From Pontiellaceae bacterium (GTDB lineage Bacteria > Verrucomicrobiota > Kiritimatiellia > Kiritimatiellales > Pontiellaceae), in assembly GCA_016937945.1 (NCBI GenBank), contig JAFGVP010000112.1, positions 1-59,654 on the forward strand: 59,654 bases of DNA, written 5' to 3'. The notes under the pieces are model-generated. The model did not search any database and was not told the DNA's origin. It worked only from the letters and a program-made list of their open reading frames with translations. The position numbers were made by a program, and so were the translations under genes. Shown piece after piece: positions 1 through 59,654 of the stretch (the first letter of the stretch is position 1; each line of letters opens with the position of its first letter).

Positions 1-179
1 GACAACCTTTAATAGCATTCAAATCTCCATGGCGGCTTTTATGAGGTTGAAATCTGCCGATCACGCGGACTCCGTAAGATTGCGGGGTGTATTCCCCCAC
101 ACAAAGATGCATTGACACCCCGCTACGGAAAGGGGCATTCTCTTGACCATATTTTAGATTTTGCGTTTTACGCAGTTTG

Positions 180-294
180 TTCCTACTGAAAATCGCCAGT
201 TTTAAGCAACGGAGCAAATGTGTTGGAACGCGCCCACTCGGGCGCGGCTCCGGCATGTTTCCGTTGCGGGCGTCTGGCGATGCCTCAGTAGGAA
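180..294. repeat. 115-base nested palindromic element (MITE- or structured-RNA-like)
   Basis: Four nested stems fold this stretch on itself: TTCCTACTGA (180-189) with TCAGTAGGAA (285-294), ATCGCCAG (192-199) with CTGGCGAT (274-281), GCAACGGA (206-213) with TCCGTTGC (260-267), and CGCGCCC (229-235) with GGGCGCG (240-246). The arms are perfect. The outer ends act as about 20-base terminal inverted repeats, and I see no clear target duplication. It may be a miniature inverted-repeat element, a REP-like element or a structured leader RNA for the gene at 357. The remaining bases of 1-356 show no gene. Confidence 0.7.
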
Positions 295-312
295 ATAATG
301 CGTCAGGAGACC

Positions 313-338
313 GCGCCCCCTTTCTTTTTTGGGGGTGC
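313..338 (+). promoter_or_regulatory. GC-rich hairpin just ahead of the 357 gene
   Basis: GCGCCCCC (313-320) can pair with GGGGGTGC (331-338), with one G-T wobble, around a T-rich loop. It ends about 18 bases before the ATG at 357, close to the AGGGGGA ribosome binding site. The T run is in the loop and not after the stem, so it is a poor terminator. A 5'-UTR role is possible but unproven. Confidence 0.3.
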
Positions 339-356
339 ATAACATAGGGGGATTAG

Positions 357-1493
357 ATGAGAGCAGGATTTGTTGCAGTGTCTATTACACTGCTATCGAT
401 AATGTCTGCGGAAGCCGTTTCCAAGCTGACCGATAGTGGTTCAATGTTTCCAATCATCACTTCGGTCTACGAATTGGAGACTTTGTTCGTAAATCAGCAA
501 AATGCGCTACTTCCCGTCAGCCCTCCCTCAGAAGAGGTGTACGTCGACTCCTATGATTGCGTTCTGCCAGTGGACTGGAAAAGGTTCCCAAAAGAGTTCA
601 CGCAGCAAATGTATGCAGAGATGGATAAAAACGGCCATCCGATTTATTTCGTAACAATATTCGAAGATCCAATTACGCGCGAAACCGTCTTTCTGAATGC
701 CTACGGAACAGAGGTCTTCCGGTTGGAAGCCGAGCCTGGGTATGATCCCTTTGCTTGGCAGAAGACGACGTTTCAAGTTGAGGACGTTTCCGAGCTGAGT
801 GAATGGACGCAATGGATCTTCGATCCGGCGCATATCGCCTCCACTTTTGCACTGACGCCAGAATCCGTCTATGCCGACTACGAAGCCTCCCTACAGCAGG
901 AGTTGACGTCCCAGACGCTTTCGCTGGAGTCCATGAGCATGATGATGTCGTTGCCTGCCGTGGTGACGAACATCCAGCTGGCCATCGGAAGCACCGGCAA
1001 CGGCACGGTCGAGATTGAGGTTGGCTGGCCCGTTGATTTCACCAACCGGCTGGAAATTTATGCCGCCACGGATCTGATTGTAGGAGATTGGCAGTATGCA
1101 CTTACCAATATCAGCACAATCGGCTCTTCCAGCTACGTATGGGAGGATACGAACACCAATCTGACGCAACGCATGTACGCGGCTGGAAATATGGATATCG
1201 ATACCGATGACGATGGCATTCCAGATGCGCGGGAAAAATACATTTTCAAAACCGATCCCAATCTGGCCGATACGGATGGCGACGGGGTCAACGATGGCGT
1301 TGAAATCGCCAACGGCACTGATCCGCTACAGGCGGACAGCGATGGGGATGGCTTACATGACGGAATCGAGGACGCACTTGCGGCATCCGTGCAAACGAAC
1401 GGAAGCGGTGGCGTATTGGTTGTCGTGCCGGGCACCGGTTGGTACCACGCCATCGATCCCGATCTGGAACTGGTTTATCTGGGGGGCGAGTAA
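357..1493 (+). CDS. Secreted protein with C-terminal thrombospondin type 3-like calcium repeats
   Basis: The 378-aa product begins with a hydrophobic segment typical of a signal peptide (residues 1-20), so it should be exported. Residues about 280-340 hold three Asp-rich repeats ([37 protein letters not shown]) of the thrombospondin type 3/EF-hand-like kind that bind calcium. The middle (about 100-270) has no fold I recognise. The start has an AGGGGGA ribosome binding site six bases upstream. The next gene starts directly after the TAA (TAA-ATG), so the two are co-transcribed, and both lead into the giant RHS gene at 2025. Such a partner may help export, anchor or fold the RHS shell. That role is inference, and the gene name is left open. 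Confidence 0.75.
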
Positions 1494-1982
1494 ATGAAAC
1501 GCATTGTCCACATTCTGCCGCTGTTGGTGTGTGTTGGCGGAATAGGAATTATCGTGGTTGCCATAAAGGAATCGCGCGAGGAGCAGCAAAAGGCTGCATT
1601 TGTGGAGAAAGCTGTCCCGCAGGAAGCCGCTGCCCCCGATGCTAAAACCTATGCCCCGCAGGATCGCAAGCTCGTGCAACAGGTTTTCGACAACCCTCAA
1701 ATGATGGATGATGCATCACCGCAAGCCGCAGCGATCTCTTCTTCGGTTGAGCGACCAGGAAATCCTAGCACCCTTTCTTCCTCGATGAACAATGCATCCA
1801 TGCACATGGAAAGACCATCCGAAACCATCACGGTGCCGCCGAAGAATCTTGAAAGCTTCGCCTCGCTTAGGACGGATGCCGTTCGCAATCCCGAATCCCA
1901 GCAAAACCAGGCGACGGCTGAGGAAATCATGAAGATGCGTCAAAGGCGCGTCGAGCGGTTGGCCACACTGGGCGAACAGTAA
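1494..1982 (+). CDS. Small single-pass membrane protein of the RHS cassette
   Basis: A 162-aa product with one N-terminal hydrophobic helix (about residues 4-23, LPLLVCVGGIGIIVVAI) followed by a polar, low-complexity region rich in Glu, Gln, Ser and Pro. It is predicted to sit in the inner membrane with its body in the periplasm. It starts immediately after the stop of the calcium-repeat gene and ends 42 bases before the RHS gene, so it is almost certainly in the same operon. No known domain is recognised. The tail ends in a basic segment (KMRQRRVERL). It could be a scaffold or secretion accessory for the RHS protein. This is a context-based guess only. Confidence 0.65.
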   Translation: MKRIVHILPLLVCVGGIGIIVVAIKESREEQQKAAFVEKAVPQEAAAPDAKTYAPQDRKLVQQVFDNPQMMDDASPQAAAISSSVERPGNPSTLSSSMNNASMHMERPSETITVPPKNLESFASLRTDAVRNPESQQNQATAEEIMKMRQRRVERLATLGEQ

Positions 1983-2024
1983 AGAATATTTCAGGCAAAC
2001 AGAATTTGTAGATGGGGTTGATGA

Positions 2025-5000
2025 ATGAAGAAATCAAGGGTTTCAAAACGATTTGGATGGATGTTTTTTGGCTTGCTGCTTGTCGGCCAAGCCGGTGTTA
2101 ATGCGCAGATTCCTGTGCCGGGAGGCGATCCGGAGCCGCAGGTTCTCGTGGGGATACTCCCCGGTGATGTGTCTGTAGACAATACGGGGGCTGCGTCATA
2201 CAACCTGTCTTTGACGGTTCCGCCCGGCACGTCGGGGGTAGAGCCATTGCTTGGCATCTCCTACAACAGCCGGGCTGGAAATGGAGCTTTGGGGGTTGGG
2301 TTTTCACTCAGCGGCATCTCGTCCGTTGCGCGTATGGCACCGATGAGGGAGTACGAGGGTTTCTCCGGAGGGGTCGAATTCAACGATGACGACCGTTTGG
2401 TGCTGGATGGCCAGCGATTGCTGTTGGTCTCCACCAATGCGGCTTCGTATGGGACAGATGGGTCGGAATACCGTACGGAAATAGAAAGTTTTCAGCGCGT
2501 GGTTTTGCACGGGGGCGTGAACACATCCAATGCCTGGTTCGAAGTGCGCACGAAATCCGGACTGATCTACGAGTACGGGAAAACAGCGGATTCCTTCGTC
2601 GAGCCTTCGAACCGGGTGCATGCTCTTGCGTGGGCAGTCAGCCGCATTTCCGATACGGCAGGCAACTATATGAATTTCATCTACGATGAAGACACCGCTA
2701 ACGGGGAACATTTGCTGTCTCGAATTGAATATACCGGCAACACCAACTCGTCACCTTCTCTGGTTCCCTACAACACGGCGGATTTCGTGTACACCAACAG
2801 ACCGGATGTGCGCTACCGCTATCATGAAGGTGCGCAGTTCAATACCACTAAGAGGCTTTCGAAGATCGAGTTCCGCGTGGAAGGTGAACTCTCCCATGAA
2901 TATCGCTTCGAATATGTTCAGGGGGAAACCGGTCTGAGCCAATTGCACTCCATTCAGGAATTCTTTGCAAACGGTGACTCGGTCCCTGCTACGGTGTTCG
3001 AATGGACCGATGCCGATGGCACTCCCGGCTTTGCGGCCAATTCGGGTTACGAGCCTCCAGTCGAAATCACCGGAACGGATGGAGAGGACAAGGGAGTTCG
3101 GTTCATGGATCTCAATGGTGATGGACTGATCGACTTGGTTTACCACAACGGAACCACGGGCGGCGCATATCTCAACTCCGGAAATGGTTGGATTTCGGCT
3201 GCGGCATATGCCCCGCCGTTTGGCATCGCCGATCCCGGAAACAAGGATCGAATCTCCTTCTCTGATGTCAATGGCGATGGTCTGCCCGACATGTTCTACA
3301 ACCATCTGGATGGCACGACAACCAACAGCGGAGCCTATCTCAACACAGGTAGCGGATGGGCAACGAACTCTTCCCCGGAGTTTGTTCCGCCCATGCCTGT
3401 TTCATACGAAGGCGAAGAGTATACCGGCGTGGAACTGGTCGATTTCAACTCTGATGGAATCCCGGATCTTTATTACCACAGGTTCCGCAACTATGTGCTT
3501 GAGCATGGGAAATGGCTGGGAGCAACGAATGGTTGGCTGCAAACAACACTGTATTCCGAGTTTCAGGTTCAAAACGACGGGGGAACAGATGGTGGATCGC
3601 GCTTCCTCGATGTAGACGGAAATCGGAGCCTTGACGAGCTTTATGCAGGAGCGCAATGGTTTTCATTTTGTCGTCCGGCCAACCCGTTTGGTGGAGGAAG
3701 TATTACAATTGGAGGGGCATATAATCCTCCCTATGACTTTATTGATGATTCCGATAAGAGCACCGGCGTTCACCTTGTGGATGTGAACGGGGACGGGCTT
3801 CCCGATTTCCTTTATCATCGCAAGCTTGCAAACGGGACGGTTGAGAAAGGGGCTTTCCTGAATACCGGCACGGGCTGGGCTACGAGCTCCAACACGAACT
3901 TTGTTCCGCCGATCATCCTGAAACAGGACAACGCTGCAGCAAAAGGGGTACTTTTCATCGACGTGAACGGAGACGGGCTCGTCGACATTGTTCGCAACAA
4001 CTCAAGCATCGCGGATGCATGGATCAATACGGGGACGGGTTGGCTACAGGACAACAGCTATGCTCCTCCGCAAGCCATTGTAGCCAGTGACGGCAAAGAC
4101 AAGGGAACCCGGTTTGTGGATGTGAACGGGGATGGTCTTCTTGATCTTGTTTCCCGCAGCGGTTCGAGCCAAGGGGCATGGATCAACCAGAGCCGCCCGC
4201 CCATGCTGAAAAAGGTCATCGTCGGCCAACGCGAAGGAGGAGCCTACGCAACGGCAACCGAGATTTACTACAGTCCGCTTACCGACACGAACGTCTACAC
4301 CAAGGGTTCCGGTGCGCAATTCCCGTCATACGATATTCAGGGACCGATGCTGGTGGTCTCCGAAATGGCCAAGGAGGATGGACTGGGTGGCAAATACTGG
4401 TCGATGTATACCTACGCCAACGGACGAAATCACCGCGACCGTGGTTTCCTTGGTTTCCAAATATTTGAATCGTACGATCCCCAGACAAAAATTTCGCAGA
4501 TCGACTATCTTGCGCAGGATTTCCCGTTGACGGGTGTGCCGCTGAAAACCGAGACACGCTATATCCCAGATCCCTCGGGCAATCCAGATGGCCAATTGCT
4601 CAAGGAGGTGGAAAACAATTGGCTCTACCATCTGGTCTGGACCGGCGAATACATGACCTACTATTCCTATTTCCACTATGCCGTGAAATCCACCGAACGG
4701 AAGTGGGAACTGGGCAACACAAACGACGTGGTCTCTTCCGTTACCACCTACAACTGGTTTGATGGGCAGGATACTTCCGGCGACGTACCCAACCTGGTGC
4801 AGTACACCAACAGTTTCCCGATTGAAATCTGGTATGGCGACATCTCCAAGATCAGCATCGACTATGGCGATGGAAACAAGCAGATCACGGAAAGCTCCTG
4901 GCTGGCCGATTCTTCCAATTGGCTGCTTGGCCGCTTGTGGCAATCCACCAACACATTCATCAGTGGTACAAACCAGTCGGTTCGCACCGCGTCGTTCGAC

Positions 5001-8000
5001 TATTACAATGGAACGGGCCTGTTGGCGCTGGAGGTCACCGAGCCGAACAGCGGGAAATGGCTGCAGACCGACTACGACTACGATGCATTCGGCAACATTA
5101 CCAACAAAACCGTTTCCGGGGCGGATATTTCCACACGCAGTCCACAACAAACAAAATACGACTCCAAGGGGCGCTTTGTGGTGGAATCGAAGAACGCCTT
5201 GGATCACAAGGAAACGATGGTTGCCGACCCGGTAACCGGTTTGCTGGAATCCCGTACGGGACCGAATGGTCTTCCCACCTCATGGAGATACGATTCACTG
5301 GGCCGACCGAAATTGGAAACCCGCGCGGACAATACCACGACCACAACCACCTATGCATGGGAAACCGGGGTGACGGTCAGTACTCCGCTGGAACCCGGAG
5401 GATCGAATGTCACGGTAGCTGCGGCATGGTCGGTTTCAACGCAATCCAGCGGCACCGCGCCGACGAAGGCCTACTTCGACCGGCAGGGCCGTGAAATCAG
5501 AACCGTGACGGAAGCGCCCGACGGACGGCTTGTATATCAGGATGTAGGGCGCAACAGCCTGGGGCAGACCGTCAGCGCCAGCGACCCCTATTTTTCGGGA
5601 GACTCACCAAATTTCGGGTTTACCCAGTATGACGAGCTCGGAAGATTGAAACTCGTCATCACGCCGGACGGAACCCAAACCGCCTATGGCTATCAGGGAT
5701 TGGTCTCAAGTATCACCAACAACTATGGGGCACAGGATGGAGCTGACAACTCCAAGGATCAGGTAACGACCACCTACAAGAACGCCAAGGGCGAGGTGCT
5801 CAAGGTGGTCGACAATCTTGGATACAAAATTCAGTACCAATACGATGCCGCCGGAAACCTTGTAAAAACCATTGACGAAGCGAACAACGAAGTCGTCATG
5901 GAATACGATATTCGGGGCAACAAGATCCGGCAGGATGATCCCGATATGGGCGAGTGGTTCTATGGCTACAATGCCCTCGGCCAACTGGTGGCGCAAACCA
6001 ACGCCAACAGCCAGGTCACCAGCATGGAGTACGACCTGCTGGGCCGCATGACCAAGCGGATATCGCCCGAGGGAACCGCCCAGTGGTTCTATGATGGGGA
6101 TAGTGAGGGTTGCTGGCTCGGAGCCATGCGCCGCGAGGAAATGAGCGATGCTACGGGAACCAACCTCGTGTATCGCCGCACCCATGCATATGACGCGCTG
6201 GGTCGGCCTCTGCTCAGCCTCTACAGTGTGGACAATAAGTGGTACTACACCTGCAACGAGTACGACGGATACAGCCGGGTGAAATCCACGCACCGTTTCT
6301 GGCGGCCCAAGGAGTTGCAAGGCCCGGAGCACAATCTCGACCATCGCTGGAACTCGTTCGCTAGCATCAATACATACAACGAACGGGGTATTGTCACCAA
6401 GGTGGAAGACGGTTCCGGTCACGTCTGGTGGGAAATGGACGCTGCCGACTTTGACGCGAAAGGTCACCGGCTCGAATACACGTTGGGAAATGACATCGTT
6501 ACCTCCCAAACCTTCGATCCAGACAGCGGACGACTGGAGACCATCCAACTCTCCAACATGTCCAATGGATTGCACAACTATGGCTTCGAGTTCGACCGGC
6601 TGGGTAATCTCACGCAACGCTCGCTGGCTCGTACCTTGCAGACGACGCGAAGCGAGGACTTCACCTACGACAAGCTCAACCGGCTGGAATCCTCAACGGT
6701 TGGCTCGACCGTCTCGTCAGCTAGTTATGATGCCATCGGAAACATCCAGACCAAGACCGGGGTATCCGGGACCTATCAATACGGAGGCGGAAGCGCCGGA
6801 CCGCACGGAGTTTCTTCCGCCGACGGCGTAACCTATACCTATGACAACTGCGGGAACATGCTGGGTAGATACATGGGAGGAACCAACATCAGTTCCACGG
6901 CGTGGACCTCCTTCAACAAACCCTCGACCATGTACAACATACACGATGGCTCGGAGTTCACTTACGATGCCAACCAAAACCGGATGATCCAGATCGGCTT
7001 CGAGGATGGTGCTGGAACCAAGAAGCTTTACCTTGACGGTTTCGAGCAGGAGGAAACGCTCACCGGCGGAAACCAATACGACCGCCCAAACTGGCAGTGG
7101 TCGCTCAAGGAAACCCGCGTTTTTGTTTCCACGCCCTCCGGCGTTGTCGGCGTCCACATACAGGATGCCTACGAGAACGTGGAACGTCGATATTTCCACT
7201 ATGACCATCTAGGATCGGTTGTTGCCGTCAGCGGCGAAGGCTCCGGCGGCAATGCGTCGTTGATTGCCGAATATTCCTACGACTCATGGGGAAAACGAAG
7301 GGATGCCTCGACTTGGCAGGCGGCATCAGTCGATACCTCATCGCTGAAGACCGACAGGGGCTTTACCGGCCACGAAATGCTCGATAATATCGGGCTAGTC
7401 CACATGAACGGGCGCATCTATGATCCCCATTTAGGACGGTTCCTTTCCGCGGACCCAATAGTGCAGGCCCCCGGTGATCTGCAAAGCTACAACCGCTATT
7501 CATACGTCCGGAACAATCCGCTAACCTATACCGACCCATCCGGTTACTCCTGGTTGAGCAAACAATGGAAAAGGGTTCGCAATGCAGTCAGCGACGCATG
7601 GAACGACATTGTCGAGTTTCATGAAAAGTATTGGGAAGCCATTGTCGTCACCGTAATAGCGGTTGCTGTTACAATTCTCACGGCAGGGCTTGCTGCTCCG
7701 GCAGTAGGAGGCATCGTGTCCGGTGTATGGGGCAGCGTCATAACCGGGGCGATAGCCGGGGCGGCAGGTGGTTTTGCCGCTGGCTTTAGCGGGACGTTGT
7801 TATACGGAGGCAGTTTATCAGACGCCTTTGAGAATGGCTTAACAGGAGCCCTATGGGGAGGTGTCTCCGGAGCTATTGCCGGAGGTATCGGATACTACGC
7901 GAAGCTTTATGATTGGACGGCCAAAGCCAAAGCCCTTGCGCATGGATTGCGTGGCGGAGTTGTTTCCCTGGCCAAAGGCGACTCCGTGGAAGCTGGATTT

Positions 8001-8678
8001 CTTTCCGGTGCGGGGGGAGGTTTCTTTCAGGGTACGGGAGCAGCAGCACTGATTGGAGCGTCTCTTGTTGGTGGCACTGCATCAGTAATTGCTGGAGGCA
8101 AATTTGCTTCTGGTGCAATAACTGCGGCATTCGCGGTTATTGCGGCAGGAATTGGAGCGCGGTTTGCTGCACAGCTTGAGCCACAAGGGGCAAGAGGTCC
8201 GTATCCCACCTCATATCCAAATGATGATAGCCTTGTCGATTACTTGAAAGCAGGATGGCGGAAAATTTCTACATGGTGGGCGGGAGATCCTCCGCCAGAG
8301 CAAGCTTGGAATCCAACAGGACGTGCCACCGTGTGGAAGGGCGGTAAGTTTGGAGGATATGTACTTGCAGGAGGTGAGGCAGGTAGAGTGACGTTGAAGT
8401 TCGACAATGGTTACCTGCAAGATTATGGATATGTAGGTGGGGGAGTAGGATTGGGAGGCTTTGCGTGTGGGGCAGATATGTGTGGTGTTGTGTACGGGGT
8501 GTATGAACCTTCCGACTATGCAGGCTATTTTATCAATATTGATTTAAGCGCAGGTGGTGGAGGATCATTTTCGTACTGGCAATCCGTTGGTGGAGTCTCC
8601 GGTGGTATGGCCTCCCCGGGGATCTCTGGTGCGTTTCAGGGATACTGGACTATTGGAAAACCCTACAAAGCACCATAA
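2025..8678 (+). CDS. Giant SpvB/TcdB-like RHS polymorphic toxin
   Basis: The 2217-aa product has a signal peptide (residues 1-28). A SpvB/TcaC-type N-terminal domain follows (about 45-330). Then come seven VCBS/FG-GAP-like repeats with the DxNGDGxxD calcium motif (about 345-715; the fourth is degenerate), a TcdB middle-like segment containing RGFLGF (about 720-810), and many YD/RHS repeats (about 1010-1725). The RHS core hallmark LGRFLSADP and NPLTYTDPSGY lies at about 1800-1845. After the core comes a 377-residue unrelated tail: a hydrophobic helix (about 1868-1896), Gly/Ala-rich membrane-like segments, and a Gly-rich end. In RHS/TcC families the conserved part makes a hollow shell and the variable tail is the toxin. 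The tail matches no toxin I recognise. The small membrane gene 15 bases downstream is the natural immunity candidate. Confidence 0.88.
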   Translation: MKKSRVSKRFGWMFFGLLLVGQAGVNAQIPVPGGDPEPQVLVGILPGDVSVDNTGAASYNLSLTVPPGTSGVEPLLGISYNSRAGNGALGVGFSLSGISSVARMAPMREYEGFSGGVEFNDDDRLVLDGQRLLLVSTNAASYGTDGSEYRTEIESFQRVVLHGGVNTSNAWFEVRTKSGLIYEYGKTADSFVEPSNRVHALAWAVSRISDTAGNYMNFIYDEDTANGEHLLSRIEYTGNTNSSPSLVPYNTADFVYTNRPDVRYRYHEGAQFNTTKRLSKIEFRVEGELSHEYRFEYVQGETGLSQLHSIQEFFANGDSVPATVFEWTDADGTPGFAANSGYEPPVEITGTDGEDKGVRFMDLNGDGLIDLVYHNGTTGGAYLNSGNGWISAAAYAPPFGIADPGNKDRISFSDVNGDGLPDMFYNHLDGTTTNSGAYLNTGSGWATNSSPEFVPPMPVSYEGEEYTGVELVDFNSDGIPDLYYHRFRNYVLEHGKWLGATNGWLQTTLYSEFQVQNDGGTDGGSRFLDVDGNRSLDELYAGAQWFSFCRPANPFGGGSITIGGAYNPPYDFIDDSDKSTGVHLVDVNGDGLPDFLYHRKLANGTVEKGAFLNTGTGWATSSNTNFVPPIILKQDNAAAKGVLFIDVNGDGLVDIVRNNSSIADAWINTGTGWLQDNSYAPPQAIVASDGKDKGTRFVDVNGDGLLDLVSRSGSSQGAWINQSRPPMLKKVIVGQREGGAYATATEIYYSPLTDTNVYTKGSGAQFPSYDIQGPMLVVSEMAKEDGLGGKYWSMYTYANGRNHRDRGFLGFQIFESYDPQTKISQIDYLAQDFPLTGVPLKTETRYIPDPSGNPDGQLLKEVENNWLYHLVWTGEYMTYYSYFHYAVKSTERKWELGNTNDVVSSVTTYNWFDGQDTSGDVPNLVQYTNSFPIEIWYGDISKISIDYGDGNKQITESSWLADSSNWLLGRLWQSTNTFISGTNQSVRTASFDYYNGTGLLALEVTEPNSGKWLQTDYDYDAFGNITNKTVSGADISTRSPQQTKYDSKGRFVVESKNALDHKETMVADPVTGLLESRTGPNGLPTSWRYDSLGRPKLETRADNTTTTTTYAWETGVTVSTPLEPGGSNVTVAAAWSVSTQSSGTAPTKAYFDRQGREIRTVTEAPDGRLVYQDVGRNSLGQTVSASDPYFSGDSPNFGFTQYDELGRLKLVITPDGTQTAYGYQGLVSSITNNYGAQDGADNSKDQVTTTYKNAKGEVLKVVDNLGYKIQYQYDAAGNLVKTIDEANNEVVMEYDIRGNKIRQDDPDMGEWFYGYNALGQLVAQTNANSQVTSMEYDLLGRMTKRISPEGTAQWFYDGDSEGCWLGAMRREEMSDATGTNLVYRRTHAYDALGRPLLSLYSVDNKWYYTCNEYDGYSRVKSTHRFWRPKELQGPEHNLDHRWNSFASINTYNERGIVTKVEDGSGHVWWEMDAADFDAKGHRLEYTLGNDIVTSQTFDPDSGRLETIQLSNMSNGLHNYGFEFDRLGNLTQRSLARTLQTTRSEDFTYDKLNRLESSTVGSTVSSASYDAIGNIQTKTGVSGTYQYGGGSAGPHGVSSADGVTYTYDNCGNMLGRYMGGTNISSTAWTSFNKPSTMYNIHDGSEFTYDANQNRMIQIGFEDGAGTKKLYLDGFEQEETLTGGNQYDRPNWQWSLKETRVFVSTPSGVVGVHIQDAYENVERRYFHYDHLGSVVAVSGEGSGGNASLIAEYSYDSWGKRRDASTWQAASVDTSSLKTDRGFTGHEMLDNIGLVHMNGRIYDPHLGRFLSADPIVQAPGDLQSYNRYSYVRNNPLTYTDPSGYSWLSKQWKRVRNAVSDAWNDIVEFHEKYWEAIVVTVIAVAVTILTAGLAAPAVGGIVSGVWGSVITGAIAGAAGGFAAGFSGTLLYGGSLSDAFENGLTGALWGGVSGAIAGGIGYYAKLYDWTAKAKALAHGLRGGVVSLAKGDSVEAGFLSGAGGGFFQGTGAAALIGASLVGGTASVIAGGKFASGAITAAFAVIAAGIGARFAAQLEPQGARGPYPTSYPNDDSLVDYLKAGWRKISTWWAGDPPPEQAWNPTGRATVWKGGKFGGYVLAGGEAGRVTLKFDNGYLQDYGYVGGGVGLGGFACGADMCGVVYGVYEPSDYAGYFINIDLSAGGGGSFSYWQSVGGVSGGMASPGISGAFQGYWTIGKPYKAP

Positions 8679-8693
8679 GGGAGAAAAATAGTC

Positions 8694-8963
8694 ATGATAA
8701 AGTTTTTCATCGGTTTCTGGGGGTTGTTTCTGGCCAATGTTTTGTACATTATTGTGATGTATCGCAATCAAAAGCATGGCTTAAAATGGAATTGTAGTTT
8801 TTACGGGTGGACGATATTTCCCGACCTCAAGAAATTGAGGGGTATCATGAAGTCAAGAAATCATGAGGGATATTTTTTATGCTTTGTTTTGCTGGAGCTC
8901 ATTATCATCAGCGTGAGTATTTACATGCTGTTTTCGGGAATTTTTAACGAGGGTGGTTTTTAA
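8694..8963 (+). CDS. Two-helix membrane protein, candidate immunity to the RHS tail
   Basis: An 89-aa product with two hydrophobic helices (about residues 3-22 and 65-85) separated by a basic loop. It starts 15 bases after the RHS stop with a GGGAGAAAAATAGTC leader, so it is translated from the same message. Small genes placed directly after the variable tail of RHS toxins usually encode immunity proteins. A membrane immunity protein would fit a tail that is itself hydrophobic and Gly-rich and may act on membranes. No family is recognised, so immunity is inferred from position and topology only. Confidence 0.6.
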   Translation: MIKFFIGFWGLFLANVLYIIVMYRNQKHGLKWNCSFYGWTIFPDLKKLRGIMKSRNHEGYFLCFVLLELIIISVSIYMLFSGIFNEGGF

Positions 8964-9022
8964 GCAACGAGATATTAGAGTCATAGATGAGATATCTCCG
9001 GCAGGAGCAGTTGAGGGATGAT

Positions 9023-9679
9023 ATGAAGATGAACATAAAGAATTTACTTATAAGCGCGATGCTTGTTTTATCCTTAAGTGGCTGTGCAACAAAGACAGTC
9101 CAGTTGACTTCAAGCGTCGGAGGCGCATATCGGGGAAAGAGTATCACCTACGCTGTGCATGAAACACCGGACTTCTCTGCCATGACTGCCGACAAGGCCA
9201 TGTTTGGCGGGATTGGTGGAGTGGCGATGGTTAGTAAGGGGAACAAGATTATTCGGGAAAATGATGTGGCCGACCCGGCGATAGCCATTGCAAGTTCTCT
9301 AATCAGGGATCTTGCCGTGCGGTATAATTTGGTCGTGATGCCTCCCAGACAAAAAACCGATTCAAAGAAACCTGCTGAACTTGCCAAAGAGTATGGCTAT
9401 GCTGATTTGGTATTGGATGTTCAGACCTTCAACTGGGGATTTTCATACCTACCCATGGATTGGGACAGCTACCGAATTCTCTATTTTTCCAGACTCAAGT
9501 TGATCGATACCAACACTGCTAAGGTGATCGCCTCCGGAGCTTTCAAGTACGATTCGAAAGACCGCGGATTTACGCCTTCCTACGGCCAACTCACCAACAA
9601 CAAGGCTGAGGGACTTAAGATGGGACTCAAGAAGGCAGAGACCGCGTGCATACAAGATTACCGAGACCGGATTTTCTAA
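9023..9679 (+). CDS. Lipoprotein of the RHS locus
   Basis: The chosen start (9023) follows a GAGGGA ribosome binding site. An upstream in-frame ATG at 8987 would put 12 charged residues before the signal peptide. The 218-aa product has a lipoprotein signal with lipobox LSLSGC, so it should be lipid-anchored. The mature part is about 200 aa and mixed alpha/beta, with no clear enzyme motif. It resembles outer-membrane DUF4136-like lipoproteins only loosely (length, the segment LVLDVQTFNWGF). It lies downstream of the RHS gene and its presumed immunity gene. Function is unknown. Confidence 0.65.
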   Translation: MKMNIKNLLISAMLVLSLSGCATKTVQLTSSVGGAYRGKSITYAVHETPDFSAMTADKAMFGGIGGVAMVSKGNKIIRENDVADPAIAIASSLIRDLAVRYNLVVMPPRQKTDSKKPAELAKEYGYADLVLDVQTFNWGFSYLPMDWDSYRILYFSRLKLIDTNTAKVIASGAFKYDSKDRGFTPSYGQLTNNKAEGLKMGLKKAETACIQDYRDRIF

Positions 9680-9683
9680 GTCC

Positions 9684-9890
9684 GTGCCCGTTGAAGACAT
9701 GGCTTCTGATGATTTCCGCCAATGTTTTGGAATGGCGATTGGATATGCAATTCCCGGTAATGCAGGTATTGAATATGCGATTCAATGGGGGAATCACATT
9801 CCGGGACCAGGAGAACCTGACCCTGCTTTTGGGGGAATAGGTGGGCCCTATAACGGAAGACCGTCTGAGGATTGGGGACAATACCCATAA
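9684..9890 (+). pseudogene. Orphan fragment resembling an RHS C-terminal tail
   Basis: A 68-codon frame starting at a GTG with no ribosome binding site, four bases after the lipoprotein stop. It ends in a Gly/Pro-rich segment (GEPDPAFGGIGGPYNGRP, then SEDWGQYP) of the kind seen at the ends of RHS and other polymorphic-toxin tails. RHS loci commonly keep displaced toxin-tail fragments downstream of the active tail as recombination cassettes. I read this as such a remnant. It could also be chance coding or a very short real protein. Confidence 0.35.
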
Positions 9891-9910
9891 CCACAAAGAA
9901 GGAAACTGCC

Positions 9911-10282
9911 ATGAAATGCATGATCTATATATTTGTTCTCCTAGTATCGGCATGCGTGTCTACTGAAAGAAGTTCATCGCATGCCATAGACCCAGGGCTG
10001 TACGTTCCTTTAGATGCGGGAAGTGCGGAATATATAAAGGTAGACCGCGACTCGATTGTTTTCCGAATTCTCGGGGGCGATGGTGCATTAATAACTAGAC
10101 AATGCGATTACACTGTGTGGCCCGACAAAACAATTGTACCTCGAACACTGGCATCTTCCGAATATTTTACAGGCATTGGAATTTATGATTGGAAGCAAAC
10201 CGAAAATGGCATTTTGCGCATCAATATACGTACAAAAGAACAAATCTTGTTTGTTCGGAAATATGATCGTGTGAACAAGTGA
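9911..10282 (+). CDS. Small lipoprotein
   Basis: A 123-aa product starting at ATG 9911, 8 bases after an AAGGA site. The longer upstream in-frame start adds a polar extension that would hide the signal peptide. The N terminus (MKCMIYIFVLLVSAC) is a lipoprotein signal with Cys at residue 15. The mature part contains alternating hydrophobic residues suggesting a small beta domain (SIVFRILGGDGAL, EQILFVRKYD) and has no known motif. It lies in the accessory cluster downstream of the RHS toxin and may be an immunity or accessory protein for the displaced tail at 9684. That is inference only. Confidence 0.6.
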   Translation: MKCMIYIFVLLVSACVSTERSSSHAIDPGLYVPLDAGSAEYIKVDRDSIVFRILGGDGALITRQCDYTVWPDKTIVPRTLASSEYFTGIGIYDWKQTENGILRINIRTKEQILFVRKYDRVNK

Positions 10283-10355
10283 GTTGGGCACAAATAGACG
10301 GTAAGGGCGGTTCCATCGGAGGGCATTCTAAAGCCATGATCAGGAGGGTGTTTTT

Positions 10356-11114
10356 ATGAGCATACGAAGGTTGCTCCAAGAGGCCGTTGACCAGCTCAAA
10401 GACGACGGGGTTAAGACGATTGAAATTGAGAGCCTTGAACTGTGGCTTGCATCAGTAGGTGACAAGGCCGAGGAGAGCAATCAGCAGACTCGCGAATTTG
10501 TCCATCAATCCAATCTTGCCAAATTCCACGCAAACTCCGAAGCCAACCTGTCTCAGTATCGGGCGAACTGTGAGACCTCCCTTGAACTGTTCCGCTCGGT
10601 TATCCGAATTTCGGAATTCGCGATCCGGTGGGTTATCATCGTGAGTGGATCTGGGTGCATTGCCTTGCTGGGATTGATCGGAAGCATTTGGGCGACTCCC
10701 GGCAGTGCTGATTACATCCGAGTCATGCTGTCCACGTTATGCTGGTTTGGTGGAGCAACCTTTCTTTCACTCATATCGGCGGGATTCCTCTACTTTGCGC
10801 AATCCCTCTATCACAAATCATTTGACGAGGAAGTCGCTGGCAAGGATCAGAAAGGAAGGTTACGAAAGTTCGGCCATGTGCTTCGGACTATTACGGTCAT
10901 TCTTGCTTTCTCTGCCGTCGGATGTCTTGCGGTCGGTAGCATAAGCTTGGCCGCAAAACTGGCGAAACAACTTGCTGCCCCGTCGATGGTTAAAGAAAAC
11001 AAGGATGTTTCGAATAAAATCCAGTCAACGCCGGTTGGCGACAAGGATGGAGAAACTATAAACGAACTGTTGCAACAAGCATGTGCTGGTTTATGGGAAA
11101 TGGGACCAAGCTGA
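10356..11114 (+). CDS. Membrane protein with N-terminal helical domain
   Basis: A 252-aa product preceded by AGGAGGG. Residues 1-85 are polar and helical, possibly coiled coil. Three hydrophobic helices follow at about 91-113, 122-150 and 175-200, then a charged cytoplasmic tail. No catalytic motif or family is recognised. It is the last plus-strand gene of the RHS cargo before a 474-base gap and the oppositely oriented island replication operon. A membrane immunity or effector role is possible. The sequence supports only 'integral membrane protein'. Confidence 0.6.
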   Translation: MSIRRLLQEAVDQLKDDGVKTIEIESLELWLASVGDKAEESNQQTREFVHQSNLAKFHANSEANLSQYRANCETSLELFRSVIRISEFAIRWVIIVSGSGCIALLGLIGSIWATPGSADYIRVMLSTLCWFGGATFLSLISAGFLYFAQSLYHKSFDEEVAGKDQKGRLRKFGHVLRTITVILAFSAVGCLAVGSISLAAKLAKQLAAPSMVKENKDVSNKIQSTPVGDKDGETINELLQQACAGLWEMGPS

Positions 11115-11588
11115 TCGATGTATGCGGACTGTTAGCTAGCTTATGTGAAAACAGGGGAGAAGTAAGCGCTTGAGGCGAATAGCACGATAGGTCGAGGTTG
11201 CTGGGGTTGTTTGTGTGTTGGCTGCGTAAATATCGTGGTATAAGTGATATGTGCTTCTATTGATTGTGTTTTTCAAGTCAAGGGGTGCAAGGGAAAACCC
11301 CATAAAAGAGGCGCACACACGGCGATTTTCCTGAAAACCGCCCTACAGTAGCCGGGTTTGAGATAAATCAGTGCCGAATCTAGGGTGTTTGCAGTCCGTG
11401 TGTTGATTCCCGTATCTTCGTTAACAACGTGGTTCCATTGCATTGCGTCATTGACATGGTTGAGATTGATTCTTGGAAATGGGTGTAGCCACCTTGCTAG
11501 CCATCCGTATCAACCAAATCATGCACCTGGGCACAGTAATGGAACGGCAGTAATCAACGCTGCCATATCACGCCATAATTGAACAAAT
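11115..11588. other. Non-coding junction between cargo and replication genes
   Basis: This 474-base stretch lies between convergent gene sets and has no convincing coding frame on either strand. Its main structure is a near-perfect 22-base palindrome at 11321-11342. A weaker GGGGT/ACCCC pair occurs at 11282-11301. It could hold terminators or a replication or partition site for the island. Confidence 0.5.
11321..11342. repeat. 22-base near-perfect palindrome
   Basis: GGCGATTTTC (11321-11330) and GAAAACCGCC (11333-11342) are inverted repeats with one mismatch and a 2-base centre. It lies about 250 bases beyond the 3' end of the primase-helicase gene. A protein-binding site or an origin element is possible. 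As a terminator it would lack the usual T run. Confidence 0.4.
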
Positions 11589-13274
11589 CTATCGGGCCTC
11601 CTCGATCAGCAGGTCATTGGCGGAGAGCAGGATGCTGCCGTCGGGACATTGGCCGTGTGTGTACTTCAGGCATCGGGCCCACAGGGTTCTGCGGCAGTTC
11701 TGGTCGCGCCAGAAGCCCAGAAGGATTTGGGAGGAGTTTTCGATGCTGCCGGAATTCTTTGCCGAAAACGGCGAGGGACATTCAAAAAGGCCGCGCTCCT
11801 TGTTCTCTGGCCGGGATACCTGCGTGGTAAGGATGCCGACCTTGCCTGTCGCACTGACGTAGGCCTTGAAAGCCTCGACGTTCGTCGTGGTTGATTCGTA
11901 GCTCGAACCCTGTCCCGTCATCAGTCCGATGTAGTCAACGGCCACGACGTGGATTGTGCGGCTGGTTACGCGCTCAAGCAGTTCGACGCGCTCGGCGATC
12001 TTTTCGACGGTCAGGGAGGACTCCTTCTGGATGAAGACATTCTCGATGCCGGGCGGTCGCAATCGCTTGCGCTGTTCCAAGGCTTTTTCCACCGAATCGA
12101 CCGAACAGCGGTTTTCCATTGCGGCGTAGCGAATCGCCAGCGTTTCCCGCGAAAGCTCAAGATCAAAGATTGCATAGTTCAGTCGGCGGATATGGTACGG
12201 CAGGTTGTGGAGCAGGCGTGTCTTTCCGATGCCGGTATTCGCCATCAGGGTGAGCAGGTCCCCTTGGCGTATCTGGATCGGCAGGGAGGGGAGCCACTCG
12301 CCCAGGTTGCATGCAACGGTGGAAATCCCGGCGTTGGCACGGGCAACGATCCCGTCCCAAATGTCACCCGGTCGTCCCAATAGTTCAGGCTCGACCCCGT
12401 TGGGCAGGATGGGTGTTGCGGTGATTGCGTCGGTCATGAACAGCGTGGCGGCATCCTTGCCATGCACCTGTAGATAGTCCGCGAAATCGTGTCCCTTGAA
12501 CTCCGGGTGGGCATTGATGAAGTCGTCCGGCATGTTCACGATCTGCACCTGCGCGGCTACACCGCGAAGCGAGTCGAGGACGGCCTTGCGCCACTTCTCG
12601 CCGCCTTGGTCGGCATCGGGCATGACGATGACCTTCTGGCCGCGCAGAAGCCCGGCGTAGCGAGATACCCAGTTTCCCGAGCCCAATGGATTCGTGGTCC
12701 CGATGTAGCCGCATTCTATCAATGCGTCGGCGGTCTTCTCGCCTTCGGCAAGAACAATGTAGTCCCCGGTGTTGCCGTGGATTCGGTCGAGGTTGTAGAG
12801 TGTCCTGACCTCTGCCGGAAGGGTTGGCCTGCCCATGTACTCCTGAAAACAGTCCTTTCGCCCGTCCGCATAGTCCACCCGCTTGACCTTGTACAGCTCC
12901 TTGCCGTCCTTGTCCCGATACACATGCTCGTTCCGCTTGACGACCGGAATCTTGGGCTTGGGAGCTGGCGACCCGGACGGCTTCGGGGCGGGCTTGGGTT
13001 TAACCTCCGGCTCTCCAAGGTTGAACCGTTCCATGATGCGGAGACGGGCTTGTGCATTGCCGATTCGCTCGTGCTTCTCCACGAAGGCGAAGATGTCACC
13101 CGATCCGCATTGGGTGTGGCACGTCCAGCCCTGACCGTCCGAGTGGACGCTGAAGGCGGTTTTGTTGGTGCCGCCATGCAGGGGGCAGGCGCAGCGGCCC
13201 TTGGCAAGCTGGATTCCGTAGTGGTCCAGCAGGCGGGGCATGTCGACGAATTGCTTGATTTCAGAGTAGTCCAT
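11589..13274 (-). CDS. Phage/plasmid-type primase-helicase (CHC2 zinc finger, TOPRIM, DnaB-like)
   Basis: The start at 13274 gives 561 aa and overlaps the upstream stop (TAATG), showing translational coupling. The longer frame runs through the preceding gene and is not used. A CHC2-type zinc site lies at residues 28-56 (CAC-x2-H ... CHTQC). A TOPRIM domain follows with the glutamate motif EGEKTAD (about 176) and the DAD motif (PDADQGG, about 220). A RecA/DnaB-like ATPase carries the Walker A motif ANTGIGKT (about 348). This layout matches T7 gp4-like primase-helicases, which prime and unwind DNA at a replication fork. It suggests the island can replicate on its own after excision. Confidence 0.88.
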   Translation of the reverse strand: MDYSEIKQFVDMPRLLDHYGIQLAKGRCACPLHGGTNKTAFSVHSDGQGWTCHTQCGSGDIFAFVEKHERIGNAQARLRIMERFNLGEPEVKPKPAPKPSGSPAPKPKIPVVKRNEHVYRDKDGKELYKVKRVDYADGRKDCFQEYMGRPTLPAEVRTLYNLDRIHGNTGDYIVLAEGEKTADALIECGYIGTTNPLGSGNWVSRYAGLLRGQKVIVMPDADQGGEKWRKAVLDSLRGVAAQVQIVNMPDDFINAHPEFKGHDFADYLQVHGKDAATLFMTDAITATPILPNGVEPELLGRPGDIWDGIVARANAGISTVACNLGEWLPSLPIQIRQGDLLTLMANTGIGKTRLLHNLPYHIRRLNYAIFDLELSRETLAIRYAAMENRCSVDSVEKALEQRKRLRPPGIENVFIQKESSLTVEKIAERVELLERVTSRTIHVVAVDYIGLMTGQGSSYESTTTNVEAFKAYVSATGKVGILTTQVSRPENKERGLFECPSPFSAKNSGSIENSSQILLGFWRDQNCRRTLWARCLKYTHGQCPDGSILLSANDLLIEEAR

Positions 13275-14044
13275 TAGAGCGTGATGATTGGTTTGGGTTG
13301 GTATGCGTCCGCAGTCTTGGTGGTTCGCGGGTTGTTCGCGGCATTGGAAAGCCAGTTTCCTAGAAATCGAGGCATGCCCTGTGCGGTTTTGCGCTTGGAG
13401 GGATTGTCCTTGATCCATTGCAGGGCAAGCCTGACCTGGGCTTCGACGTCCAGCGTATTGTATGTCTCCGACCACTCGGTGAGTTTTTGCTCGGTGAGCA
13501 ACCATTGCCTCGCAGGACCCGTGCAAGGAAATACAAGGACGGCCTCGCCTTCCTGCGTCGAGTCGCCATGCGGCTTGGCGCAAGAGGTATTCTCTCCTCT
13601 AATCTTCTCTTCTCTATCTACTCTTCTCTTATCGGTTTCGTCTGGGTTGGCCATGGGTTCGCCTTGGGTTTGCTTCGGGTTGTCCTTGGGATACCCATGG
13701 GTTTTTGGAGGCTTGTTCATGCGGGGTCTTCCGCCGTTCCGCCCATTATGCCAACTTGCAATAAGCGAAGCGTTTGCCTCGTCCCAGTCATGGGCAATGA
13801 TTTCATCGGATTCGATCTCGATGAAACCTGCTTCCAGCATGGCCCTCTCGAATGCATCTGCATCCTGCGGCGCCTTGCAGATGGCCTTGAGCATGGCCAT
13901 GTTGGTTCGTTGAAGCCTATGGGTCTTCCGGTTCTGGCAGTGCGCCCATAGGCGGATGACGTACAAAGGTGCGGCGGTATCGTTCAGAAGGTCGCACAGG
14001 AGGCAGGTTTTCCAGTGGTCGAGGAAATCGGGCTGCACGATCAT
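13274..14044 (-). CDS. Replication organiser-like protein
   Basis: A 256-aa product. Its ATG overlaps the stop of the upstream Cys-rich gene (ATGA) and its stop overlaps the primase-helicase start, so it belongs to the replication operon. The N terminus (about 1-110) resembles the winged-helix domain of phage replisome organisers. A charged linker with many Lys/Pro/Asn follows (about 110-160). The C-terminal part (about 185-256) has Trp-rich helices. Position directly before the helicase is typical of DnaD/O-type loaders that bind the origin and recruit helicase. The assignment is inferred from position and general architecture, with no diagnostic motif. Confidence 0.55.
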   Translation of the reverse strand: MIVQPDFLDHWKTCLLCDLLNDTAAPLYVIRLWAHCQNRKTHRLQRTNMAMLKAICKAPQDADAFERAMLEAGFIEIESDEIIAHDWDEANASLIASWHNGRNGGRPRMNKPPKTHGYPKDNPKQTQGEPMANPDETDKRRVDREEKIRGENTSCAKPHGDSTQEGEAVLVFPCTGPARQWLLTEQKLTEWSETYNTLDVEAQVRLALQWIKDNPSKRKTAQGMPRFLGNWLSNAANNPRTTKTADAYQPKPIITL

Positions 14045-14427
14045 TCCGCACCCCCGATCAAGCCGCGTTTCCACTTGTTCGCAAGAATGGATGCGTTCTT
14101 CGAGGCGATGCGTCGTGCAACCAAGATCCTCACGGCGTCCTCCAAGGCGGTGTTGGCTGGATCGATCGCCCATATTCGAGCCAGCCATTTCAGCGAGACG
14201 CGACCTGCTTGAAGGATGTAGTTGCAGTGGTCGAAGCAGTTTTTGCATAGTCCTTCAAGGGGGGTGCCGCAAGCGACGTCGAGAACGCCGGGGTTGAATG
14301 CCTTGCCGCAACGGGGGCGGGTCGGTAGTTCGGGGTCTTGAAAGCCTTGAACGCATTTGCAACCATTGTGGTTGCCGTTGATCGAGGGGGCCCCGCCCGC
14401 CAGCGGGGTTTCCTGTTTTCCGGACAT
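14041..14427 (-). CDS. Cys-rich small island protein
   Basis: A 128-aa product with paired cysteines in the first half (CKC, PRCGKAF, CGTPLEGLCKNCFDHC) that could bind zinc, and a basic helical C terminus. Start and stop overlap both neighbours (TAATG at 14427, ATGA at 14041). It is embedded in the replication operon between the HTH gene and the replication organiser. No family is recognised. A small zinc-binding DNA-interacting role fits its composition but is not shown. Confidence 0.6.
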   Translation of the reverse strand: MSGKQETPLAGGAPSINGNHNGCKCVQGFQDPELPTRPRCGKAFNPGVLDVACGTPLEGLCKNCFDHCNYILQAGRVSLKWLARIWAIDPANTALEDAVRILVARRIASKNASILANKWKRGLIGGAE

Positions 14428-14816
14428 TACGCCACCCCTCCTTCCCGCCGTGCAAGGCTGCCCTGATCGACAACGTCCCTGTTTCCGACAAGGGCTGCGA
14501 TTTCGGCCAGATCATACCGGACGGTGCGCGGGGTGATTCGGATGGGGGTGATTTTTCCTGCCTTTTCCCACCTCTTGAGCGATCCCGGATGGACGCCGAA
14601 GATTTTCGCCGCTCCCTTGCGGTCAATGGTTTGGGGTGGAGCCTGTTCCTTCGGCTCCTTGATTGCCCGCATCACCCTCGCCTTGTCGGCTTCCGACAGC
14701 TCGCTGATAACGAGCGTTTTTCCTGCATCTGTAATCTGCACGGTTGGTTCTCCATGCGACACGCAAAGGGTGGGTTCAGTCACGAACCCTTGAACCGCGA
14801 TGCGCTTCCGTCGCAC
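14427..14816 (-). CDS. MerR/excisionase-like HTH DNA-binding protein
   Basis: A 129-aa product starting at GTG 14816. Residues about 62-100 (RKGAAKIFGVHPGSLKRWEK, then AGKITPIR) form a helix-turn-helix plus wing as in MerR-type excisionases and phage regulators. The first 60 residues are a separate beta/alpha segment. It lies at the head of the four-gene replication block, about 130 bases downstream of the coiled-coil gene. It is a likely excisionase (recombination directionality factor) or operon regulator. Which of the two cannot be told from sequence. Confidence 0.7.
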   Translation of the reverse strand: MRRKRIAVQGFVTEPTLCVSHGEPTVQITDAGKTLVISELSEADKARVMRAIKEPKEQAPPQTIDRKGAAKIFGVHPGSLKRWEKAGKITPIRITPRTVRYDLAEIAALVGNRDVVDQGSLARREGGVA

Positions 14817-14948
14817 GGAAAAACCTATGGGTAGGGCGGGGGCGGGCCGTTTTTCCCGTTTTCCCCCGCAGGTTGAACGGTTGCCGGGAGTGTGGACGTG
14901 TCCTTTGCGGACCGCCTCATGGGGACGCAGGTTGGAACAGGAAAAAAA

Positions 14949-15731
14949 CTACTTTTTCCCTTTGGGATTTATTTTTCCCGCTTTTCCCCGCGCCCGTTTT
15001 TCCCTTCGGTCCTTCCGTTCGTTGCTGAGGCAGGTTTCCAGCCTCGATGGACTCAGCGTTTTGGGGAATGCGCTGCAAGGTGAAACGATGTCGTTTCGAA
15101 ATCGGTCGGGGTAGGCGGCTGGATACTCCCTTTTCGGGATGCCGGAGTGCAGGTAGTCCTTGGCGATTCGAAGTTGTATGTCGGGCGGTATGTTGCTCGG
15201 GCGTCCTCTTCGGACGGGTGGTTTTTCCCTCGCCGCCGCTTCAATGGAGCGCCTTGATTCTTCGATGTCGCCGAGGGTTGCGCCCGCGCCGCCGGTCTGC
15301 CGGGTCATGGTGTTGAAAAGTTCAAGGCTTATGTGTTCCAGCAACGATACCACCTCTTCCAACCGGTCCTTGAATGCGGAAACGATAAAGGGACGTTCAT
15401 CTCCCGTGCTGCTTGATAGGTGGCCCCTCAACTGCGCCAGTGATTGGAGCGACAGGGAAAGCTCATCGTGCCATCGCTTCGAGTCGGTGGAGTGGATTCG
15501 CGCCCACTGCATGAACGGTTTTAGATTCGTTCCGGTTTGGGTAACGATGTTCGATAGGCCGCCAATATCCTCAAGTTCATCGTTGATCTGAATGGCTTTT
15601 CGCTTGGCGGTGGCGAGTTGCTCCACGACGTCGGGATCGGCCAGCCGAACCGTGTACCGGTGCAATCGTTCGGCTTCGATTTCCAAGGCAGTGTAAAGCT
15701 GGGTGAAGATGTGCTTGGTCAATTTGTTCAC
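14949..15731 (-). CDS. Helical island protein of unknown function
   Basis: A 260-aa product whose ATG overlaps the integrase stop (ATGA, 15728-15731). It is mostly helical in residues 1-160, with heptad-like leucines (SLSLQSLAQLRGHL, VVSLLEHISLELF). A basic segment follows with RRGRPSNIPPDIQ (about 175), resembling an AT-hook, and a very Lys/Arg-rich tail. DNA binding is likely from the basic composition. No known family is recognised. Translation coupled to the integrase suggests a part in excision, maintenance or regulation of the island. Confidence 0.6.
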   Translation of the reverse strand: MNKLTKHIFTQLYTALEIEAERLHRYTVRLADPDVVEQLATAKRKAIQINDELEDIGGLSNIVTQTGTNLKPFMQWARIHSTDSKRWHDELSLSLQSLAQLRGHLSSSTGDERPFIVSAFKDRLEEVVSLLEHISLELFNTMTRQTGGAGATLGDIEESRRSIEAAAREKPPVRRGRPSNIPPDIQLRIAKDYLHSGIPKREYPAAYPDRFRNDIVSPCSAFPKTLSPSRLETCLSNERKDRREKRARGKAGKINPKGKK

Positions 15732-17158
15732 GCCTTCCCCTCCAGAATTTCGGAGCGAACCGATTTCCAGTTCTTGGCGGTCATGGCTTCGATTTTTTCG
15801 CGTATCCAGTCCGGTACTTGCCGGGAGGCGGGCTTGGGTTCTTCGATGGATAGGACCTGGGCGGTCTTGACGGCGGTTTCTTCGTTGACGTGAAGATAGT
15901 GCGCCGTCATGGCGGGATTGCTGTGGCCCACGTTACCTTGGATCAAGGCTTGCGGGGTTCCGCGTTCGGCATGCAGTGAAACGTAGGTGTGCCGCAGGCT
16001 GTGGAAGCCGACTTCAACTACGGCCCTTTTTCCGGTGTGCTCCTTCTTGTATCCGGTAATGCTGTGCTTGCAGGGAACCAGCCTGAAGCCCGTGCCTTCC
16101 TTGTGGATCTGAATCCCGCAGTTGGTGAAGTGCGTTTGGATAGCGCTTGTGATGTCCGACCGTCTTGTCGGTGTGCCCGAGTCGTTCCGGTAGGTGTATA
16201 GTTCGGCATGGCGGGGAAGGACATAGCCTTTCCGTTCGGTCCGGGGAGTCATGGCCAAAACCTCGAAGAGGGCGGCGGGAATCCCGATCAGGACGGGCTT
16301 ACCCTTCTTGGCGGTCTTGTTGGGAATGCGCTTGATCAACCCCCGGTCTAAATCCACTTCGCCCCATTTGAGGGTGCAGCAATCGCCAAGGCGCAAGCCT
16401 GTGAACGTGCCGAGGGAAAGCAGGATTTGCAGGTCGCCCGTTGCCTTGGTCAGGATATCCCTTAGTTCGGCAATCGTCAGCTCCCGGCGGCTTTGGGTTG
16501 TCAGGGTCTTCCGGCGCACCTTGTCGAACGGGTTTTCCTTTAGTCCGGCATCTTGTTCGAGTACGCGGAAAAACAGCCGTAGAAAGCCCGTGTGCTTGTT
16601 GTAGGTGTTCGCGCTTGTTCCGCCGTTCAGGCTCTTGGCGTATTCGGCGGCGATTTGCGGCGTCACGTTCCTCATGTCCTTGACGGCAGGGGCGTTTTCT
16701 TTCATCCATGTGGTGAATGCCGTCCAGTATGCGGCGTAAAACCGCAAGGTGTCTTCCCCCGAGTCGGGACGGTCTGCGCTGTCCAGATAGGCTTCCCATG
16801 CCATTGAGAGGGGAATAAGCGCGGCGGCCTCCTCCATGGCCTCTTCCGTGTTGGCTTTGGCTTGGGATAGTGCGGCGGTGAGCGCTTCCAGTTGATCTTC
16901 CCGCTTTCCTGCACGCAGGGGGGCGGTGAGTCGCTTCCGTTCTGCTTCGGCTTCCCGGAGGTCCGTTATCGGCTTTCCGTCCTTGCCGGTCAGTGCATGC
17001 CGCTTGCGCTTGCCGTTCAGGGTGTATTGAAGCCAGAATGTCCCCGCTGTCTTGGAATCGGAACGTATCTCCTTGCCGCTCTTGGTTCGCTTGTAGAGTC
17101 TGCCCGTGCCGCGAGCGGCTCTTGTGGCCTTGGCCTTCTTGGTGGTTTTTATGCTCAT
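15728..17158 (-). CDS. int: Tyrosine site-specific recombinase (island integrase)
   Basis: The start at 17158 has an AAGGG site 5 bases upstream. The longer frame adds 19 residues without such a signal. The 476-aa product has a basic N terminus, a core-binding SAM-like domain (about 110-210) and a catalytic domain with the expected residues: Arg in GLRLGDC (about 254), Lys in the NKTAKKGKP hairpin, HSLRH (about 389), GHSNPAMTAHY with the nucleophilic Tyr (about 419). Such enzymes cut and rejoin att sites through a 3'-phosphotyrosine. The tRNA-Arg 3' fragment 130 bases upstream is the likely attR. It heads the minus-strand island operon. Confidence 0.92.
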   Translation of the reverse strand: MSIKTTKKAKATRAARGTGRLYKRTKSGKEIRSDSKTAGTFWLQYTLNGKRKRHALTGKDGKPITDLREAEAERKRLTAPLRAGKREDQLEALTAALSQAKANTEEAMEEAAALIPLSMAWEAYLDSADRPDSGEDTLRFYAAYWTAFTTWMKENAPAVKDMRNVTPQIAAEYAKSLNGGTSANTYNKHTGFLRLFFRVLEQDAGLKENPFDKVRRKTLTTQSRRELTIAELRDILTKATGDLQILLSLGTFTGLRLGDCCTLKWGEVDLDRGLIKRIPNKTAKKGKPVLIGIPAALFEVLAMTPRTERKGYVLPRHAELYTYRNDSGTPTRRSDITSAIQTHFTNCGIQIHKEGTGFRLVPCKHSITGYKKEHTGKRAVVEVGFHSLRHTYVSLHAERGTPQALIQGNVGHSNPAMTAHYLHVNEETAVKTAQVLSIEEPKPASRQVPDWIREKIEAMTAKNWKSVRSEILEGKA

Positions 17159-17216
17159 TGTGCCCTTGTGTTTTGGTATGTTCCGAAACGTGCCAGCGAA
17201 GGGGAGTATACGCAAG

Positions 17217-17237
17217 TTAAAACCACATTAAGCCACA
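17217..17237. repeat. Two adjacent short direct repeats near attR
   Basis: TTAAAACCACA (17217-17227) is followed directly by TTAAGCCACA (17228-17237). They lie between the integrase start and the attR fragment, where arm-type integrase or excisionase binding sites are usually found. Only two copies are visible, so the function is a suggestion. Confidence 0.3.
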
Positions 17238-17286
17238 GTACTTTCGTTGAAACACCCATGGGAAAAGGTTTAAAACATGTAATAAA

Positions 17287-17336
17287 ACAGATTCCTAATC
17301 TGTAGGTCGGAGGTTCGAACCCTCTCCGGGGCACCA
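17287..17336 (+). other. attR: 3' fragment of tRNA-Arg(CCT)
   Basis: This reads as anticodon stem ACAGA, loop TTCCTAA (anticodon CCT), stem TCTGT, variable bases AGGTC, T-arm GGAGG-TTCGAAC-CCTCT, acceptor strand CCGGGGC, discriminator A and CCA. Nothing upstream can form the 5' acceptor strand (it would be GCCCCGG) or a D-arm, so it is not a functional tRNA gene. It is the classic duplicated tRNA end left by integration. Confidence 0.85.
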
Positions 17337-17559
17337 CTTCTTCTTCATAATAAAGGGTTTGTGGATAGAGATGTGATCCGCTAGTGAAACCGATGCTCAC
17401 TTTTTATGCACCTAATGCACCTTTTTACACCTGTGGGTGCACTGAATTTTCACCAGTGGAACGGCTCATCAGCTGGGCGATCTCTTCTTTCCATCCGCCT
17501 CGGCTCCCCATCAAATACGGGGACGAAGGCGATCTCTGACCGCTACGATAGCAGTTGGA

Positions 17560-18061
17560 TAAAACAAGGAGATCGCCATGTCCGAAAGAAAGATAGACCT
17601 CGTCGATCCGGGGTTCAGGATCCATTCAGTGACCGGCATCAGCGGGATCAGATGCAACGACCAGCAGGCTGGCACCGGGGCGGGGATGGTCGTGTTGTCG
17701 GGGAACGTGTAGTCGAGTGCTCCGGTTGTTCCTGCAATCATTGTGTTGGTCGAGAGTCCATAGTGTATGCGGAAGTCGGCGTTGTTGGTTGTTCCGATGA
17801 GCAACAGTCGGCCATCCGGCGCAAGGTGTAGTCCTCCGCATTGCTGATTTTTCATCCCGATATATCGACCGCATTCGTTCCGGTGTTGCACAACTCGATA
17901 AACTCTTCGTCTACGGTGTTGTCTGAACCATTGTATAGAAACTCATTAATCACTATTTCGGCATTTGCCGGAATTCAAGAAAAGAGAACACCTACTGAAA
18001 TCATTGCAACAAGGTTTCTGATGTATTTGCCAACGATCGTAATTGTTGCCAGCCTAAACAT
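17560..18061 (-). pseudogene. Decayed secreted lamin-tail-domain (LTD) protein
   Basis: Reading the minus strand across frames gives a signal-like start (MISVGVLFS), a TGA at 17975-17977, then IPANAEIVINEFLYNG and FIELCNTGTNAVDISG, a second TGA at 17852-17854 where a Trp is expected, and LAPDGRLLLIG with LDYTFPDNTTIPAP in another frame. GASLLVVASDPADAGH, a third stop at 17626-17628 and RIDEVYLS complete the trail. This is the course of a lamin tail domain, often found in secreted proteins of PVC bacteria. At least three stops and two frameshifts show it is dead. The C-terminal limit is uncertain. The rest of 17337-18293 shows no intact gene. Confidence 0.75.
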
Positions 18062-18293
18062 GGAACCGCCTGATGGATTTATTAGACGTTTGAGTCTTCT
18101 ATTAAATGAAAGATGAATCCAGCGTAGAGTAAGAGAAAAGCTTTTACAGCGGGTTTTGTGCAGCGAACAATGACTATTTCCGGTAAAATCGAGCGCAATG
18201 CCAAAGGTGAATCTTGACGAACTCCTGCGATCCGTGAATGCTGTCATCTATTGATGAATAAGATGTTTGTAACCAATGCAATGAGGTGACGAA

Positions 18294-18800
18294 ATGAAAA
18301 CTTTGATTGTTTATTCCAGCAAGACGGGCAACACCCGCAAGCTGGCGCAAGCTCTCCATCTGGCGCTTTCCGATGCAGAGTTGTGCCGGGTGGAAATGGC
18401 GCCGAATCCGGAACCGTATGACCTGATCCTGCTTGGGTTTTGGATTGAAAACGCGGTCGCTGATGAGAAGATGAAGCATTATATGGAGCGACTCCACGGC
18501 AAGAAGGTCGGATTGTTTGCTACACTGGGGGCTTATCCCGATTCCAAGCACGCAGCTGAGAGCCTGCGTGCCACTGCCTCCTTGATTCCCGATTGCGATA
18601 TTGCCGGACATTTCATCTGTCAGGGAGCCATTGATCCTGAGCTGATCGAGTGGATGAACACCCTTCCTAAGGATCATGGTTACGGTCCAACTGAAACCAG
18701 AAAGAAGCTTTGGGATGACGCCGGCGGGCATCCGAATGATGAGGACCTCAAGGCAGCGTGCGAATGGGCGGAGGGCCTTGTTGAAAAAGAGACGGTTTAA
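18294..18800 (+). CDS. Flavodoxin-family protein (BilS-like)
   Basis: A 168-aa product with a GAGGTGA site before the ATG. The N terminus (YSSKTGNTRKLAQAL) is the FMN-phosphate loop of flavodoxins, and LLGFWIENAVADEKM and GLFATLGAYPDSKHA correspond to the flavin-ring loops. The length and the C-terminal CQGAIDPELIEWM/PKDHGYGP segment resemble the stand-alone flavodoxins named BilS, but no bilirubin reductase gene is next to it. It probably carries electrons with FMN in the cytoplasm. It is monocistronic, with a terminator just downstream. Confidence 0.8.
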   Translation: MKTLIVYSSKTGNTRKLAQALHLALSDAELCRVEMAPNPEPYDLILLGFWIENAVADEKMKHYMERLHGKKVGLFATLGAYPDSKHAAESLRATASLIPDCDIAGHFICQGAIDPELIEWMNTLPKDHGYGPTETRKKLWDDAGGHPNDEDLKAACEWAEGLVEKETV

Positions 18801-18874
18801 ATGATAAGTTAAAGGCCGCATTAAGCGGTTAACATAAAACGCCTTCGACCCCGTATGTGGCTGAGACCCTCAGC

Positions 18875-18903
18875 GCCCGTTCTGATCCCGGACGGGCTTT
18901 TTG
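18875..18903 (+). terminator. Rho-independent terminator of the flavodoxin gene
   Basis: GCCCGT (18875-18880) pairs with ACGGGC (18892-18897), with extra C-G pairs inside the loop, and is followed by TTTTTT. Confidence 0.8.
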
Positions 18904-18972
18904 ATTTGGGCGTGTTAATACTTGGGGTTGTAATATTGATAAAATCTTGAGTTGTCTTTTTCTAAAATAGCC

Positions 18973-19140
18973 AAAGCCCGGTGCGACAAGGAAATGTACA
19001 AGCGGCGAAACGAGGTAGAGCGCTTATTCCGCCGGTGGCAAGGATTCCGTCGGATCTTCTCCCGCTTAGAGAAACTCGACGTAATGTTCTGAGCCTTCAT
19101 TCACTTTGCGCTGGCGGTGGATATGCTCCCGTTTTGTTAA
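18973..19140 (+). pseudogene. IS5-type transposase C-terminal remnant
   Basis: The frame reads KEMYKRRNEVERLFRR, then QGFRRIFSRLEKLDVMF, a TGA (19090-19092), AFIHFALAVDMLP and TAA (19138-19140). This is the well-known end of IS5-family transposases, which carries the catalytic-helix glutamate in the RRNEVE segment. The N-terminal two thirds is missing and a stop interrupts the rest, so it is a relic. A group II intron fragment starts ten bases later. Confidence 0.8.
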
Positions 19141-19149
19141 CAGGACCTA

Positions 19150-19390
19150 GTGCGCCCGGCAGAGCGCATCCACTTGAGGGTGAAAGTCCCTTAACTGGAT
19201 TCAGAGATCGCCTGCATGTGGCGGTTCACAAAGAACAACGGGATCACGGAAGGGTTCCATACGAGGATGGAAGAGATCCAGCGCCGTGCGTATGGGTTTT
19301 AGAATTTTACGAATTATCGGTTGAGGGTAATCGTAATGTGTGGTTAATGAAAATTCGCCCTCGCCCCCTTCTTTGGTGGAGAGCCAGGAA
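19150..19390 (+). mobile_element. Truncated 5' end of a bacterial group II intron
   Basis: The stretch begins GTGCGCCCGGCAGAGCGC and continues through CTTGAGGGTGAAAGTCCC, which match the 5' terminus and a conserved domain I segment of bacterial group II introns. No reverse transcriptase gene and no domain V/VI hairpin follows, so only the 5' few hundred bases are present. It abuts the IS5 relic, suggesting insertion into or beside it followed by deletion. The 3' limit is approximate. Confidence 0.6.
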
Positions 19391-19417
19391 TTGAGGTGAC
19401 TGGCTAGCAGAAAAAGA

Positions 19418-19451
19418 AAACCCCCGCCAGCATTGACTGAAGCGGGGGTTT
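19418..19451. terminator. Terminator downstream of tRNA-Met
   Basis: AAACCCCCGC and GCGGGGGTTT form a 10-base stem. T runs occur on both sides, so it can act on both strands. It lies just past the 3' end of the minus-strand tRNA. Confidence 0.75.
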
Positions 19452-19455
19452 AAGA

Positions 19456-19531
19456 TGGTGGCTGAGGAGGGACTTGAACCCACGACACGCGGATTATGAT
19501 TCCGCTGCTCTGCCGACTGAGCTACTCAGCC
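19456..19531 (-). tRNA. tRNA-Met(CAT)
   Basis: A full cloverleaf is present: acceptor GGCTGAG/CTCAGCC, D-arm GCTC-GAGC, anticodon stem GCGGA/TCCGC with loop ATCATAA (anticodon CAT), T-arm GTGGG-TTCAAGT-CCCTC, discriminator A and an encoded CCA. It has no initiator C1-A72 mismatch, so it is an elongator. A CAT tRNA whose C34 is modified to lysidine to read Ile cannot be excluded. Confidence 0.9.
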
Positions 19532-19627
19532 TTTGTTTAAAAAGGAGCGGAAAAGATAGTTAAACCCCTGTGGCTTGGCAAGGCGAATATTTCACCTTTT
19601 TTTGATATCACCTTTTCAATGCTCTGA

Positions 19628-20488
19628 TCATTTGTTTTCTGCCGTTTTATCAACGTTTCCGGCCCCTTGGAACAAGTCCGGATATTTTTGCGGGGCCTCA
19701 AATACCTTGGTGAAATGACGGAGCAGGCGGGCACCGTGATAGCCGTCGATGTGTCGGTGATCAAACGTAAAGCCAATCTTTACGCGGCGCTGAACCACGA
19801 TCGCTCCGCCAACGACGACGGCGGATTCGAAGGGTTTCCCAACTGCGGCAAGGAAGGCCGTACGCGCTACGGGTGTCAGCGGCGTAAATGCGCTTTGCAG
19901 GCCGAGTGCGCCGATATTGGTGATGATCACCGACCCAAAGCGGTCCGGTTGCATCCCGGGGGATTTAGTGGCGAGATTCAGCGTATACTTGAAAAAGTCA
20001 TTCACCAGAAACAATGGAGCGGCAAGAAACATGGGGATTTTGCCGAGCATTCGGTCGAGTGCATGAAACTCCGGATCGTCGCCTTGCCGCAACCGCGTAA
20101 TCTCGCTGTCGCAGACGTCGGCGATCTCATGAATGGAGAGCCGGTCGATGTTGTGGATGGAAAAGCCACTGAGGTCTGCACCTTTTTTGTGCTTAAGCAG
20201 GGTGCTGATAAAAGCCGATACTTCCTTGCGCCGGTAGAGTCGTCCGCGAAGGATCACGCTGTTCAGATCGGGGTGCCGAACAAAACTGTCGCCGATGATC
20301 TTTGCAACGTAATGCGTCAGGCTTAAAGGTCGATCCTTCTGAAATTCCTTCAGGAACTGCTCCGCCGGCTCAATGTTCAGTTCTATTTCTGCATAGGTCT
20401 GGGGATCGCGCGGGTGTCGCCAGTTGCCGAGAGAAATCTTTCGGAATGCGGTCAGTGCCAACGGTCCGTTTGTTTCGATATGTTTCAT
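19628..20488 (-). CDS. Free-standing E2-type (2-oxoacid dehydrogenase) acyltransferase domain
   Basis: A 286-aa product that matches only the catalytic domain of dihydrolipoyl acyltransferases, part of the chloramphenicol acetyltransferase fold. The active-site HxxxDG motif is present as DHRHIDG (about residue 250). There is no lipoyl domain and no E1/E3-binding domain, so it is not a normal pyruvate dehydrogenase E2. It more likely transfers an acyl group from CoA to an unknown acceptor. It is the last gene of the long minus-strand operon, 52 bases after the radical SAM gene. Operon context suggests a role in modifying an envelope lipid or protein (inference). Confidence 0.75.
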   Translation of the reverse strand: MKHIETNGPLALTAFRKISLGNWRHPRDPQTYAEIELNIEPAEQFLKEFQKDRPLSLTHYVAKIIGDSFVRHPDLNSVILRGRLYRRKEVSAFISTLLKHKKGADLSGFSIHNIDRLSIHEIADVCDSEITRLRQGDDPEFHALDRMLGKIPMFLAAPLFLVNDFFKYTLNLATKSPGMQPDRFGSVIITNIGALGLQSAFTPLTPVARTAFLAAVGKPFESAVVVGGAIVVQRRVKIGFTFDHRHIDGYHGARLLRHFTKVFEAPQKYPDLFQGAGNVDKTAENK

Positions 20489-20540
20489 GGTTATCAGACT
20501 ATATGTAAGTCATCATTTCCCGCAAATTGATTTGCCGTTA

Positions 20541-21854
20541 TTATGCCGCGTGGCGGGCCCGCAGATTCTTTTTAAAGCGCTCCCGGCGCCAGCGGGTGAA
20601 TTCGTCGGAATAGAGGCGCATTGCCAGCTGATGGAATCCTTCGCGCAGTTCGGTGGCAGTCATTTTTTGCGGGCGGAAGTTGAGATCGAACAAGGTGCAT
20701 TTTTTCCAGTTGGTCGGTTCTATCAGTTGCCCGGATTTTTTCAGACGCTCATAAAGGGCGGTTCCCGGGAACGGCGTGAGAATGGTTATCTGAACCTCAT
20801 AGAGTTCCGTCTCCCGGACAAAGTCAAAGATCTGGTCAAACACATCCGTGGTCTGTCCGTCGAGTCCTGTGATGAAACAGCCGTTGACTGTGATTCCATG
20901 GGACTGGATTGTGTGAATGGCGCGGCGGTAATCCGCATAGTGGTTCAGCTTCCAGTTTGTGCGCTGTTCGAGATGATTCAGCGATGATTCGGTCGGACTT
21001 TCAAACCCGATCAATACCTGAGCGCAGCCGGACTCCCGCATCAGGCTCAGGAGTTCCGGGTCATCTGCAACCGATAGATCGGTTTCGGTAAACCACTTGA
21101 TCTTGCGTTGCCGGAGCTCTTTCAGCAGGGCTTTCCAGTAGGCTTTGTTGATGAAGCTATTATCGTCGGCAAACTCGATGAAAGGATGCGGCCAGATCTC
21201 ACAGATCCGATCGATCTCGGCCAGCACCTTCTCCATCGGTTTTTGTTTGTAATGCGACGTAATCAGGTTAGAGCCGGCACAGAATTCGCACTGATGCGGA
21301 CATCCGCGGCTGGTCTGTACGGTAAGCCGGTTATATTTTGATATATCGAGCAGTTCATAGGCCGGCATTGGAGCATCAGCCAGATCGAACTCCAATTTGC
21401 GGGCATCATAAATCAGCCTGAGCCGACCGTTTTCGGCATCATCCAGAATGTTGAGCCAGACGGGTTCACCTTCGCCCAGCACGATGGCCGTAGCATACTT
21501 GCGGGCTTCATGCGGCAGCGCCGTAACGTGCGGACCTCCCAGAATAACCGGAATGCCCATGGCCCGATATCGCATGGCCAGCTCGTACGCTTCGTTGATC
21601 TGAGCGCTGTAACTCGATATGGCCACAAGATCAAACGGTTCGGGTGTTTCGTTTTCTGCGGACAAGTCCGGCACTTCAATATATCGACATTCATGATGTG
21701 ACGGTGTCAGTCCGGCCAGCGTTAACAGTCCAAGACTCGGCAGTGACGCAATCTGCCGACTGCGCTCAACAAAGCCGGGCAGTGTGAGTCCAAGTTCAAG
21801 CAGTTCCGTGTCGCAGGCACGAATGCCGCTCATGGCGATGAATCCTATTTTCAT
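20541..21854 (-). CDS. B12-binding radical SAM enzyme
   Basis: A 437-aa product. The first 150 residues form a cobalamin-binding-like Rossmann domain (VAISSYSAQINEAYELA, ILGGPHVTALPHEA). The radical SAM [4Fe-4S] motif CPHQCEFC follows at about residue 187, then the TIM-barrel strands (FIEFADDNSFIN, GFESPTESSL). Family members methylate, cyclise or rearrange unreactive carbons, including those of hopanoids, tetrapyrroles and lipids. The start overlaps the stop of the upstream membrane gene (ATGA at 21851-21854). Substrate is unknown. The operon points to a lipid or envelope molecule. Confidence 0.85.
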   Translation of the reverse strand: MKIGFIAMSGIRACDTELLELGLTLPGFVERSRQIASLPSLGLLTLAGLTPSHHECRYIEVPDLSAENETPEPFDLVAISSYSAQINEAYELAMRYRAMGIPVILGGPHVTALPHEARKYATAIVLGEGEPVWLNILDDAENGRLRLIYDARKLEFDLADAPMPAYELLDISKYNRLTVQTSRGCPHQCEFCAGSNLITSHYKQKPMEKVLAEIDRICEIWPHPFIEFADDNSFINKAYWKALLKELRQRKIKWFTETDLSVADDPELLSLMRESGCAQVLIGFESPTESSLNHLEQRTNWKLNHYADYRRAIHTIQSHGITVNGCFITGLDGQTTDVFDQIFDFVRETELYEVQITILTPFPGTALYERLKKSGQLIEPTNWKKCTLFDLNFRPQKMTATELREGFHQLAMRLYSDEFTRWRRERFKKNLRARHAA

Positions 21855-22219
21855 AATTGCACCAACCTTTCCATGGTAAAAATAATCGACAGGATGACAG
21901 CCCCTGCCGGGATAAAGAACAGATGACGAAATGCGGGCCGAAAGGCGCTTGCGTAGCAGATCAAGGGCATCATGACGCTTCCGATAACCATCAGTATGGA
22001 TGCCGCCGAGGAACGAACGCCCAGTGACAGTGCGGTCAGGCCGAGTCCCAGATTCAGGAATCCGATTCCGAAGAAGGCAATGTGACCCAGCCGGATCATC
22101 CGGCGCGGCCAGGATGTGTAGCCGCCGAGCCAGTCAGAGCGATAAAAGAAGAGCCCGGGAACGGCACCGGAAAGCGCACCGCACAGGAACCCGATCCATA
22201 CTGCGAGAATGTTCATCAT
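21851..22219 (-). CDS. Small four-helix membrane protein of the rhombosortase operon
   Basis: The start is set at the ATG pair at 22214-22219, which overlaps the rhombosortase stop (ATGATGA). The 122-aa product has about four hydrophobic helices (starting about residues 3, 42, 68 and 95) with short loops. No family is recognised. It is translationally coupled to both the rhombosortase and the radical SAM gene, so it is likely a partner in the same membrane process. Confidence 0.7.
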   Translation of the reverse strand: MMNILAVWIGFLCGALSGAVPGLFFYRSDWLGGYTSWPRRMIRLGHIAFFGIGFLNLGLGLTALSLGVRSSAASILMVIGSVMMPLICYASAFRPAFRHLFFIPAGAVILSIIFTMERLVQL

Positions 22220-22851
22220 GCCGGCACCGCCTTTCTTTGCGCGTCTGCCAGTGAAATCAGGGCAAAAGAAGCCAATCCTCCAGCCACACCGCCGAAGTGC
22301 GTGGCCGCAACGGGGGCGCCGACGGAGCCCAGATGCAGGAAAGCAAACAGGACCTGTCCCGTAAGCAGCTCGAACAGGCTCTTGCCGATTATGATGGCCA
22401 AGCACATCCATCCGGTGCGACGGAGTCCGTGATCCGCAGAAAATGCAAGCTCAAGTCCGCTGACCGCCATCAGGCCGTGAGCGATTCCGGAAAGTCCGCA
22501 AAGTCCGCCATTCAGGGACGAGAAGGCCAGCGAGGCGATCAGGCTGCCGAAGGTGCAGCCGGCCGCGATCGCTCCGCGGCGGGTGAACGACATTCTGCCG
22601 AGGCCATGATACAGATAGAGAAATGCGGAGGAATCCAGCAGCAGGTGATAGAGGCTGACGTGAACAAATGGAAACGTGACCGCCCGCCACCATTCGCCGG
22701 CAATCCACGCTTCGGGCCGGAAAATGAGCGGATCACAAACACGCCCGAAGAGCAGGGGACTGTTTACCGCTAGCAGTATGATCGTGAAGACCCATAGTTC
22801 CGGCGGAAGATTTTTCAGATGGTTTGTGATCTGTTTCATGTTGCTGTCCAA
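22216..22851 (-). CDS. rrtA: Rhombosortase (rhomboid-family intramembrane serine protease)
   Basis: A 211-aa product with about six membrane helices. The rhomboid catalytic Ser lies in GLSGIAHG (about residue 120) and the His in ATHFGGVAGG (about 185). The loop WWRAVTFPFVHVSLYHLLLD matches the rhomboid L1/H2 region. Short rhomboids of this type paired with C-terminal sorting tails (GlyGly-CTERM) are called rhombosortases: they cut the tail of exported proteins in the inner membrane. One base separates it from the gene whose product ends in a Gly-rich tail, short hydrophobic helix and basic end (22853-23251). That gene is the evident substrate and supports the call. Confidence 0.8.
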   Translation of the reverse strand: MDSNMKQITNHLKNLPPELWVFTIILLAVNSPLLFGRVCDPLIFRPEAWIAGEWWRAVTFPFVHVSLYHLLLDSSAFLYLYHGLGRMSFTRRGAIAAGCTFGSLIASLAFSSLNGGLCGLSGIAHGLMAVSGLELAFSADHGLRRTGWMCLAIIIGKSLFELLTGQVLFAFLHLGSVGAPVAATHFGGVAGGLASFALISLADAQRKAVPA

Positions 22852-22852
22852 T

Positions 22853-23251
22853 TTAGGCTGCGAGCTTTTTGCGGCGGTTCAGCCAGGCCATGAGGCCGAT
22901 AAAGAGCGGACCGACCGGACCTGTTCCGATGCCCGGGGCCCGTTGATTGTTGAAGGTTCCGCCGTTGTCGGAACGGTAACTGCGCGACGGCTGTGATGCC
23001 CGTTGCGTTTGCGCCAGCCGCTCGCGCTGGACCCGGCCATGATTGCGTCGCTGAATCCCTTCGTTTTCGAGGGCTTCGTCGTTCAGTACGATCATGGCGG
23101 TATAATCGGTCACAAGAGAATACTCGGTTCCGAGATCAACGACCCTGCGGCGCAGGGAGTCATTTTCGCCCTCCTCGCGAATCACCTGCATCGTTTCGTC
23201 TATTTTAGAAAGCGCCCACAGCCGTTCGATTTCCGGATTATCCGTATCCAC
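22853..23251 (-). CDS. C-terminal sorting-tail segment of the VWA protein, split off by an in-frame TAA
   Basis: A 132-codon frame that begins at a GTG directly after the TAA of the lipase-VWA gene, in the same frame. Its first part (NPEIERLWALSKIDE, then RRRVVDLGTEYSLVTDYTAM) is the standard helical segment that follows the VWA domain in VIT-VWA proteins. The end (GIGTGPVGPLFIGLMAW, then NRRKK) is a Gly-rich, hydrophobic and basic tail like GlyGly-CTERM rhombosortase signals. It is therefore the C terminus of the upstream protein and not an independent gene. The TAA is one base from GAA. No ribosome binding site is seen for the GTG, though coupling is possible. Confidence 0.75.
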   Translation of the reverse strand: MDTDNPEIERLWALSKIDETMQVIREEGENDSLRRRVVDLGTEYSLVTDYTAMIVLNDEALENEGIQRRNHGRVQRERLAQTQRASQPSRSYRSDNGGTFNNQRAPGIGTGPVGPLFIGLMAWLNRRKKLAA

Positions 23252-25006
23252 TTAAGGAAGCATCGTCGTGCAGTTCCAGACCCGTTCCGTGCCGGATATC
23301 TTAGCTTTCAGCTTCAGGTTAACCTCTCCGGCTCCGTGATAGCGCCCGAAGGCCACAAGCTGCTGGCCCATGAATAGATTGCCCGGTGAGGCCGGCGTGA
23401 GGTCATAGACTTTTTCGCAGCTGAACTGAAGCTGTACGTCATGCATGCATTGATGCATTACCTTGATCTTTGCCTGCAGCAGGCGTCCGACAATGTCGTC
23501 CGAACCTGAAATGTTCATAGCAAATCCGCCGGAATCCTTCGCCAATCGTTCCATCAACGGCTGGTTGGCGCTGTTGCCCATCACAAAGGTAAAGAGGCGG
23601 ATGTCATATTCCCTGAGCAGTTCAAGAAAGGCTTTGTGCTCCGTCGGCCCCACATTGCAGACCCCGTCGGTGACGAGAATAATTCCCGACGTGCGATCGT
23701 CATCCAGGCTGCGATATGCCTTTTTCAGCCCGGCGAACAGTGCTGTGCCTCCGCCGGCCTGAATCTGGCGAATATTGGTAATCCACTGCTGTACGTTTTC
23801 CGGCGAGGCCTGCACATAACCACGTGTCAGTTCCTGTGCATGGTCATTAAAGGTGATCAGCTTGAAGCGATCGTTCGGCGTCATTTTTCCAAGCACCTGT
23901 TCAACACCTTTGGCCAGCGACTGAATCTTGCCGCCGGACATGCTTCCGGAGGTGTCCAGCAGGAAGATCCAGTCGGAGCCTTCCTGAATCGGCGCCAGCG
24001 ATGCCGCCGGCGTCACGACGGCCATGAAGGTGCCCGGTTCCTGTGCGGATTCGCGGTAGGGAATGATTTCAACGCGGGCCGGCACGGAATCATCAAGGCG
24101 ATAGTAGAATACAATATCGCGTGAGAGGGTTGCGCCGCCTTCGTTCTGTTCCAGCACGGCAGTGCACACATCGTTTGATTGTGCAATCCGGGCCAGTTGG
24201 TCATATCCGGGCATGCGCACATCCGCCACTGGAAAAGCCGACTTCAGGGTCAGGTTGAATGAAAACTGTTCATGGACCTGGTCATCGGTCTCCCAGAAGG
24301 CAATCCGTTCTTCATCCACGCCGCCGTCCGCCAGCGGATAGACATAACGACCAATGTTTAGATCAATCTCCATGGGCTGGTAATAGGCGTCGGGTCTGAC
24401 GCGCGCAATGGAGACCTTGCCGTCATCCGGTCCGGGAATCAGAAGGGAGAGAATCAGGTTAATCGAGCGGTCGCCCGCAATGATGCCCAATTCAAACGCC
24501 GGAGTTTCAAGCCGGAGCGGGAGGCTGTTTTTTCCGGTGCCCAGCTGATTCCCGGCCGGACCATTAATCCATTTGTATAGAAAGATATTCCCCAGCTTGT
24601 CGGTCACTTCGCTGCCCTTGCTGGGCGGTGCCAACATGACCACCCTGCCCAGATTCGCCAGCTCGTGTTCCTGCAGGTAGTAGCGGAGGACGATGCCGCC
24701 CATGGAGTGCGTGACGAAATGGACGATTTCATCGTTTTCGATCTGCGGGGTCAGTTCATCAAAAATCTGCGGAGCCAGCTCTTCGATCGATGCAGCGGTG
24801 GACGGGTAATCGACGTTGATCACGCGATATCCATCCCCCCTCAGTTCATCAGCTATTCTGTTCATTGCCTTGCTCGATCGAACCAGACCGTGCAGCAGGA
24901 CAACGGTTTCTCTCCGGGAGGACTCCGATGAATCATCGTGCGCCGACTGAGCCCGCACGGAGCAGATAATCAGACTGAGGATCAGGATGGTGATCAGGAT
25001 TTTCAC
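23252..25006 (-). CDS. Lipase/alpha-beta hydrolase fused to a VIT-remnant and VWA domain, truncated by TAA
   Basis: The start is a GTG at 25006 that overlaps the upstream stop (GTGA) and leads straight into a signal peptide (MKILITILILSLIICSVRA). The 584-aa product has an alpha/beta hydrolase domain at about 25-215, with nucleophile motif THSMGG (about 99) and oxyanion HGL. It then joins abruptly, after DGKVSI, to the second half of a VIT domain and a VWA domain with MIDAS motif DTSGSMSGG (about 352). Both parent domains look cut at the junction, so a deletion fusion of two genes is likely. The frame stops at 23252 and continues in frame in 22853-23251. It is presumably exported to the periplasm or surface and processed by the rhombosortase. 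Confidence 0.8.
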   Translation of the reverse strand: MKILITILILSLIICSVRAQSAHDDSSESSRRETVVLLHGLVRSSKAMNRIADELRGDGYRVINVDYPSTAASIEELAPQIFDELTPQIENDEIVHFVTHSMGGIVLRYYLQEHELANLGRVVMLAPPSKGSEVTDKLGNIFLYKWINGPAGNQLGTGKNSLPLRLETPAFELGIIAGDRSINLILSLLIPGPDDGKVSIARVRPDAYYQPMEIDLNIGRYVYPLADGGVDEERIAFWETDDQVHEQFSFNLTLKSAFPVADVRMPGYDQLARIAQSNDVCTAVLEQNEGGATLSRDIVFYYRLDDSVPARVEIIPYRESAQEPGTFMAVVTPAASLAPIQEGSDWIFLLDTSGSMSGGKIQSLAKGVEQVLGKMTPNDRFKLITFNDHAQELTRGYVQASPENVQQWITNIRQIQAGGGTALFAGLKKAYRSLDDDRTSGIILVTDGVCNVGPTEHKAFLELLREYDIRLFTFVMGNSANQPLMERLAKDSGGFAMNISGSDDIVGRLLQAKIKVMHQCMHDVQLQFSCEKVYDLTPASPGNLFMGQQLVAFGRYHGAGEVNLKLKAKISGTERVWNCTTMLP

Positions 25007-28000
25007 GCAAACTGTACCATTTTCTGAATAGAGTAGAGGTCGAGCTTTCCGGTTCCCAGGATCGGTATTTCCGGAATACTGAAGAAGTTGGCGATACGCG
25101 GAATCCATAGATTCGGAAGCCCGATGGCGCGTAGCTTTGCAATCAGCTCCGCGGGGTCGCCGGCCTGAGCCGTGTAACAGACAGCCAGCTGTTCGCCCTT
25201 GGCTGCATCGTCAATGCTGACCACGGCTACGCACGGCGAGTCCGTGCCGGCGGCCTGCTGCAGGGCATCCTCGATGGCGCCGTGCGGAACCATTTCTCCG
25301 CCGATCTTGCTGAAGCGCGAAATGCGTCCGGTAATGAAAACATATCCGTGTTTATCCATGCGGGCCATGTCGCCGGTATTGTACCAGCCATCCTGCAGCA
25401 CTTCGGCCGTCTTTTCCGGCTGATTCAGATAGCCCTGCATCACATTGGGGCCCTTGATGAGCATCAGCCCCTCTTCGCCGTCGTTCAGCGCGATGCGGGT
25501 CTCCGGATCGACAATGCGTACGGCAGTACCCGGCAACGGCTGTCCGGCGCTGCCGGCTCGATAGCTGTTTTTAAGACTGAGCAGAGCCACTGGTGAGAGT
25601 TCGGTGCATCCGTAGCCTTCGAGCGGACGGATATCAAACTGCTCCTCAAAACGATCGGCCAACTCCGGACGAAGCTTTTCGCCGCCCGTAATGATATGTT
25701 TCAGGCTGGCAAAATCCTCCGATTTTGCCTTGCGCATATATCCCTGCAGGAAAGTCGGAGTGGAGAGCAGGGCCGTCAGTTTTTCTTCCCGGATCAGACG
25801 GATTACGCGTTCGGTCTGCAGCGGATTCGGATGATAGGCCACGCGGATGCCCTTGAGCAGCGGCCACCACATCAGCCCCAGATATCCGAATGCATGGAAG
25901 AGCGGAAGAATGGCACACATGGAATCTCTGGGACTGAAGTGCTGGACCGCCTGAGTGCCATCCACATTGGACAGGATGTTGGCATGGCTGAGCATGACGC
26001 CCTTGGGTGCACCGGTGGTGCCGGAAGAGAATATAATGGTTGCGATATCATCCGGCTGTGGTTCTCGGTTTCCTGCCAGATGTTTCGGCGATCCAAAGAG
26101 GGCCGCGCATATGGCCCGCAGGCGCTCAATATGTCCAAGGTTCTTGAGTTCGTCCTCGATGTAGAGCCAGCGCACCGGCAGATCCGGTTTCTGTATCTTC
26201 TGCATGAAGCGGCGCGATGTGAGAACATATTTAATGCGGGCCTGCTTTGTTGCCGATGACAGCGCCTCCGACGATGCCGTCCAATTCAGGTTTATACTGG
26301 TTTTTCCTGAAAGGGTGACGGCCAGGTTGGCCAGAACACCGCCCAGCGAGGTCGGCATGTAGATGCCGATATTCTTCTGGTTGGAAATATTCGGCTTGAT
26401 GCGATTGGCCAGCGCGACGCTTCCGGTCAGAAGCTTGCCATAGCTGGCTTTGTTGCCCAGCGTATCCGATGCGATCGGACGGAACCAGCGGCGACGTGCC
26501 TGATGGATAAAACAATGCGGAAGCGTGTTGCCCGGAAGCCGGCTTTTTTCGGAGGCATATTCAGCCCCAAGCTCGGCAATCACGCGACGGGCTTCATCGG
26601 CTCCGGTGCAGGACGGCAGTGGTGCACCGAAGCGGACAGATACAGGATAGCGCAGTTTGAACGGAAATTTGAGCCCGGGGCGGCCCTTGTAAAAGCTGAA
26701 GATACTGCCCCAGATGTTTCCGATATGCGCCGGAATGATCGGACAGTTACTGTTGCGGGCAATTTTTTCGAAACCTTTGTTAAACTGCATCAGGTTTCCG
26801 TTGCGCGTCAGCTTGCCTTCCGGAAAAACGGCCACGATGGCGCCGTCTTCCATGGCCTGGCGGGCCTCTTTCAGCGAATTGGCCAGTGCACGCGGACCAT
26901 CGGAGGTATGGATTGGAATACAGTCGGTGAGGGTAAATATGGGCTTTGCCCACTTCCATGTTTTGAATACGTCGCGAGACATGACGAACCGGACGGGACG
27001 CGATGTGGCCGCCTGCAGCAGCAGAGCGTCGGCATAGGCGGTGTGGTTGCAGATCAGCAGGGCTCCGCCTTCACGCGGTAGGTTTTCCGTTCCGCTGAAG
27101 CGTACTTTATATAAACGTTTGACCAGTCGACTCAGGCAGAAACGAACCAGCGAACTGGAAAGCTTACGGCAGGCGATGGCCGCCGGCACCAATGCCAGAA
27201 GGGCCGTAGCAAATACGCAGTGGCGCGCATTGAAGTGAAAGACCTTGGTCATCAGAGCAAAGAGACCGGAGGCGGCAATCATGGCGGTAAAGCTTAGGAA
27301 TCCGGATGCACCGAACACTTCGCCGCGTCGTTCGGCAGGAATCCGATGCTGAAGAAATGCATTCAGCGGGACTAGGTAGATGCCGCAGCAGACGCCAAGA
27401 ATGACGATCCAGCCGGCAATCCATGCCGGATGAGCAGCGAAAGCCAGAGCCGTTGCAGCGAAAGCGATGCCGATTGCACCGACGGGAATCAGTCCGACTT
27501 CAATCGTGTGACGGGACATTTTCCCCGACAAGAGGGCGCCTAGACCGATGCCGACGGCCGCGAGAGGGAATAGAATCGGGCTGCGATCCAGCGATAGATT
27601 CAAGGCCTGTTGCCCGTAGATGATGAGCGTCTGCTGAAAGAGTGCGGACACCGCCCCGAACAGCACGAGTCCAAGAACGGCAAGCCGGGCCCAAGTGTCT
27701 TCTTTAAGATTGCGGACAGCACGTATGACGTCGGGAATAATAAGAACCGACGACTTTTTAGTAGTTCCGGCGGCTTTCACATGGGCAATGCGATAGGCGG
27801 CCAAAGTCCCGATTACAGCAAAGACGGTGCAGAGAGCAATCACCCATAACGCACTGTAGCCCAGATAGCCGATCAGCAGCGCCGGCGTTGCCGTGCCCAG
27901 AATGATCGCTGCATAGGTCGAGGCGGTAAGAAATCCATTGGCTCTGGAGAGTTCCGGCGCCTCAACCAACTCGGGAACGATACCGCGCTTAGACGGACCG

Positions 28001-28341
28001 AACAGGGCGCTCTGCGCGCAGAGCAGAAAGAGCAACGCATAAAGCGGCAGTGAAGCTCCGGACAACACGCTGGGAATGGCGAGAACCAGCAGGGCGATTT
28101 CCAGCCATTTTGTCACGATGATAACGGTGCGTTTGCTGATTCGATCGGCCAGTGTCCCTGCGGCATTTGAGAAGAGAAGGAAAGGGAGGACAAACAGAAT
28201 AGAGCAGGTGGCTATGACTGTCTCTTTCTGAGTTTCTCCCATAAGATTTACGAGACCGATGATTGCGGTCATCTTGAAGGCGTTATCATTGAAGGCGCCC
28301 GTAAACTGACTGACGTTTAGCCATTTAAATGTTTTTTTCAT
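25003..28341 (-). CDS. aas: LplT-PlsC-acyl-ACP synthetase fusion (Aas-type lysophospholipid acylation)
   Basis: A 1112-aa product with three modules. Residues 1 to about 385 are an MFS-type transporter resembling LplT (FNDNAFKM, GTLADRISKR). Residues about 400-600 are a PlsC-like acyltransferase with NHTAYAD (HX4D, about 432) and FPEGKLTRNG. Residues about 640-1110 are an AMP-forming acyl ligase with SSGTTGAPKGVMLSH (about 775). In bacteria with LplT-Aas this system flips lysophospholipids inward and re-acylates them. It is the first gene of the operon, 40 bases after a -24/-12 promoter and with an AGGAGCGG site. It overlaps the lipase-VWA gene by four bases. Confidence 0.9.
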   Translation of the reverse strand: MKKTFKWLNVSQFTGAFNDNAFKMTAIIGLVNLMGETQKETVIATCSILFVLPFLLFSNAAGTLADRISKRTVIIVTKWLEIALLVLAIPSVLSGASLPLYALLFLLCAQSALFGPSKRGIVPELVEAPELSRANGFLTASTYAAIILGTATPALLIGYLGYSALWVIALCTVFAVIGTLAAYRIAHVKAAGTTKKSSVLIIPDVIRAVRNLKEDTWARLAVLGLVLFGAVSALFQQTLIIYGQQALNLSLDRSPILFPLAAVGIGLGALLSGKMSRHTIEVGLIPVGAIGIAFAATALAFAAHPAWIAGWIVILGVCCGIYLVPLNAFLQHRIPAERRGEVFGASGFLSFTAMIAASGLFALMTKVFHFNARHCVFATALLALVPAAIACRKLSSSLVRFCLSRLVKRLYKVRFSGTENLPREGGALLICNHTAYADALLLQAATSRPVRFVMSRDVFKTWKWAKPIFTLTDCIPIHTSDGPRALANSLKEARQAMEDGAIVAVFPEGKLTRNGNLMQFNKGFEKIARNSNCPIIPAHIGNIWGSIFSFYKGRPGLKFPFKLRYPVSVRFGAPLPSCTGADEARRVIAELGAEYASEKSRLPGNTLPHCFIHQARRRWFRPIASDTLGNKASYGKLLTGSVALANRIKPNISNQKNIGIYMPTSLGGVLANLAVTLSGKTSINLNWTASSEALSSATKQARIKYVLTSRRFMQKIQKPDLPVRWLYIEDELKNLGHIERLRAICAALFGSPKHLAGNREPQPDDIATIIFSSGTTGAPKGVMLSHANILSNVDGTQAVQHFSPRDSMCAILPLFHAFGYLGLMWWPLLKGIRVAYHPNPLQTERVIRLIREEKLTALLSTPTFLQGYMRKAKSEDFASLKHIITGGEKLRPELADRFEEQFDIRPLEGYGCTELSPVALLSLKNSYRAGSAGQPLPGTAVRIVDPETRIALNDGEEGLMLIKGPNVMQGYLNQPEKTAEVLQDGWYNTGDMARMDKHGYVFITGRISRFSKIGGEMVPHGAIEDALQQAAGTDSPCVAVVSIDDAAKGEQLAVCYTAQAGDPAELIAKLRAIGLPNLWIPRIANFFSIPEIPILGTGKLDLYSIQKMVQFA

Positions 28342-28381
28342 GGTTCCGCTCCTGATGCTGTTCTTCGTACGAAACCCTTAT

Positions 28382-28397
28382 TGCATAGGGTATGCCA
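28382..28397 (-). promoter_or_regulatory. Sigma54 (-24/-12) promoter of the rhombosortase operon
   Basis: The minus strand reads TGGCATACCCTATGCA. It has GG and GC separated by exactly ten bases and the conserved TGGCA and TGCA blocks (consensus TGGCAC-N5-TTGCA). It points at the Aas gene 41 bases away. A sigma54 activator gene is divergently encoded from 28511, which strongly supports the call. The remaining bases of 28342-28510 should hold the activator's enhancer sites, but no clear repeat was picked out. Confidence 0.75.
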
Positions 28398-28510
28398 TTG
28401 GTGGTTGCGCTCGCGTAACATGCTTATTGTTAATTAATTGTAAAAGTAATGCTGTTTTGCCGCGGATAATTGAATGGACATTTAATGAATGGCGTGCCTA
28501 CATAATATGA

Positions 28511-29944
28511 ATGAACAGTGCATTCTTTATGATGATCGCGGAGGCGGCATTCAGTAATCCGTTTTCCGACCGACGAGTGGAAGTGGATCGAAGAATTGTC
28601 GGGGCCCGAGAGGGCGCGGGCTGGCACGAAATGCTTGCCCCCTTGCTGGGGCAGCTTGAGAAGCGCATTGACGAGTTTGTGGCGGCGAATGCCGTGATCA
28701 TTGATCCGGATGGTGATGAAGAAACCCGTGCCATCGGGGTCAGCATCCTGTTTCATGTTTTTCACCGCTACATGCTGCAATTTGATCAGCTGATCGAAGA
28801 GCAGATCGAGGCCGGCGAGGATTCTTGTCGCGCACCCTTTGCTGCTGCCTGCCTGGAGGATCTGGTGTCATTCGGGTTCGACCGAAAAGAGTCCTGTCGA
28901 TACGTGGCCATTTTTTATCAGGTCCGGCGCGCCTACTTTTTTATCTCGAAGGAGCTTGTCGGAGACAGTCCCTGTATGAAGCGACTGCGCGCCCGACTCT
29001 GGGACAATATATTCACCCATGATATCGGATGGTATGAACGGAGCTTATGGAACCGCATGGAAGATTTTTCCACCTTGCTGCTCGGAGAGACCGGGACCGG
29101 CAAGGGTGCGGCAGCGGCCGCCATCGGGCGCTCCGGATTTATTCCATTTAATCCGCATACGCAGAAGTTTGAGGAAAGTTTTACGCGGGCATTCGTAAGC
29201 ATCAACCTGTCTCAATATCCCGAATCGCTGATTGAATCCGAACTGTTCGGTCACCGAAAGGGGGCCTTTACCGGGGCCATTGAGAGGCATGAAGGAGTTT
29301 TTTCACGCTGCAGTCCATATGGGGCCATTTTCCTGGATGAAATCGGAGACGTCAGCATTCCTGTTCAGATCAAACTGCTTCAGGTACTGCAGGAGCGCAC
29401 CTTTTCGCCGGTCGGCAGTCATGACAAGGTCCGATTTGCCGGCCGTGTGATTGCTGCAACCAATAAGTCGTTGGATATCTTGCGGCATGAGGGAAAGTTT
29501 CGGGATGATTTTTATTACCGGCTATGCTCGGACCTGATCACGGTTCCGCCGTTGCGTGCGCGCATTCTGGAGGATGGCGGAGAGCTGGAATCACTGGTAA
29601 CGCATATTACACACAGAATCTGCGGTGGCCCGGTGAAAATACCCGTGCTGAAGATTCTGAAGGAGCAGGTGGGTAGGTGCTATGCGTGGCCCGGAAATGT
29701 CCGGGAACTCGAACAGGCCATTCGGCGGATCATGCTGACCGGATCGTATGCCGGCGATACCGCTTTGGATCCTGAAAAAGAGGACTCCGTCGAGCGAGTC
29801 ATGACGTCGGGAACGCTCAGCGCAAGAGAGCTCGTGGAAAAATACTGCTGCGAACTGTATGAACGGTTCGGCAATTATGGAGAGGTTGCCCGGAGGACCG
29901 GGCTGGATTGGCGTACCGTAAAAAAGAATGTACAGAACAAATAG
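28511..29944 (+). CDS. Sigma54-dependent transcriptional activator (enhancer-binding protein)
   Basis: The 477-aa product has an AAA+ domain with Walker A GETGTGKG (about 191), the sigma54-contact loop GAFTGA (about 251) and Walker B IFLDEIG (about 273). A Fis-type helix-turn-helix lies at the end (NYGEVARRTGLDWRTVKKNV). The first 185 residues are helical and are neither a receiver, GAF nor PAS domain that I recognise, so the input signal is unknown. These proteins use ATP to open sigma54 promoter complexes. It is divergent from the operon whose promoter carries the -24/-12 motif, so it is its likely regulator. Several ATGs (28511, 28529, 28532) are possible starts, and none has a strong ribosome binding site. 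Confidence 0.88.
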   Translation: MNSAFFMMIAEAAFSNPFSDRRVEVDRRIVGAREGAGWHEMLAPLLGQLEKRIDEFVAANAVIIDPDGDEETRAIGVSILFHVFHRYMLQFDQLIEEQIEAGEDSCRAPFAAACLEDLVSFGFDRKESCRYVAIFYQVRRAYFFISKELVGDSPCMKRLRARLWDNIFTHDIGWYERSLWNRMEDFSTLLLGETGTGKGAAAAAIGRSGFIPFNPHTQKFEESFTRAFVSINLSQYPESLIESELFGHRKGAFTGAIERHEGVFSRCSPYGAIFLDEIGDVSIPVQIKLLQVLQERTFSPVGSHDKVRFAGRVIAATNKSLDILRHEGKFRDDFYYRLCSDLITVPPLRARILEDGGELESLVTHITHRICGGPVKIPVLKILKEQVGRCYAWPGNVRELEQAIRRIMLTGSYAGDTALDPEKEDSVERVMTSGTLSARELVEKYCCELYERFGNYGEVARRTGLDWRTVKKNVQNK

Positions 29945-29970
29945 CAATCGGATGCATCTGCACGAAAAAA

Positions 29971-29996
29971 GCCCGCCGAAAATGACGGGCTTTTTC
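29971..29996. terminator. Bidirectional terminator between the activator gene and tsf
   Basis: GCCCG (29971-29975) pairs with CGGGC (29986-29990). It is flanked by an A run on the left and TTTTT on the right, so it can end both the plus-strand activator transcript and the minus-strand tsf transcript. Confidence 0.75.
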
Positions 29997-30016
29997 TAGC
30001 TTGGAAGCCGTACGGC

Positions 30017-30856
30017 TTACGCACCGCCGAGCTGGAAGCGGACGTAACGCTTAACGGTCAGCGTATCGCCGATTTCCTTGCCCTTGGCTTCAACGAGCTC
30101 CGTGATGGAGGTCTTGTCTTCCTTAACGAAGCCCTGCTCAACAAAGCAGATCTGCGCGAAGAATTTGTTGATTTTTCCAACGAGGATATTATCGATGATA
30201 TTTGCCGGCTTGCCTTCGAGCTGCTTGCGGGCGATATCCTTTTCCTCTTCGATCAGGTCCGCAGGAACTTCATCGCGGGTCAGGTACTGCGGAGCTGCGG
30301 CTGCAACGTGCAGGGTAAGATCCTTGGAGAGCTCCTGGAATACCGGATTGTTGATGCTTTCAGCCTTTTCGCAACCGACCTCAACGAGAACGCCGACTTT
30401 GCCGCCCATGTGAATGTAGGAGGTAATTGCGCCGGTGCCTTCAACCGCCCACTTCACGTTGCGACGGAACTGAATTTTTTCGCCGATCGATGCCATCTGG
30501 TCTTCAACCTTCTGATTGACGCCTTCAGCCATCTGGTCGGTTTCGAAGTTCAGTGCTTCCTGACGAAGTTCTTCAACAAAAGCCTGAAAGGCTTCGTTGC
30601 GGGTAACGAAGTCGGTTTCACAGTTAATTTCGATCAGAGCACCCTGCTGGGCGTCGTCTGAAATATTAGCTGCAATCATGCCCTCATTGGCTTCCTTGCT
30701 TGCGCGCTTGGTAGCAATGGCTGCGCCCTTTTCGCGAAGAATCTTAACTGCGGCATCAAAGTCGCCGCCAGTTTCTTCCAGAGCCTTTTTGCAGTCATTG
30801 ATGCCCATGCTGGTGGCATCGCGGAGTTCCTTGATCATGCTTGTGGTAATGGCCAT
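30017..30856 (-). CDS. tsf: Elongation factor Ts
   Basis: A 279-aa product, close to the usual EF-Ts length. The N-terminal UBA-like domain carries the family hallmark LRDATSMGINDCKKALEE. The core domain contains NCETDFVTRNEAFQ, the region that contacts EF-Tu. EF-Ts exchanges GDP for GTP on EF-Tu in the cytoplasm. It follows rpsB by 19 bases on the minus strand, the standard rpsB-tsf arrangement. A terminator lies just beyond its stop. Confidence 0.97.
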   Translation of the reverse strand: MAITTSMIKELRDATSMGINDCKKALEETGGDFDAAVKILREKGAAIATKRASKEANEGMIAANISDDAQQGALIEINCETDFVTRNEAFQAFVEELRQEALNFETDQMAEGVNQKVEDQMASIGEKIQFRRNVKWAVEGTGAITSYIHMGGKVGVLVEVGCEKAESINNPVFQELSKDLTLHVAAAAPQYLTRDEVPADLIEEEKDIARKQLEGKPANIIDNILVGKINKFFAQICFVEQGFVKEDKTSITELVEAKGKEIGDTLTVKRYVRFQLGGA

Positions 30857-30875
30857 CGTATTGTGTCTCCCTAAA

Positions 30876-31907
30876 TTATGCTTCGTCTTTTTTGGTTTCT
30901 TCAGATTCCTCTGTAACCGGAGCTTCTGCAGCCGGAACCTCTTCGGCCGGCGCAGTTTCTACAGCAGGTGCCTCTTCAGTAACCGGAGCGGCTTCTTCAA
31001 CGGCCGTCTCTTCCTTGGCAGCTTCTTCTGCTTCAGCCTTCTTTTTTGCGTCGGCTTTCTTCTTCTGTTCCTTGATCTTCTTCAGGACTTCTTCGCGCTT
31101 CTTCTTTTCTTCGGCTTCCTTTTTGCGGCGCTCTTCGCGGGCCGCCTTAGCCTTTTCGCGCTCTTCGGCGTCCTTCTTCTCGCGCGCTTCGCGCTCAGCC
31201 TTGGCTTTTGCGGAATATTCAGCATCCGCTGCTTCAATAACTTCTCCGAGGACGTCGCTGATCAGGCCGATGGAGCGTAGAGAGTCGTCGTTGCCGGGGA
31301 TCGGGTATTCAACAAGGTCCGGGTCGGCGTTGGTGTCAACCAGTGCGACAACCGGGATGTTCAGGCGCTTGGCTTCTGCAAGAGCCAGATGCTCGCGCTT
31401 GAGGTCGACAACAAAGAGGGCGCCCGGCTTGCGTTCCAGGTTGGCGATACCGCCAAGGTTGCGTTCGAGCTTGACGAGTTCACGACGAAGAACAGCAACT
31501 TCCTTTTTCGGCATTTTTTCCATGGAACCGTCTTTTTCCATTTTCTGGAGCTCACGCATGCGGGCTACGGAAGAACGGATGGTCTGGTTGTTGGTCAGCA
31601 TGCCGCCGAGCCAGCGATGAATAACGTACGGCTGGTTGGTTTTGTCAGCTACATCCTTGAAGATTTCGCGAGCCTGTTTCTTGGTTCCGACGAACAGAAC
31701 CTTATCGCCACGCAGAACAACGTCGTTCAGGAAGGTCTTTGCCAGTTCCAGCTGAGAAAGGGTCTTGTTCAGGTCGATGATGTAGATCCCGTTCTTTGCG
31801 CCATGAATGTAGCGCTTCATTTTGGGATTCCAACGCTTGGTCTGGTGACCGAAATGCAGGCCTGCATCCAGCAGATCCTGTACAGAAACACTCTTGGTGT
31901 TCGCCAT
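30876..31907 (-). CDS. rpsB: Ribosomal protein uS2 with a long charged C-terminal tail
   Basis: A 343-aa product. Residues 1 to about 225 are the normal S2 fold (LLDAGLHFGHQTKRWNPKMK, then FVGTKKQA and RWLGGMLTN). S2 is usually about 240 aa. Here about 115 further residues follow: a Lys/Glu-rich probable coiled coil (about 225-290) and then an Ala/Glu/Pro/Val-rich acidic end. S2 binds the 30S head-body junction and recruits S1, so the tail would project near the mRNA exit. It is co-transcribed with tsf. The start has a GGAGAGG site. Confidence 0.96.
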   Translation of the reverse strand: MANTKSVSVQDLLDAGLHFGHQTKRWNPKMKRYIHGAKNGIYIIDLNKTLSQLELAKTFLNDVVLRGDKVLFVGTKKQAREIFKDVADKTNQPYVIHRWLGGMLTNNQTIRSSVARMRELQKMEKDGSMEKMPKKEVAVLRRELVKLERNLGGIANLERKPGALFVVDLKREHLALAEAKRLNIPVVALVDTNADPDLVEYPIPGNDDSLRSIGLISDVLGEVIEAADAEYSAKAKAEREAREKKDAEEREKAKAAREERRKKEAEEKKKREEVLKKIKEQKKKADAKKKAEAEEAAKEETAVEEAAPVTEEAPAVETAPAEEVPAAEAPVTEESEETKKDEA

Positions 31908-31956
31908 AATACCTCTCCTTATAGTTTATTCTATTTAAACAATCCGCTTTGACACA

Positions 31957-32000
31957 CCACGAGGTCTGGTGGCCTTCGCTTCTGACCGGGACTTCCGGTC
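31957..32000 (-). promoter_or_regulatory. rpsB mRNA leader hairpins
   Basis: In the 5' leader of rpsB the minus strand can fold GACCGG/CCGGTC (31984-32000) and CCAC/GTGG (31957-31972). Autoregulatory leaders are common for rpsB in bacteria. Whether this one binds S2 cannot be decided from one sequence. Confidence 0.35.
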
Positions 32001-32013
32001 AATTAAGGGGCGG

Positions 32014-32042
32014 AATATACGTAGGTGACTGGGTCGGCGCAA
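32014..32042 (-). promoter_or_regulatory. Sigma70-type promoter of rpsB-tsf
   Basis: The minus strand has TTGCGC (-35, 32037-32042), a 17-base spacer and TATATT (-10, 32014-32019). It lies about 105 bases upstream of the rpsB start, leaving room for a structured leader. Confidence 0.55.
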
Positions 32043-32081
32043 GTTCTATTTTTAAAAGAATCTTCAGCCTTTTTGCCGGTT

Positions 32082-32849
32082 TCAGCGGCTTTCGGGGCGA
32101 GTGAACACCGGAGCATCCGGCGTTGACAATTCCGGCTTATAGGCATAGCCGTCTTCAGCAAACGCGATCAATTCGTCCTTGTCACAAATCCGGTTTTTCA
32201 GGAGATAACGGGCCATGGTTCCGCGAGCTTTCTTTGCGTAAAAACTGATAATCTTAAACCGGCCGTTTTTCTCGTCCTTAAAGACCGGTGAAATGACTTC
32301 CTTCGAAAGCGCTTTTCGATCGACAACCTTAAAATATTCCTGCGAAGCCAGATTTACGACAAGTCCGCCCGGCTCGGCCTCAAGAGCCTCTGTGATCGAT
32401 CTTTTCCAGAATTGATACAGATTTTTCGCCTTTTCGGTTTTCAGCGCCCGACCCATTTCCAGCCGATAGGGTTGAATTCGGTCGAGTGGGCGGAGCAGAC
32501 CGTAGAGTCCGGAAAGAATGCGAAGGTGGTCCTGAGCAAAATCGACGTCCTTGTTCGAAAGGCTTTCGGCATCAAGTCCTTCATATACATCCCCTGAAAA
32601 CATGGTAAGCGCCGGCGCGGAGTTTTCCGGCGTGAAAGGATGTTGCCAGTCGGTAAAGCGCTTTCGGTTCAGTTCCGCCAGTTTTTCGCTGATCTCCATG
32701 AATTCCGCCAACTGTTGTGTAGAAAAGCGCCGGACTGCTTTAGCAAGCATTTCTGATTTATCGAGGAAGGCTGGATTCGTCACGGATGCGCCGGATGGAG
32801 TGGGTGCATTCGGATTCATGCTTTTTGATGGGGACAGGAGTATTATCAT
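32082..32849 (-). CDS. yaaA: YaaA/DUF328-UPF0246 peroxide stress protein
   Basis: A 255-aa product starting with the family signature MIILLSPSKSM and containing MFSGDVYEGLDA, LRILSGLYGLLRPLD and PYRLEMG, all typical of YaaA. In E. coli YaaA lowers free iron and DNA damage under peroxide stress and has a DNA-binding fold. Its ATG overlaps the metX stop (TAATG at 32847-32851), so it is translated with the methionine genes. That pairing is unusual and may reflect protection of sulfur metabolism, which is speculation. Confidence 0.93.
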   Translation of the reverse strand: MIILLSPSKSMNPNAPTPSGASVTNPAFLDKSEMLAKAVRRFSTQQLAEFMEISEKLAELNRKRFTDWQHPFTPENSAPALTMFSGDVYEGLDAESLSNKDVDFAQDHLRILSGLYGLLRPLDRIQPYRLEMGRALKTEKAKNLYQFWKRSITEALEAEPGGLVVNLASQEYFKVVDRKALSKEVISPVFKDEKNGRFKIISFYAKKARGTMARYLLKNRICDKDELIAFAEDGYAYKPELSTPDAPVFTRPESR

Positions 32850-33994
32850 TACGTGTTTTCAAGCATGTTGCGAATGGCGTCGGCGTAGAGTTCCGGCTCA
32901 AGCAGGAAAGAATCGTGACCCTTGACGGAGTGTACCGTGATGTATTCCGACTCGATGCCGGCAGAGAGCAGGTGACGGTGAATATCTTCCTGTTCCTCGG
33001 GATAGAAGCAGACGTCCGAATCGATGCTGAAAACAAGATAACGCTGATTGGAGCATTTCTCAAACAGGGCCTTGTAGCTCTCGGCTCCGGCGTCGTCCTT
33101 CAGATGAAACCGGGTCCAGCCTGAAATAAGGTATAAGTAGGTGTTGGCATCAAAGCGTTGCAGGAATTTACGCCCCTGATGCAATATATAGGATTCCAGC
33201 GGCGTGTTGATTTTATACCAGGAGAACTCATCCTCTTCCTGTTCGCATCGATCGGTCATGCGCTCCTCCATGTCATGCAGAGACACGAAGGTCTTGTGCG
33301 AAATCATACGGGCAAGTGCTAGGCCGCGAAGCGGGGCCGGGCCATCGTAATAATGCCCGTTATTAAAATTCGGGTCATTTTCGATGGCCAGAATCTGTTC
33401 CAGATTATGAACCCGCGTCAGGGTTGTGGAATCGAGTCCGCATGCCACGGGAATAACCCGGTCTACCATCTGCGGATAACGCGCAGCAAAACTCATGAGC
33501 ATCATGCCGCCAAGGGACGAACCGATCGCAGCATGAAACTTTTCGATGCCGAGGTGTTTGAAGAGCGGGATCTGGGAGTCGACAATATCACTGAAGGTGA
33601 TCTGCGGGAAATCTCCGCCATACTCTTTGCCGGTTTGCGGATTGATCGATGACGGGCCGGTACTGCCATAACAGCCACCGAAATAGTTCACGCAAATCAC
33701 GAAAAACCGATCCGTGTTAATCGGTTTGCCGGGGCCGACAAAGCCATCCCACCAGCCGAGTTGGCAGGAGTGGTCCCATTTACTGCCGACACCGGGCACT
33801 TCCGGATTAAAGCCGGCCACGTGCTGCGACCCCGACAGGGCATGAATAATCAAAACGGCATTATTCTTTTGATCATTCAGTGTGCCGTAGGTTTCGTAGG
33901 CCAGCGTAACAGGGCCGAACGACTCGCCGTTATGAAGAATCAACTGATCTTCGGGTTCGTGTCCATAGGTATAAAATTTACTTCGTACTTCCAT
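32849..33994 (-). CDS. metX: Homoserine O-acetyltransferase
   Basis: The start at 33994 follows a GAGGAC site. An in-frame ATG eight codons upstream is less well placed. The 381-aa product is an alpha/beta hydrolase-fold acyltransferase with nucleophile Ser in GSSLGGMM, Asp in DSDVCFYPEEQ and His in VKGHDSFLLE, plus the family signature LIIHALSGSQHVAG. It makes O-acetylhomoserine (possibly O-succinyl in some members) for methionine synthesis. It lies 50 bases after metY and overlaps yaaA. All three are under the SAM riboswitch at 35390-35488. Confidence 0.95.
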   Translation of the reverse strand: MEVRSKFYTYGHEPEDQLILHNGESFGPVTLAYETYGTLNDQKNNAVLIIHALSGSQHVAGFNPEVPGVGSKWDHSCQLGWWDGFVGPGKPINTDRFFVICVNYFGGCYGSTGPSSINPQTGKEYGGDFPQITFSDIVDSQIPLFKHLGIEKFHAAIGSSLGGMMLMSFAARYPQMVDRVIPVACGLDSTTLTRVHNLEQILAIENDPNFNNGHYYDGPAPLRGLALARMISHKTFVSLHDMEERMTDRCEQEEDEFSWYKINTPLESYILHQGRKFLQRFDANTYLYLISGWTRFHLKDDAGAESYKALFEKCSNQRYLVFSIDSDVCFYPEEQEDIHRHLLSAGIESEYITVHSVKGHDSFLLEPELYADAIRNMLENT

Positions 33995-34044
33995 TGCGTC
34001 CTCGGCGGCCCCCCGCATTCGCGGGGACGACCGTATTGTTCCGG

Positions 34045-35307
34045 TTAGATGGATTCCAGCGCCTGATCAATATCAGACAGGATATCCTCGATGTGTTCAA
34101 GTCCTACGGATAGACGGATAAGCCCCGGCGTAATACCGCCGGATGCCTGCTGTTCTGCGCTGAGTTGGGAGTGCGTCGTGCTGGCAGGGTGAATCGCCAG
34201 ACTCTTTGCATCGCCGACGTTCGCGAGATGCGAGAACAGCTTCAGGGATTCAATGAACTTACGCCCGGCCTCTTCGCCGCCCTTAATCTCAAAGACTACC
34301 ATGCCGCCGGCGCCATTCGGCAGATATTTCTCTGCATTGGGATCAAAGCCGGCATACTTGACCCATTCCACCTTGTCGTTTTTCTGAAGATGCTCTGCAA
34401 GGGCCAGCCCGTTCTGCGAATGCCGTTCCATGCGGAGGGCCAGGGTTTCGATGCCCTGCAGTGCAATCCATGCATTGTCCGGCGCAATGGCTGCTCCAAG
34501 GTTGCGCAGCGGCACAAGGCGCATGCGAAGGATATAGGCCAGCGGATTAAGATCGCCGAGATCCGTTGCATAACAGATGTCGTGATAGCTTGGGTCCGGC
34601 TCTGAGATCAGCGGATGCTTGCCGGTCGTCCAGTCAAATTTGCCTGAGTCCACCACGATGCCTCCAATGGCGGTGCCGTGCCCTGCCATCCATTTGGTCA
34701 GGGAGTGCACCACAATGTCTGCACCGTGCTCGATCGGGCGGAGCAGGGCGGGGGAGGTAAAGGTGCTGTCGACAATCAGCGGGAGCCCGTGAGCATGGGC
34801 AACATCGGCAATGCCCCGAATATCGACGAGTTCCAGCGCAGGATTTCCGATGGTTTCACAGTAAACGGCCTTTGTTTTGTCCGTGATGGCGGCCTTGAAG
34901 TTTTCGGGACGGGATGGGTCGACAAAATGCACCTTGATGCCCATGGACGGAAGAATGTCATTAAACTGCGTATAGGTGCCGCCATAAAGGTTGTTTGCGG
35001 ACACAATTTCGTCGCCGGATTTGGCAAGGTTGATAATGCTGTAGAAAATAGCGCTGGTTCCGGAGGCAAGGGCCAGAGCGGCGGCTCCGCCTTCAAGGGC
35101 CGCCACGCGCTCTTCAAGAACCGCAGTGGTCGGGTTCATGAGGCGGGTGTATATGTTGCCCAGCTCTTTGAGTGCAAAAAGATTGGCTGCGTGTTCCGTG
35201 CTGTCGAAACGGTAGGCAGCTGTTCGATACAGCGGCACCGCCTGCGATTTCGTGGTAGCTTCAGGAGTGTAGCCTGCGTGCAGGCACAGTGTTTCCAGTT
35301 TACTCAT
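34045..35307 (-). CDS. metY: O-acetylhomoserine sulfhydrylase (aminocarboxypropyltransferase)
   Basis: The start at 35307 (second of two ATGs) sits 7-8 bases after AAGGA and gives 420 aa. The upstream reading frame runs through the riboswitch and is not coding. It is a PLP enzyme of the Cys/Met metabolism family: LCLHAGYTPE start, ASGTSAIFYSI, NNLYGGTYTQF, and the PLP lysine in HSLTKWMAGHG. It converts O-acetylhomoserine and sulfide to homocysteine. It heads the metY-metX-yaaA operon, which explains the SAM-sensing leader. Confidence 0.95.
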   Translation of the reverse strand: MSKLETLCLHAGYTPEATTKSQAVPLYRTAAYRFDSTEHAANLFALKELGNIYTRLMNPTTAVLEERVAALEGGAAALALASGTSAIFYSIINLAKSGDEIVSANNLYGGTYTQFNDILPSMGIKVHFVDPSRPENFKAAITDKTKAVYCETIGNPALELVDIRGIADVAHAHGLPLIVDSTFTSPALLRPIEHGADIVVHSLTKWMAGHGTAIGGIVVDSGKFDWTTGKHPLISEPDPSYHDICYATDLGDLNPLAYILRMRLVPLRNLGAAIAPDNAWIALQGIETLALRMERHSQNGLALAEHLQKNDKVEWVKYAGFDPNAEKYLPNGAGGMVVFEIKGGEEAGRKFIESLKLFSHLANVGDAKSLAIHPASTTHSQLSAEQQASGGITPGLIRLSVGLEHIEDILSDIDQALESI

Positions 35308-35389
35308 CATCTTTCCTTTCTTCTCATATTCAATCGTCCTTGCGATGCGACGAGGGGAGGAGGAAAGAGATCGATCATTTTCCCATTTC

Positions 35390-35488
35390 GGGAGCACATC
35401 GTTACTTTGCTCTGCAAAGCCTGGCCTTGGCACCTTAAACATTCAGGTTGCCGGGCGATCCTAGGGCCAGTCCCCTCACGCCGCTCTT
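35390..35488 (-). promoter_or_regulatory. SAM riboswitch (SAM-I/IV family)
   Basis: The minus strand contains GGGGACTGGCCCTAGGATCG, CCCGGCAACC and AAGGTGCCAAGGCC in order, the core of the SAM-I clan. A P1 stem is formed by GAGC (35483-35486) and GCTC (35392-35395). It lies about 80 bases ahead of metY. SAM binding should shut off the methionine operon. The spacer to the start has no strong T-run terminator, so translational control is possible. SAM-I and SAM-IV were not distinguished. Confidence 0.9.
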
Positions 35489-35570
35489 AATGCATAAATA
35501 TGATTATTAAGGTAGTATTATGTGTGATTTAGTCAAGCGACTTTCTTGTCTAGTTTCATTTCGTCTGTGT

Positions 35571-36356
35571 TTAAGTGTTTGTGATCCGCGATCGGGAGTC
35601 CGGCTTATCTTGAAGTGCCTTTTTTTCTGCGATCGCGTTGCGCAGCAACTTCATTTCCGAGGGTCGAGCCGGGCGCCATTCTCCAGGCTTTAGTTTTTCC
35701 ATGCGAATCGGGCCAATTGAAATTCGCATGAGTCGATGGACCTTTTTATCAAAATGCTCCATCAGGCGTCGTATGTGCCGGTTTTTTCCTTCGCCAAGCA
35801 CGATCGTATATTCGACGCCCTTGGGACCTTCGATACCTTCGCTGATATCGAGCACGCGCAGGGTTTCGCCCTGGTTCGGGATGCCGCGTTTCATCTTCTG
35901 CAGCTGGTAGTACCCGAGCGGAGAGTCGATCCAGACCTTATAGGTTTTTTCAACGTGATAACGCGGATGCATGAGGGCGTGTGCGAGATCGCCGTCGTTG
36001 GTAACGATAATCAGGCCTTCACTCATGTAATCGAGTCGTCCCACCGTGTAGACCCGTTCCGGCAGATCCTCGAGGAGGTCAAGCACCGTGGTTCTTCCGC
36101 CCGGATCGTCCGAACTGCAGATTACTTTGATCGGCTTGTTAAGCAGAATGGTTACCTGTGCTTCGCGAACAATCGGTTTCCCGTTACAGATCACTCGCTG
36201 CCGGGACGGATTAACACGGGTCCCGAGTTCCGTAACGGCCTTGCCGTCCACGGTAACCCGTCCGGCAGTAATCAGTGTTTCGCAGAAACGGCGTGAACCC
36301 AATCCGCAGTCGGCCAGATACTTCTGCAATCGAATGCTGTCCTGATCGTTTGTCAT
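35571..36356 (-). CDS. rluB: 23S rRNA pseudouridine synthase (RluB/RsuA family)
   Basis: The start at 36356 is preferred to 36365 because GGA is 9 bases upstream. The 261-aa product has an S4 RNA-binding domain (RLQKYLADCGLGSRRFCETL) and the pseudouridine synthase domain with the catalytic Asp in GRLDYMSEGLIIVTNDGDLA (about residue 110). The KNRHIRRLMEH motif is typical of RsuA/RluB/E/F enzymes. Length fits RluB better than RluE. It isomerises uridine in rRNA, probably 23S helix 90. It is the last gene before the methionine leader and is separated from the small basic gene by a terminator. Confidence 0.9.
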   Translation of the reverse strand: MTNDQDSIRLQKYLADCGLGSRRFCETLITAGRVTVDGKAVTELGTRVNPSRQRVICNGKPIVREAQVTILLNKPIKVICSSDDPGGRTTVLDLLEDLPERVYTVGRLDYMSEGLIIVTNDGDLAHALMHPRYHVEKTYKVWIDSPLGYYQLQKMKRGIPNQGETLRVLDISEGIEGPKGVEYTIVLGEGKNRHIRRLMEHFDKKVHRLMRISIGPIRMEKLKPGEWRPARPSEMKLLRNAIAEKKALQDKPDSRSRITNT

Positions 36357-36373
36357 AATGATCATTCCGGAAC

Positions 36374-36407
36374 AAAAAAAGCACCCCGGCTTGCGCCAAG
36401 AGTGCTT
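36374..36407 (-). terminator. Terminator of the small basic protein gene
   Basis: On the minus strand, AAGCAC ... GTGCTT forms the outer stem, with a GGC/GCC inner pair and GCAA loop, followed by TTTTTTT. Confidence 0.8.
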
Positions 36408-36432
36408 GCGTTGTCCTTAAAGATTCCGGGCG

Positions 36433-36588
36433 TTAACCTTCGGACTTGGTCTTCGGCAGGTTGAAGGCGCGATCGCCGTCACTCCACTTGCCTTCCTTTT
36501 TCAGGACTTCAACGCGCTCGAAGCGCTTCAAAACATTGCGTTTGGTGCGGATCTTGGCCGCGCCCTTCAGGCTGCTGTGCATGGACAT
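36433..36588 (-). CDS. PVC-type 'small basic protein'
   Basis: A 51-aa product beginning MSMHSSLKGAAKIRTKRNVL and ending in LPKTKSEG. The pattern of a basic N-terminal half, an ERVEVLKKEGKW segment and FNLPK near the end matches a short family that I recall from Verrucomicrobia, Chlamydiae and Planctomycetes and whose function is unknown. The start is preceded by CGGAGAA. It has its own terminator, so it is a stand-alone transcript. Rich Lys/Arg content suggests ribosome or nucleic-acid association (inference). Confidence 0.75.
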   Translation of the reverse strand: MSMHSSLKGAAKIRTKRNVLKRFERVEVLKKEGKWSDGDRAFNLPKTKSEG

Positions 36589-36711
36589 AGTGTTTCTCCG
36601 TCATTGATTTCTAAAAAACGATCGCGGAACTTACCCGCTCCTTCGGGGGATGTCAAAGCCTATCCTTCGCTTTTTCTTTGTGATTTCCGGAAGGGTTTTT
36701 CTGGAGCATCG

Positions 36712-36748
36712 AAAAAAAAGAGGGCCTCCTTTTGCGGGGAAGCCCTCG
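36712..36748 (-). terminator. Terminator of the ribbon-helix-helix gene
   Basis: GAGGGCTTCC pairs over ten positions (one G-T) with GGAGGCCCTC and is followed by TTTTTTTT on the minus strand, 19 bases beyond the stop. Confidence 0.85.
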
Positions 36749-36766
36749 GAAATCGTGAGCGGAAAA

Positions 36767-36949
36767 TTATTTCTTTTCCTGCAGCGTAAGCTTTTTGCCG
36801 GAGCTGATCCATTCGGTCAAAATTACTTTGCAGTACTTGCTGGTGGAAAGGTGCATGGAGTTAGCACGCTTTTCGAGTTCATCCGCCATCTGCTTGGACA
36901 TGTTAATACCAATGGTTTTTGTATTCTTTCCGATAGGGTTTGTAGCCAT
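36767..36949 (-). CDS. Ribbon-helix-helix (Arc/CopG-like) DNA-binding protein
   Basis: A 60-aa product. The beta strand KTIGINMSKQMADELEKRA and second helix STSKYCKVILTEWI fit the ribbon-helix-helix fold, whose dimers bind operators through the strand. A GAGAGG site precedes the ATG and a strong terminator follows, so it is an independent gene. No toxin partner is adjacent, so it is more likely an autonomous regulator than an antitoxin. Targets are unknown. Confidence 0.75.
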   Translation of the reverse strand: MATNPIGKNTKTIGINMSKQMADELEKRANSMHLSTSKYCKVILTEWISSGKKLTLQEKK

Positions 36950-37120
36950 GTGTTATACCTCTCTGGTTTGTTAAAGTTAATTAAGGTATACATTGCGCCC
37001 ATGGCAGGGTCTAGTAAAATTTACTAAAAAAAGTACGTCAATCTGCTTTACCGGCTTGTTCGACTTTGAAAGTTTGACTTTAAAGCATTCAATCAATAGG
37101 TATCGATTTGAGGATTTATT

Positions 37121-37366
37121 ATGTGGTGGCCGTTCAATATCAAGGAAAAACAGCAGGAAGAGCCCGTGAGCATCTGGAAAGAGGACTTTTCCGATTGTGC
37201 TACGCTTGATTTTCTCCCTGAATATTCCGTGTGCAAGAACTGCAACAATCGCCACTGCCGCTATGTCGCCATTTATGGCGCCATGGTTCTCTGCAGCAAT
37301 CCCGACCACAAAAGCTTCATCATCGAAGGATCAGAGCCGTTCGATCCGCACAAAGGGCTCCTGTAA
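37121..37366 (+). CDS. Small Cys-rich protein upstream of mnmA
   Basis: An 81-aa product with CKNCNNRHCRYV (about 38-49), a later CSNPDH and an earlier DCAT. The CxxC and CxNP pattern could bind zinc or an Fe-S cluster. It has an AGGA site before the ATG and ends 53 bases before mnmA. No known family is recognised. The composition and position next to a tRNA thiolation enzyme invite a link to sulfur or metal handling, but this is context only. Confidence 0.65.
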   Translation: MWWPFNIKEKQQEEPVSIWKEDFSDCATLDFLPEYSVCKNCNNRHCRYVAIYGAMVLCSNPDHKSFIIEGSEPFDPHKGLL

Positions 37367-37419
37367 TCGATTCGAACCCACTCTTGCATGCGCCGCATGG
37401 ATGCGACTATCTTCCGCGC

Positions 37420-38502
37420 ATGTGCACGAAAGAAAATCAAAAGAAAAAGGGTCGCGTTGCCGTTGGAATGAGCGGAGGAACAGATAGCTCGGCGGCTGCG
37501 GCCATGCTGGTTGATCAGGGATATGAAGTCATCGGACTGACAGCCCACATGTGGAAAGAAGGCTCCCGGTGCTGCTCTCTGGAGGATGTAGAACGTGCGC
37601 GCCGCGTCTGCCGTTATCTCGATATTCGACACTATGTGGTGAATGCACAGGATCTTTTCACGGATCGAATTGTGGATCCCTTTGTTGAGGCTTATGCAGC
37701 CGGCCGAACGCCTTCGCCATGCATCCAGTGCAATGCATTCGTCAAATTCGGATTCCTGATGGATCGATCCCTTCAGTTGAGCTGCGATCACCTTGCGACC
37801 GGCCATTATGCCCATGTCCGCAAGGAAGATGACGGGCTTTACCACCTTCATTGTGCACTCGATCCAACCAAGGATCAGTCCTACTTTCTGCATCGTCTGA
37901 ATCAGAAACAGCTCGCATACCTGTTGTTCCCGCTCGCTGAAATGCCGAAATCCGACGTCAAGGCATACTCGAAGGAACGCGGTCTGCCTATTGTACCCCG
38001 CGGCGAGAGTCAGGACCTCTGTTTTGTCGAAGAGGGACAGCTGCCTGAGTTTGTCGAGCGCAGAGATCCGTCGGTCATTAAGCGGGGCGAGATTCATGAC
38101 CAGAACGGTAACGTCGTCGGACATCATGACGGCCTGCACCGTTTTACGGTTGGCCAGCGGGGAAAGCTCGGAATCGCACTTGGAGAACGGATGTATGTCC
38201 GGAGACTGGACCGCGGAAATAATGTCGTCGAGGTGGCCCCGCGTCCCGGTGTCATGCAGTCTGAATGCACGGTTCAGGATATTCACTGGATTGCCGGCCA
38301 CTCCCCATTGGAAGACCTTTTCCTTGAGGTCCGCCCGCGGTATCGAAGCAAGGGTGCAGATGCGAAGCTGACTCTTTCGCAAGACAACGCGGGATCCCTT
38401 GCATTTGAAGAGCCTCAGTTTGCTCTGACACCAGGGCAGGCCGCCGTCTTCTATCGCAATGGAGAGGTTCTTGGGGGCGGCTGGATTGATCAGGTCAACT
38501 GA
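37420..38502 (+). CDS. mnmA: tRNA 2-thiouridylase MnmA
   Basis: The start at ATG 37420 gives 360 aa, the normal family length. The longer frame runs into the upstream gene. It has the PP-loop SGGTDSS (about 17-23; Thr where Val is usual), AGRTPSPCIQCN with the catalytic Cys (about 101), KDQSYFLHRL, and a second Cys in ESQDLCFVEE (about 201). The C-terminal beta domain reads FTVGQRGKLGI and RPRYRS. MnmA adenylates and thiolates U34 of Lys, Glu and Gln tRNAs using sulfur relayed from a cysteine desulfurase. A NifS-type enzyme is encoded 9 kb away at 47076. Confidence 0.95.
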   Translation: MCTKENQKKKGRVAVGMSGGTDSSAAAAMLVDQGYEVIGLTAHMWKEGSRCCSLEDVERARRVCRYLDIRHYVVNAQDLFTDRIVDPFVEAYAAGRTPSPCIQCNAFVKFGFLMDRSLQLSCDHLATGHYAHVRKEDDGLYHLHCALDPTKDQSYFLHRLNQKQLAYLLFPLAEMPKSDVKAYSKERGLPIVPRGESQDLCFVEEGQLPEFVERRDPSVIKRGEIHDQNGNVVGHHDGLHRFTVGQRGKLGIALGERMYVRRLDRGNNVVEVAPRPGVMQSECTVQDIHWIAGHSPLEDLFLEVRPRYRSKGADAKLTLSQDNAGSLAFEEPQFALTPGQAAVFYRNGEVLGGGWIDQVN

Positions 38503-38588
38503 TTGATCTGTTAGGATTATGTGAGCGCACATTATTGAATGGTTTAATGACCATGCAAAGCCTATGTTCAAACGTCTGGAGCGGCGTT

Positions 38589-39998
38589 ATGGAGATAGAA
38601 GAAAACATCCTCGGGCTTGAGCAAAAGTACAGCATAGAATCCCCTCACACGGAACATGTTTCAAAGCTGGCCGAAACGCTTTTTGAGGCATTCAGAAAAG
38701 AGTGCGGACTTCGGAAGCGGCACCTCAAGCTGCTGCAGGTTGCCGGATGGCTGCATGATATTGCTTACTCGACCGATTCCCGAAACCATGTGATTGCAGC
38801 CGGCCGCCTGCTGGCCGACAACCGGGTCGGCGGATTTGAACATGATGAATGGCTGATGGTGATCGGTGTCATCCTGCTTCACAAACGCGACTGGCGCAGC
38901 ATGCTCAAAACCCCCGAATTCCCTAGGCTGGACGGCGAAAGCCTGTTGGTGGTGAAAAAACTTGCCGCCATGCTCCGCATTGCCGACGGACTGGATCACG
39001 GCCACCTTCAGGATGCATCCATTGTCTATTGTCGTCGCGGAAAAAAAGTCGACCGGATCGGCGTGCACTGCCGCTGGTACGAAAACAATATTGTCTGGGC
39101 CGAAGGGAAAGCCGACTTGTGGGAAACCATCTGCAAGCGACCCTTCCGCATTGAAGGCAGCTCAGACCGGCCGCGACTGCTGTATGAAGGGCTGGTCCGC
39201 AAATCGGATCCGCTGATTTCGGTGGTCCGGCGCATTCTCTATTCACAATGGTGCACGATGCGCGATAATGTGCCCGGTATGCTGGACTCCGGTCGCCCGG
39301 AATGTTTGCACGACTATCGTGTCGCCCTGCGGCGTTTTCGGGCCATCCTGAAACTTTTCCGTTCCCGGATTGATGTTGACGGCGTTGACGAGATTCTTCA
39401 ACGCCTCGGCAATCTGTCGGACCAACTCGGCGAAGCCCGCGATCTGCACGTGGCGGAAGAATGGCTCATTCGCCTGAGTGATGAATGTGAGATTCCGGCA
39501 GGCCGCATGGACGAACTGCAGGAAAAGGTTCGGCATGCAAATGAAACCGTCCGAACGGTGCTTCAGTCAGAAGAGTGCATGGCAACAGTCAATTTGATTT
39601 CCCGGTTTCTGCGGATCGATCTTCCCCGGCTCGAGCGCTCCCTCGATTGCCCGGCATTTGCAGTTTATGCCTGTGACATCTGGCCCGGACTCCTGCCGGA
39701 TTTCTCCGGATTCAACATTGATGAGCTGCGATCCGGGAATGAAGAACTTTTGCACGAAACCCGAAAAGAAATCCGGAGAGCACGCTACCACGCCGAGTTT
39801 CTTGCGCCGGCCGGAGGAAAAGAAGTCCGTCGCATGGCAAAAAACCTCCGGAGCGCAGTCGGAGCACTGGGAGATGTCCGGGATCTGCGGGCTGTTCGGC
39901 AATGGCTGAATGAAGAGTCATTGGAGGACGCGGCGGTCGAATCCGAAAGCAAGGCATGGAGTCGTTTCGATAAAGTTTGGAGCAGACTTGTCAGCTGA
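38589..39998 (+). CDS. HD domain-CHAD domain protein of the polyphosphate cluster
   Basis: The start at 38589 has GGAG eight bases upstream and gives 469 aa. Residues about 1-210 form an HD-type domain with GWLHDIA (about 54) and ADGLDHGH, resembling the C-terminal domain of the neighbouring Ppx/GppA protein. Residues about 225-469 form a CHAD domain: HDYRVALRRFRAILKLF and LLHETRKEIRRARYHAEFL, the conserved-histidine helices that bind polyphosphate. It precedes ppx/gppA and ppk1 in the same orientation. A polyphosphate sensor or granule-associated hydrolase is a reasonable inference. Confidence 0.88.
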   Translation: MEIEENILGLEQKYSIESPHTEHVSKLAETLFEAFRKECGLRKRHLKLLQVAGWLHDIAYSTDSRNHVIAAGRLLADNRVGGFEHDEWLMVIGVILLHKRDWRSMLKTPEFPRLDGESLLVVKKLAAMLRIADGLDHGHLQDASIVYCRRGKKVDRIGVHCRWYENNIVWAEGKADLWETICKRPFRIEGSSDRPRLLYEGLVRKSDPLISVVRRILYSQWCTMRDNVPGMLDSGRPECLHDYRVALRRFRAILKLFRSRIDVDGVDEILQRLGNLSDQLGEARDLHVAEEWLIRLSDECEIPAGRMDELQEKVRHANETVRTVLQSEECMATVNLISRFLRIDLPRLERSLDCPAFAVYACDIWPGLLPDFSGFNIDELRSGNEELLHETRKEIRRARYHAEFLAPAGGKEVRRMAKNLRSAVGALGDVRDLRAVRQWLNEESLEDAAVESESKAWSRFDKVWSRLVS

Positions 39999-40056
39999 TA
40001 TGGCGTTGCCTCGATCGTTTCAGCACCTAAGCCCACATCGCGATTTGAGAGGAATT

Positions 40057-41634
40057 ATGGTTAAACGAACACAAGAAGCGAAAAGTCCATCTGGTTTTTC
40101 CGTGGCGGCCGTCATTGATGTCGGCTCCACCTCAATACGAATGGCGGTCGCCCAGATTCACGGGGATGGGCACGTAACCCCGCTCGACAATCTCAATCAA
40201 AGTGTTGCCATCGGACGTGACACCTTTACGGGCGGCCGGATTTCAAGAAGCACGATTGAGGATTGCGTAAAAGTACTTCGCAATTTTACCACCGTGCTTC
40301 GGGAATACGGCGCCGACATGCAGAAGGATGTCCGGGCGGTCGCCACCAGTGCCGTGCGTGAAGCCCGTAACCGTGATGAGTTTCTTGATCGGATATACAT
40401 TGCCACCGGCATCAATGTGGAAGCGATTGACGGAACGGAGGTTAATCGTCTGACGTTTCTTGCAATCAAGCCGTTGCTGAAGGAGCAGCCCGAATTGCGC
40501 GCCGGACGCCTGATGGTCGCCGAAGTAGGCGGCGGAAGCACGGAGCTGCTGGGACTTAATGAAGGTCAGGTTTCGTTTGCCCACACCTATCGTATGGGGG
40601 CCTTCCGTCTGCGGGAAACCCTCGAGCAGAATCAGTCCGGCGCACTTTCCCGATCAGAGATCCTGGAAATGGAGATCGAGGCCGGTGTCCGGCAGTTTCG
40701 CGATACAGCCGGCGAAGCAAGAGGGGAGCTCAATCTGCTGCTGATGGGAAGCGAAGCGCGAATGGCTGCGGGCCTTATCTTGAAAACCGGGCTGAATTCA
40801 GGATTTGCCCAGCTCAAGCTGCGGGATCTGGAACGGCTCGCCGAAAAAGTCATGGAAGCGGATCCGGATTCAGTCGCCCGGCAATATAATCTATCGGTTG
40901 AAGAGGCGCAGGGAATGGGTCCGGCGCTGAAAATCTATTGCCAGCTTTCCTCCATCTTCCGGCTGAAAAAGGTCTATGTCTGCGGCGTAACGCTCCGTGA
41001 TGGGCTGCTTGCGGAAATTATGACCGGCAACCGGTGGTCCGAGGATTTTGAGGCACAAATCCTCAGCTCGGTCATGGAAATCGGCCGGAAGTATCACCTC
41101 GATGAAGCCCACGCCGAGTGCGTGACGAATCATGCGCGTGCGCTCTTCCGTGCCCTTGAGCCCGAGCATGGCCTTGGATATCGCTACGAAGTGCTGCTGG
41201 TGGTTGCGGCGCTGCTTCATGATGTCGGTATGTTTATCGGAGGGAGCAGTCATCATAAACACAGCAAATACCTGATTGAAAACAGTGATATTTTCGGGCT
41301 GAGCGAACAGGATCTCAAGCTGGTGGCCATTATTGCCCGTTACCATCGGCGCGCCCTGCCGCGTCCTTCCCATGCCGAATTCAGCAGTCTTACGCGGGAG
41401 AATCGTCTGATCGTCAGCAAGCTGGCCTCCATCCTTCGTGCTGCGGATGCGCTGGACCGTTCCCACACACAGGCCTTGCGGAACATACGAATTACCCTGA
41501 GGGAACGGGAACTCATTATTGTTCCATCCCGCAAAGGCGACTTTATTGCCGAAAAACGGGCGCTGTCCGGCAAGGGCCGCATGCTGGAGCAGGTATATGG
41601 CCGCACCGCCGTGCTGCGTACCACGAAGAAGTAG
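40057..41634 (+). CDS. ppx: Exopolyphosphatase / pppGpp phosphatase (Ppx/GppA)
   Basis: The start at 40057 follows GAGAGGAATT and gives 525 aa. Residues 1-310 are the actin-like ASKHA fold with DVGSTSIRMAVAQ, VRAVATSAVREARNRDEF and EVGGGSTELLGL. The C-terminal half has an HD domain (LLVVAALLHDVGMFIGG, about 380). The enzyme removes phosphates from polyphosphate ends or from pppGpp, and which substrate dominates is unclear. It sits between the HD-CHAD protein and Ppk1, so polyphosphate is favoured. Confidence 0.92.
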   Translation: MVKRTQEAKSPSGFSVAAVIDVGSTSIRMAVAQIHGDGHVTPLDNLNQSVAIGRDTFTGGRISRSTIEDCVKVLRNFTTVLREYGADMQKDVRAVATSAVREARNRDEFLDRIYIATGINVEAIDGTEVNRLTFLAIKPLLKEQPELRAGRLMVAEVGGGSTELLGLNEGQVSFAHTYRMGAFRLRETLEQNQSGALSRSEILEMEIEAGVRQFRDTAGEARGELNLLLMGSEARMAAGLILKTGLNSGFAQLKLRDLERLAEKVMEADPDSVARQYNLSVEEAQGMGPALKIYCQLSSIFRLKKVYVCGVTLRDGLLAEIMTGNRWSEDFEAQILSSVMEIGRKYHLDEAHAECVTNHARALFRALEPEHGLGYRYEVLLVVAALLHDVGMFIGGSSHHKHSKYLIENSDIFGLSEQDLKLVAIIARYHRRALPRPSHAEFSSLTRENRLIVSKLASILRAADALDRSHTQALRNIRITLRERELIIVPSRKGDFIAEKRALSGKGRMLEQVYGRTAVLRTTKK

Positions 41635-41645
41635 GAATTATTGAT

Positions 41646-43745
41646 ATGACCAAAAAGAAAATCAGCTGTTTTAATCGTGAACTGAGCTGGCTTGAATTTA
41701 ACCAACGGGTGTTTGAAGAGGCCCGTGAGGCATCAAATCCGATGCTTGAACGACTTAAGTTCCTGTCCATCACGGCATCAAACCTTGATGAGTTTTTTAT
41801 GGTGCGTGTCGGAGGATTGCACATGGCCTACAAAATCGGGCGCCGTAAAAAGGATCTCTCCGGCATGACGCCGCGCATGCAGTTGAATGAGATCAGCCGG
41901 CGTGCCGGACAGATGATGAGCGACCTGCATAACTGTTTCTGCAATGTCATTACACCGGCGCTGAGCAAGGCGGGGATCAACCATGTTAGCATGGATGCAC
42001 TCACCAGCGAACAGGAGTCCTACATTCAATCCCTTTTTTCCGAGGAACTTTATCCGGTCATAACACCGCTTGCTGTCAAGGATGGCGCGTTGTTCGCCGG
42101 AGTGCAGAACCTTTCACTCAATCTGCTGGTTCGTCTTCGTAAAAAAGGGGCGAGAGCGGAGCAATCGTGCTATGCGACCATTTCTCTGAGCCGTGTCGGT
42201 GATCGGATTATACCGGTTCCGGTGGATCAGGGTTACGGCTACCTTTTGCATGAGGAGGTTGTCCGCCGCCACGCCGCCAACTGGTTTCCGGGTTATGAAA
42301 TCGAGGAGACGGCGGTTTTCCGGGTGACGCGCAACGCTGATTTTGCGGTACAGGAGGAAGAGGCGCCGGATCTGCTCTCCGGAATGGAAGACGTGCTGGA
42401 AGAGCGCAAGGCCGGGGAGTGCGTCCGTCTTGAAGTGGAATCCGACATCTCGCGGCTGATGCTGGAGCGGTTGATGGACGGCACCGGCGCATTGAAGGAA
42501 TATGTCTATCATGTAAACGGGCCTCTGAATCTGAAGGATTTCATGTCCATGGCATTTCTCGATGGATTCGATGAGCTTAAGACCGAGGCGTGGCCCCCGC
42601 AGCCGGCGCCGGACATCATCCCGAATGAACCCATGTTTGGACAGATTGCCGAAAAAAACCTGCTGCTGTGTCATCCCTATCAAAGTTATGATCCCGTGAT
42701 CCGCTTTATCGAAGAGGCGGCCGAAGATTCCGACACTCTGGCGATCAAGATGGTGCTCTATCGTACCAGTAGCAACAGCTCGATTATTTCTGCGCTCAAG
42801 CGCGCGGCAGAAAACGGAATCAACGTGACCGCGCTGGTTGAACTGAAAGCCCGCTTTGATGAGGCTCGGAACATCGGCTGGGCCCGCGATCTTGAACAGA
42901 GCGGGGTTCAGGTGATTCACGGCGTCAAAGGATTCAAGACCCACGCTAAAATCTGTCTCGTGGTCCGGCGCGAACCCGGCGGTATTGTGCGCTACTGCCA
43001 CTTCGGAACCGGCAACTATAATGAATCCACCGCGAAGCTGTATGGGGACATCAGCTACATGACCTGCGATCCGGCACTGGGCGCCGATGCCTCGGCCTTT
43101 TTCAACGCACTTTGCGGTTATGCCCAGCCGACGCACTTTAACTGCATCAGCATGGCACCGGTCAATATGCGGGAGTCGCTGCTGGAGCTGATAGACTTCG
43201 AAACCGAACGCGCCAAAAACGGCCATAAAGCCTTTGTGCATGCCAAGGTAAATTCGTTCGTTGATCCAGTGATCATTGAGCGGTTGCATGAAGCTGCCCG
43301 CGCCGGAGTGAAGGTGCGCCTGAATGTGCGCGGGATCTGCTGCCTGGTTCCGTCGCACGGCATTGAAGTGATCAGCATTGTTGACCGCTTTCTGGAACAC
43401 GCCCGCATCTTTCATTTTAACCATGGCGGCCGTCCGCAGGTATTCATCGCCAGTGCCGACTGGATGCCGCGCAATCTCGACAAGCGTCTCGAACTTATGA
43501 TTCCGGTCGTGGATAAAGGATGCCGCGATCGTCTGATCCAGATTCTGGATACCCATCTGTCGGACAACATGAACAGCTGGCTGCTGAATCCGGACGGAAG
43601 CTATGCCAGCGTCGGACATAAAGGGCAGCGTGAGATCCGCAGTCAACAGGTACTCTACACTCAGGCCTGCACGGTGGTGGAAGAAGCCCGGAAACGGCGC
43701 CGGACCCGTTTTGAGCCGCACCGTGCCGGAGTGATGGATGCATAA
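41646..43745 (+). CDS. ppk1: Polyphosphate kinase 1
   Basis: A 699-aa product starting 11 bases after ppx. It begins with the family N terminus (FNRELSWLEFNQRVFEEA) and ITASNLDEFFMVRVGG. The catalytic phospholipase-D-like domains contain MVLYRTSSNSSIISALKRAA, the phospho-accepting His in KTHAKICLV (about 433) and FGTGNYNE. The second domain has VNVRGICCLVP-type residues. It makes polyphosphate from ATP reversibly. Together with ppx and the CHAD protein it forms a complete synthesis, breakdown and binding set. Confidence 0.96.
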   Translation: MTKKKISCFNRELSWLEFNQRVFEEAREASNPMLERLKFLSITASNLDEFFMVRVGGLHMAYKIGRRKKDLSGMTPRMQLNEISRRAGQMMSDLHNCFCNVITPALSKAGINHVSMDALTSEQESYIQSLFSEELYPVITPLAVKDGALFAGVQNLSLNLLVRLRKKGARAEQSCYATISLSRVGDRIIPVPVDQGYGYLLHEEVVRRHAANWFPGYEIEETAVFRVTRNADFAVQEEEAPDLLSGMEDVLEERKAGECVRLEVESDISRLMLERLMDGTGALKEYVYHVNGPLNLKDFMSMAFLDGFDELKTEAWPPQPAPDIIPNEPMFGQIAEKNLLLCHPYQSYDPVIRFIEEAAEDSDTLAIKMVLYRTSSNSSIISALKRAAENGINVTALVELKARFDEARNIGWARDLEQSGVQVIHGVKGFKTHAKICLVVRREPGGIVRYCHFGTGNYNESTAKLYGDISYMTCDPALGADASAFFNALCGYAQPTHFNCISMAPVNMRESLLELIDFETERAKNGHKAFVHAKVNSFVDPVIIERLHEAARAGVKVRLNVRGICCLVPSHGIEVISIVDRFLEHARIFHFNHGGRPQVFIASADWMPRNLDKRLELMIPVVDKGCRDRLIQILDTHLSDNMNSWLLNPDGSYASVGHKGQREIRSQQVLYTQACTVVEEARKRRRTRFEPHRAGVMDA

Positions 43746-43811
43746 GCACGTTTTGGACTGGTGAACACCTGTCGTTGTGAATACAAAGTGTGTAACGCGG
43801 AGATTTCTATT

Positions 43812-44909
43812 ATGGCAACTAAGACAAAAACGATCGGGATTCTGACATCGGGCGGAGACTGCCCGGGACTGAATGCGGCGATTCGCGGCGTGGCCAAGGC
43901 GGCGTTACAGCAGGGTACAAAGGTGATCGGCGTGCTGGACGGGTTTCGTGGGCTGGTGGAAAACCGGACCATGGCGCTGGAGGACAAGGATGTCAGCGGC
44001 ATTCTTACCCATGGCGGAACCTTTCTGGGCTCAAGTCGCGACAAGCCGCATAAGATGAGCATGGGCGGTAAGATCATGGACATGACCGAAGTTGCCGTGG
44101 CCAATGCCAAAAAGAACCATATCGACTGTCTGGTCTGTCTGGGAGGAAACGGAACCCAGAAAAATGCCATGCGCCTCCATGAGGCCGGGCTGGATGTGCT
44201 GACCTTGCCAAAGACCATCGACAACGATGTTGCCATGACGGAAATTACATTTGGGTTTGATTCTTCCATGGCGATTGCGACGGAGGCGATCGATCGGCTT
44301 CATACGACGGCCAGCAGTCATCATCGGGCGATAGTCTGCGAAATCATGGGCCACAAGGCCGGATGGCTGGCACTGGGGGCCGGGATTGCCGGCGGCGCCG
44401 ACGTGATCCTGATTCCCGAGATTCCTTACGACCTCGACTGCGTAGTCGAGCACCTGATGGCGCGGCGCCATCATAACAAGCGTTTTTCCATCATTGCGGT
44501 GGCCGAAGGTGCGGTTTCCAAAAAGGATGCCCAGAACGGTAAAAAGAAAAAAGAACCGCTTCAGAAAGAGAAGGACGGCGTGGTTCTTATTGAAGAGCCG
44601 GTTGCAAGCCGCGTGGCGCGCGAAATCCAGCAGGCGGCCGGGATTGAGGTCCGGTTTACTTCGCTGGGCCATGTTCAGCGCGGCGGTACTCCGACGGCCA
44701 CTGACCGCTTGCTCTGCACCCGGCTAGGCACCAAGGCGGGGGAATTGCTGGCCGAAGGCACTTATAATGTGATGGTGGGCGTGCGCGGCGACGAATGTGT
44801 TGCGGTGCCGCTGGCCGACGTTGCCGGAAAGACCAAGCTGGTGCCGCCGGACCATGCGTGGCTGAAAACCGCTGCGCTTGTAGATACCTGTATTGGCGAA
44901 AAGTTTTAA
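43812..44909 (+). CDS. pfkA: 6-phosphofructokinase
   Basis: The start at 43812 gives 365 aa. It has GGDCPGLNAAIRG at the N terminus, GGNGTQKN, the catalytic TIDND in LPKTIDNDV, and LGHVQRGG. Position 104 (E. coli numbering) is Gly as in ATP enzymes, while the base before TIDND is Lys, as in PPi or group III enzymes. The phosphoryl donor is therefore not certain. A Lys/Glu-rich insertion (about 240-255) is present. It directly follows the polyphosphate genes by about 65 bases and may share regulation with them. Confidence 0.92.
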   Translation: MATKTKTIGILTSGGDCPGLNAAIRGVAKAALQQGTKVIGVLDGFRGLVENRTMALEDKDVSGILTHGGTFLGSSRDKPHKMSMGGKIMDMTEVAVANAKKNHIDCLVCLGGNGTQKNAMRLHEAGLDVLTLPKTIDNDVAMTEITFGFDSSMAIATEAIDRLHTTASSHHRAIVCEIMGHKAGWLALGAGIAGGADVILIPEIPYDLDCVVEHLMARRHHNKRFSIIAVAEGAVSKKDAQNGKKKKEPLQKEKDGVVLIEEPVASRVAREIQQAAGIEVRFTSLGHVQRGGTPTATDRLLCTRLGTKAGELLAEGTYNVMVGVRGDECVAVPLADVAGKTKLVPPDHAWLKTAALVDTCIGEKF

Positions 44910-44922
44910 CCGGAGGTGCTGA

Positions 44923-45045
44923 ATGGGATGCAAAAAGGGCAAATCCAAACATGAAGCGAAGCCCGGCATGTATGAATGCAAAAAATGCGGGGCCGTGGTG
45001 AAAAAGAAGGACAAGGTCTGCAAGGGAAAGAAGATCAAGGAATAG
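44923..45045 (+). CDS. 40-aa zinc-ribbon-like mini-protein
   Basis: A 40-aa product with a near-perfect CGGAGG site eight bases before the ATG. The sequence is Lys-rich with MYECKKCGAVVKKKDKVCKG, a CxxC knuckle plus one further Cys, as in half a zinc ribbon. It starts 13 bases after pfkA and is followed by a strong terminator, so it ends that transcript. Function is unknown. Confidence 0.75.
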   Translation: MGCKKGKSKHEAKPGMYECKKCGAVVKKKDKVCKGKKIKE

Positions 45046-45088
45046 ATCACAATGCGCATTGCTCGGCTTTTTGGGGCAGTTGTCCGGC

Positions 45089-45115
45089 GCCGTCTCTTTT
45101 GAGACGGCTTTTTTT
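45089..45115 (+). terminator. Terminator after pfkA and the zinc-ribbon gene
   Basis: GCCGTCTC (45089-45096), TTTT loop, GAGACGGC (45101-45108) and TTTTTTT: a textbook intrinsic terminator. Confidence 0.92.
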
Positions 45116-45280
45116 GTGGACTTGCAGTGACATTTTTTCGACGAAAACAGTCCTATTTGGTCGCTTTGGTACAATGTTGTATCATTTCGGGCAGGGCATC
45201 CGGCTAAACCACGATGGTTTTTGTTTTGTTTTTAGGGCGATGGTACCTTTAAATACGCGCCTTTTTGAAGGGAATCCAAG

Positions 45281-46183
45281 ATGAGTATCGAAGAAAAAAT
45301 CCAGCAACTGAAACGTGAACGCGGTGCAATTATCATTGCCCACAACTACCAGCCGGATGAGGTTCAGGCGATCGCCGATTTTACCGGCGACTCTCTTGAG
45401 CTGAGCCGCAAAGCCGCCCAGCTTGAGGAAGAGGTGATTGTCTTCTGCGGCGTACATTTCATGGCCGAGACGGCGGCTATCCTGAGTCCGGAAAAAACCA
45501 TTCTGATCCCGGATCGCTTTGCCGGATGTCCCATGGCGGATATGATTACAGCAGAACAGCTTCGGGTGAAGAAAGCCGAGCATCCCGATGCGGTGGTAAT
45601 CTGTTATGTGAACAGTTCCGCCGCGGTTAAAGCAGAGTGCGATCTGTGTTGCACCTCGTCGAATGCCAAGGCCATTGTCGCCTCGGTTCCGCCGGATAAA
45701 GAGATCATTTTCGTGCCGGACACCCACCTCGGTCACTATGTCTCCCGCGAGCTCGGACGGGAGATGATTATCTGGGACGGATACTGCCCGACGCACTCCC
45801 GGATTCGCGATGTCGACATCCTCCGCGAGCAGCAAGATCACCCGAATGCCAAGGTGATGGCGCACCCGGAGTGCCCTGTCCAGATTCGTGACTTGGCAGA
45901 CTATCTGCTATCGACGGGGCAGATGTGTACGCACGCCAAGGAGTCGGATGAGCAGGAATTTATCGTGGCTACGGAGATGGGGCTTCTCTATCGCCTCCGC
46001 AATGAAAATCCGGATAAAAAGTTTTACTCGGTCAGCGATCGTGCGCTCTGTCCGAATATGAAGAAGATTGATCTTGAAAAGATCCTTTGGGCGCTGGAAG
46101 ACATGAAATACCGGGTAACCGTTCCGGAAGAAACAGCCAATAAGGCTCGGCGGTCCATCGAACGGATGCTGGAACTTAGTTAG
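45281..46183 (+). CDS. nadA: Quinolinate synthase A
   Basis: A 300-aa product with IIAHNYQPDEVQAIADFTGDS, CGVHFMAETA, GCPMADM, CYVNSSAAVKAECDLCCTS, HPECP and CPNMKKI. The three conserved Cys ligate the [4Fe-4S] cluster that dehydrates the condensation product of iminoaspartate and dihydroxyacetone phosphate. It is followed by nifU and nifS at 32-base spacings, which would supply that cluster. No nadB or nadC is adjacent. The stretch 45116-45280 upstream has no gene and should hold the promoter. Confidence 0.96.
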   Translation: MSIEEKIQQLKRERGAIIIAHNYQPDEVQAIADFTGDSLELSRKAAQLEEEVIVFCGVHFMAETAAILSPEKTILIPDRFAGCPMADMITAEQLRVKKAEHPDAVVICYVNSSAAVKAECDLCCTSSNAKAIVASVPPDKEIIFVPDTHLGHYVSRELGREMIIWDGYCPTHSRIRDVDILREQQDHPNAKVMAHPECPVQIRDLADYLLSTGQMCTHAKESDEQEFIVATEMGLLYRLRNENPDKKFYSVSDRALCPNMKKIDLEKILWALEDMKYRVTVPEETANKARRSIERMLELS

Positions 46184-46215
46184 AAACGAAGAGCTGCAAA
46201 ACAGGAAACATCACC

Positions 46216-47043
46216 ATGTGGGAATATACAGACAAGGTCACCGATCACTTCAAGAATCCTCGCAATGTAGGGGCTGTTGAGAACCCGGACGGGGAGGGCA
46301 CCGTTGGATCGCTGGCCTGCGGAGATGCCCTGCGTCTGACCTTTAAACTCGATGCAGATAAAAAGATCTGTGAAGCCAGGTTCCAGACGTTCGGTTGCGC
46401 CAGTGCGATTGCCTCGTCTTCTGCCCTGACTGAAATGCTGATCGGGAAAACCATCGAAGAGGCCGAGACCATTACGAACAATGATATTATCGCCTATCTG
46501 GGAGCACTCCCCAAACAGAAGGTTCACTGCTCGGTTATGGGTCGCGAAGCGCTCGAAGCCGCCATCTACAATTACCGCACGGGCAAAACGCTCGATAAGA
46601 AAATCGATGGCGAAGTGATCTGTCACTGTTTCGGAGCCACCGATAAGGAGATCGAGAAGCTGGCCCGGGAACAGAACCTGACAACGGCCGAAGACATTAC
46701 CAATGCCTGCAAGGCGGGCGGAGGATGCGGACAGTGTATCCCGGAAATCGAAGACATTATCAACCGGGTCATCGGCGAGCAGAAGAAGGCCGAAGAGCGC
46801 CCGAAGCTCACCCAGCTTCAGAAAATACGGCTCATCGAGGAAACCATTGACCGGCAGGTCCGGCCGATCCTGAGGCGGGATAACGGCGACCTGGAACTGC
46901 ACGATGTGGATGGCGATCGGGTTTATGTCAAATTTGTCGGAGCTTGTGTAAGTTGCCCGGTTTCATCCGTCACGCTCAAGGATGTCGTTGAAACCCAGCT
47001 GCGGGAAGCCGTCTCGGATGACATCGTGGTGGAGGCGATTTAG
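46216..47043 (+). CDS. nifU: NifU-type Fe-S scaffold protein
   Basis: A 275-aa product with three domains in the canonical NifU order. An IscU-like scaffold comes first (about 1-125; Cys in SLACGDALRL, TFGCASAIAS and KVHCSVMG). A BFD-like [2Fe-2S] domain follows (CHCFGATDKEIEKLAREQ, CKAGGGCGQC). The Nfu domain is last (about 200-275, GACVSCPVSSVTL). NifU collects sulfur from NifS and builds clusters for target enzymes. It lies between nadA and nifS. No nitrogenase genes are seen, so it acts as a general assembly system. Confidence 0.95.
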   Translation: MWEYTDKVTDHFKNPRNVGAVENPDGEGTVGSLACGDALRLTFKLDADKKICEARFQTFGCASAIASSSALTEMLIGKTIEEAETITNNDIIAYLGALPKQKVHCSVMGREALEAAIYNYRTGKTLDKKIDGEVICHCFGATDKEIEKLAREQNLTTAEDITNACKAGGGCGQCIPEIEDIINRVIGEQKKAEERPKLTQLQKIRLIEETIDRQVRPILRRDNGDLELHDVDGDRVYVKFVGACVSCPVSSVTLKDVVETQLREAVSDDIVVEAI

Positions 47044-47075
47044 TTTGCGCTCGGAAACTCTTCAGAGGACAGGAA

Positions 47076-48245
47076 ATGAATAAATCAGTTTACGTCGATA
47101 ACAATGCCACCACAGCCGTTGCTCCGGAAGTTACCGAGAGTATGCTTCCTTTCTTTAACGAACACTGGGGAAACCCCTCCAGCATGCATGCGTTTGGCGG
47201 CAATATTAAGAAACACGTGGATGAAGCCCGCGAGAAAGTAGCGGCGCTGATCGGCGCGGAGCATCCCAGCGAAATCATCTTTACCAGCTGCGGCTCGGAA
47301 AGCGACAACATGGCGGTTCGCGGCACCGTGGATGCCATGGGCGGCCATCCCCATATTATTACCACCCGGGTGGAACATGCAGCGATTCTGGGACCCTGTC
47401 ATCATTTGGAAGATCGCGGGTATCGACTGACCACGCTGGAAGTAGATGCGATGGGCAATCTTGATATGGACCGGGTGTGCGCCGCATCCAGCAGCGGCAA
47501 AAAGACCGTGGCATCGGTTATGTGGGCCAATAATGAAACCGGTGTGATATTTCCGATTTCGGAAATCGCCGGACTCATCAAGGAAGGCGGCGGAGTATTC
47601 CATACGGATGCGGTTCAGATTGCCGGAAAAATGCCGATCAATGTAAAGTCTCTGCCTGTTGATCTGCTCTCCATTTCCGGTCACAAACTGCATGCGCCTA
47701 AAGGTATCGGAGCCCTTTACATTCGGCGCGGAACCAAGATTACACCACACATCATGGGTGGGCATCAGGAACGCGGTCGGCGCGCCGGCACAGAGAATGT
47801 TCCGTACATTGTCGGTCTGGGCCGCGCCTGTGAGCTGGCGATGGAGCGCATGGCGGCCGATGCAGAGCATGAGCGCCGCCTGCGGGATCGTCTTGAAACC
47901 GGCATTCTTGCATCCTGTAAAGGCGCGCGGGTGAACGGCGATGTGTTGAACCGGCTCCCGAACACTACGAACATCAGTTTCGAGTATGTGGAAGGCGAAG
48001 CCATTCTTCTTATGCTGGACGATGTCGGAATCTGTGCATCAACCGGTTCGGCCTGCGCGTCGGGTTCGCTGGAGCCGTCCCATGTACTGCGAGCCATGGA
48101 TGTTCCTCGGTCTATGGTGCACGGATCGATCCGTTTCAGCTTCTGCCGCTACAATACGGAAGAGGATGTGGATTATGTCCTCGAAAAACTTCCGCCGATC
48201 ATCAAACGGCTGCGCGAACTGTCGCCGTTTGCTCAGGACGGATGA
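47076..48245 (+). CDS. nifS: Cysteine desulfurase (NifS/IscS family)
   Basis: A 389-aa PLP enzyme. It has YVDNNATTAVAPEV, WANNETGVIFP, the PLP lysine in SISGHKLHAPKGIG, and the catalytic Cys loop ASTGSACASGSLEPSHVL (about 325). It removes sulfur from cysteine as an enzyme persulfide for Fe-S clusters and, directly or by relay, for tRNA thiolation by MnmA. It starts 32 bases after nifU with AGAGGACAGGAA before the ATG. The name iscS would also fit, and I use nifS because of the linked nifU. Confidence 0.95.
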   Translation: MNKSVYVDNNATTAVAPEVTESMLPFFNEHWGNPSSMHAFGGNIKKHVDEAREKVAALIGAEHPSEIIFTSCGSESDNMAVRGTVDAMGGHPHIITTRVEHAAILGPCHHLEDRGYRLTTLEVDAMGNLDMDRVCAASSSGKKTVASVMWANNETGVIFPISEIAGLIKEGGGVFHTDAVQIAGKMPINVKSLPVDLLSISGHKLHAPKGIGALYIRRGTKITPHIMGGHQERGRRAGTENVPYIVGLGRACELAMERMAADAEHERRLRDRLETGILASCKGARVNGDVLNRLPNTTNISFEYVEGEAILLMLDDVGICASTGSACASGSLEPSHVLRAMDVPRSMVHGSIRFSFCRYNTEEDVDYVLEKLPPIIKRLRELSPFAQDG

Positions 48246-48344
48246 AATATGCGGGGCAATCCCCATACGAAGCGATCTTTGCATGCTTGATGTTTAAAAT
48301 TTCAGCGCGTTCCTGTAATCATGTTGTTTCCAATGGAGAACAAC

Positions 48345-49436
48345 ATGATTCTAAAAAAGTATATTTCCGATCTGAGGGTTTATGAGCCGGGCAGGCCGAT
48401 CGAAGAGGTCGCCCGTGAGCTGGGCTTTGAAGATATCGCCGACATTGTAAAGGTCGCATCGAATGAGAATGAGCTGGGGCCGTCTCCCATGGCGATTGAA
48501 GCCATGCGGGAGTCGATTTCCGAGATGCATCGTTATCCTGACGGCGGCGCCTTTTACCTGAAAAAGAAGCTGGCGGACAACCTTGATGTTGCACCCGATC
48601 AGATTCTTTTCGGGGCCGGCAGTAATGAACTGATCGTTTTTCTCGGGCATGTGTTCCTTGAAAAGGGCACCAACCTGATCATGGGGGCCGAGGCCTTTGC
48701 CGTTTACTTTCTGGTTGCGGCGCTTTATGAGGCCGAAACCATTCGTGTGCCTATGCCGGAGCACGCGCATGATCTCGAAGGGATGCTGGCCGCGATTACC
48801 TCGGAAACCCGATTGGTGACGATCTGCAACCCGAACAATCCGACGGGCACCATGGTGTCGCCTGCCGCACTCGACCAGTTTATAGAGCGCCTGCCGGATC
48901 ATGTGGTTGCGGTAATTGACGAAGCCTATTTTGAGGTCATGCCGGAGGAGCAGAAGCCCGACGTCCTGAAGCATATTCGTGCCGGCAAACGGAATGTAAT
49001 CCTGCTGCGCACCTTCTCGAAGGCCTATGGGCTGGCCGGCCTTCGCATTGGCTATGCTGTGGCCCATCCGGAACTGATCACCCAGCTCAACAAGGTGCGA
49101 CAGCCGTTTAATGTCAGCACTATGGCTCAGGCCGCCGCAATGGCTGCACTGGATGACATAACGCATATCGTGGAAACCCGCGAAATGGTTGAATCCGGAC
49201 TGCGTTACTATGAGCAGGAACTGGCGGCAATGGGGTTGGAGACGGTTCCTTCCGGTGCAAATTTCATACTGGTTAAAACGGGCAGGGGCCGTGAAGTATT
49301 TCAGTCGCTTCAGGAGCGGAAGGTGATTGCCCGCCCGATGGATCCCTACGGCCTGCCGGATCATATCCGGATTACCATTGGAACCCCGGAGCAGAACAGG
49401 ATCGTGATCGCCGCCCTCAAAGAGGTGCTAGGATGA
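48345..49436 (+). CDS. hisC: Histidinol-phosphate aminotransferase-like PLP enzyme
   Basis: The start at 48345 sits seven bases after GGAG and gives 363 aa. Two earlier in-frame ATGs are less well placed. Type I aminotransferase fold: KKYISDLRVYEPGRPIEEV, SNENELGPSPMAIEAM, NPNNPTGTMV, DEAYFEVM and the PLP lysine in RTFSKAYGLAGLRIGY. HisC converts imidazole-acetol phosphate and glutamate to histidinol phosphate. It follows nifS by 99 bases and no other his genes are here, so an aromatic aminotransferase role is also possible. Confidence 0.9.
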   Translation: MILKKYISDLRVYEPGRPIEEVARELGFEDIADIVKVASNENELGPSPMAIEAMRESISEMHRYPDGGAFYLKKKLADNLDVAPDQILFGAGSNELIVFLGHVFLEKGTNLIMGAEAFAVYFLVAALYEAETIRVPMPEHAHDLEGMLAAITSETRLVTICNPNNPTGTMVSPAALDQFIERLPDHVVAVIDEAYFEVMPEEQKPDVLKHIRAGKRNVILLRTFSKAYGLAGLRIGYAVAHPELITQLNKVRQPFNVSTMAQAAAMAALDDITHIVETREMVESGLRYYEQELAAMGLETVPSGANFILVKTGRGREVFQSLQERKVIARPMDPYGLPDHIRITIGTPEQNRIVIAALKEVLG

Positions 49437-49655
49437 AGTCCTGATCCGGATTGTTTCCGGCGCGGCAATTGCCCTGTCAGCAGGAGCATCTACAGCTTTA
49501 TTGCCGGCGGCCGTTCATCCGGGCATCAGCCGGATATGCAATCAGGATCGAAACACGGTGTAAAATGGTCTGAGAACAGAAAAACAACATTTTTTCTTCA
49601 TCACCGCTTGACTCAAAAAATGGAATAAGTAGGATGTGCGCTCCTTTGAAATTAA

Positions 49656-49732
49656 GGGCGATTAGCTCAGTTGGCTAGAGCGTCTCGTTTACACCGAGAG
49701 GGTCGGCGGTTCGAGTCCGTCATCGCCCACCA
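49656..49732 (+). tRNA. tRNA-Val(TAC), copy 1
   Basis: A 77-base cloverleaf: acceptor GGGCGAT/ATCGCCC, anticodon stem TCTCG/CGAGA with loop TTTACAC (anticodon TAC), T-loop TTCGAGT, discriminator A and encoded CCA. It is the first of two identical tandem copies. Confidence 0.95.
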
Positions 49733-49753
49733 TCTTTCTTAAGGAGCCCCTAA

Positions 49754-49830
49754 GGGCGATTAGCTCAGTTGGCTAGAGCGTCTCGTTTACACCGAGAGGG
49801 TCGGCGGTTCGAGTCCGTCATCGCCCACCA
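49754..49830 (+). tRNA. tRNA-Val(TAC), copy 2
   Basis: Identical in all 77 bases to copy 1, with the starts 98 bases apart. It shares the downstream terminator, so both are probably cut from one precursor. Confidence 0.95.
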
Positions 49831-49837
49831 TTTTAAG

Positions 49838-49866
49838 CCGGAATCCAATGGATTCCGGTTTTTTTT
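49838..49866 (+). terminator. Terminator of the tRNA-Val pair
   Basis: CCGGAATCC (49838-49846), AAT, GGATTCCGG (49850-49858), then TTTTTTTT. Confidence 0.92.
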
Positions 49867-49995
49867 GTTCGGCTCCGATCGTCCGATTTTGAAGAAAAAG
49901 TTTATTCGCTCACAAATGCCTAACATGAATAGGTATTTATATCTGCCCGCTGATAAGATCGCTGGATTTTAAACGTTCATCATAGAGAGGGAATC

Positions 49996-50178
49996 ATGTT
50001 TCTTATACACAACAATATCCGTGTTGAAGGGAAAGAGTGCCTCGACGTGAAGATGTACGAATCACTCAGCCGCAACGAGGATAAGCTTATTTCCCATACG
50101 CGCATCTTTCGTGACGACACGGGTCGAATGACCGAGAATATCATCTATCGAAGAACCTCGGCAGGAGCAGGGCGCTAA
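49996..50178 (+). CDS. Small protein of unknown function
   Basis: A 60-aa product with AGAGAGGGA before the ATG. It has mixed charged and hydrophobic residues (MFLIHNNIRVEGKECLDVKM, THTRIF-like basic middle) and one Cys. There is no signal peptide and no motif I know. It converges tail to tail with the SpoU methyltransferase gene, one base apart. Good ribosome binding site and isolated position support a real gene, but there is no functional clue. Confidence 0.5.
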   Translation: MFLIHNNIRVEGKECLDVKMYESLSRNEDKLISHTRIFRDDTGRMTENIIYRRTSAGAGR

Positions 50179-50179
50179 G

Positions 50180-50971
50180 TTACGACTGGATCGCCTGCGT
50201 CATCTGAAACATGCATATGCTGCCGGCGATGGCCGCGTTCAGTGACTCGCACTCCTCCCGAAGCGGAATCGTGATTTTACGGGAGGCCAGTTGCATAAGC
50301 CCGGATGACAGTCCATGCGCTTCCGATCCGATGGCAAGAATACATTTATTGCTGAATCGGGCCCGATAAAGATTTTCGCCTTCATACCCCGTCGTTGCAC
50401 AAAGTTCATATTCCATTGACAGTAGATCCTGCAGTTCACGCTGCCCAATCGACCAGATTCCGGTATAGGCGAAGGTGCCCATGGTGGAACGAATTACCTT
50501 TGGGTTGAACGGATCGACGCAGTCTCCGTAGAGCAGGATGCCATCGAAGCCGGAGCCGACGGCAGAGCGAATCAGCGTCCCCAGATTACCCGGGTCGCGC
50601 AGATTGTCCAGGAGGAGGAAGCGTCCGGCGGCGGGAACGGAAAAGGGCTGGGGGGACGGTCGGATAATTCCGAGAATCCCCTGGGCTGACTGTACGTCTG
50701 ACACTTTTTCAAGGAGATGTGCAGGGAGAACTACCGTGTCGATCCCGGACGGAAGGCGAGGGTCATTGCTCCATTCGGAAGAAATCACCAAGGTCTCCAG
50801 ATTGTACCGGCGACGGTTATGGCGCAACAGCGTATCAATGCCTCGCCATCCCTCGACAATAAAGGCACCGGACTCCAGTCTGGCTTTCTTCGATGACGCC
50901 AGGGACTTGAGGCGTTTTATAAATGGATTGGCAGCCGAGGTTATTTCCCGCATTTTTTCATCACTGTTCAT
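50180..50971 (-). CDS. SpoU/TrmH-family RNA 2'-O-methyltransferase
   Basis: A 263-aa product. The N-terminal substrate-binding segment (NPFIKRLKSLASSKKARLESG, FIVEGWRGID) is typical of RlmB/TsnR-like enzymes. The knotted SPOUT domain follows with LLLDNLRDPGNLGTLIRSAV, AIGSEAHGLS and IPLREECESLNAAIAGSI. These enzymes bind S-adenosylmethionine and methylate ribose 2'-OH in rRNA or tRNA. The exact nucleotide is not predictable here. It is monocistronic on the minus strand. Confidence 0.9.
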   Translation of the reverse strand: MNSDEKMREITSAANPFIKRLKSLASSKKARLESGAFIVEGWRGIDTLLRHNRRRYNLETLVISSEWSNDPRLPSGIDTVVLPAHLLEKVSDVQSAQGILGIIRPSPQPFSVPAAGRFLLLDNLRDPGNLGTLIRSAVGSGFDGILLYGDCVDPFNPKVIRSTMGTFAYTGIWSIGQRELQDLLSMEYELCATTGYEGENLYRARFSNKCILAIGSEAHGLSSGLMQLASRKITIPLREECESLNAAIAGSICMFQMTQAIQS

Positions 50972-51052
50972 GGATCGTTAAGTTCCTTTTCGCATGAGCT
51001 TGGAAATTAGCGGAGGCGCATTTAGCATGGCGAGTATTTTACGGAAGAAACC

Positions 51053-52006
51053 ATGATTAACGAATCCCTTATCCGCCAGCTGCCGTCGTCAGCGACTGTT
51101 CATTTAAATGCAGCGTTGCGTGATTACACGACCTTCCGCTTGGGGGGCGCCTGTGAGATGCTGGTCGAATGCGCCTCTTGCGACGAGCTTTCGTCAGTGG
51201 CAACCATACTGGCACGGGCCGGCGTTCCGTTCTTGGTGATCGGACAGGGTTCAAATCTCCTGATATCCGACGATGGAATTGAATGTGTGATTCTTCGTTA
51301 CTGCGCTGAAAATGCTCCGGATGTCAGCTTTAACGGATGCCGGGTGACGGTCTCCGGCAGCACCTTACTGGATGATCTTGCCGCGGCCTGCATCGAAATG
51401 GGCATTGGAGATATTTCATACTGCAGCGGGATTCCCGGAACGGTGGGCGGCGCCATTGCCGGAAATGCCGGGGCATTCGGAAAACAGATCGGCGATGTTG
51501 TTGAATCCGTCAGGCTCATGGCCCCGGATGGATCGGCATCAGAAGTCATGGTTGAAAATCTGGGATTTGCTTATCGGCACTCTTTCCTGAAAGAGAGCGG
51601 CGGCGTGGTGCTGGAAGCCACTCTAAAGCTCAAACCTTTCGATATTGATGCCATGAAACAAGAGCGGGAATGCATCATGGAGCTGCGCCGGAGTAAGCAT
51701 CCGGACTGGAAAACCATGCCCTGCGCCGGCAGCGTATTCCGGAATATTGAGCCCAGCTCAGCGGCCGAGCGGCGGCAGGCGGCCGGATGGTTTCTGGAGC
51801 AGGCCGGCGCAAAAAATCTTCAGGTGGGCGGAGCACACCTTTTTGAAAAACATGCCAATATTATCATAGCGGATCCCGGCTCCTCAGCGATGGATGTATA
51901 TCAGCTGATGGAGCAGATGGTCGGTTCAGTCCGGGACCATTTCGGGTTTGAGCTCCGGCCGGAAATAATGGTGCTGGGAAGCTTTAAGAAAACCATTCAG
52001 GAGTGA
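51053..52006 (+). CDS. murB: UDP-N-acetylenolpyruvoylglucosamine reductase
   Basis: A 317-aa product. The FAD-binding domain has TTFRLGGACEMLVE, IGQGSNLLISDDGI, GIPGTVGGAIAGNAGAFGK and YRHSFLKE. The MurB C-terminal domain has PCAGSVFRN (catalytic Ser), AGWFLEQAGAKNLQVGGA and the final Glu in RPEIMVLG. It reduces enolpyruvyl-UDP-GlcNAc to UDP-MurNAc with NADPH in the cytoplasm, so the organism makes peptidoglycan. It is followed after four bases by the TudS-like gene. Confidence 0.96.
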   Translation: MINESLIRQLPSSATVHLNAALRDYTTFRLGGACEMLVECASCDELSSVATILARAGVPFLVIGQGSNLLISDDGIECVILRYCAENAPDVSFNGCRVTVSGSTLLDDLAAACIEMGIGDISYCSGIPGTVGGAIAGNAGAFGKQIGDVVESVRLMAPDGSASEVMVENLGFAYRHSFLKESGGVVLEATLKLKPFDIDAMKQERECIMELRRSKHPDWKTMPCAGSVFRNIEPSSAAERRQAAGWFLEQAGAKNLQVGGAHLFEKHANIIIADPGSSAMDVYQLMEQMVGSVRDHFGFELRPEIMVLGSFKKTIQE

Positions 52007-52010
52007 CGAC

Positions 52011-52964
52011 ATGGAAAAGATCCGAATCGGTATCAGCAGCTGTCTTCTCGGAGAAAAGGTTCGCTACGACGGCCAGCATAAACAGGACAGCTATATAACC
52101 GGCATTCTTTCCCAATGGTTTCAATTTGTGCCGGTCTGTCCCGAGGTGGAGCTCGGGTTGGGTATCCCGCGCGAGACGATTCGGCTCGTAGGGGATCCTG
52201 AACAACCGCGACTGCAAAGCTTGAAGTCGAGACAGGATTTGACGGAATCCATGCAGCAGTGGTGCGATAAGCGGGTGAGGGAACTCGAAGCGGAAAATCT
52301 GTGCGGTTATATCTTTAAACGCAAGTCGCCCAGTTGCGGCATGGAGCGGGTGAAGGTCTATTCCGCCGGTAGCGGCATGCCTTCAAATTCGGGAATCGGA
52401 CTCTATGCCCGAGCGTTCATGCACCATTTTCCCTACCTTCCTGTCGAGGAAGAGGGGCGACTGAATGACGCCGGGCTACGCGAAAACTTTATCGAGCGGG
52501 TCTTTACGCTGAAACGCTGGCGCGAAATGCTTAAACACGAGAACAGTCGCGGCGGGCTGGTCCGTTTTCATGAGCGGCATAAATACCTGCTGATGGCACA
52601 CAGCATCCCTCTCTATCGTGAGCTCGGTCGTATTGTGGCGGCCATGAAAGGGCGTCGACTGCCGGATATTCAGAAGGATTATCATGAAGGCCTTATGCGG
52701 GCATTTTCGTTGCGTGCCACGGTCAAAAAGCACATCAACGTACTCCAGCACATGGCCGGATATTTTAAAAAACAGCTGGATCATGATGAGAAGCTGGAGC
52801 TACAGGAGGTCTTCGATCGCTATCACCAGGGACATGTCCCGCTGATTGTGCCAGTCACGATCATCAACCATTATGTGAGGAAATTTGATGAACCATACCT
52901 GAAGTGCCAGTACTACCTAAATCCGCACCCTATTGAACTTCAATTACGCAATCAGGTCTATTAG
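52011..52964 (+). CDS. DUF523 (TudS-like)-DUF1722 fusion protein
   Basis: A 317-aa product of two parts. Residues 1 to about 150 are DUF523, with three conserved Cys sites (GISSCLLGEKVRYDG, PVCPEVELGLGIPRE and RKSPSCGMERV). In the family member TudS these bind a [4Fe-4S] cluster that removes sulfur from thiouracil. Residues about 165-317 are DUF1722 (YbgA): FHERHKYLLMAHS and GHVPLIVPVTIINHYV. The fused form is found in many bacteria, often beside photolyase, which is absent here. Thiolated-base salvage or repair is inferred. It is in tandem with murB. Confidence 0.88.
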   Translation: MEKIRIGISSCLLGEKVRYDGQHKQDSYITGILSQWFQFVPVCPEVELGLGIPRETIRLVGDPEQPRLQSLKSRQDLTESMQQWCDKRVRELEAENLCGYIFKRKSPSCGMERVKVYSAGSGMPSNSGIGLYARAFMHHFPYLPVEEEGRLNDAGLRENFIERVFTLKRWREMLKHENSRGGLVRFHERHKYLLMAHSIPLYRELGRIVAAMKGRRLPDIQKDYHEGLMRAFSLRATVKKHINVLQHMAGYFKKQLDHDEKLELQEVFDRYHQGHVPLIVPVTIINHYVRKFDEPYLKCQYYLNPHPIELQLRNQVY

Positions 52965-53022
52965 GATTCCGTAAGCAATAGAAAAGGTTTACTGATCGTT
53001 TCTATTCGGGTGGGGGGCAGGT

Positions 53023-54123
53023 ATGGAAAGCGATATTGCAGAGAATTCGGCCGAATTCAGCGGCCGCAGGATGGGGCGGCCGGATGTTCGTGCGCTGACA
53101 ACGGACGAACGTGCATCATTCCTGATTGTATCGCTTTACATGATTACCTTTTGCATCGCCTCGTTTGTCTATTGGGATTTTCTATTGCTTCGCATCCTTG
53201 GGGTTACATCCGCCGTCGCCGGCATTTTCCTGTTTTTTGCGGCCTTTTTCAATACAGAGGGAAAGGGAACGAGTAACTCCATTCACCCCTTGCGATCCTA
53301 CCTCATCAGCTTTTTTCTTGTGCTCACCACGCTGTTTGTTCTGCGTCTTGTCGGAGGTCTGATCTCTGATCCGTCGATTTCCGTGGTGGTGCTCTATGGA
53401 GGCATCGCCATCGCCTTGATCGCCTTTCGGAAGGCACTGGTTCAGGTAATCTCCGCCATGCTCGTGCTGGTCTTCCTGTTTGTCACGTTTCATAACCTTC
53501 CGGATATCATGTCGGGCCGCATGGGTGTAAAGGATTCCATCCGCCAGTGCGGACAGGCTATTTTCCAGATCGGGCCGATTCAGGACGTTTCAAATATGCT
53601 GATGGCCGGTCCGTATGTCGCCTATCTCAATCATATTGATTATCGGAACGAGCAGATCAACACTATGGCGTCGCGACTGGTCGCTCATTCAAACGATGAC
53701 GACCTGAAGAAAACGAGAATCCTTCTGGATTATGTCAGTAACGATATTTATTACGTTTCAGACCCCGACGACGGATTGGAATACACCAAAAGCCCCATTA
53801 CCACGCTTGTTGCCGGCGCCGGCGATTGCGATGATCAGGCGGTTCTGCTGTGTTCGCTGCTGGAGTCGGTCGGCGTGAAGACCTTCATTGCATTTACGGA
53901 TGATCATGTGTTCCTTCTGGTTCAGTTTCCATATTCCTACAACGAACTGAAGGCGGAGCCGCACGTTTATATTGACGGGAAACCCTGTTATGCGCTGGAC
54001 CCGGCCGACCCCGGCGCATACATTGGTCGATCTGCGGCGAAACCGGAAGCGATACGAAGGGTGTTTGATGCCCGGTCAAAATCCATGCAGCGTTTTTCGC
54101 TTTCTCTTTCGGAGAACACCTGA
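53023..54123 (+). CDS. Membrane protein with transglutaminase-like domain
   Basis: A 366-aa product. About five hydrophobic helices span residues 30-165 (FLIVSLYMITFCIASFVYW and onwards). A periplasmic or cytoplasmic transglutaminase-like fold follows with the catalytic triad Cys in GAGDCDDQAVLL (about 268), His in DDHVFLLVQF (about 295) and Asp in ALDPADPG (about 326). Such domains act as peptidases or crosslinkers. A GGGGGGCAGG site precedes the ATG. No partner genes are obvious. Confidence 0.82.
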   Translation: MESDIAENSAEFSGRRMGRPDVRALTTDERASFLIVSLYMITFCIASFVYWDFLLLRILGVTSAVAGIFLFFAAFFNTEGKGTSNSIHPLRSYLISFFLVLTTLFVLRLVGGLISDPSISVVVLYGGIAIALIAFRKALVQVISAMLVLVFLFVTFHNLPDIMSGRMGVKDSIRQCGQAIFQIGPIQDVSNMLMAGPYVAYLNHIDYRNEQINTMASRLVAHSNDDDLKKTRILLDYVSNDIYYVSDPDDGLEYTKSPITTLVAGAGDCDDQAVLLCSLLESVGVKTFIAFTDDHVFLLVQFPYSYNELKAEPHVYIDGKPCYALDPADPGAYIGRSAAKPEAIRRVFDARSKSMQRFSLSLSENT

Positions 54124-54172
54124 GTTAAAGTGAGTTCGCCCGTTTTCTGGAGTGCCGCAAAAGGAGGCCATG

Positions 54173-54424
54173 ATGCCGATTAGAGAATATGCTGCTAAAG
54201 ATCCGAAAAAATGCTGCGATCATTGCCGCAAAGGGTTTGAGATTGTTGAAGGCATTCATGCCGATGCCTTGGCGGCATGTCCTCTCTGTGGCAGTGCTGT
54301 TGCGCGACAGCTCTCTGCGCCGAGCATCGGCCGTTCCGGCAGCGGTCTTCATGACCGCGCAAAAAGCGCCGGATTTACCACGTATAAAAAGACGGGCAAG
54401 GGAGAATACGAAAAGAAGTATTAG
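54173..54424 (+). CDS. FmdB-like zinc-ribbon protein
   Basis: The start at 54173 lies five bases after AGGAGG. An ATG three bases earlier is too close. The 83-aa product has MPIREYAAKD, then CCDHCRKGFE and CPLCGSAVARQLSAPSI, the two zinc knuckles of FmdB-type regulatory proteins, then a basic Ser/Gly-rich tail. The family is widespread and its function is poorly known. It is 19 bases upstream of recD2. Confidence 0.8.
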   Translation: MPIREYAAKDPKKCCDHCRKGFEIVEGIHADALAACPLCGSAVARQLSAPSIGRSGSGLHDRAKSAGFTTYKKTGKGEYEKKY

Positions 54425-54443
54425 GATGACTGCAGTATAAGCC

Positions 54444-56603
54444 ATGGATAAACTGGACGGTCAGATTGAGCGGGTCGTTTTCCGTAATGAGGAAAACGGC
54501 TTTTGCGTGTTACGGGTTAAGGTGCGGGGGCATAAGGATTTTGTCACCGTTACCGGCACTACGCCCGCAGTTGCCGCGGGCGAGTGGCTGGCCGCCGATG
54601 GCGACTGGTTGGTAGACCCCCGGCACGGGAAGCAGTTCAAGGCCGAAAGGATGCGGATGTCCCAGCCGGATACACTTGAAGGCATCGAAAAATATCTGGC
54701 ATCCGGCATGGTAAAGGGTATCGGCAAGGAGTATGCGTCGCGCCTCGTTAAGGCCTTCGGGAGGGATGTCTTCGATGTGATCGAGAATTCATCCGGCAAG
54801 CTCCAGAAAGTGGCAGGAATCGGACGCCAGCGGCGCGAAAACATCAAGAAGGCGTGGGATGAGCAGAAAAATGTCCGGCAGATCATGTCGTTTCTCTTCA
54901 GCCACGGCATAAGCACCACACGCGCCTTTCGGATTCACAAGATCTACGGAGACAAAGCAATCGAGTTGGTACAACGCGATCCTTACTGCCTCGCACGCGA
55001 CATCCGTGGCATCGGCTTTCTGATTGCAGACCAGATTGCCATGAAGCTTGGTATCGGCCGCGATTCCGATCTGCGTGCACGCGCCGGAATTGAATTCACC
55101 CTGGGAGAGCTCACCGCGAGCGGGCACTGCGCGTATGTCCGGAATGATCTGTTGTCTCGCACGGCCGAGTTGCTTGAAATTAATCTGGAAATCATCGAAA
55201 AGGCACTAAATTATTCGATCGAGAATGAGCGGCTGATCCAGCGATCCGATCGTCAGGGGCGTGAACTCATTTATCTTCCGAAACTCTTCTTTGCAGAGAT
55301 TGAGCTGGCAAAAAAACTGCATCTGCTGGCTGTGCAACCGCATCCATGTCCCTCAATCAACGCCGCAAATGCTCTGAAGTGGGTTCAGGATAAGACCGGA
55401 ATTGCGTTGGCCCGTGCTCAGAAAGAGGCGCTTTGCACAGCCATAAAATCCAAGGTCATGGTCATCACCGGCGGCCCCGGGGTCGGGAAAACAACACTGG
55501 TTAATTCTGTGCTGATGGTGCTTAAGGCCAAAAAGATGCGAGTCTCCCTTTGTGCGCCGACAGGCCGTGCGGCAAAACGGATGGCGGAAACCACGGGAAT
55601 GGAAGCCCGTACGATTCATCGACTGCTGCAATATAATCCGGGAACCGGAGGATTCATTCATCGCGGAGACAACCCGCTGGAATGCGATGTTCTGATTGTT
55701 GATGAATCCAGCATGATTGACGTGGTACTGGCATCGCAGCTGATGGACGCAGTTCCACTTCACGCAGCAGTCATAATTGTAGGCGATGCCGACCAGCTTC
55801 CGTCCGTCGGACCGGGATGTGTGCTGCTGGACATTATCCGTTCAAAAACCCTTCCCGTCGGACATCTCAGCGAAGTATTCCGGCAGGCAGCGTCCAGCCG
55901 TATTATCACCAATGCGCACCGCATTAATCAGGGAGCGATGCCTGAACTGCCGGAAGAGGGCGATGCGAGCGATTTTTATTTTGTAGAGGCGGACGAACCG
56001 GAGAAGGCGCTGGCGTTGCTCGGAAAAATGGTTCATCAGTCGATTCCGCGAAAGTTCCGGTTTAATCCCCGCGAGGATATCCAGGTTCTCACACCAATGC
56101 AGAAGGGCGAACTCGGCGCCCGCAATCTTAATCAGACCCTTCAGCAACTCATGAATCCATCCGGCGAACAGGTTGAACGGTTCGGGATGGTCTATCGGGT
56201 CGGCGACAAGGTGATGCAGACGGAAAACGACTACGACAAAGAGGTCTACAATGGCGATATAGGCCGCATTGTGCAGATTGATTCCGAATCCTCCGAGCTG
56301 GCCGTTGATTATGAGGGGCGTCGCGTGGTGTATGATTTCAGGGAACTGGATGAACTGACGCTATCCTATGCCATAACGATCCACAAAAGCCAGGGAAGCG
56401 AGTATCCCTGCGTCGTGATTCCCTTGCACACACAGCACTTTGTGTTGCTTCAACGCAGCCTGATTTATACTGCTGTAACCCGCGCTAAAAAACTGGTTGT
56501 GGTTATCGGCACTAAAAAAGCCCTGCAGATGGCCGTTGGTCGATCGGACTCTAGGGAACGTATTACCACCCTGTCTGATCGACTGAACGAGTATTCCCGT
56601 TAA
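54444..56603 (+). CDS. recD2: RecD2 (RecD-like) DNA helicase
   Basis: A 719-aa product with the RecD2 layout. An N-terminal OB-like region comes first (RVVFRNEENGFCVLRVKV), helix-hairpin-helix motifs next (GMVKGIGKEYASRLVKAFG, KVAGIGRQRRENI), then the SF1B helicase. Helicase motifs are Walker A GGPGVGKTT (about 342), Walker B VDESSMIDV, GDADQLPSVGPG, and the C-terminal TIHKSQGSEYP and TAVTRAKKL. It unwinds DNA 5' to 3' for repair outside RecBCD. Length fits RecD2. A terminator follows. Confidence 0.95.
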   Translation: MDKLDGQIERVVFRNEENGFCVLRVKVRGHKDFVTVTGTTPAVAAGEWLAADGDWLVDPRHGKQFKAERMRMSQPDTLEGIEKYLASGMVKGIGKEYASRLVKAFGRDVFDVIENSSGKLQKVAGIGRQRRENIKKAWDEQKNVRQIMSFLFSHGISTTRAFRIHKIYGDKAIELVQRDPYCLARDIRGIGFLIADQIAMKLGIGRDSDLRARAGIEFTLGELTASGHCAYVRNDLLSRTAELLEINLEIIEKALNYSIENERLIQRSDRQGRELIYLPKLFFAEIELAKKLHLLAVQPHPCPSINAANALKWVQDKTGIALARAQKEALCTAIKSKVMVITGGPGVGKTTLVNSVLMVLKAKKMRVSLCAPTGRAAKRMAETTGMEARTIHRLLQYNPGTGGFIHRGDNPLECDVLIVDESSMIDVVLASQLMDAVPLHAAVIIVGDADQLPSVGPGCVLLDIIRSKTLPVGHLSEVFRQAASSRIITNAHRINQGAMPELPEEGDASDFYFVEADEPEKALALLGKMVHQSIPRKFRFNPREDIQVLTPMQKGELGARNLNQTLQQLMNPSGEQVERFGMVYRVGDKVMQTENDYDKEVYNGDIGRIVQIDSESSELAVDYEGRRVVYDFRELDELTLSYAITIHKSQGSEYPCVVIPLHTQHFVLLQRSLIYTAVTRAKKLVVVIGTKKALQMAVGRSDSRERITTLSDRLNEYSR

Positions 56604-56617
56604 CCCTTCAGGATCGG

Positions 56618-56648
56618 AAAAAAAGCCTGCCCCGAAGGACAGGCTTAA
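56618..56648. terminator. Bidirectional terminator between recD2 and tRNA-Gly
   Basis: AGCCTG-CC (56624-56632) pairs with GG-CAGGCT (56637-56645) around CGAA. An A run precedes it on the plus strand, giving TTTTTTT on the minus strand after the tRNA. Confidence 0.85.
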
Positions 56649-56650
56649 AG

Positions 56651-56725
56651 TGGAGCGAGCGAAGGGATTCGAACCCTCGACATTCACCTTGGCAAGGTGA
56701 AGCTCTACCACTGAGCTACGCTCGC
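56651..56725 (-). tRNA. tRNA-Gly(GCC)
   Basis: Acceptor GCGAGCG/CGCTCGC, D-arm GCTC-GAGC, anticodon stem TTCACC/GGTGAA with GCC at the anticodon, T-loop TTCGAAT, discriminator T and encoded CCA. The total is 75 bases. Confidence 0.95.
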
Positions 56726-56755
56726 TTTTTCTCAAAAACGAAGCGCCATTATTGA

Positions 56756-56812
56756 GATCGGCGTTTTGTTTGCAAGCCAAAATATTTGAAAAAGTGATCG
56801 GCATTTTGTTTG
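56756..56812. repeat. Two 17-base direct repeats 40 bases apart
   Basis: GATCGGCRTTTTGTTTG occurs at 56756-56772 and 56796-56812 with one difference (G or A). The 40-base spacing is close to four DNA turns, which suits a regulator bound on one face. It lies 140-195 bases ahead of the exosortase start. Confidence 0.6.
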
Positions 56813-56866
56813 AGGTGTCGAACTCCGTCTGTAGCATGGATTTGTGCTTTTGAAGGGTGTTTTCGG

Positions 56867-56886
56867 GTGCCATTGGATCATGGCAC
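56867..56886. promoter_or_regulatory. Perfect palindrome, operator-like, upstream of the exosortase
   Basis: GTGCCAT (56867-56873), six bases, ATGGCAC (56880-56886). The perfect 7-base arms are about 64 bases upstream of the ATG. A dimeric repressor or activator site is likely. It could also be an RNA hairpin in the leader. Confidence 0.5.
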
Positions 56887-56949
56887 TTGTTTTTAAACGG
56901 TGGCTGTGATAGCAATGAAAGCCAATTTTGAACATGTGGGATTTTAATC

Positions 56950-57927
56950 ATGAACGATTCTAAAACCGATAATCCGCTGATCTGGAGCGACCGTTGGCGT
57001 CTCGGTGCACTCTCAAAAACCGAGCTGGCGAATATTGTCTTCGCATCGGTTCTTATCGGGTTTCTCTTTGTGCTGTTTCATCTGATGGGAAATACCGTGG
57101 AGAACGTCGAGAGCCACTCCGCCTTTCGATGGATGATTTCGCGATGGAATGATGAAATTTCGTTTGGTGCAGACTATTCCCATGGTTATCTCATTCCGTT
57201 CGTGAGTCTGGGCATCATCTGGTACAAGCGGGATGAGTTTTTTGACGCGACCAAAAAGGTCTGTATGGCAGGTTTCTATCTGATCATCGTTGCACTGGCG
57301 ATTCATTGGCTGGGTGCTAAAATGCAGCAGACGCGGCTATCCCTGATCAGCCTAATTCTGATTCTGTGGGGCGTTCCTCTCTACTTTTTCGGGTGGCAGG
57401 TTGCTAAGTTACTTATTTTCCCCTGCGCCTATCTGATTTTCTGTGTTCCTCTGAACTTTCTGGATGCATTAGCCGGTCCTTTGCAGATTGTGGCGTCCAG
57501 TCTGGGTGAGCATACGCTGAATGGGATTGGGATTGAATGTCATCGTGTCGGATCGGTTTTGACGTCACCCTATTTTGAGCCGCTTAACGTTGAGGCGCCT
57601 TGTTCGGGATTGCGATCGTTGCTGGCCATGACGGCGCTTACCGCTGTTTATGGTTACCTGACCCAGAAAACCTTTATTAAGAAGTGGTTGCTTTTCGTGC
57701 TGTCCATTCCAATCGCCGTAATTGCCAATGTGGGTCGTATTATTTCGATTGCGTTGGTTTCTGTCACGGCCGGGGCCGATATTGCGACCGGTCTTCACCA
57801 TGACTGGTCGGGTTATGTTCTTTTCGCGGTTGCCATCGGTCTGATGATCGGTGTCGGCAGGGTTCTTCAGATTAATTACAGGGAGTGCTTTTTCAAATGG
57901 AAAGAAGCTTATTTAAACCGTTCCTGA
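56950..57927 (+). CDS. xrt: Exosortase (PEP-CTERM-type transpeptidase)
   Basis: A 325-aa product with about eight membrane helices. The catalytic residues are present: Cys in EAPCSGLRSL (about 218), Arg in NVGRII (about 263) and His in HHDWSGY (about 283). FGADYSHGYLIPFVSLGIIW near the N terminus is also typical. Exosortases cut C-terminal PEP-CTERM-like tails of exported proteins in the inner membrane, often for matrix or exopolysaccharide-linked proteins. It overlaps the EpsI-like gene by 31 bases. No PEP-CTERM target is next to it. Confidence 0.9.
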   Translation: MNDSKTDNPLIWSDRWRLGALSKTELANIVFASVLIGFLFVLFHLMGNTVENVESHSAFRWMISRWNDEISFGADYSHGYLIPFVSLGIIWYKRDEFFDATKKVCMAGFYLIIVALAIHWLGAKMQQTRLSLISLILILWGVPLYFFGWQVAKLLIFPCAYLIFCVPLNFLDALAGPLQIVASSLGEHTLNGIGIECHRVGSVLTSPYFEPLNVEAPCSGLRSLLAMTALTAVYGYLTQKTFIKKWLLFVLSIPIAVIANVGRIISIALVSVTAGADIATGLHHDWSGYVLFAVAIGLMIGVGRVLQINYRECFFKWKEAYLNRS

Positions 57928-58694
57928 GCATTGTTATCGTGATGATTCTCTCGATTTTTGCACTGGCTTTCACGACCGGTGTGGAACTTGATTTTTTGCC
58001 CGGCGTAAAGATGGCGCTACCCGACGAGGTCGGCGGGTGGGTAGGAAACGAGTTGCGTTTCTGCCATAATGCGGAGGCGTGCGACCGTAATTATGCCCAC
58101 AACGGCGTATATGTCAGCGAACTTGATATTCCGGATATTTGTCCGGATTGCGGGGAAATGCTCTACAATATGAGCCGGGCGGAGTCTGAGCAGCTTCCTG
58201 AGGATACAGAGTTTCTCAAGTCCGCATACACGAATGATGCAGGAACCCGTATCTTTACATCGGTTGTTTTGAGCGGAACGGCCCGTGACAGCATTCACCG
58301 CCCGCAACGCTGTCTGAAGGGGCAGGGAAATACACTGGACGGCGAGTACACTCTCGATGTTCCGATTGAGGGGCGCGAACCGTTGAAGGTTCGCGTGATT
58401 AAGACTTCCCGTATTTATCAGGGGCCGGAGGGGCAGGTGACCTATTATGGCTATTATGCCTATTGGTTTGTGGGGCAGGATCGCGAGACGCCCTATCATC
58501 TTGGGCGCATGTTCTGGCTGGCCTGGGATCGTGTGGTTCGCAGTAGGGCCAATCGCTGGGCCTATATTGCGGTATCCGGGACGCGTGAAGAGACTGGAAA
58601 TGACTATGAATCGGATGTCATCGATTTTATTGAGTCCGTCTACCCCTATCTGCTGACTGAGACGATGCGGGCCAAAGTTTACCATGACTCCTGA
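57897..58694 (+). CDS. EpsI-like exosortase-associated protein with a Cys-rich insert
   Basis: The start is ATG 57897, inside the exosortase frame. A GTG at 57885 is an alternative. The 265-aa product has a signal anchor (about 6-28), PDEVGGWVGNE and later GQGNTLDGEYTLDV, YYAYWFVGQDRETP and RVVRSRANRWAYIAVSG, which match the EpsI domain (DUF3485). Between them it carries Cys/His (CHNAEACDRNY, ICPDCGEML), a likely metal-binding insert. EpsI proteins are co-encoded with exosortases and are needed for export or assembly of the product. It is followed by a weak terminator. Confidence 0.83.
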   Translation: MERSLFKPFLSIVIVMILSIFALAFTTGVELDFLPGVKMALPDEVGGWVGNELRFCHNAEACDRNYAHNGVYVSELDIPDICPDCGEMLYNMSRAESEQLPEDTEFLKSAYTNDAGTRIFTSVVLSGTARDSIHRPQRCLKGQGNTLDGEYTLDVPIEGREPLKVRVIKTSRIYQGPEGQVTYYGYYAYWFVGQDRETPYHLGRMFWLAWDRVVRSRANRWAYIAVSGTREETGNDYESDVIDFIESVYPYLLTETMRAKVYHDS

Positions 58695-58709
58695 ATCGTT
58701 GGCGACTTT

Positions 58710-58735
58710 CGGTTTCGGGGATTGAAACCGGTTTT
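58710..58735 (+). terminator. Weak terminator of the exosortase operon
   Basis: CGGTTTC (58710-58716) pairs with GAAACCG (58724-58730) and is followed by GTTTTG. The T run is short. Confidence 0.4.
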
Positions 58736-59099
58736 GCAGAAGGGTTATCGATCCGCTTCTCCGATCATGCGGATTTGTACGATTTTGATGCAGTAATGTG
58801 CGGGGCTATACAGCCGTTTTTGACGGATTTCATCATTTCTGGGCCGGTGGTGCCGGAGGCGGATGCCTCAGGGCCGGATCGGGGTGGTTCTGCCGGTGCA
58901 TTCGTGCTATCCGGTTCCGAGCAGACGGTAGTGAGGGGCAAGATCCGTAAAAATCCTTTCCACCATTCGATCCCCCCGGCCCCGATAAAACAGACGGCGT
59001 TGAGCTGCCGGGCATGTCGTTTGATTTCAATGGAAATGAGCAACAGCATGCGCACACGCTGAGCGGTGAGCAGCGTTCAAGTATTTCGGGCATCCAGGC
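58736..59099. other. No convincing gene
   Basis: A 364-base stretch after the exosortase operon. Open frames exist on both strands (for example 95 codons from 58775 on plus), but they lack ribosome binding sites and recognisable motifs. It may be further decayed transposon sequence. Confidence 0.4.
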
Positions 59100-59654
59100 A
59101 CTGACATCTTTTCCATGGGCGCAGCTTTCCTTGGCAAGCCTGTGATTGCGCTCTGGTCGGGCAGTTTCTTTAAGCCCTGCAGCATTTTGAGCGATTCGTC
59201 ATCTTCGAGCCGCTCGGCATCGGTCAGGCTGTCACCGCCTGATGTGAAGCTGATGAGCAAAGCGGTAACATAAACCACCGGCTCCAATCTTAGCCCTTGT
59301 GTTTGCGAGGGTCGAGGCGGGCATCTTTGAGTTCGCACCTTTCGCCATCGCCTTTTTTTTAGTGCACGGCACCATGGCCGCCGGAACGCCCGTTTCATGG
59401 TCGGCGAGCGTCAGCACGCCGACGGTTTCGCCGATGAATTTGCCGTCCATGGCCAGTGCGTCGGCGTGTTCGGTGATTCAGTTGCAGGCCTTGTAGCAGG
59501 TGCCGCAGAACTTTTCGATGTCAGTGAAGGTTTCGGCCGGCAGCGGGCGGTAGCCGAAAACGTTCTCCCATTGATCCGGCAGGGAACGCAATGCCGAAGC
59601 CAAAGCTTGTGGCGCTCGGTGCGCTGGTCCGGCCCCCAGGCAAGGATCGCCACC
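59100..59654 (-). pseudogene. Frameshifted transposase pseudogene running off the window
   Basis: On the minus strand the pieces read, in order, LASALRSLPDQWENVFGYRP with FRGTCYKACN-like FCGTCYKACN (DUF4338/DruA-like), a TGA, then LAMDGKFIGETVGVLTLADH, MVPCTKK, DARLDPRKHKG with a stop or shift, and LEPVVYVTALLISFTSGGDS, LTDAERLEDDESLKMLQGLK and KLPDQSA, the start of an IS1380/ISAs1-like DDE transposase. Segments lie in different frames with stops between them, so it is not functional. Both limits are uncertain because the window ends at 59654. Confidence 0.65.

What the first reader, a model, noticed from the sequence alone, without database searches (positions are those of the whole stretch)
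19628..29944. A sigma54-controlled rhombosortase operon with lipid-remodelling enzymes: candidate new envelope modification system
Seen: eight overlapping or closely spaced minus-strand frames (Aas-type fusion, lipase-VWA, sorting tail, rhombosortase, 4-helix protein, B12 radical SAM, E2-type acyltransferase), a -24/-12 motif ahead of the first, and a divergent sigma54 activator. Known: rhombosortases process exported proteins with GlyGly-type tails; Aas re-acylates lysophospholipids; sigma54 activators usually act on divergent operons. Inference: one regulated pathway that cuts a surface protein, joins or modifies it with a lipid, and repairs the lipid by-product. I know of no described operon with this full set.
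Basis: partly seen in the sequence, partly recalled or inferred. Interest (0 to 1): 0.8.

Follow-up and report, generated by a model that had tools for sequence, protein, structure and literature searches.

The report
Rhombosortase operon with lipid-repair genes, decaying
This stretch holds a worn copy of a widespread bacterial gene set in which one regulator appears to control both an enzyme that cuts and anchors a surface protein and enzymes that repair membrane lipids; in this genome the surface-protein gene itself is broken.

Summary
The genes are real, but the observation needs correcting. The "lipase-VWA" and "sorting tail" frames are remains of two genes: about 560 bp present in the nearest relative are missing (lipase end, VWA start with VIT domain), and an in-frame TAA cuts off the sorting tail. 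Relatives carry separate complete lipase and VIT-VWA genes followed by rhombosortase.

Neighbourhood analysis gives four layers. (1) Sigma54 activator, VIT-VWA and rhombosortase form a conserved unit across several phyla. (2) LplT-Aas type fusions recur with it (17 of 75 named loci; control frames 0-1) and, without it, beside the same activator family (38 of 63 copies near Aas). (3) The small membrane protein and B12 radical SAM are a separate, movable pair. (4) The E2-like gene is probably a chance neighbour.

Dedicated rhombosortase pairs and VWA-type targets were described in 2011. Not found in my paper searches: the dedicated sigma54 activator and the link to lysophospholipid recycling. 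The GPVG tail escapes the GlyGly-CTERM model. The link bears on an open question, how rhombosortase products acquire a glycerophosphoethanolamine lipid. The biochemistry is inferred; nothing was tested at the bench.

The parts
28511..29944 (+). Sigma54-dependent activator (477 aa): unassigned N-terminal domain of about 175 aa, AAA+ with GAFTGA, C-terminal HTH-like end
   Evidence: PF00158 147.6 bits; same family divergent to the operon in relatives; N-terminal domain without Pfam match or convincing PDB match (best E 0.11)
28382..28397 (-). -24/-12-type sigma54 promoter element TGGCATACCCTATGCA ahead of the Aas gene
   Evidence: TGGCA and TGC invariant in 12 of 12 aligned loci
25003..28341 (-). 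LplT-Aas type fusion: MFS transporter + PlsC-like acyltransferase + acyl-ACP synthetase-like domain (1112 aa), frame intact
   Evidence: PF07690, PF01553, PF00501; NF006386 1167.8 bits over residues 3-1108, under its cut-off of 1221
24386..25006 (-). Remnant of a secreted alpha/beta hydrolase ('lip'); likely GTG start overlapping the Aas stop; C-terminus lost at the deletion, with the TH motif shared by relatives
   Evidence: complete 249-aa copy in L040
23252..24385 (-). Remnant of the VIT-VWA substrate gene: VWA domain kept, signal peptide and VIT domain lost, ends at an in-frame TAA (23252-23254)
   Evidence: TIGR03788 positions 171-503 only; one search lists the window match with 1 TAA; VIT and VWA both matched in L040
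22853..23251 (-). C-terminal part of the same VWA gene, in frame after the TAA, with the sorting tail GIGTGPVGPLFIGLMAWLNRRKK
   Evidence: TIGR03788 519-583; tail aligned in 13 loci; only strong tail in this genome
22216..22851 (-). Rhombosortase (211 aa); Ser of GLSG and the later His invariant in 14 aligned sequences
   Evidence: TIGR03902 86.1 bits; alignment A2; profile matches GlpG structures
21851..22219 (-). Small membrane protein (about 122 aa), partner of the radical SAM gene; separate module
   Evidence: directly ahead of the radical SAM also in stretches without Aas or rhombosortase (L140-L144, L147)
20541..21854 (-). B12-binding radical SAM enzyme (437 aa); separate module
   Evidence: PF04055 and PF02310; 34 of 288 genomes at E <= 1e-60
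19628..20488 (-). E2-type acyltransferase catalytic domain without lipoyl domain; probably an unrelated neighbour
   Evidence: PF00198; 12 of 288 genomes; other contig in G188

Best explanation
The window carries a decaying copy of a sigma54-controlled envelope module. Shown by comparison: a family of sigma54 activators sits beside, mostly divergent to, operons that carry a one-substrate rhombosortase pair (VIT-VWA protein with a GPVG tail, plus its rhombosortase), an LplT-Aas type fusion, or both. Inferred: on an envelope signal read by the activator's N-terminal domain, sigma54 switches the operon on; the VIT-VWA protein is exported; rhombosortase cuts its tail in the membrane and the new C-terminal glycine is joined to an ethanolamine phospholipid, as reported for VesB; LplT-Aas with accompanying hydrolases keeps the phospholipid pool repaired. 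In this genome the substrate gene is broken, so the sorting half is probably idle while the lipid half may still work.
For: ORF clustering of 75 named rhombosortase loci: rhombosortase 74, VIT-VWA 65, activator 45, Aas fusion 17 loci. VWA directly upstream of rhombosortase in 57 of 63 testable loci; activator divergent and adjacent in 38 of 51, 39 with L220, where the script took a paralogue. 28 other long frames of the window as controls hit 0 (26) or 1 (2) of the 75 loci. In the class, 38 of 63 activator copies lie within 8 kb of Aas and 11 near VWA, 3 of these near both. On a tree of 80 activators the cargo labels need at least 27 changes (labels are blurred by contig ends). -24/-12 score of 10 or more in 29 of 59 intergenic regions facing the operon, 0 of 59 facing the activator. 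One strong tail per genome in 14 of 16 rhombosortase genomes, next best hit E 0.024. Lipid enzymes nearby: phosphatidylserine decarboxylase in L045, lipase beside rhombosortase and Aas in L264. VesB carries a glycerophosphoethanolamine moiety (PMC6219818, passages).
Against: 58 of 75 rhombosortase loci show no Aas in the DNA held (some cut short), and most Aas-activator pairs show no VWA (35 against 3), so neither needs the other. The Aas+VWA label is not clustered on the activator tree beyond chance (59 of 500 shuffles as low). Nine VWA genes with 1.8 kb or more upstream have no activator there. The ethanolamine-lipid step is known from Vibrio and its mechanism is undescribed (PMC11389362, passages). 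No structure could be predicted and no sensor function is shown. 17 activator copies have neither cargo within 8 kb; seven of these lie on contigs of 3.3-6.4 kb, and two (L153, L278) show weaker Aas-like pieces.
Confidence: 0.55

Rival explanations
1. One envelope-stress regulator controls two independent tools: LplT-Aas repairs lysophospholipids made by phospholipases or lost asymmetry, and the VIT-VWA/rhombosortase pair displays a surface protein. They share a signal, not a chemical pathway.
For: Each cargo occurs alone beside the activator (35 copies with Aas only, 8 with VWA only). LplT-Aas recycles lysophospholipids in E. coli, and these are proposed as signals there (PMC13170283, passages). 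The Aas+VWA combination is not clustered on the activator tree.
Against: The two cargoes meet in one locus in different orders in several lineages, and phosphatidylserine decarboxylase joins them in L045.
Confidence: 0.3
2. The rhombosortase step itself releases a lysophospholipid, which Aas re-acylates.
For: Co-occurrence of rhombosortase and Aas (17 of 75 loci), as with lipoprotein N-acylation, where lyso-PE is recycled by LplT-Aas (recalled, not from a call).
Against: The reported product carries glycerophosphoethanolamine or perhaps whole PE, which needs no acyl removal; most rhombosortase loci show no Aas.
Confidence: 0.1
3. The broken VWA gene in the window is an assembly or sequencing error and the real genome has an intact lipase and VIT-VWA gene.
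For: Draft assembly of 183 contigs; rhombosortase frame still open.
Against: Two separate lesions in one gene; an in-frame junction with only a few shared bases; damage to the VWA gene in other loci too (L042 and L051, two MAGs, share a junction; L045/L247 and L242); window rhombosortase is 55-56% identical to those of L040 and L041, which are 66% identical to each other, while Aas shows little such lag (75, 74, 77%).
Confidence: 0.15
4. The genes are chance neighbours with no shared function.
For: Likely for the E2-like gene.
Against: Controls; multi-phylum recurrence.
Confidence: 0.03

Closest known systems
Dedicated rhombosortase/GlyGly-CTERM systems (Haft and Varghese 2011, PMC3237569; passages and section 15 seen)
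   Same: Single target gene next to a TIGR03902 rhombosortase (16 of 21 single-target genomes there); proteins with vault/inter-alpha-trypsin and VWA homology are among the tailed proteins they show; Opitutus terrae and Rhodopirellula baltica are in their table.
   Different: The tail here is GPVG-type and does not reach the GlyGly-CTERM model cut-off; the parts of the paper that I saw name no sigma54 activator or Aas fusion. Whether their dedicated targets are VIT-VWA proteins I did not check.
Vibrio cholerae RssP/VesB (PMC6219818 passages; PMC11389362 passages; PMC13393428 outline and abstract)
   Same: Intramembrane rhomboid-type sorter acting on a C-terminal tripartite tail.
   Different: In Vibrio one sorter has six tailed proteins; here one tailed protein, adjacent to the sorter, with lipid enzymes in some lineages.
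LplT-Aas lysophospholipid recycling (E. coli; PMC13170283 passages)
   Same: MFS transporter, acyltransferase and acyl-ACP synthetase functions.
   Different: Here fused in one polypeptide, near a sigma54 activator, and in L264 and L269 with an extra ACP-like segment (my reading).
TIGR03788 marine proteobacterial sortase target with its dedicated sortase (pairing from PMC3237569 passage)
   Same: VWA-type protein with a sorting tail beside its own sorter.
   Different: Rhombosortase instead of sortase; scores far below the model cut-off.

Membership tests
Rhombosortase (TIGR03902) | score above curated cut-off of 84 bits | tested here: met
   86.1 bits
Rhombosortase (TIGR03902) | catalytic Ser (GLSG) and His conserved | tested here: met
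   S121 and H185 invariant in 14 sequences
Rhombosortase (TIGR03902) | cleaves and sorts a tailed protein | not testable with these tools
   needs biochemistry
GlyGly-CTERM (TIGR03501) | tail scores above the model cut-off of 15.5 bits | tested here: not met
   5 matches in the own genome, none over cut-off, none in the window's contig; VWA proteins of L040, L041 and L203 not matched up to E 1
GlyGly-CTERM-like tripartite tail | Gly motif, hydrophobic stretch, basic end at the C-terminus | tested here: met
   13 tails aligned; GPVG in 58 of 65 named loci
Dedicated rhombosortase system | one target per genome, next to the sorter | tested here: met
   one strong tail in 14 of 16 genomes (13 of these tails built the profile, so the test is the absence of others); VWA directly upstream of the sorter in 57 of 63 loci. 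In the window the target is broken
TIGR03788 marine sortase target | score above 551.65 bits | tested here: not met
   133.1 and 25.9 bits for the two window frames; 215-252 bits in three relatives
LplT-Aas fusion (NF006386/PRK08633) | score above the curated cut-off of 1221 bits | tested here: not met
   1167.8 bits over residues 3-1108 of 1112
LplT-Aas fusion (NF006386/PRK08633) | MFS + PlsC acyltransferase + AMP-binding domains in order | tested here: met
Sigma54 activator (bacterial enhancer-binding protein) | PF00158 domain with GAFTGA | tested here: met
   GAFTGA read in the translation
Sigma54-dependent promoter | -24/-12 element ahead of the operon, and rpoN in the genome | tested here: met
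   (marginal alone, conserved in relatives); two sigma54 genes; transcription itself not tested

The most novel reading that the evidence does not exclude
A multi-phylum sigma54 regulon couples C-terminal lipid anchoring of one surface protein with lysophospholipid recycling, and the neighbouring hydrolases and Aas remodel the acyl chains of the protein-linked ethanolamine phospholipid itself, a bacterial counterpart of GPI-anchor remodelling.
Probability: 0.15. Interest if true: 0.85.

Novelty: new variant of a known kind. Interest (0 to 1): 0.6.

Why it matters
How rhombosortase products receive a glycerophosphoethanolamine-type lipid is undescribed (PMC11389362, passages). Haft and Varghese proposed looking at conserved neighbours of dedicated systems for unknown components (PMC3237569). 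The neighbours found here (LplT-Aas fusion, hydrolases, in one locus phosphatidylserine decarboxylase, and a dedicated sigma54 activator) are concrete candidates. At least one cultured isolate carries activator, VIT-VWA, rhombosortase and Aas fusion together (Desulforhopalus singaporensis DSM 12130, L269), so the question becomes testable.

Tried and rejected
Rejected: one natural lipase-VWA fusion protein (L040, L041 and L264 have a complete separate lipase; the junction removes the lipase's TH motif and the VIT domain). Rejected: the radical SAM, small membrane protein and E2 gene as parts of the rhombosortase pathway. Left open: an aminotransferase fused to a FeeM-like domain (FeeM below its cut-off), HMG-CoA reductase and a BtaA-like gene (named by eye; its family search failed) in or near the same operons in some relatives. 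Led nowhere: TIGR03501 search of the own genome; PDB profile search for the activator's N-terminal domain; direct repeats around the operon (none); loci of G089 and of G000 contig 82 (L054, L055: no match to any query).

Rows dropped or chosen before counts: L276 and L277 (no query matched) were left out and L201/L202 were replaced by the same stretches held as L040/L041; one search left out L276/L277. One search used 59 regions that I chose where activator and operon start were both in hand. In one search loci that duplicate others, L254, and activators with stops or under about 430 matched residues were left out; L228, a long branch, was kept; labels 'V', 'A' and 'other' are lower bounds because contigs end (L153 has a cut Aas). 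In one search the VWA list was cut to 17 of the 39 matches; the other 22 are 26-31% identical. The 28 control frames are long ORFs, not all proven genes.
Full report
What is there. The window is contig 38 of a draft genome of 4.28 Mb in 183 contigs. Relatives with names are Kiritimatiellales/Pontiellaceae MAGs: L201 has the same length and map as L040 (G188, same genus), L202 the same as L041 (G192, same order). The minus-strand frames run Aas fusion, lipase remnant, VWA remnant, tail, rhombosortase, small membrane protein, B12 radical SAM, E2-like domain, with a sigma54 activator divergent from the Aas gene. The genome has two sigma54 genes.

The substrate gene is broken. The frame 23252-25108 matches an alpha/beta hydrolase at its start and a VWA domain at its end, but TIGR03788 aligns only from position 171, and the profile continues at position 519 in the next frame, which is in the same phase behind a TAA. 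In L040 a complete 249-aa lipase is followed by a 657-aa protein with VIT domain, VWA domain and tail. About 560 bp of that arrangement are missing in the window (551 bp against L041). The missing part holds the end of the lipase, with a TH motif that I see in L040, L041, L042 and L051, and the VIT domain. One search lists no second VWA copy in this genome at E <= 1e-40 (4 of 7 candidates scored). The window rhombosortase has kept its Ser and His but is 55-56% identical to those of L040 and L041, which are 66% identical to each other; for Aas the values are 75, 74 and 77%, for VWA 77, 76 and 72%. That fits relaxed constraint after loss of the substrate, though it is one lineage. Damage to the VWA gene is seen elsewhere: L042 and L051, two MAGs of one genus, share the same lipase-VWA junction and L051 has lost more; L045 (= L247) has lost the middle of the gene with a change of frame; L242 has an in-frame stop.

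Conservation in the class. Of 288 genomes, 8 have a rhombosortase over the model cut-off; I fetched the surroundings of 16 high scorers. Matches to the activator at E <= 1e-95 occur in 62 genomes, 63 copies. Within 8 kb, 35 copies have Aas alone, 8 have VWA alone, 3 have both and 17 neither; seven of the last lie on contigs of 3.3-6.4 kb and two show weaker or cut Aas-like pieces (L153, L278). Twelve of the 38 Aas pairs are not adjacent and divergent: they lie further off or are co-directional. In the window's genus the usual order is activator, Aas, lipase, small membrane protein, radical SAM, without rhombosortase (for instance L117, L120, L123, L125, L126); VWA-rhombosortase sits between lipase and small membrane protein in the window and in L040. 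The same slot holds an aminotransferase gene with a FeeM-like part in L118, L122 and L134 and a piece of it in L121. The radical SAM gene is found at E <= 1e-60 in 34 of 288 genomes and follows the small membrane protein in fetched stretches where neither Aas nor rhombosortase is near (L140-L144, L147). The E2-like gene is found in 12 of 288 genomes at E <= 1e-25 and, in G188, on a contig other than the operon's, where the radical SAM gene is followed by the aminotransferase gene instead; both contigs are draft pieces.

Conservation beyond the class. A profile of 14 rhombosortases found 77 named loci, whose records are labelled Kiritimatiellae, Lentisphaerae, Verrucomicrobia, Planctomycetota, various Desulfobacterales and Desulfuromonadales, Nitrospirota, Chlamydiota, Proteobacteria and others. 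Clustering all ORFs of at least 90 aa in 75 of them gives rhombosortase 74 loci, VIT-VWA 65, activator 45 and Aas 17 as recurrent families. By the strand and place of their examples, most of the other large clusters are frames opposite or within these genes. Smaller ones are ABC transporter ATPases (7 loci, a common family), a lipase (5), an amidohydrolase (5; in L242, L244 and L262 ahead of Aas) and a phospholipase D-like gene (4) (domains checked on L040, L244 and L242). VWA precedes rhombosortase in 57 of 63 loci with enough upstream DNA; the activator is divergent and adjacent in 38 of 51 (39 with L220); 9 with enough DNA have none. Aas lies directly downstream (L238, L225, L248), about 1.1-1.2 kb downstream (L242, L244, L253, L262, L247), or upstream with the lipase (L040, L041, L224, L272). 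In L225 the fusion is only MFS + acyltransferase (630 aa). As a control, 28 other long frames of the window were searched in the same 75 loci: 26 hit none and 2 hit one. On a tree of 80 activators the cargo labels need 27 changes (shuffled mean 41.3; none of 200 shuffles as low), so cargo partly follows descent but has changed many times. The Aas+VWA label needs 10 changes, at least 8 by well-supported branches, and is not clustered beyond chance (59 of 500 shuffles as low); contig ends blur the labels.

Promoter. A -24/-12-like element was scored in 59 regions between activator and operon: 29 score 10 or more of 12 towards the operon and 0 of 59 towards the activator; 39 of 59 have p <= 0.05 against shuffles, 20 do not. 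The window's own site scores 9, p = 0.055. In 12 loci of the window's genus and order TGGCA and TGC are invariant in otherwise diverged DNA.

The tail. In 13 aligned tails a G and GPVG are invariant; 58 of 65 named-locus VWA frames carry GPVG near the end, and the 7 misses are near variants (L208, L210, L220, L221, L269) and two broken genes (L242, L247). A profile of the tail finds one strong hit (E <= 5e-11) in 14 of 16 genomes; 13 of these tails built the profile, so what is tested is that no other protein has one: the next best hit anywhere has E 0.024. The hit lies in the VWA gene, or, in G000 and G104, in a separate frame of the broken gene. The two exceptions are G241, whose VWA is deleted, and G140, whose VWA protein ends in another motif. 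The GlyGly-CTERM model has no match over its cut-off in this genome.

How it may work. Shown: gene linkage, one-to-one pairing, promoter-like element, conserved catalytic residues. From literature: rhombosortase cleaves GlyGly-CTERM and the product VesB carries a glycerophosphoethanolamine moiety, possibly PE (PMC6219818, passages), by an undescribed mechanism (PMC11389362, passages); LplT and Aas move and re-acylate lysophospholipids (PMC13170283, passages). Inferred: the activator senses envelope or lipid damage and turns on both anchoring and lipid repair. Support for a lipid theme comes from phosphatidylserine decarboxylase in L045 and a hydrolase between rhombosortase and Aas in L296, the same locus, a lipase beside rhombosortase and Aas in L264, and ACP-like segments in the 1295-1296-aa fusions of L264 and L269 (the ACP reading is mine, from the sequence). 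Whether Aas acts on a by-product, on the anchor itself, or only in parallel cannot be decided here.

Novelty. Dedicated rhombosortase pairs, and tailed proteins with VWA/inter-alpha-trypsin homology, are known since 2011 (PMC3237569; passages and section 15). Searches of the paper library for rhombosortase with sigma-54, lysophospholipid transporter with sigma-54, rhombosortase with lysophosph, and RpoN with lysophospholipid and Aas gave no papers; the library lacks most subscription journals, and other wordings were not tried.

Noticed in passing
L042:4150-4400, L051:4000-4260, L045/L247, L242 near 9400, window 23252-24385: The VIT-VWA substrate gene is damaged in several loci while the Aas gene, and in most of them the rhombosortase, stays open, suggesting repeated loss of the substrate.
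   Followed up: partly
L264:1558-5448 and L269:10868-14755: MFS-acyltransferase fusions of 1295-1296 aa with what looks by eye like an acyl carrier protein segment between acyltransferase and acyl-ACP synthetase.
   Followed up: no
window 28470-28510, alignment A4 columns 6-43: Next to the activator start, relatives share ATACAT/ATGTAT-like blocks, about 100 bp upstream of the -24/-12 element; a candidate activator binding site.
   Followed up: no
L118:11126-12853, L041:10211-12293, L125:12972-15177: An aminotransferase fused to a FeeM-like domain, and HMG-CoA reductase followed by a BtaA-like gene (the last named by eye), sit in or after the same operons in relatives.
   Followed up: partly
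L280, L284, L286, L148: A UbiE-like methyltransferase gene (family checked on L148 only), in L148 and L284 followed by what looks like a radical SAM gene, lies beside the same activator family where no rhombosortase was found.
   Followed up: partly
L039 (G140:C322): The best-scoring rhombosortase of the 288 genomes pairs with a VIT-VWA protein whose tail reads GGGGAFDPIGG instead of GPVG, so sorter and tail may vary together.
   Followed up: no
window 15728-17215: Frame reading by eye as a tyrosine recombinase/integrase, 2.2 kb from a tRNA-Met at 19456-19531; no direct repeat of 22 bp or more between 12000 and 32000.
   Followed up: partly
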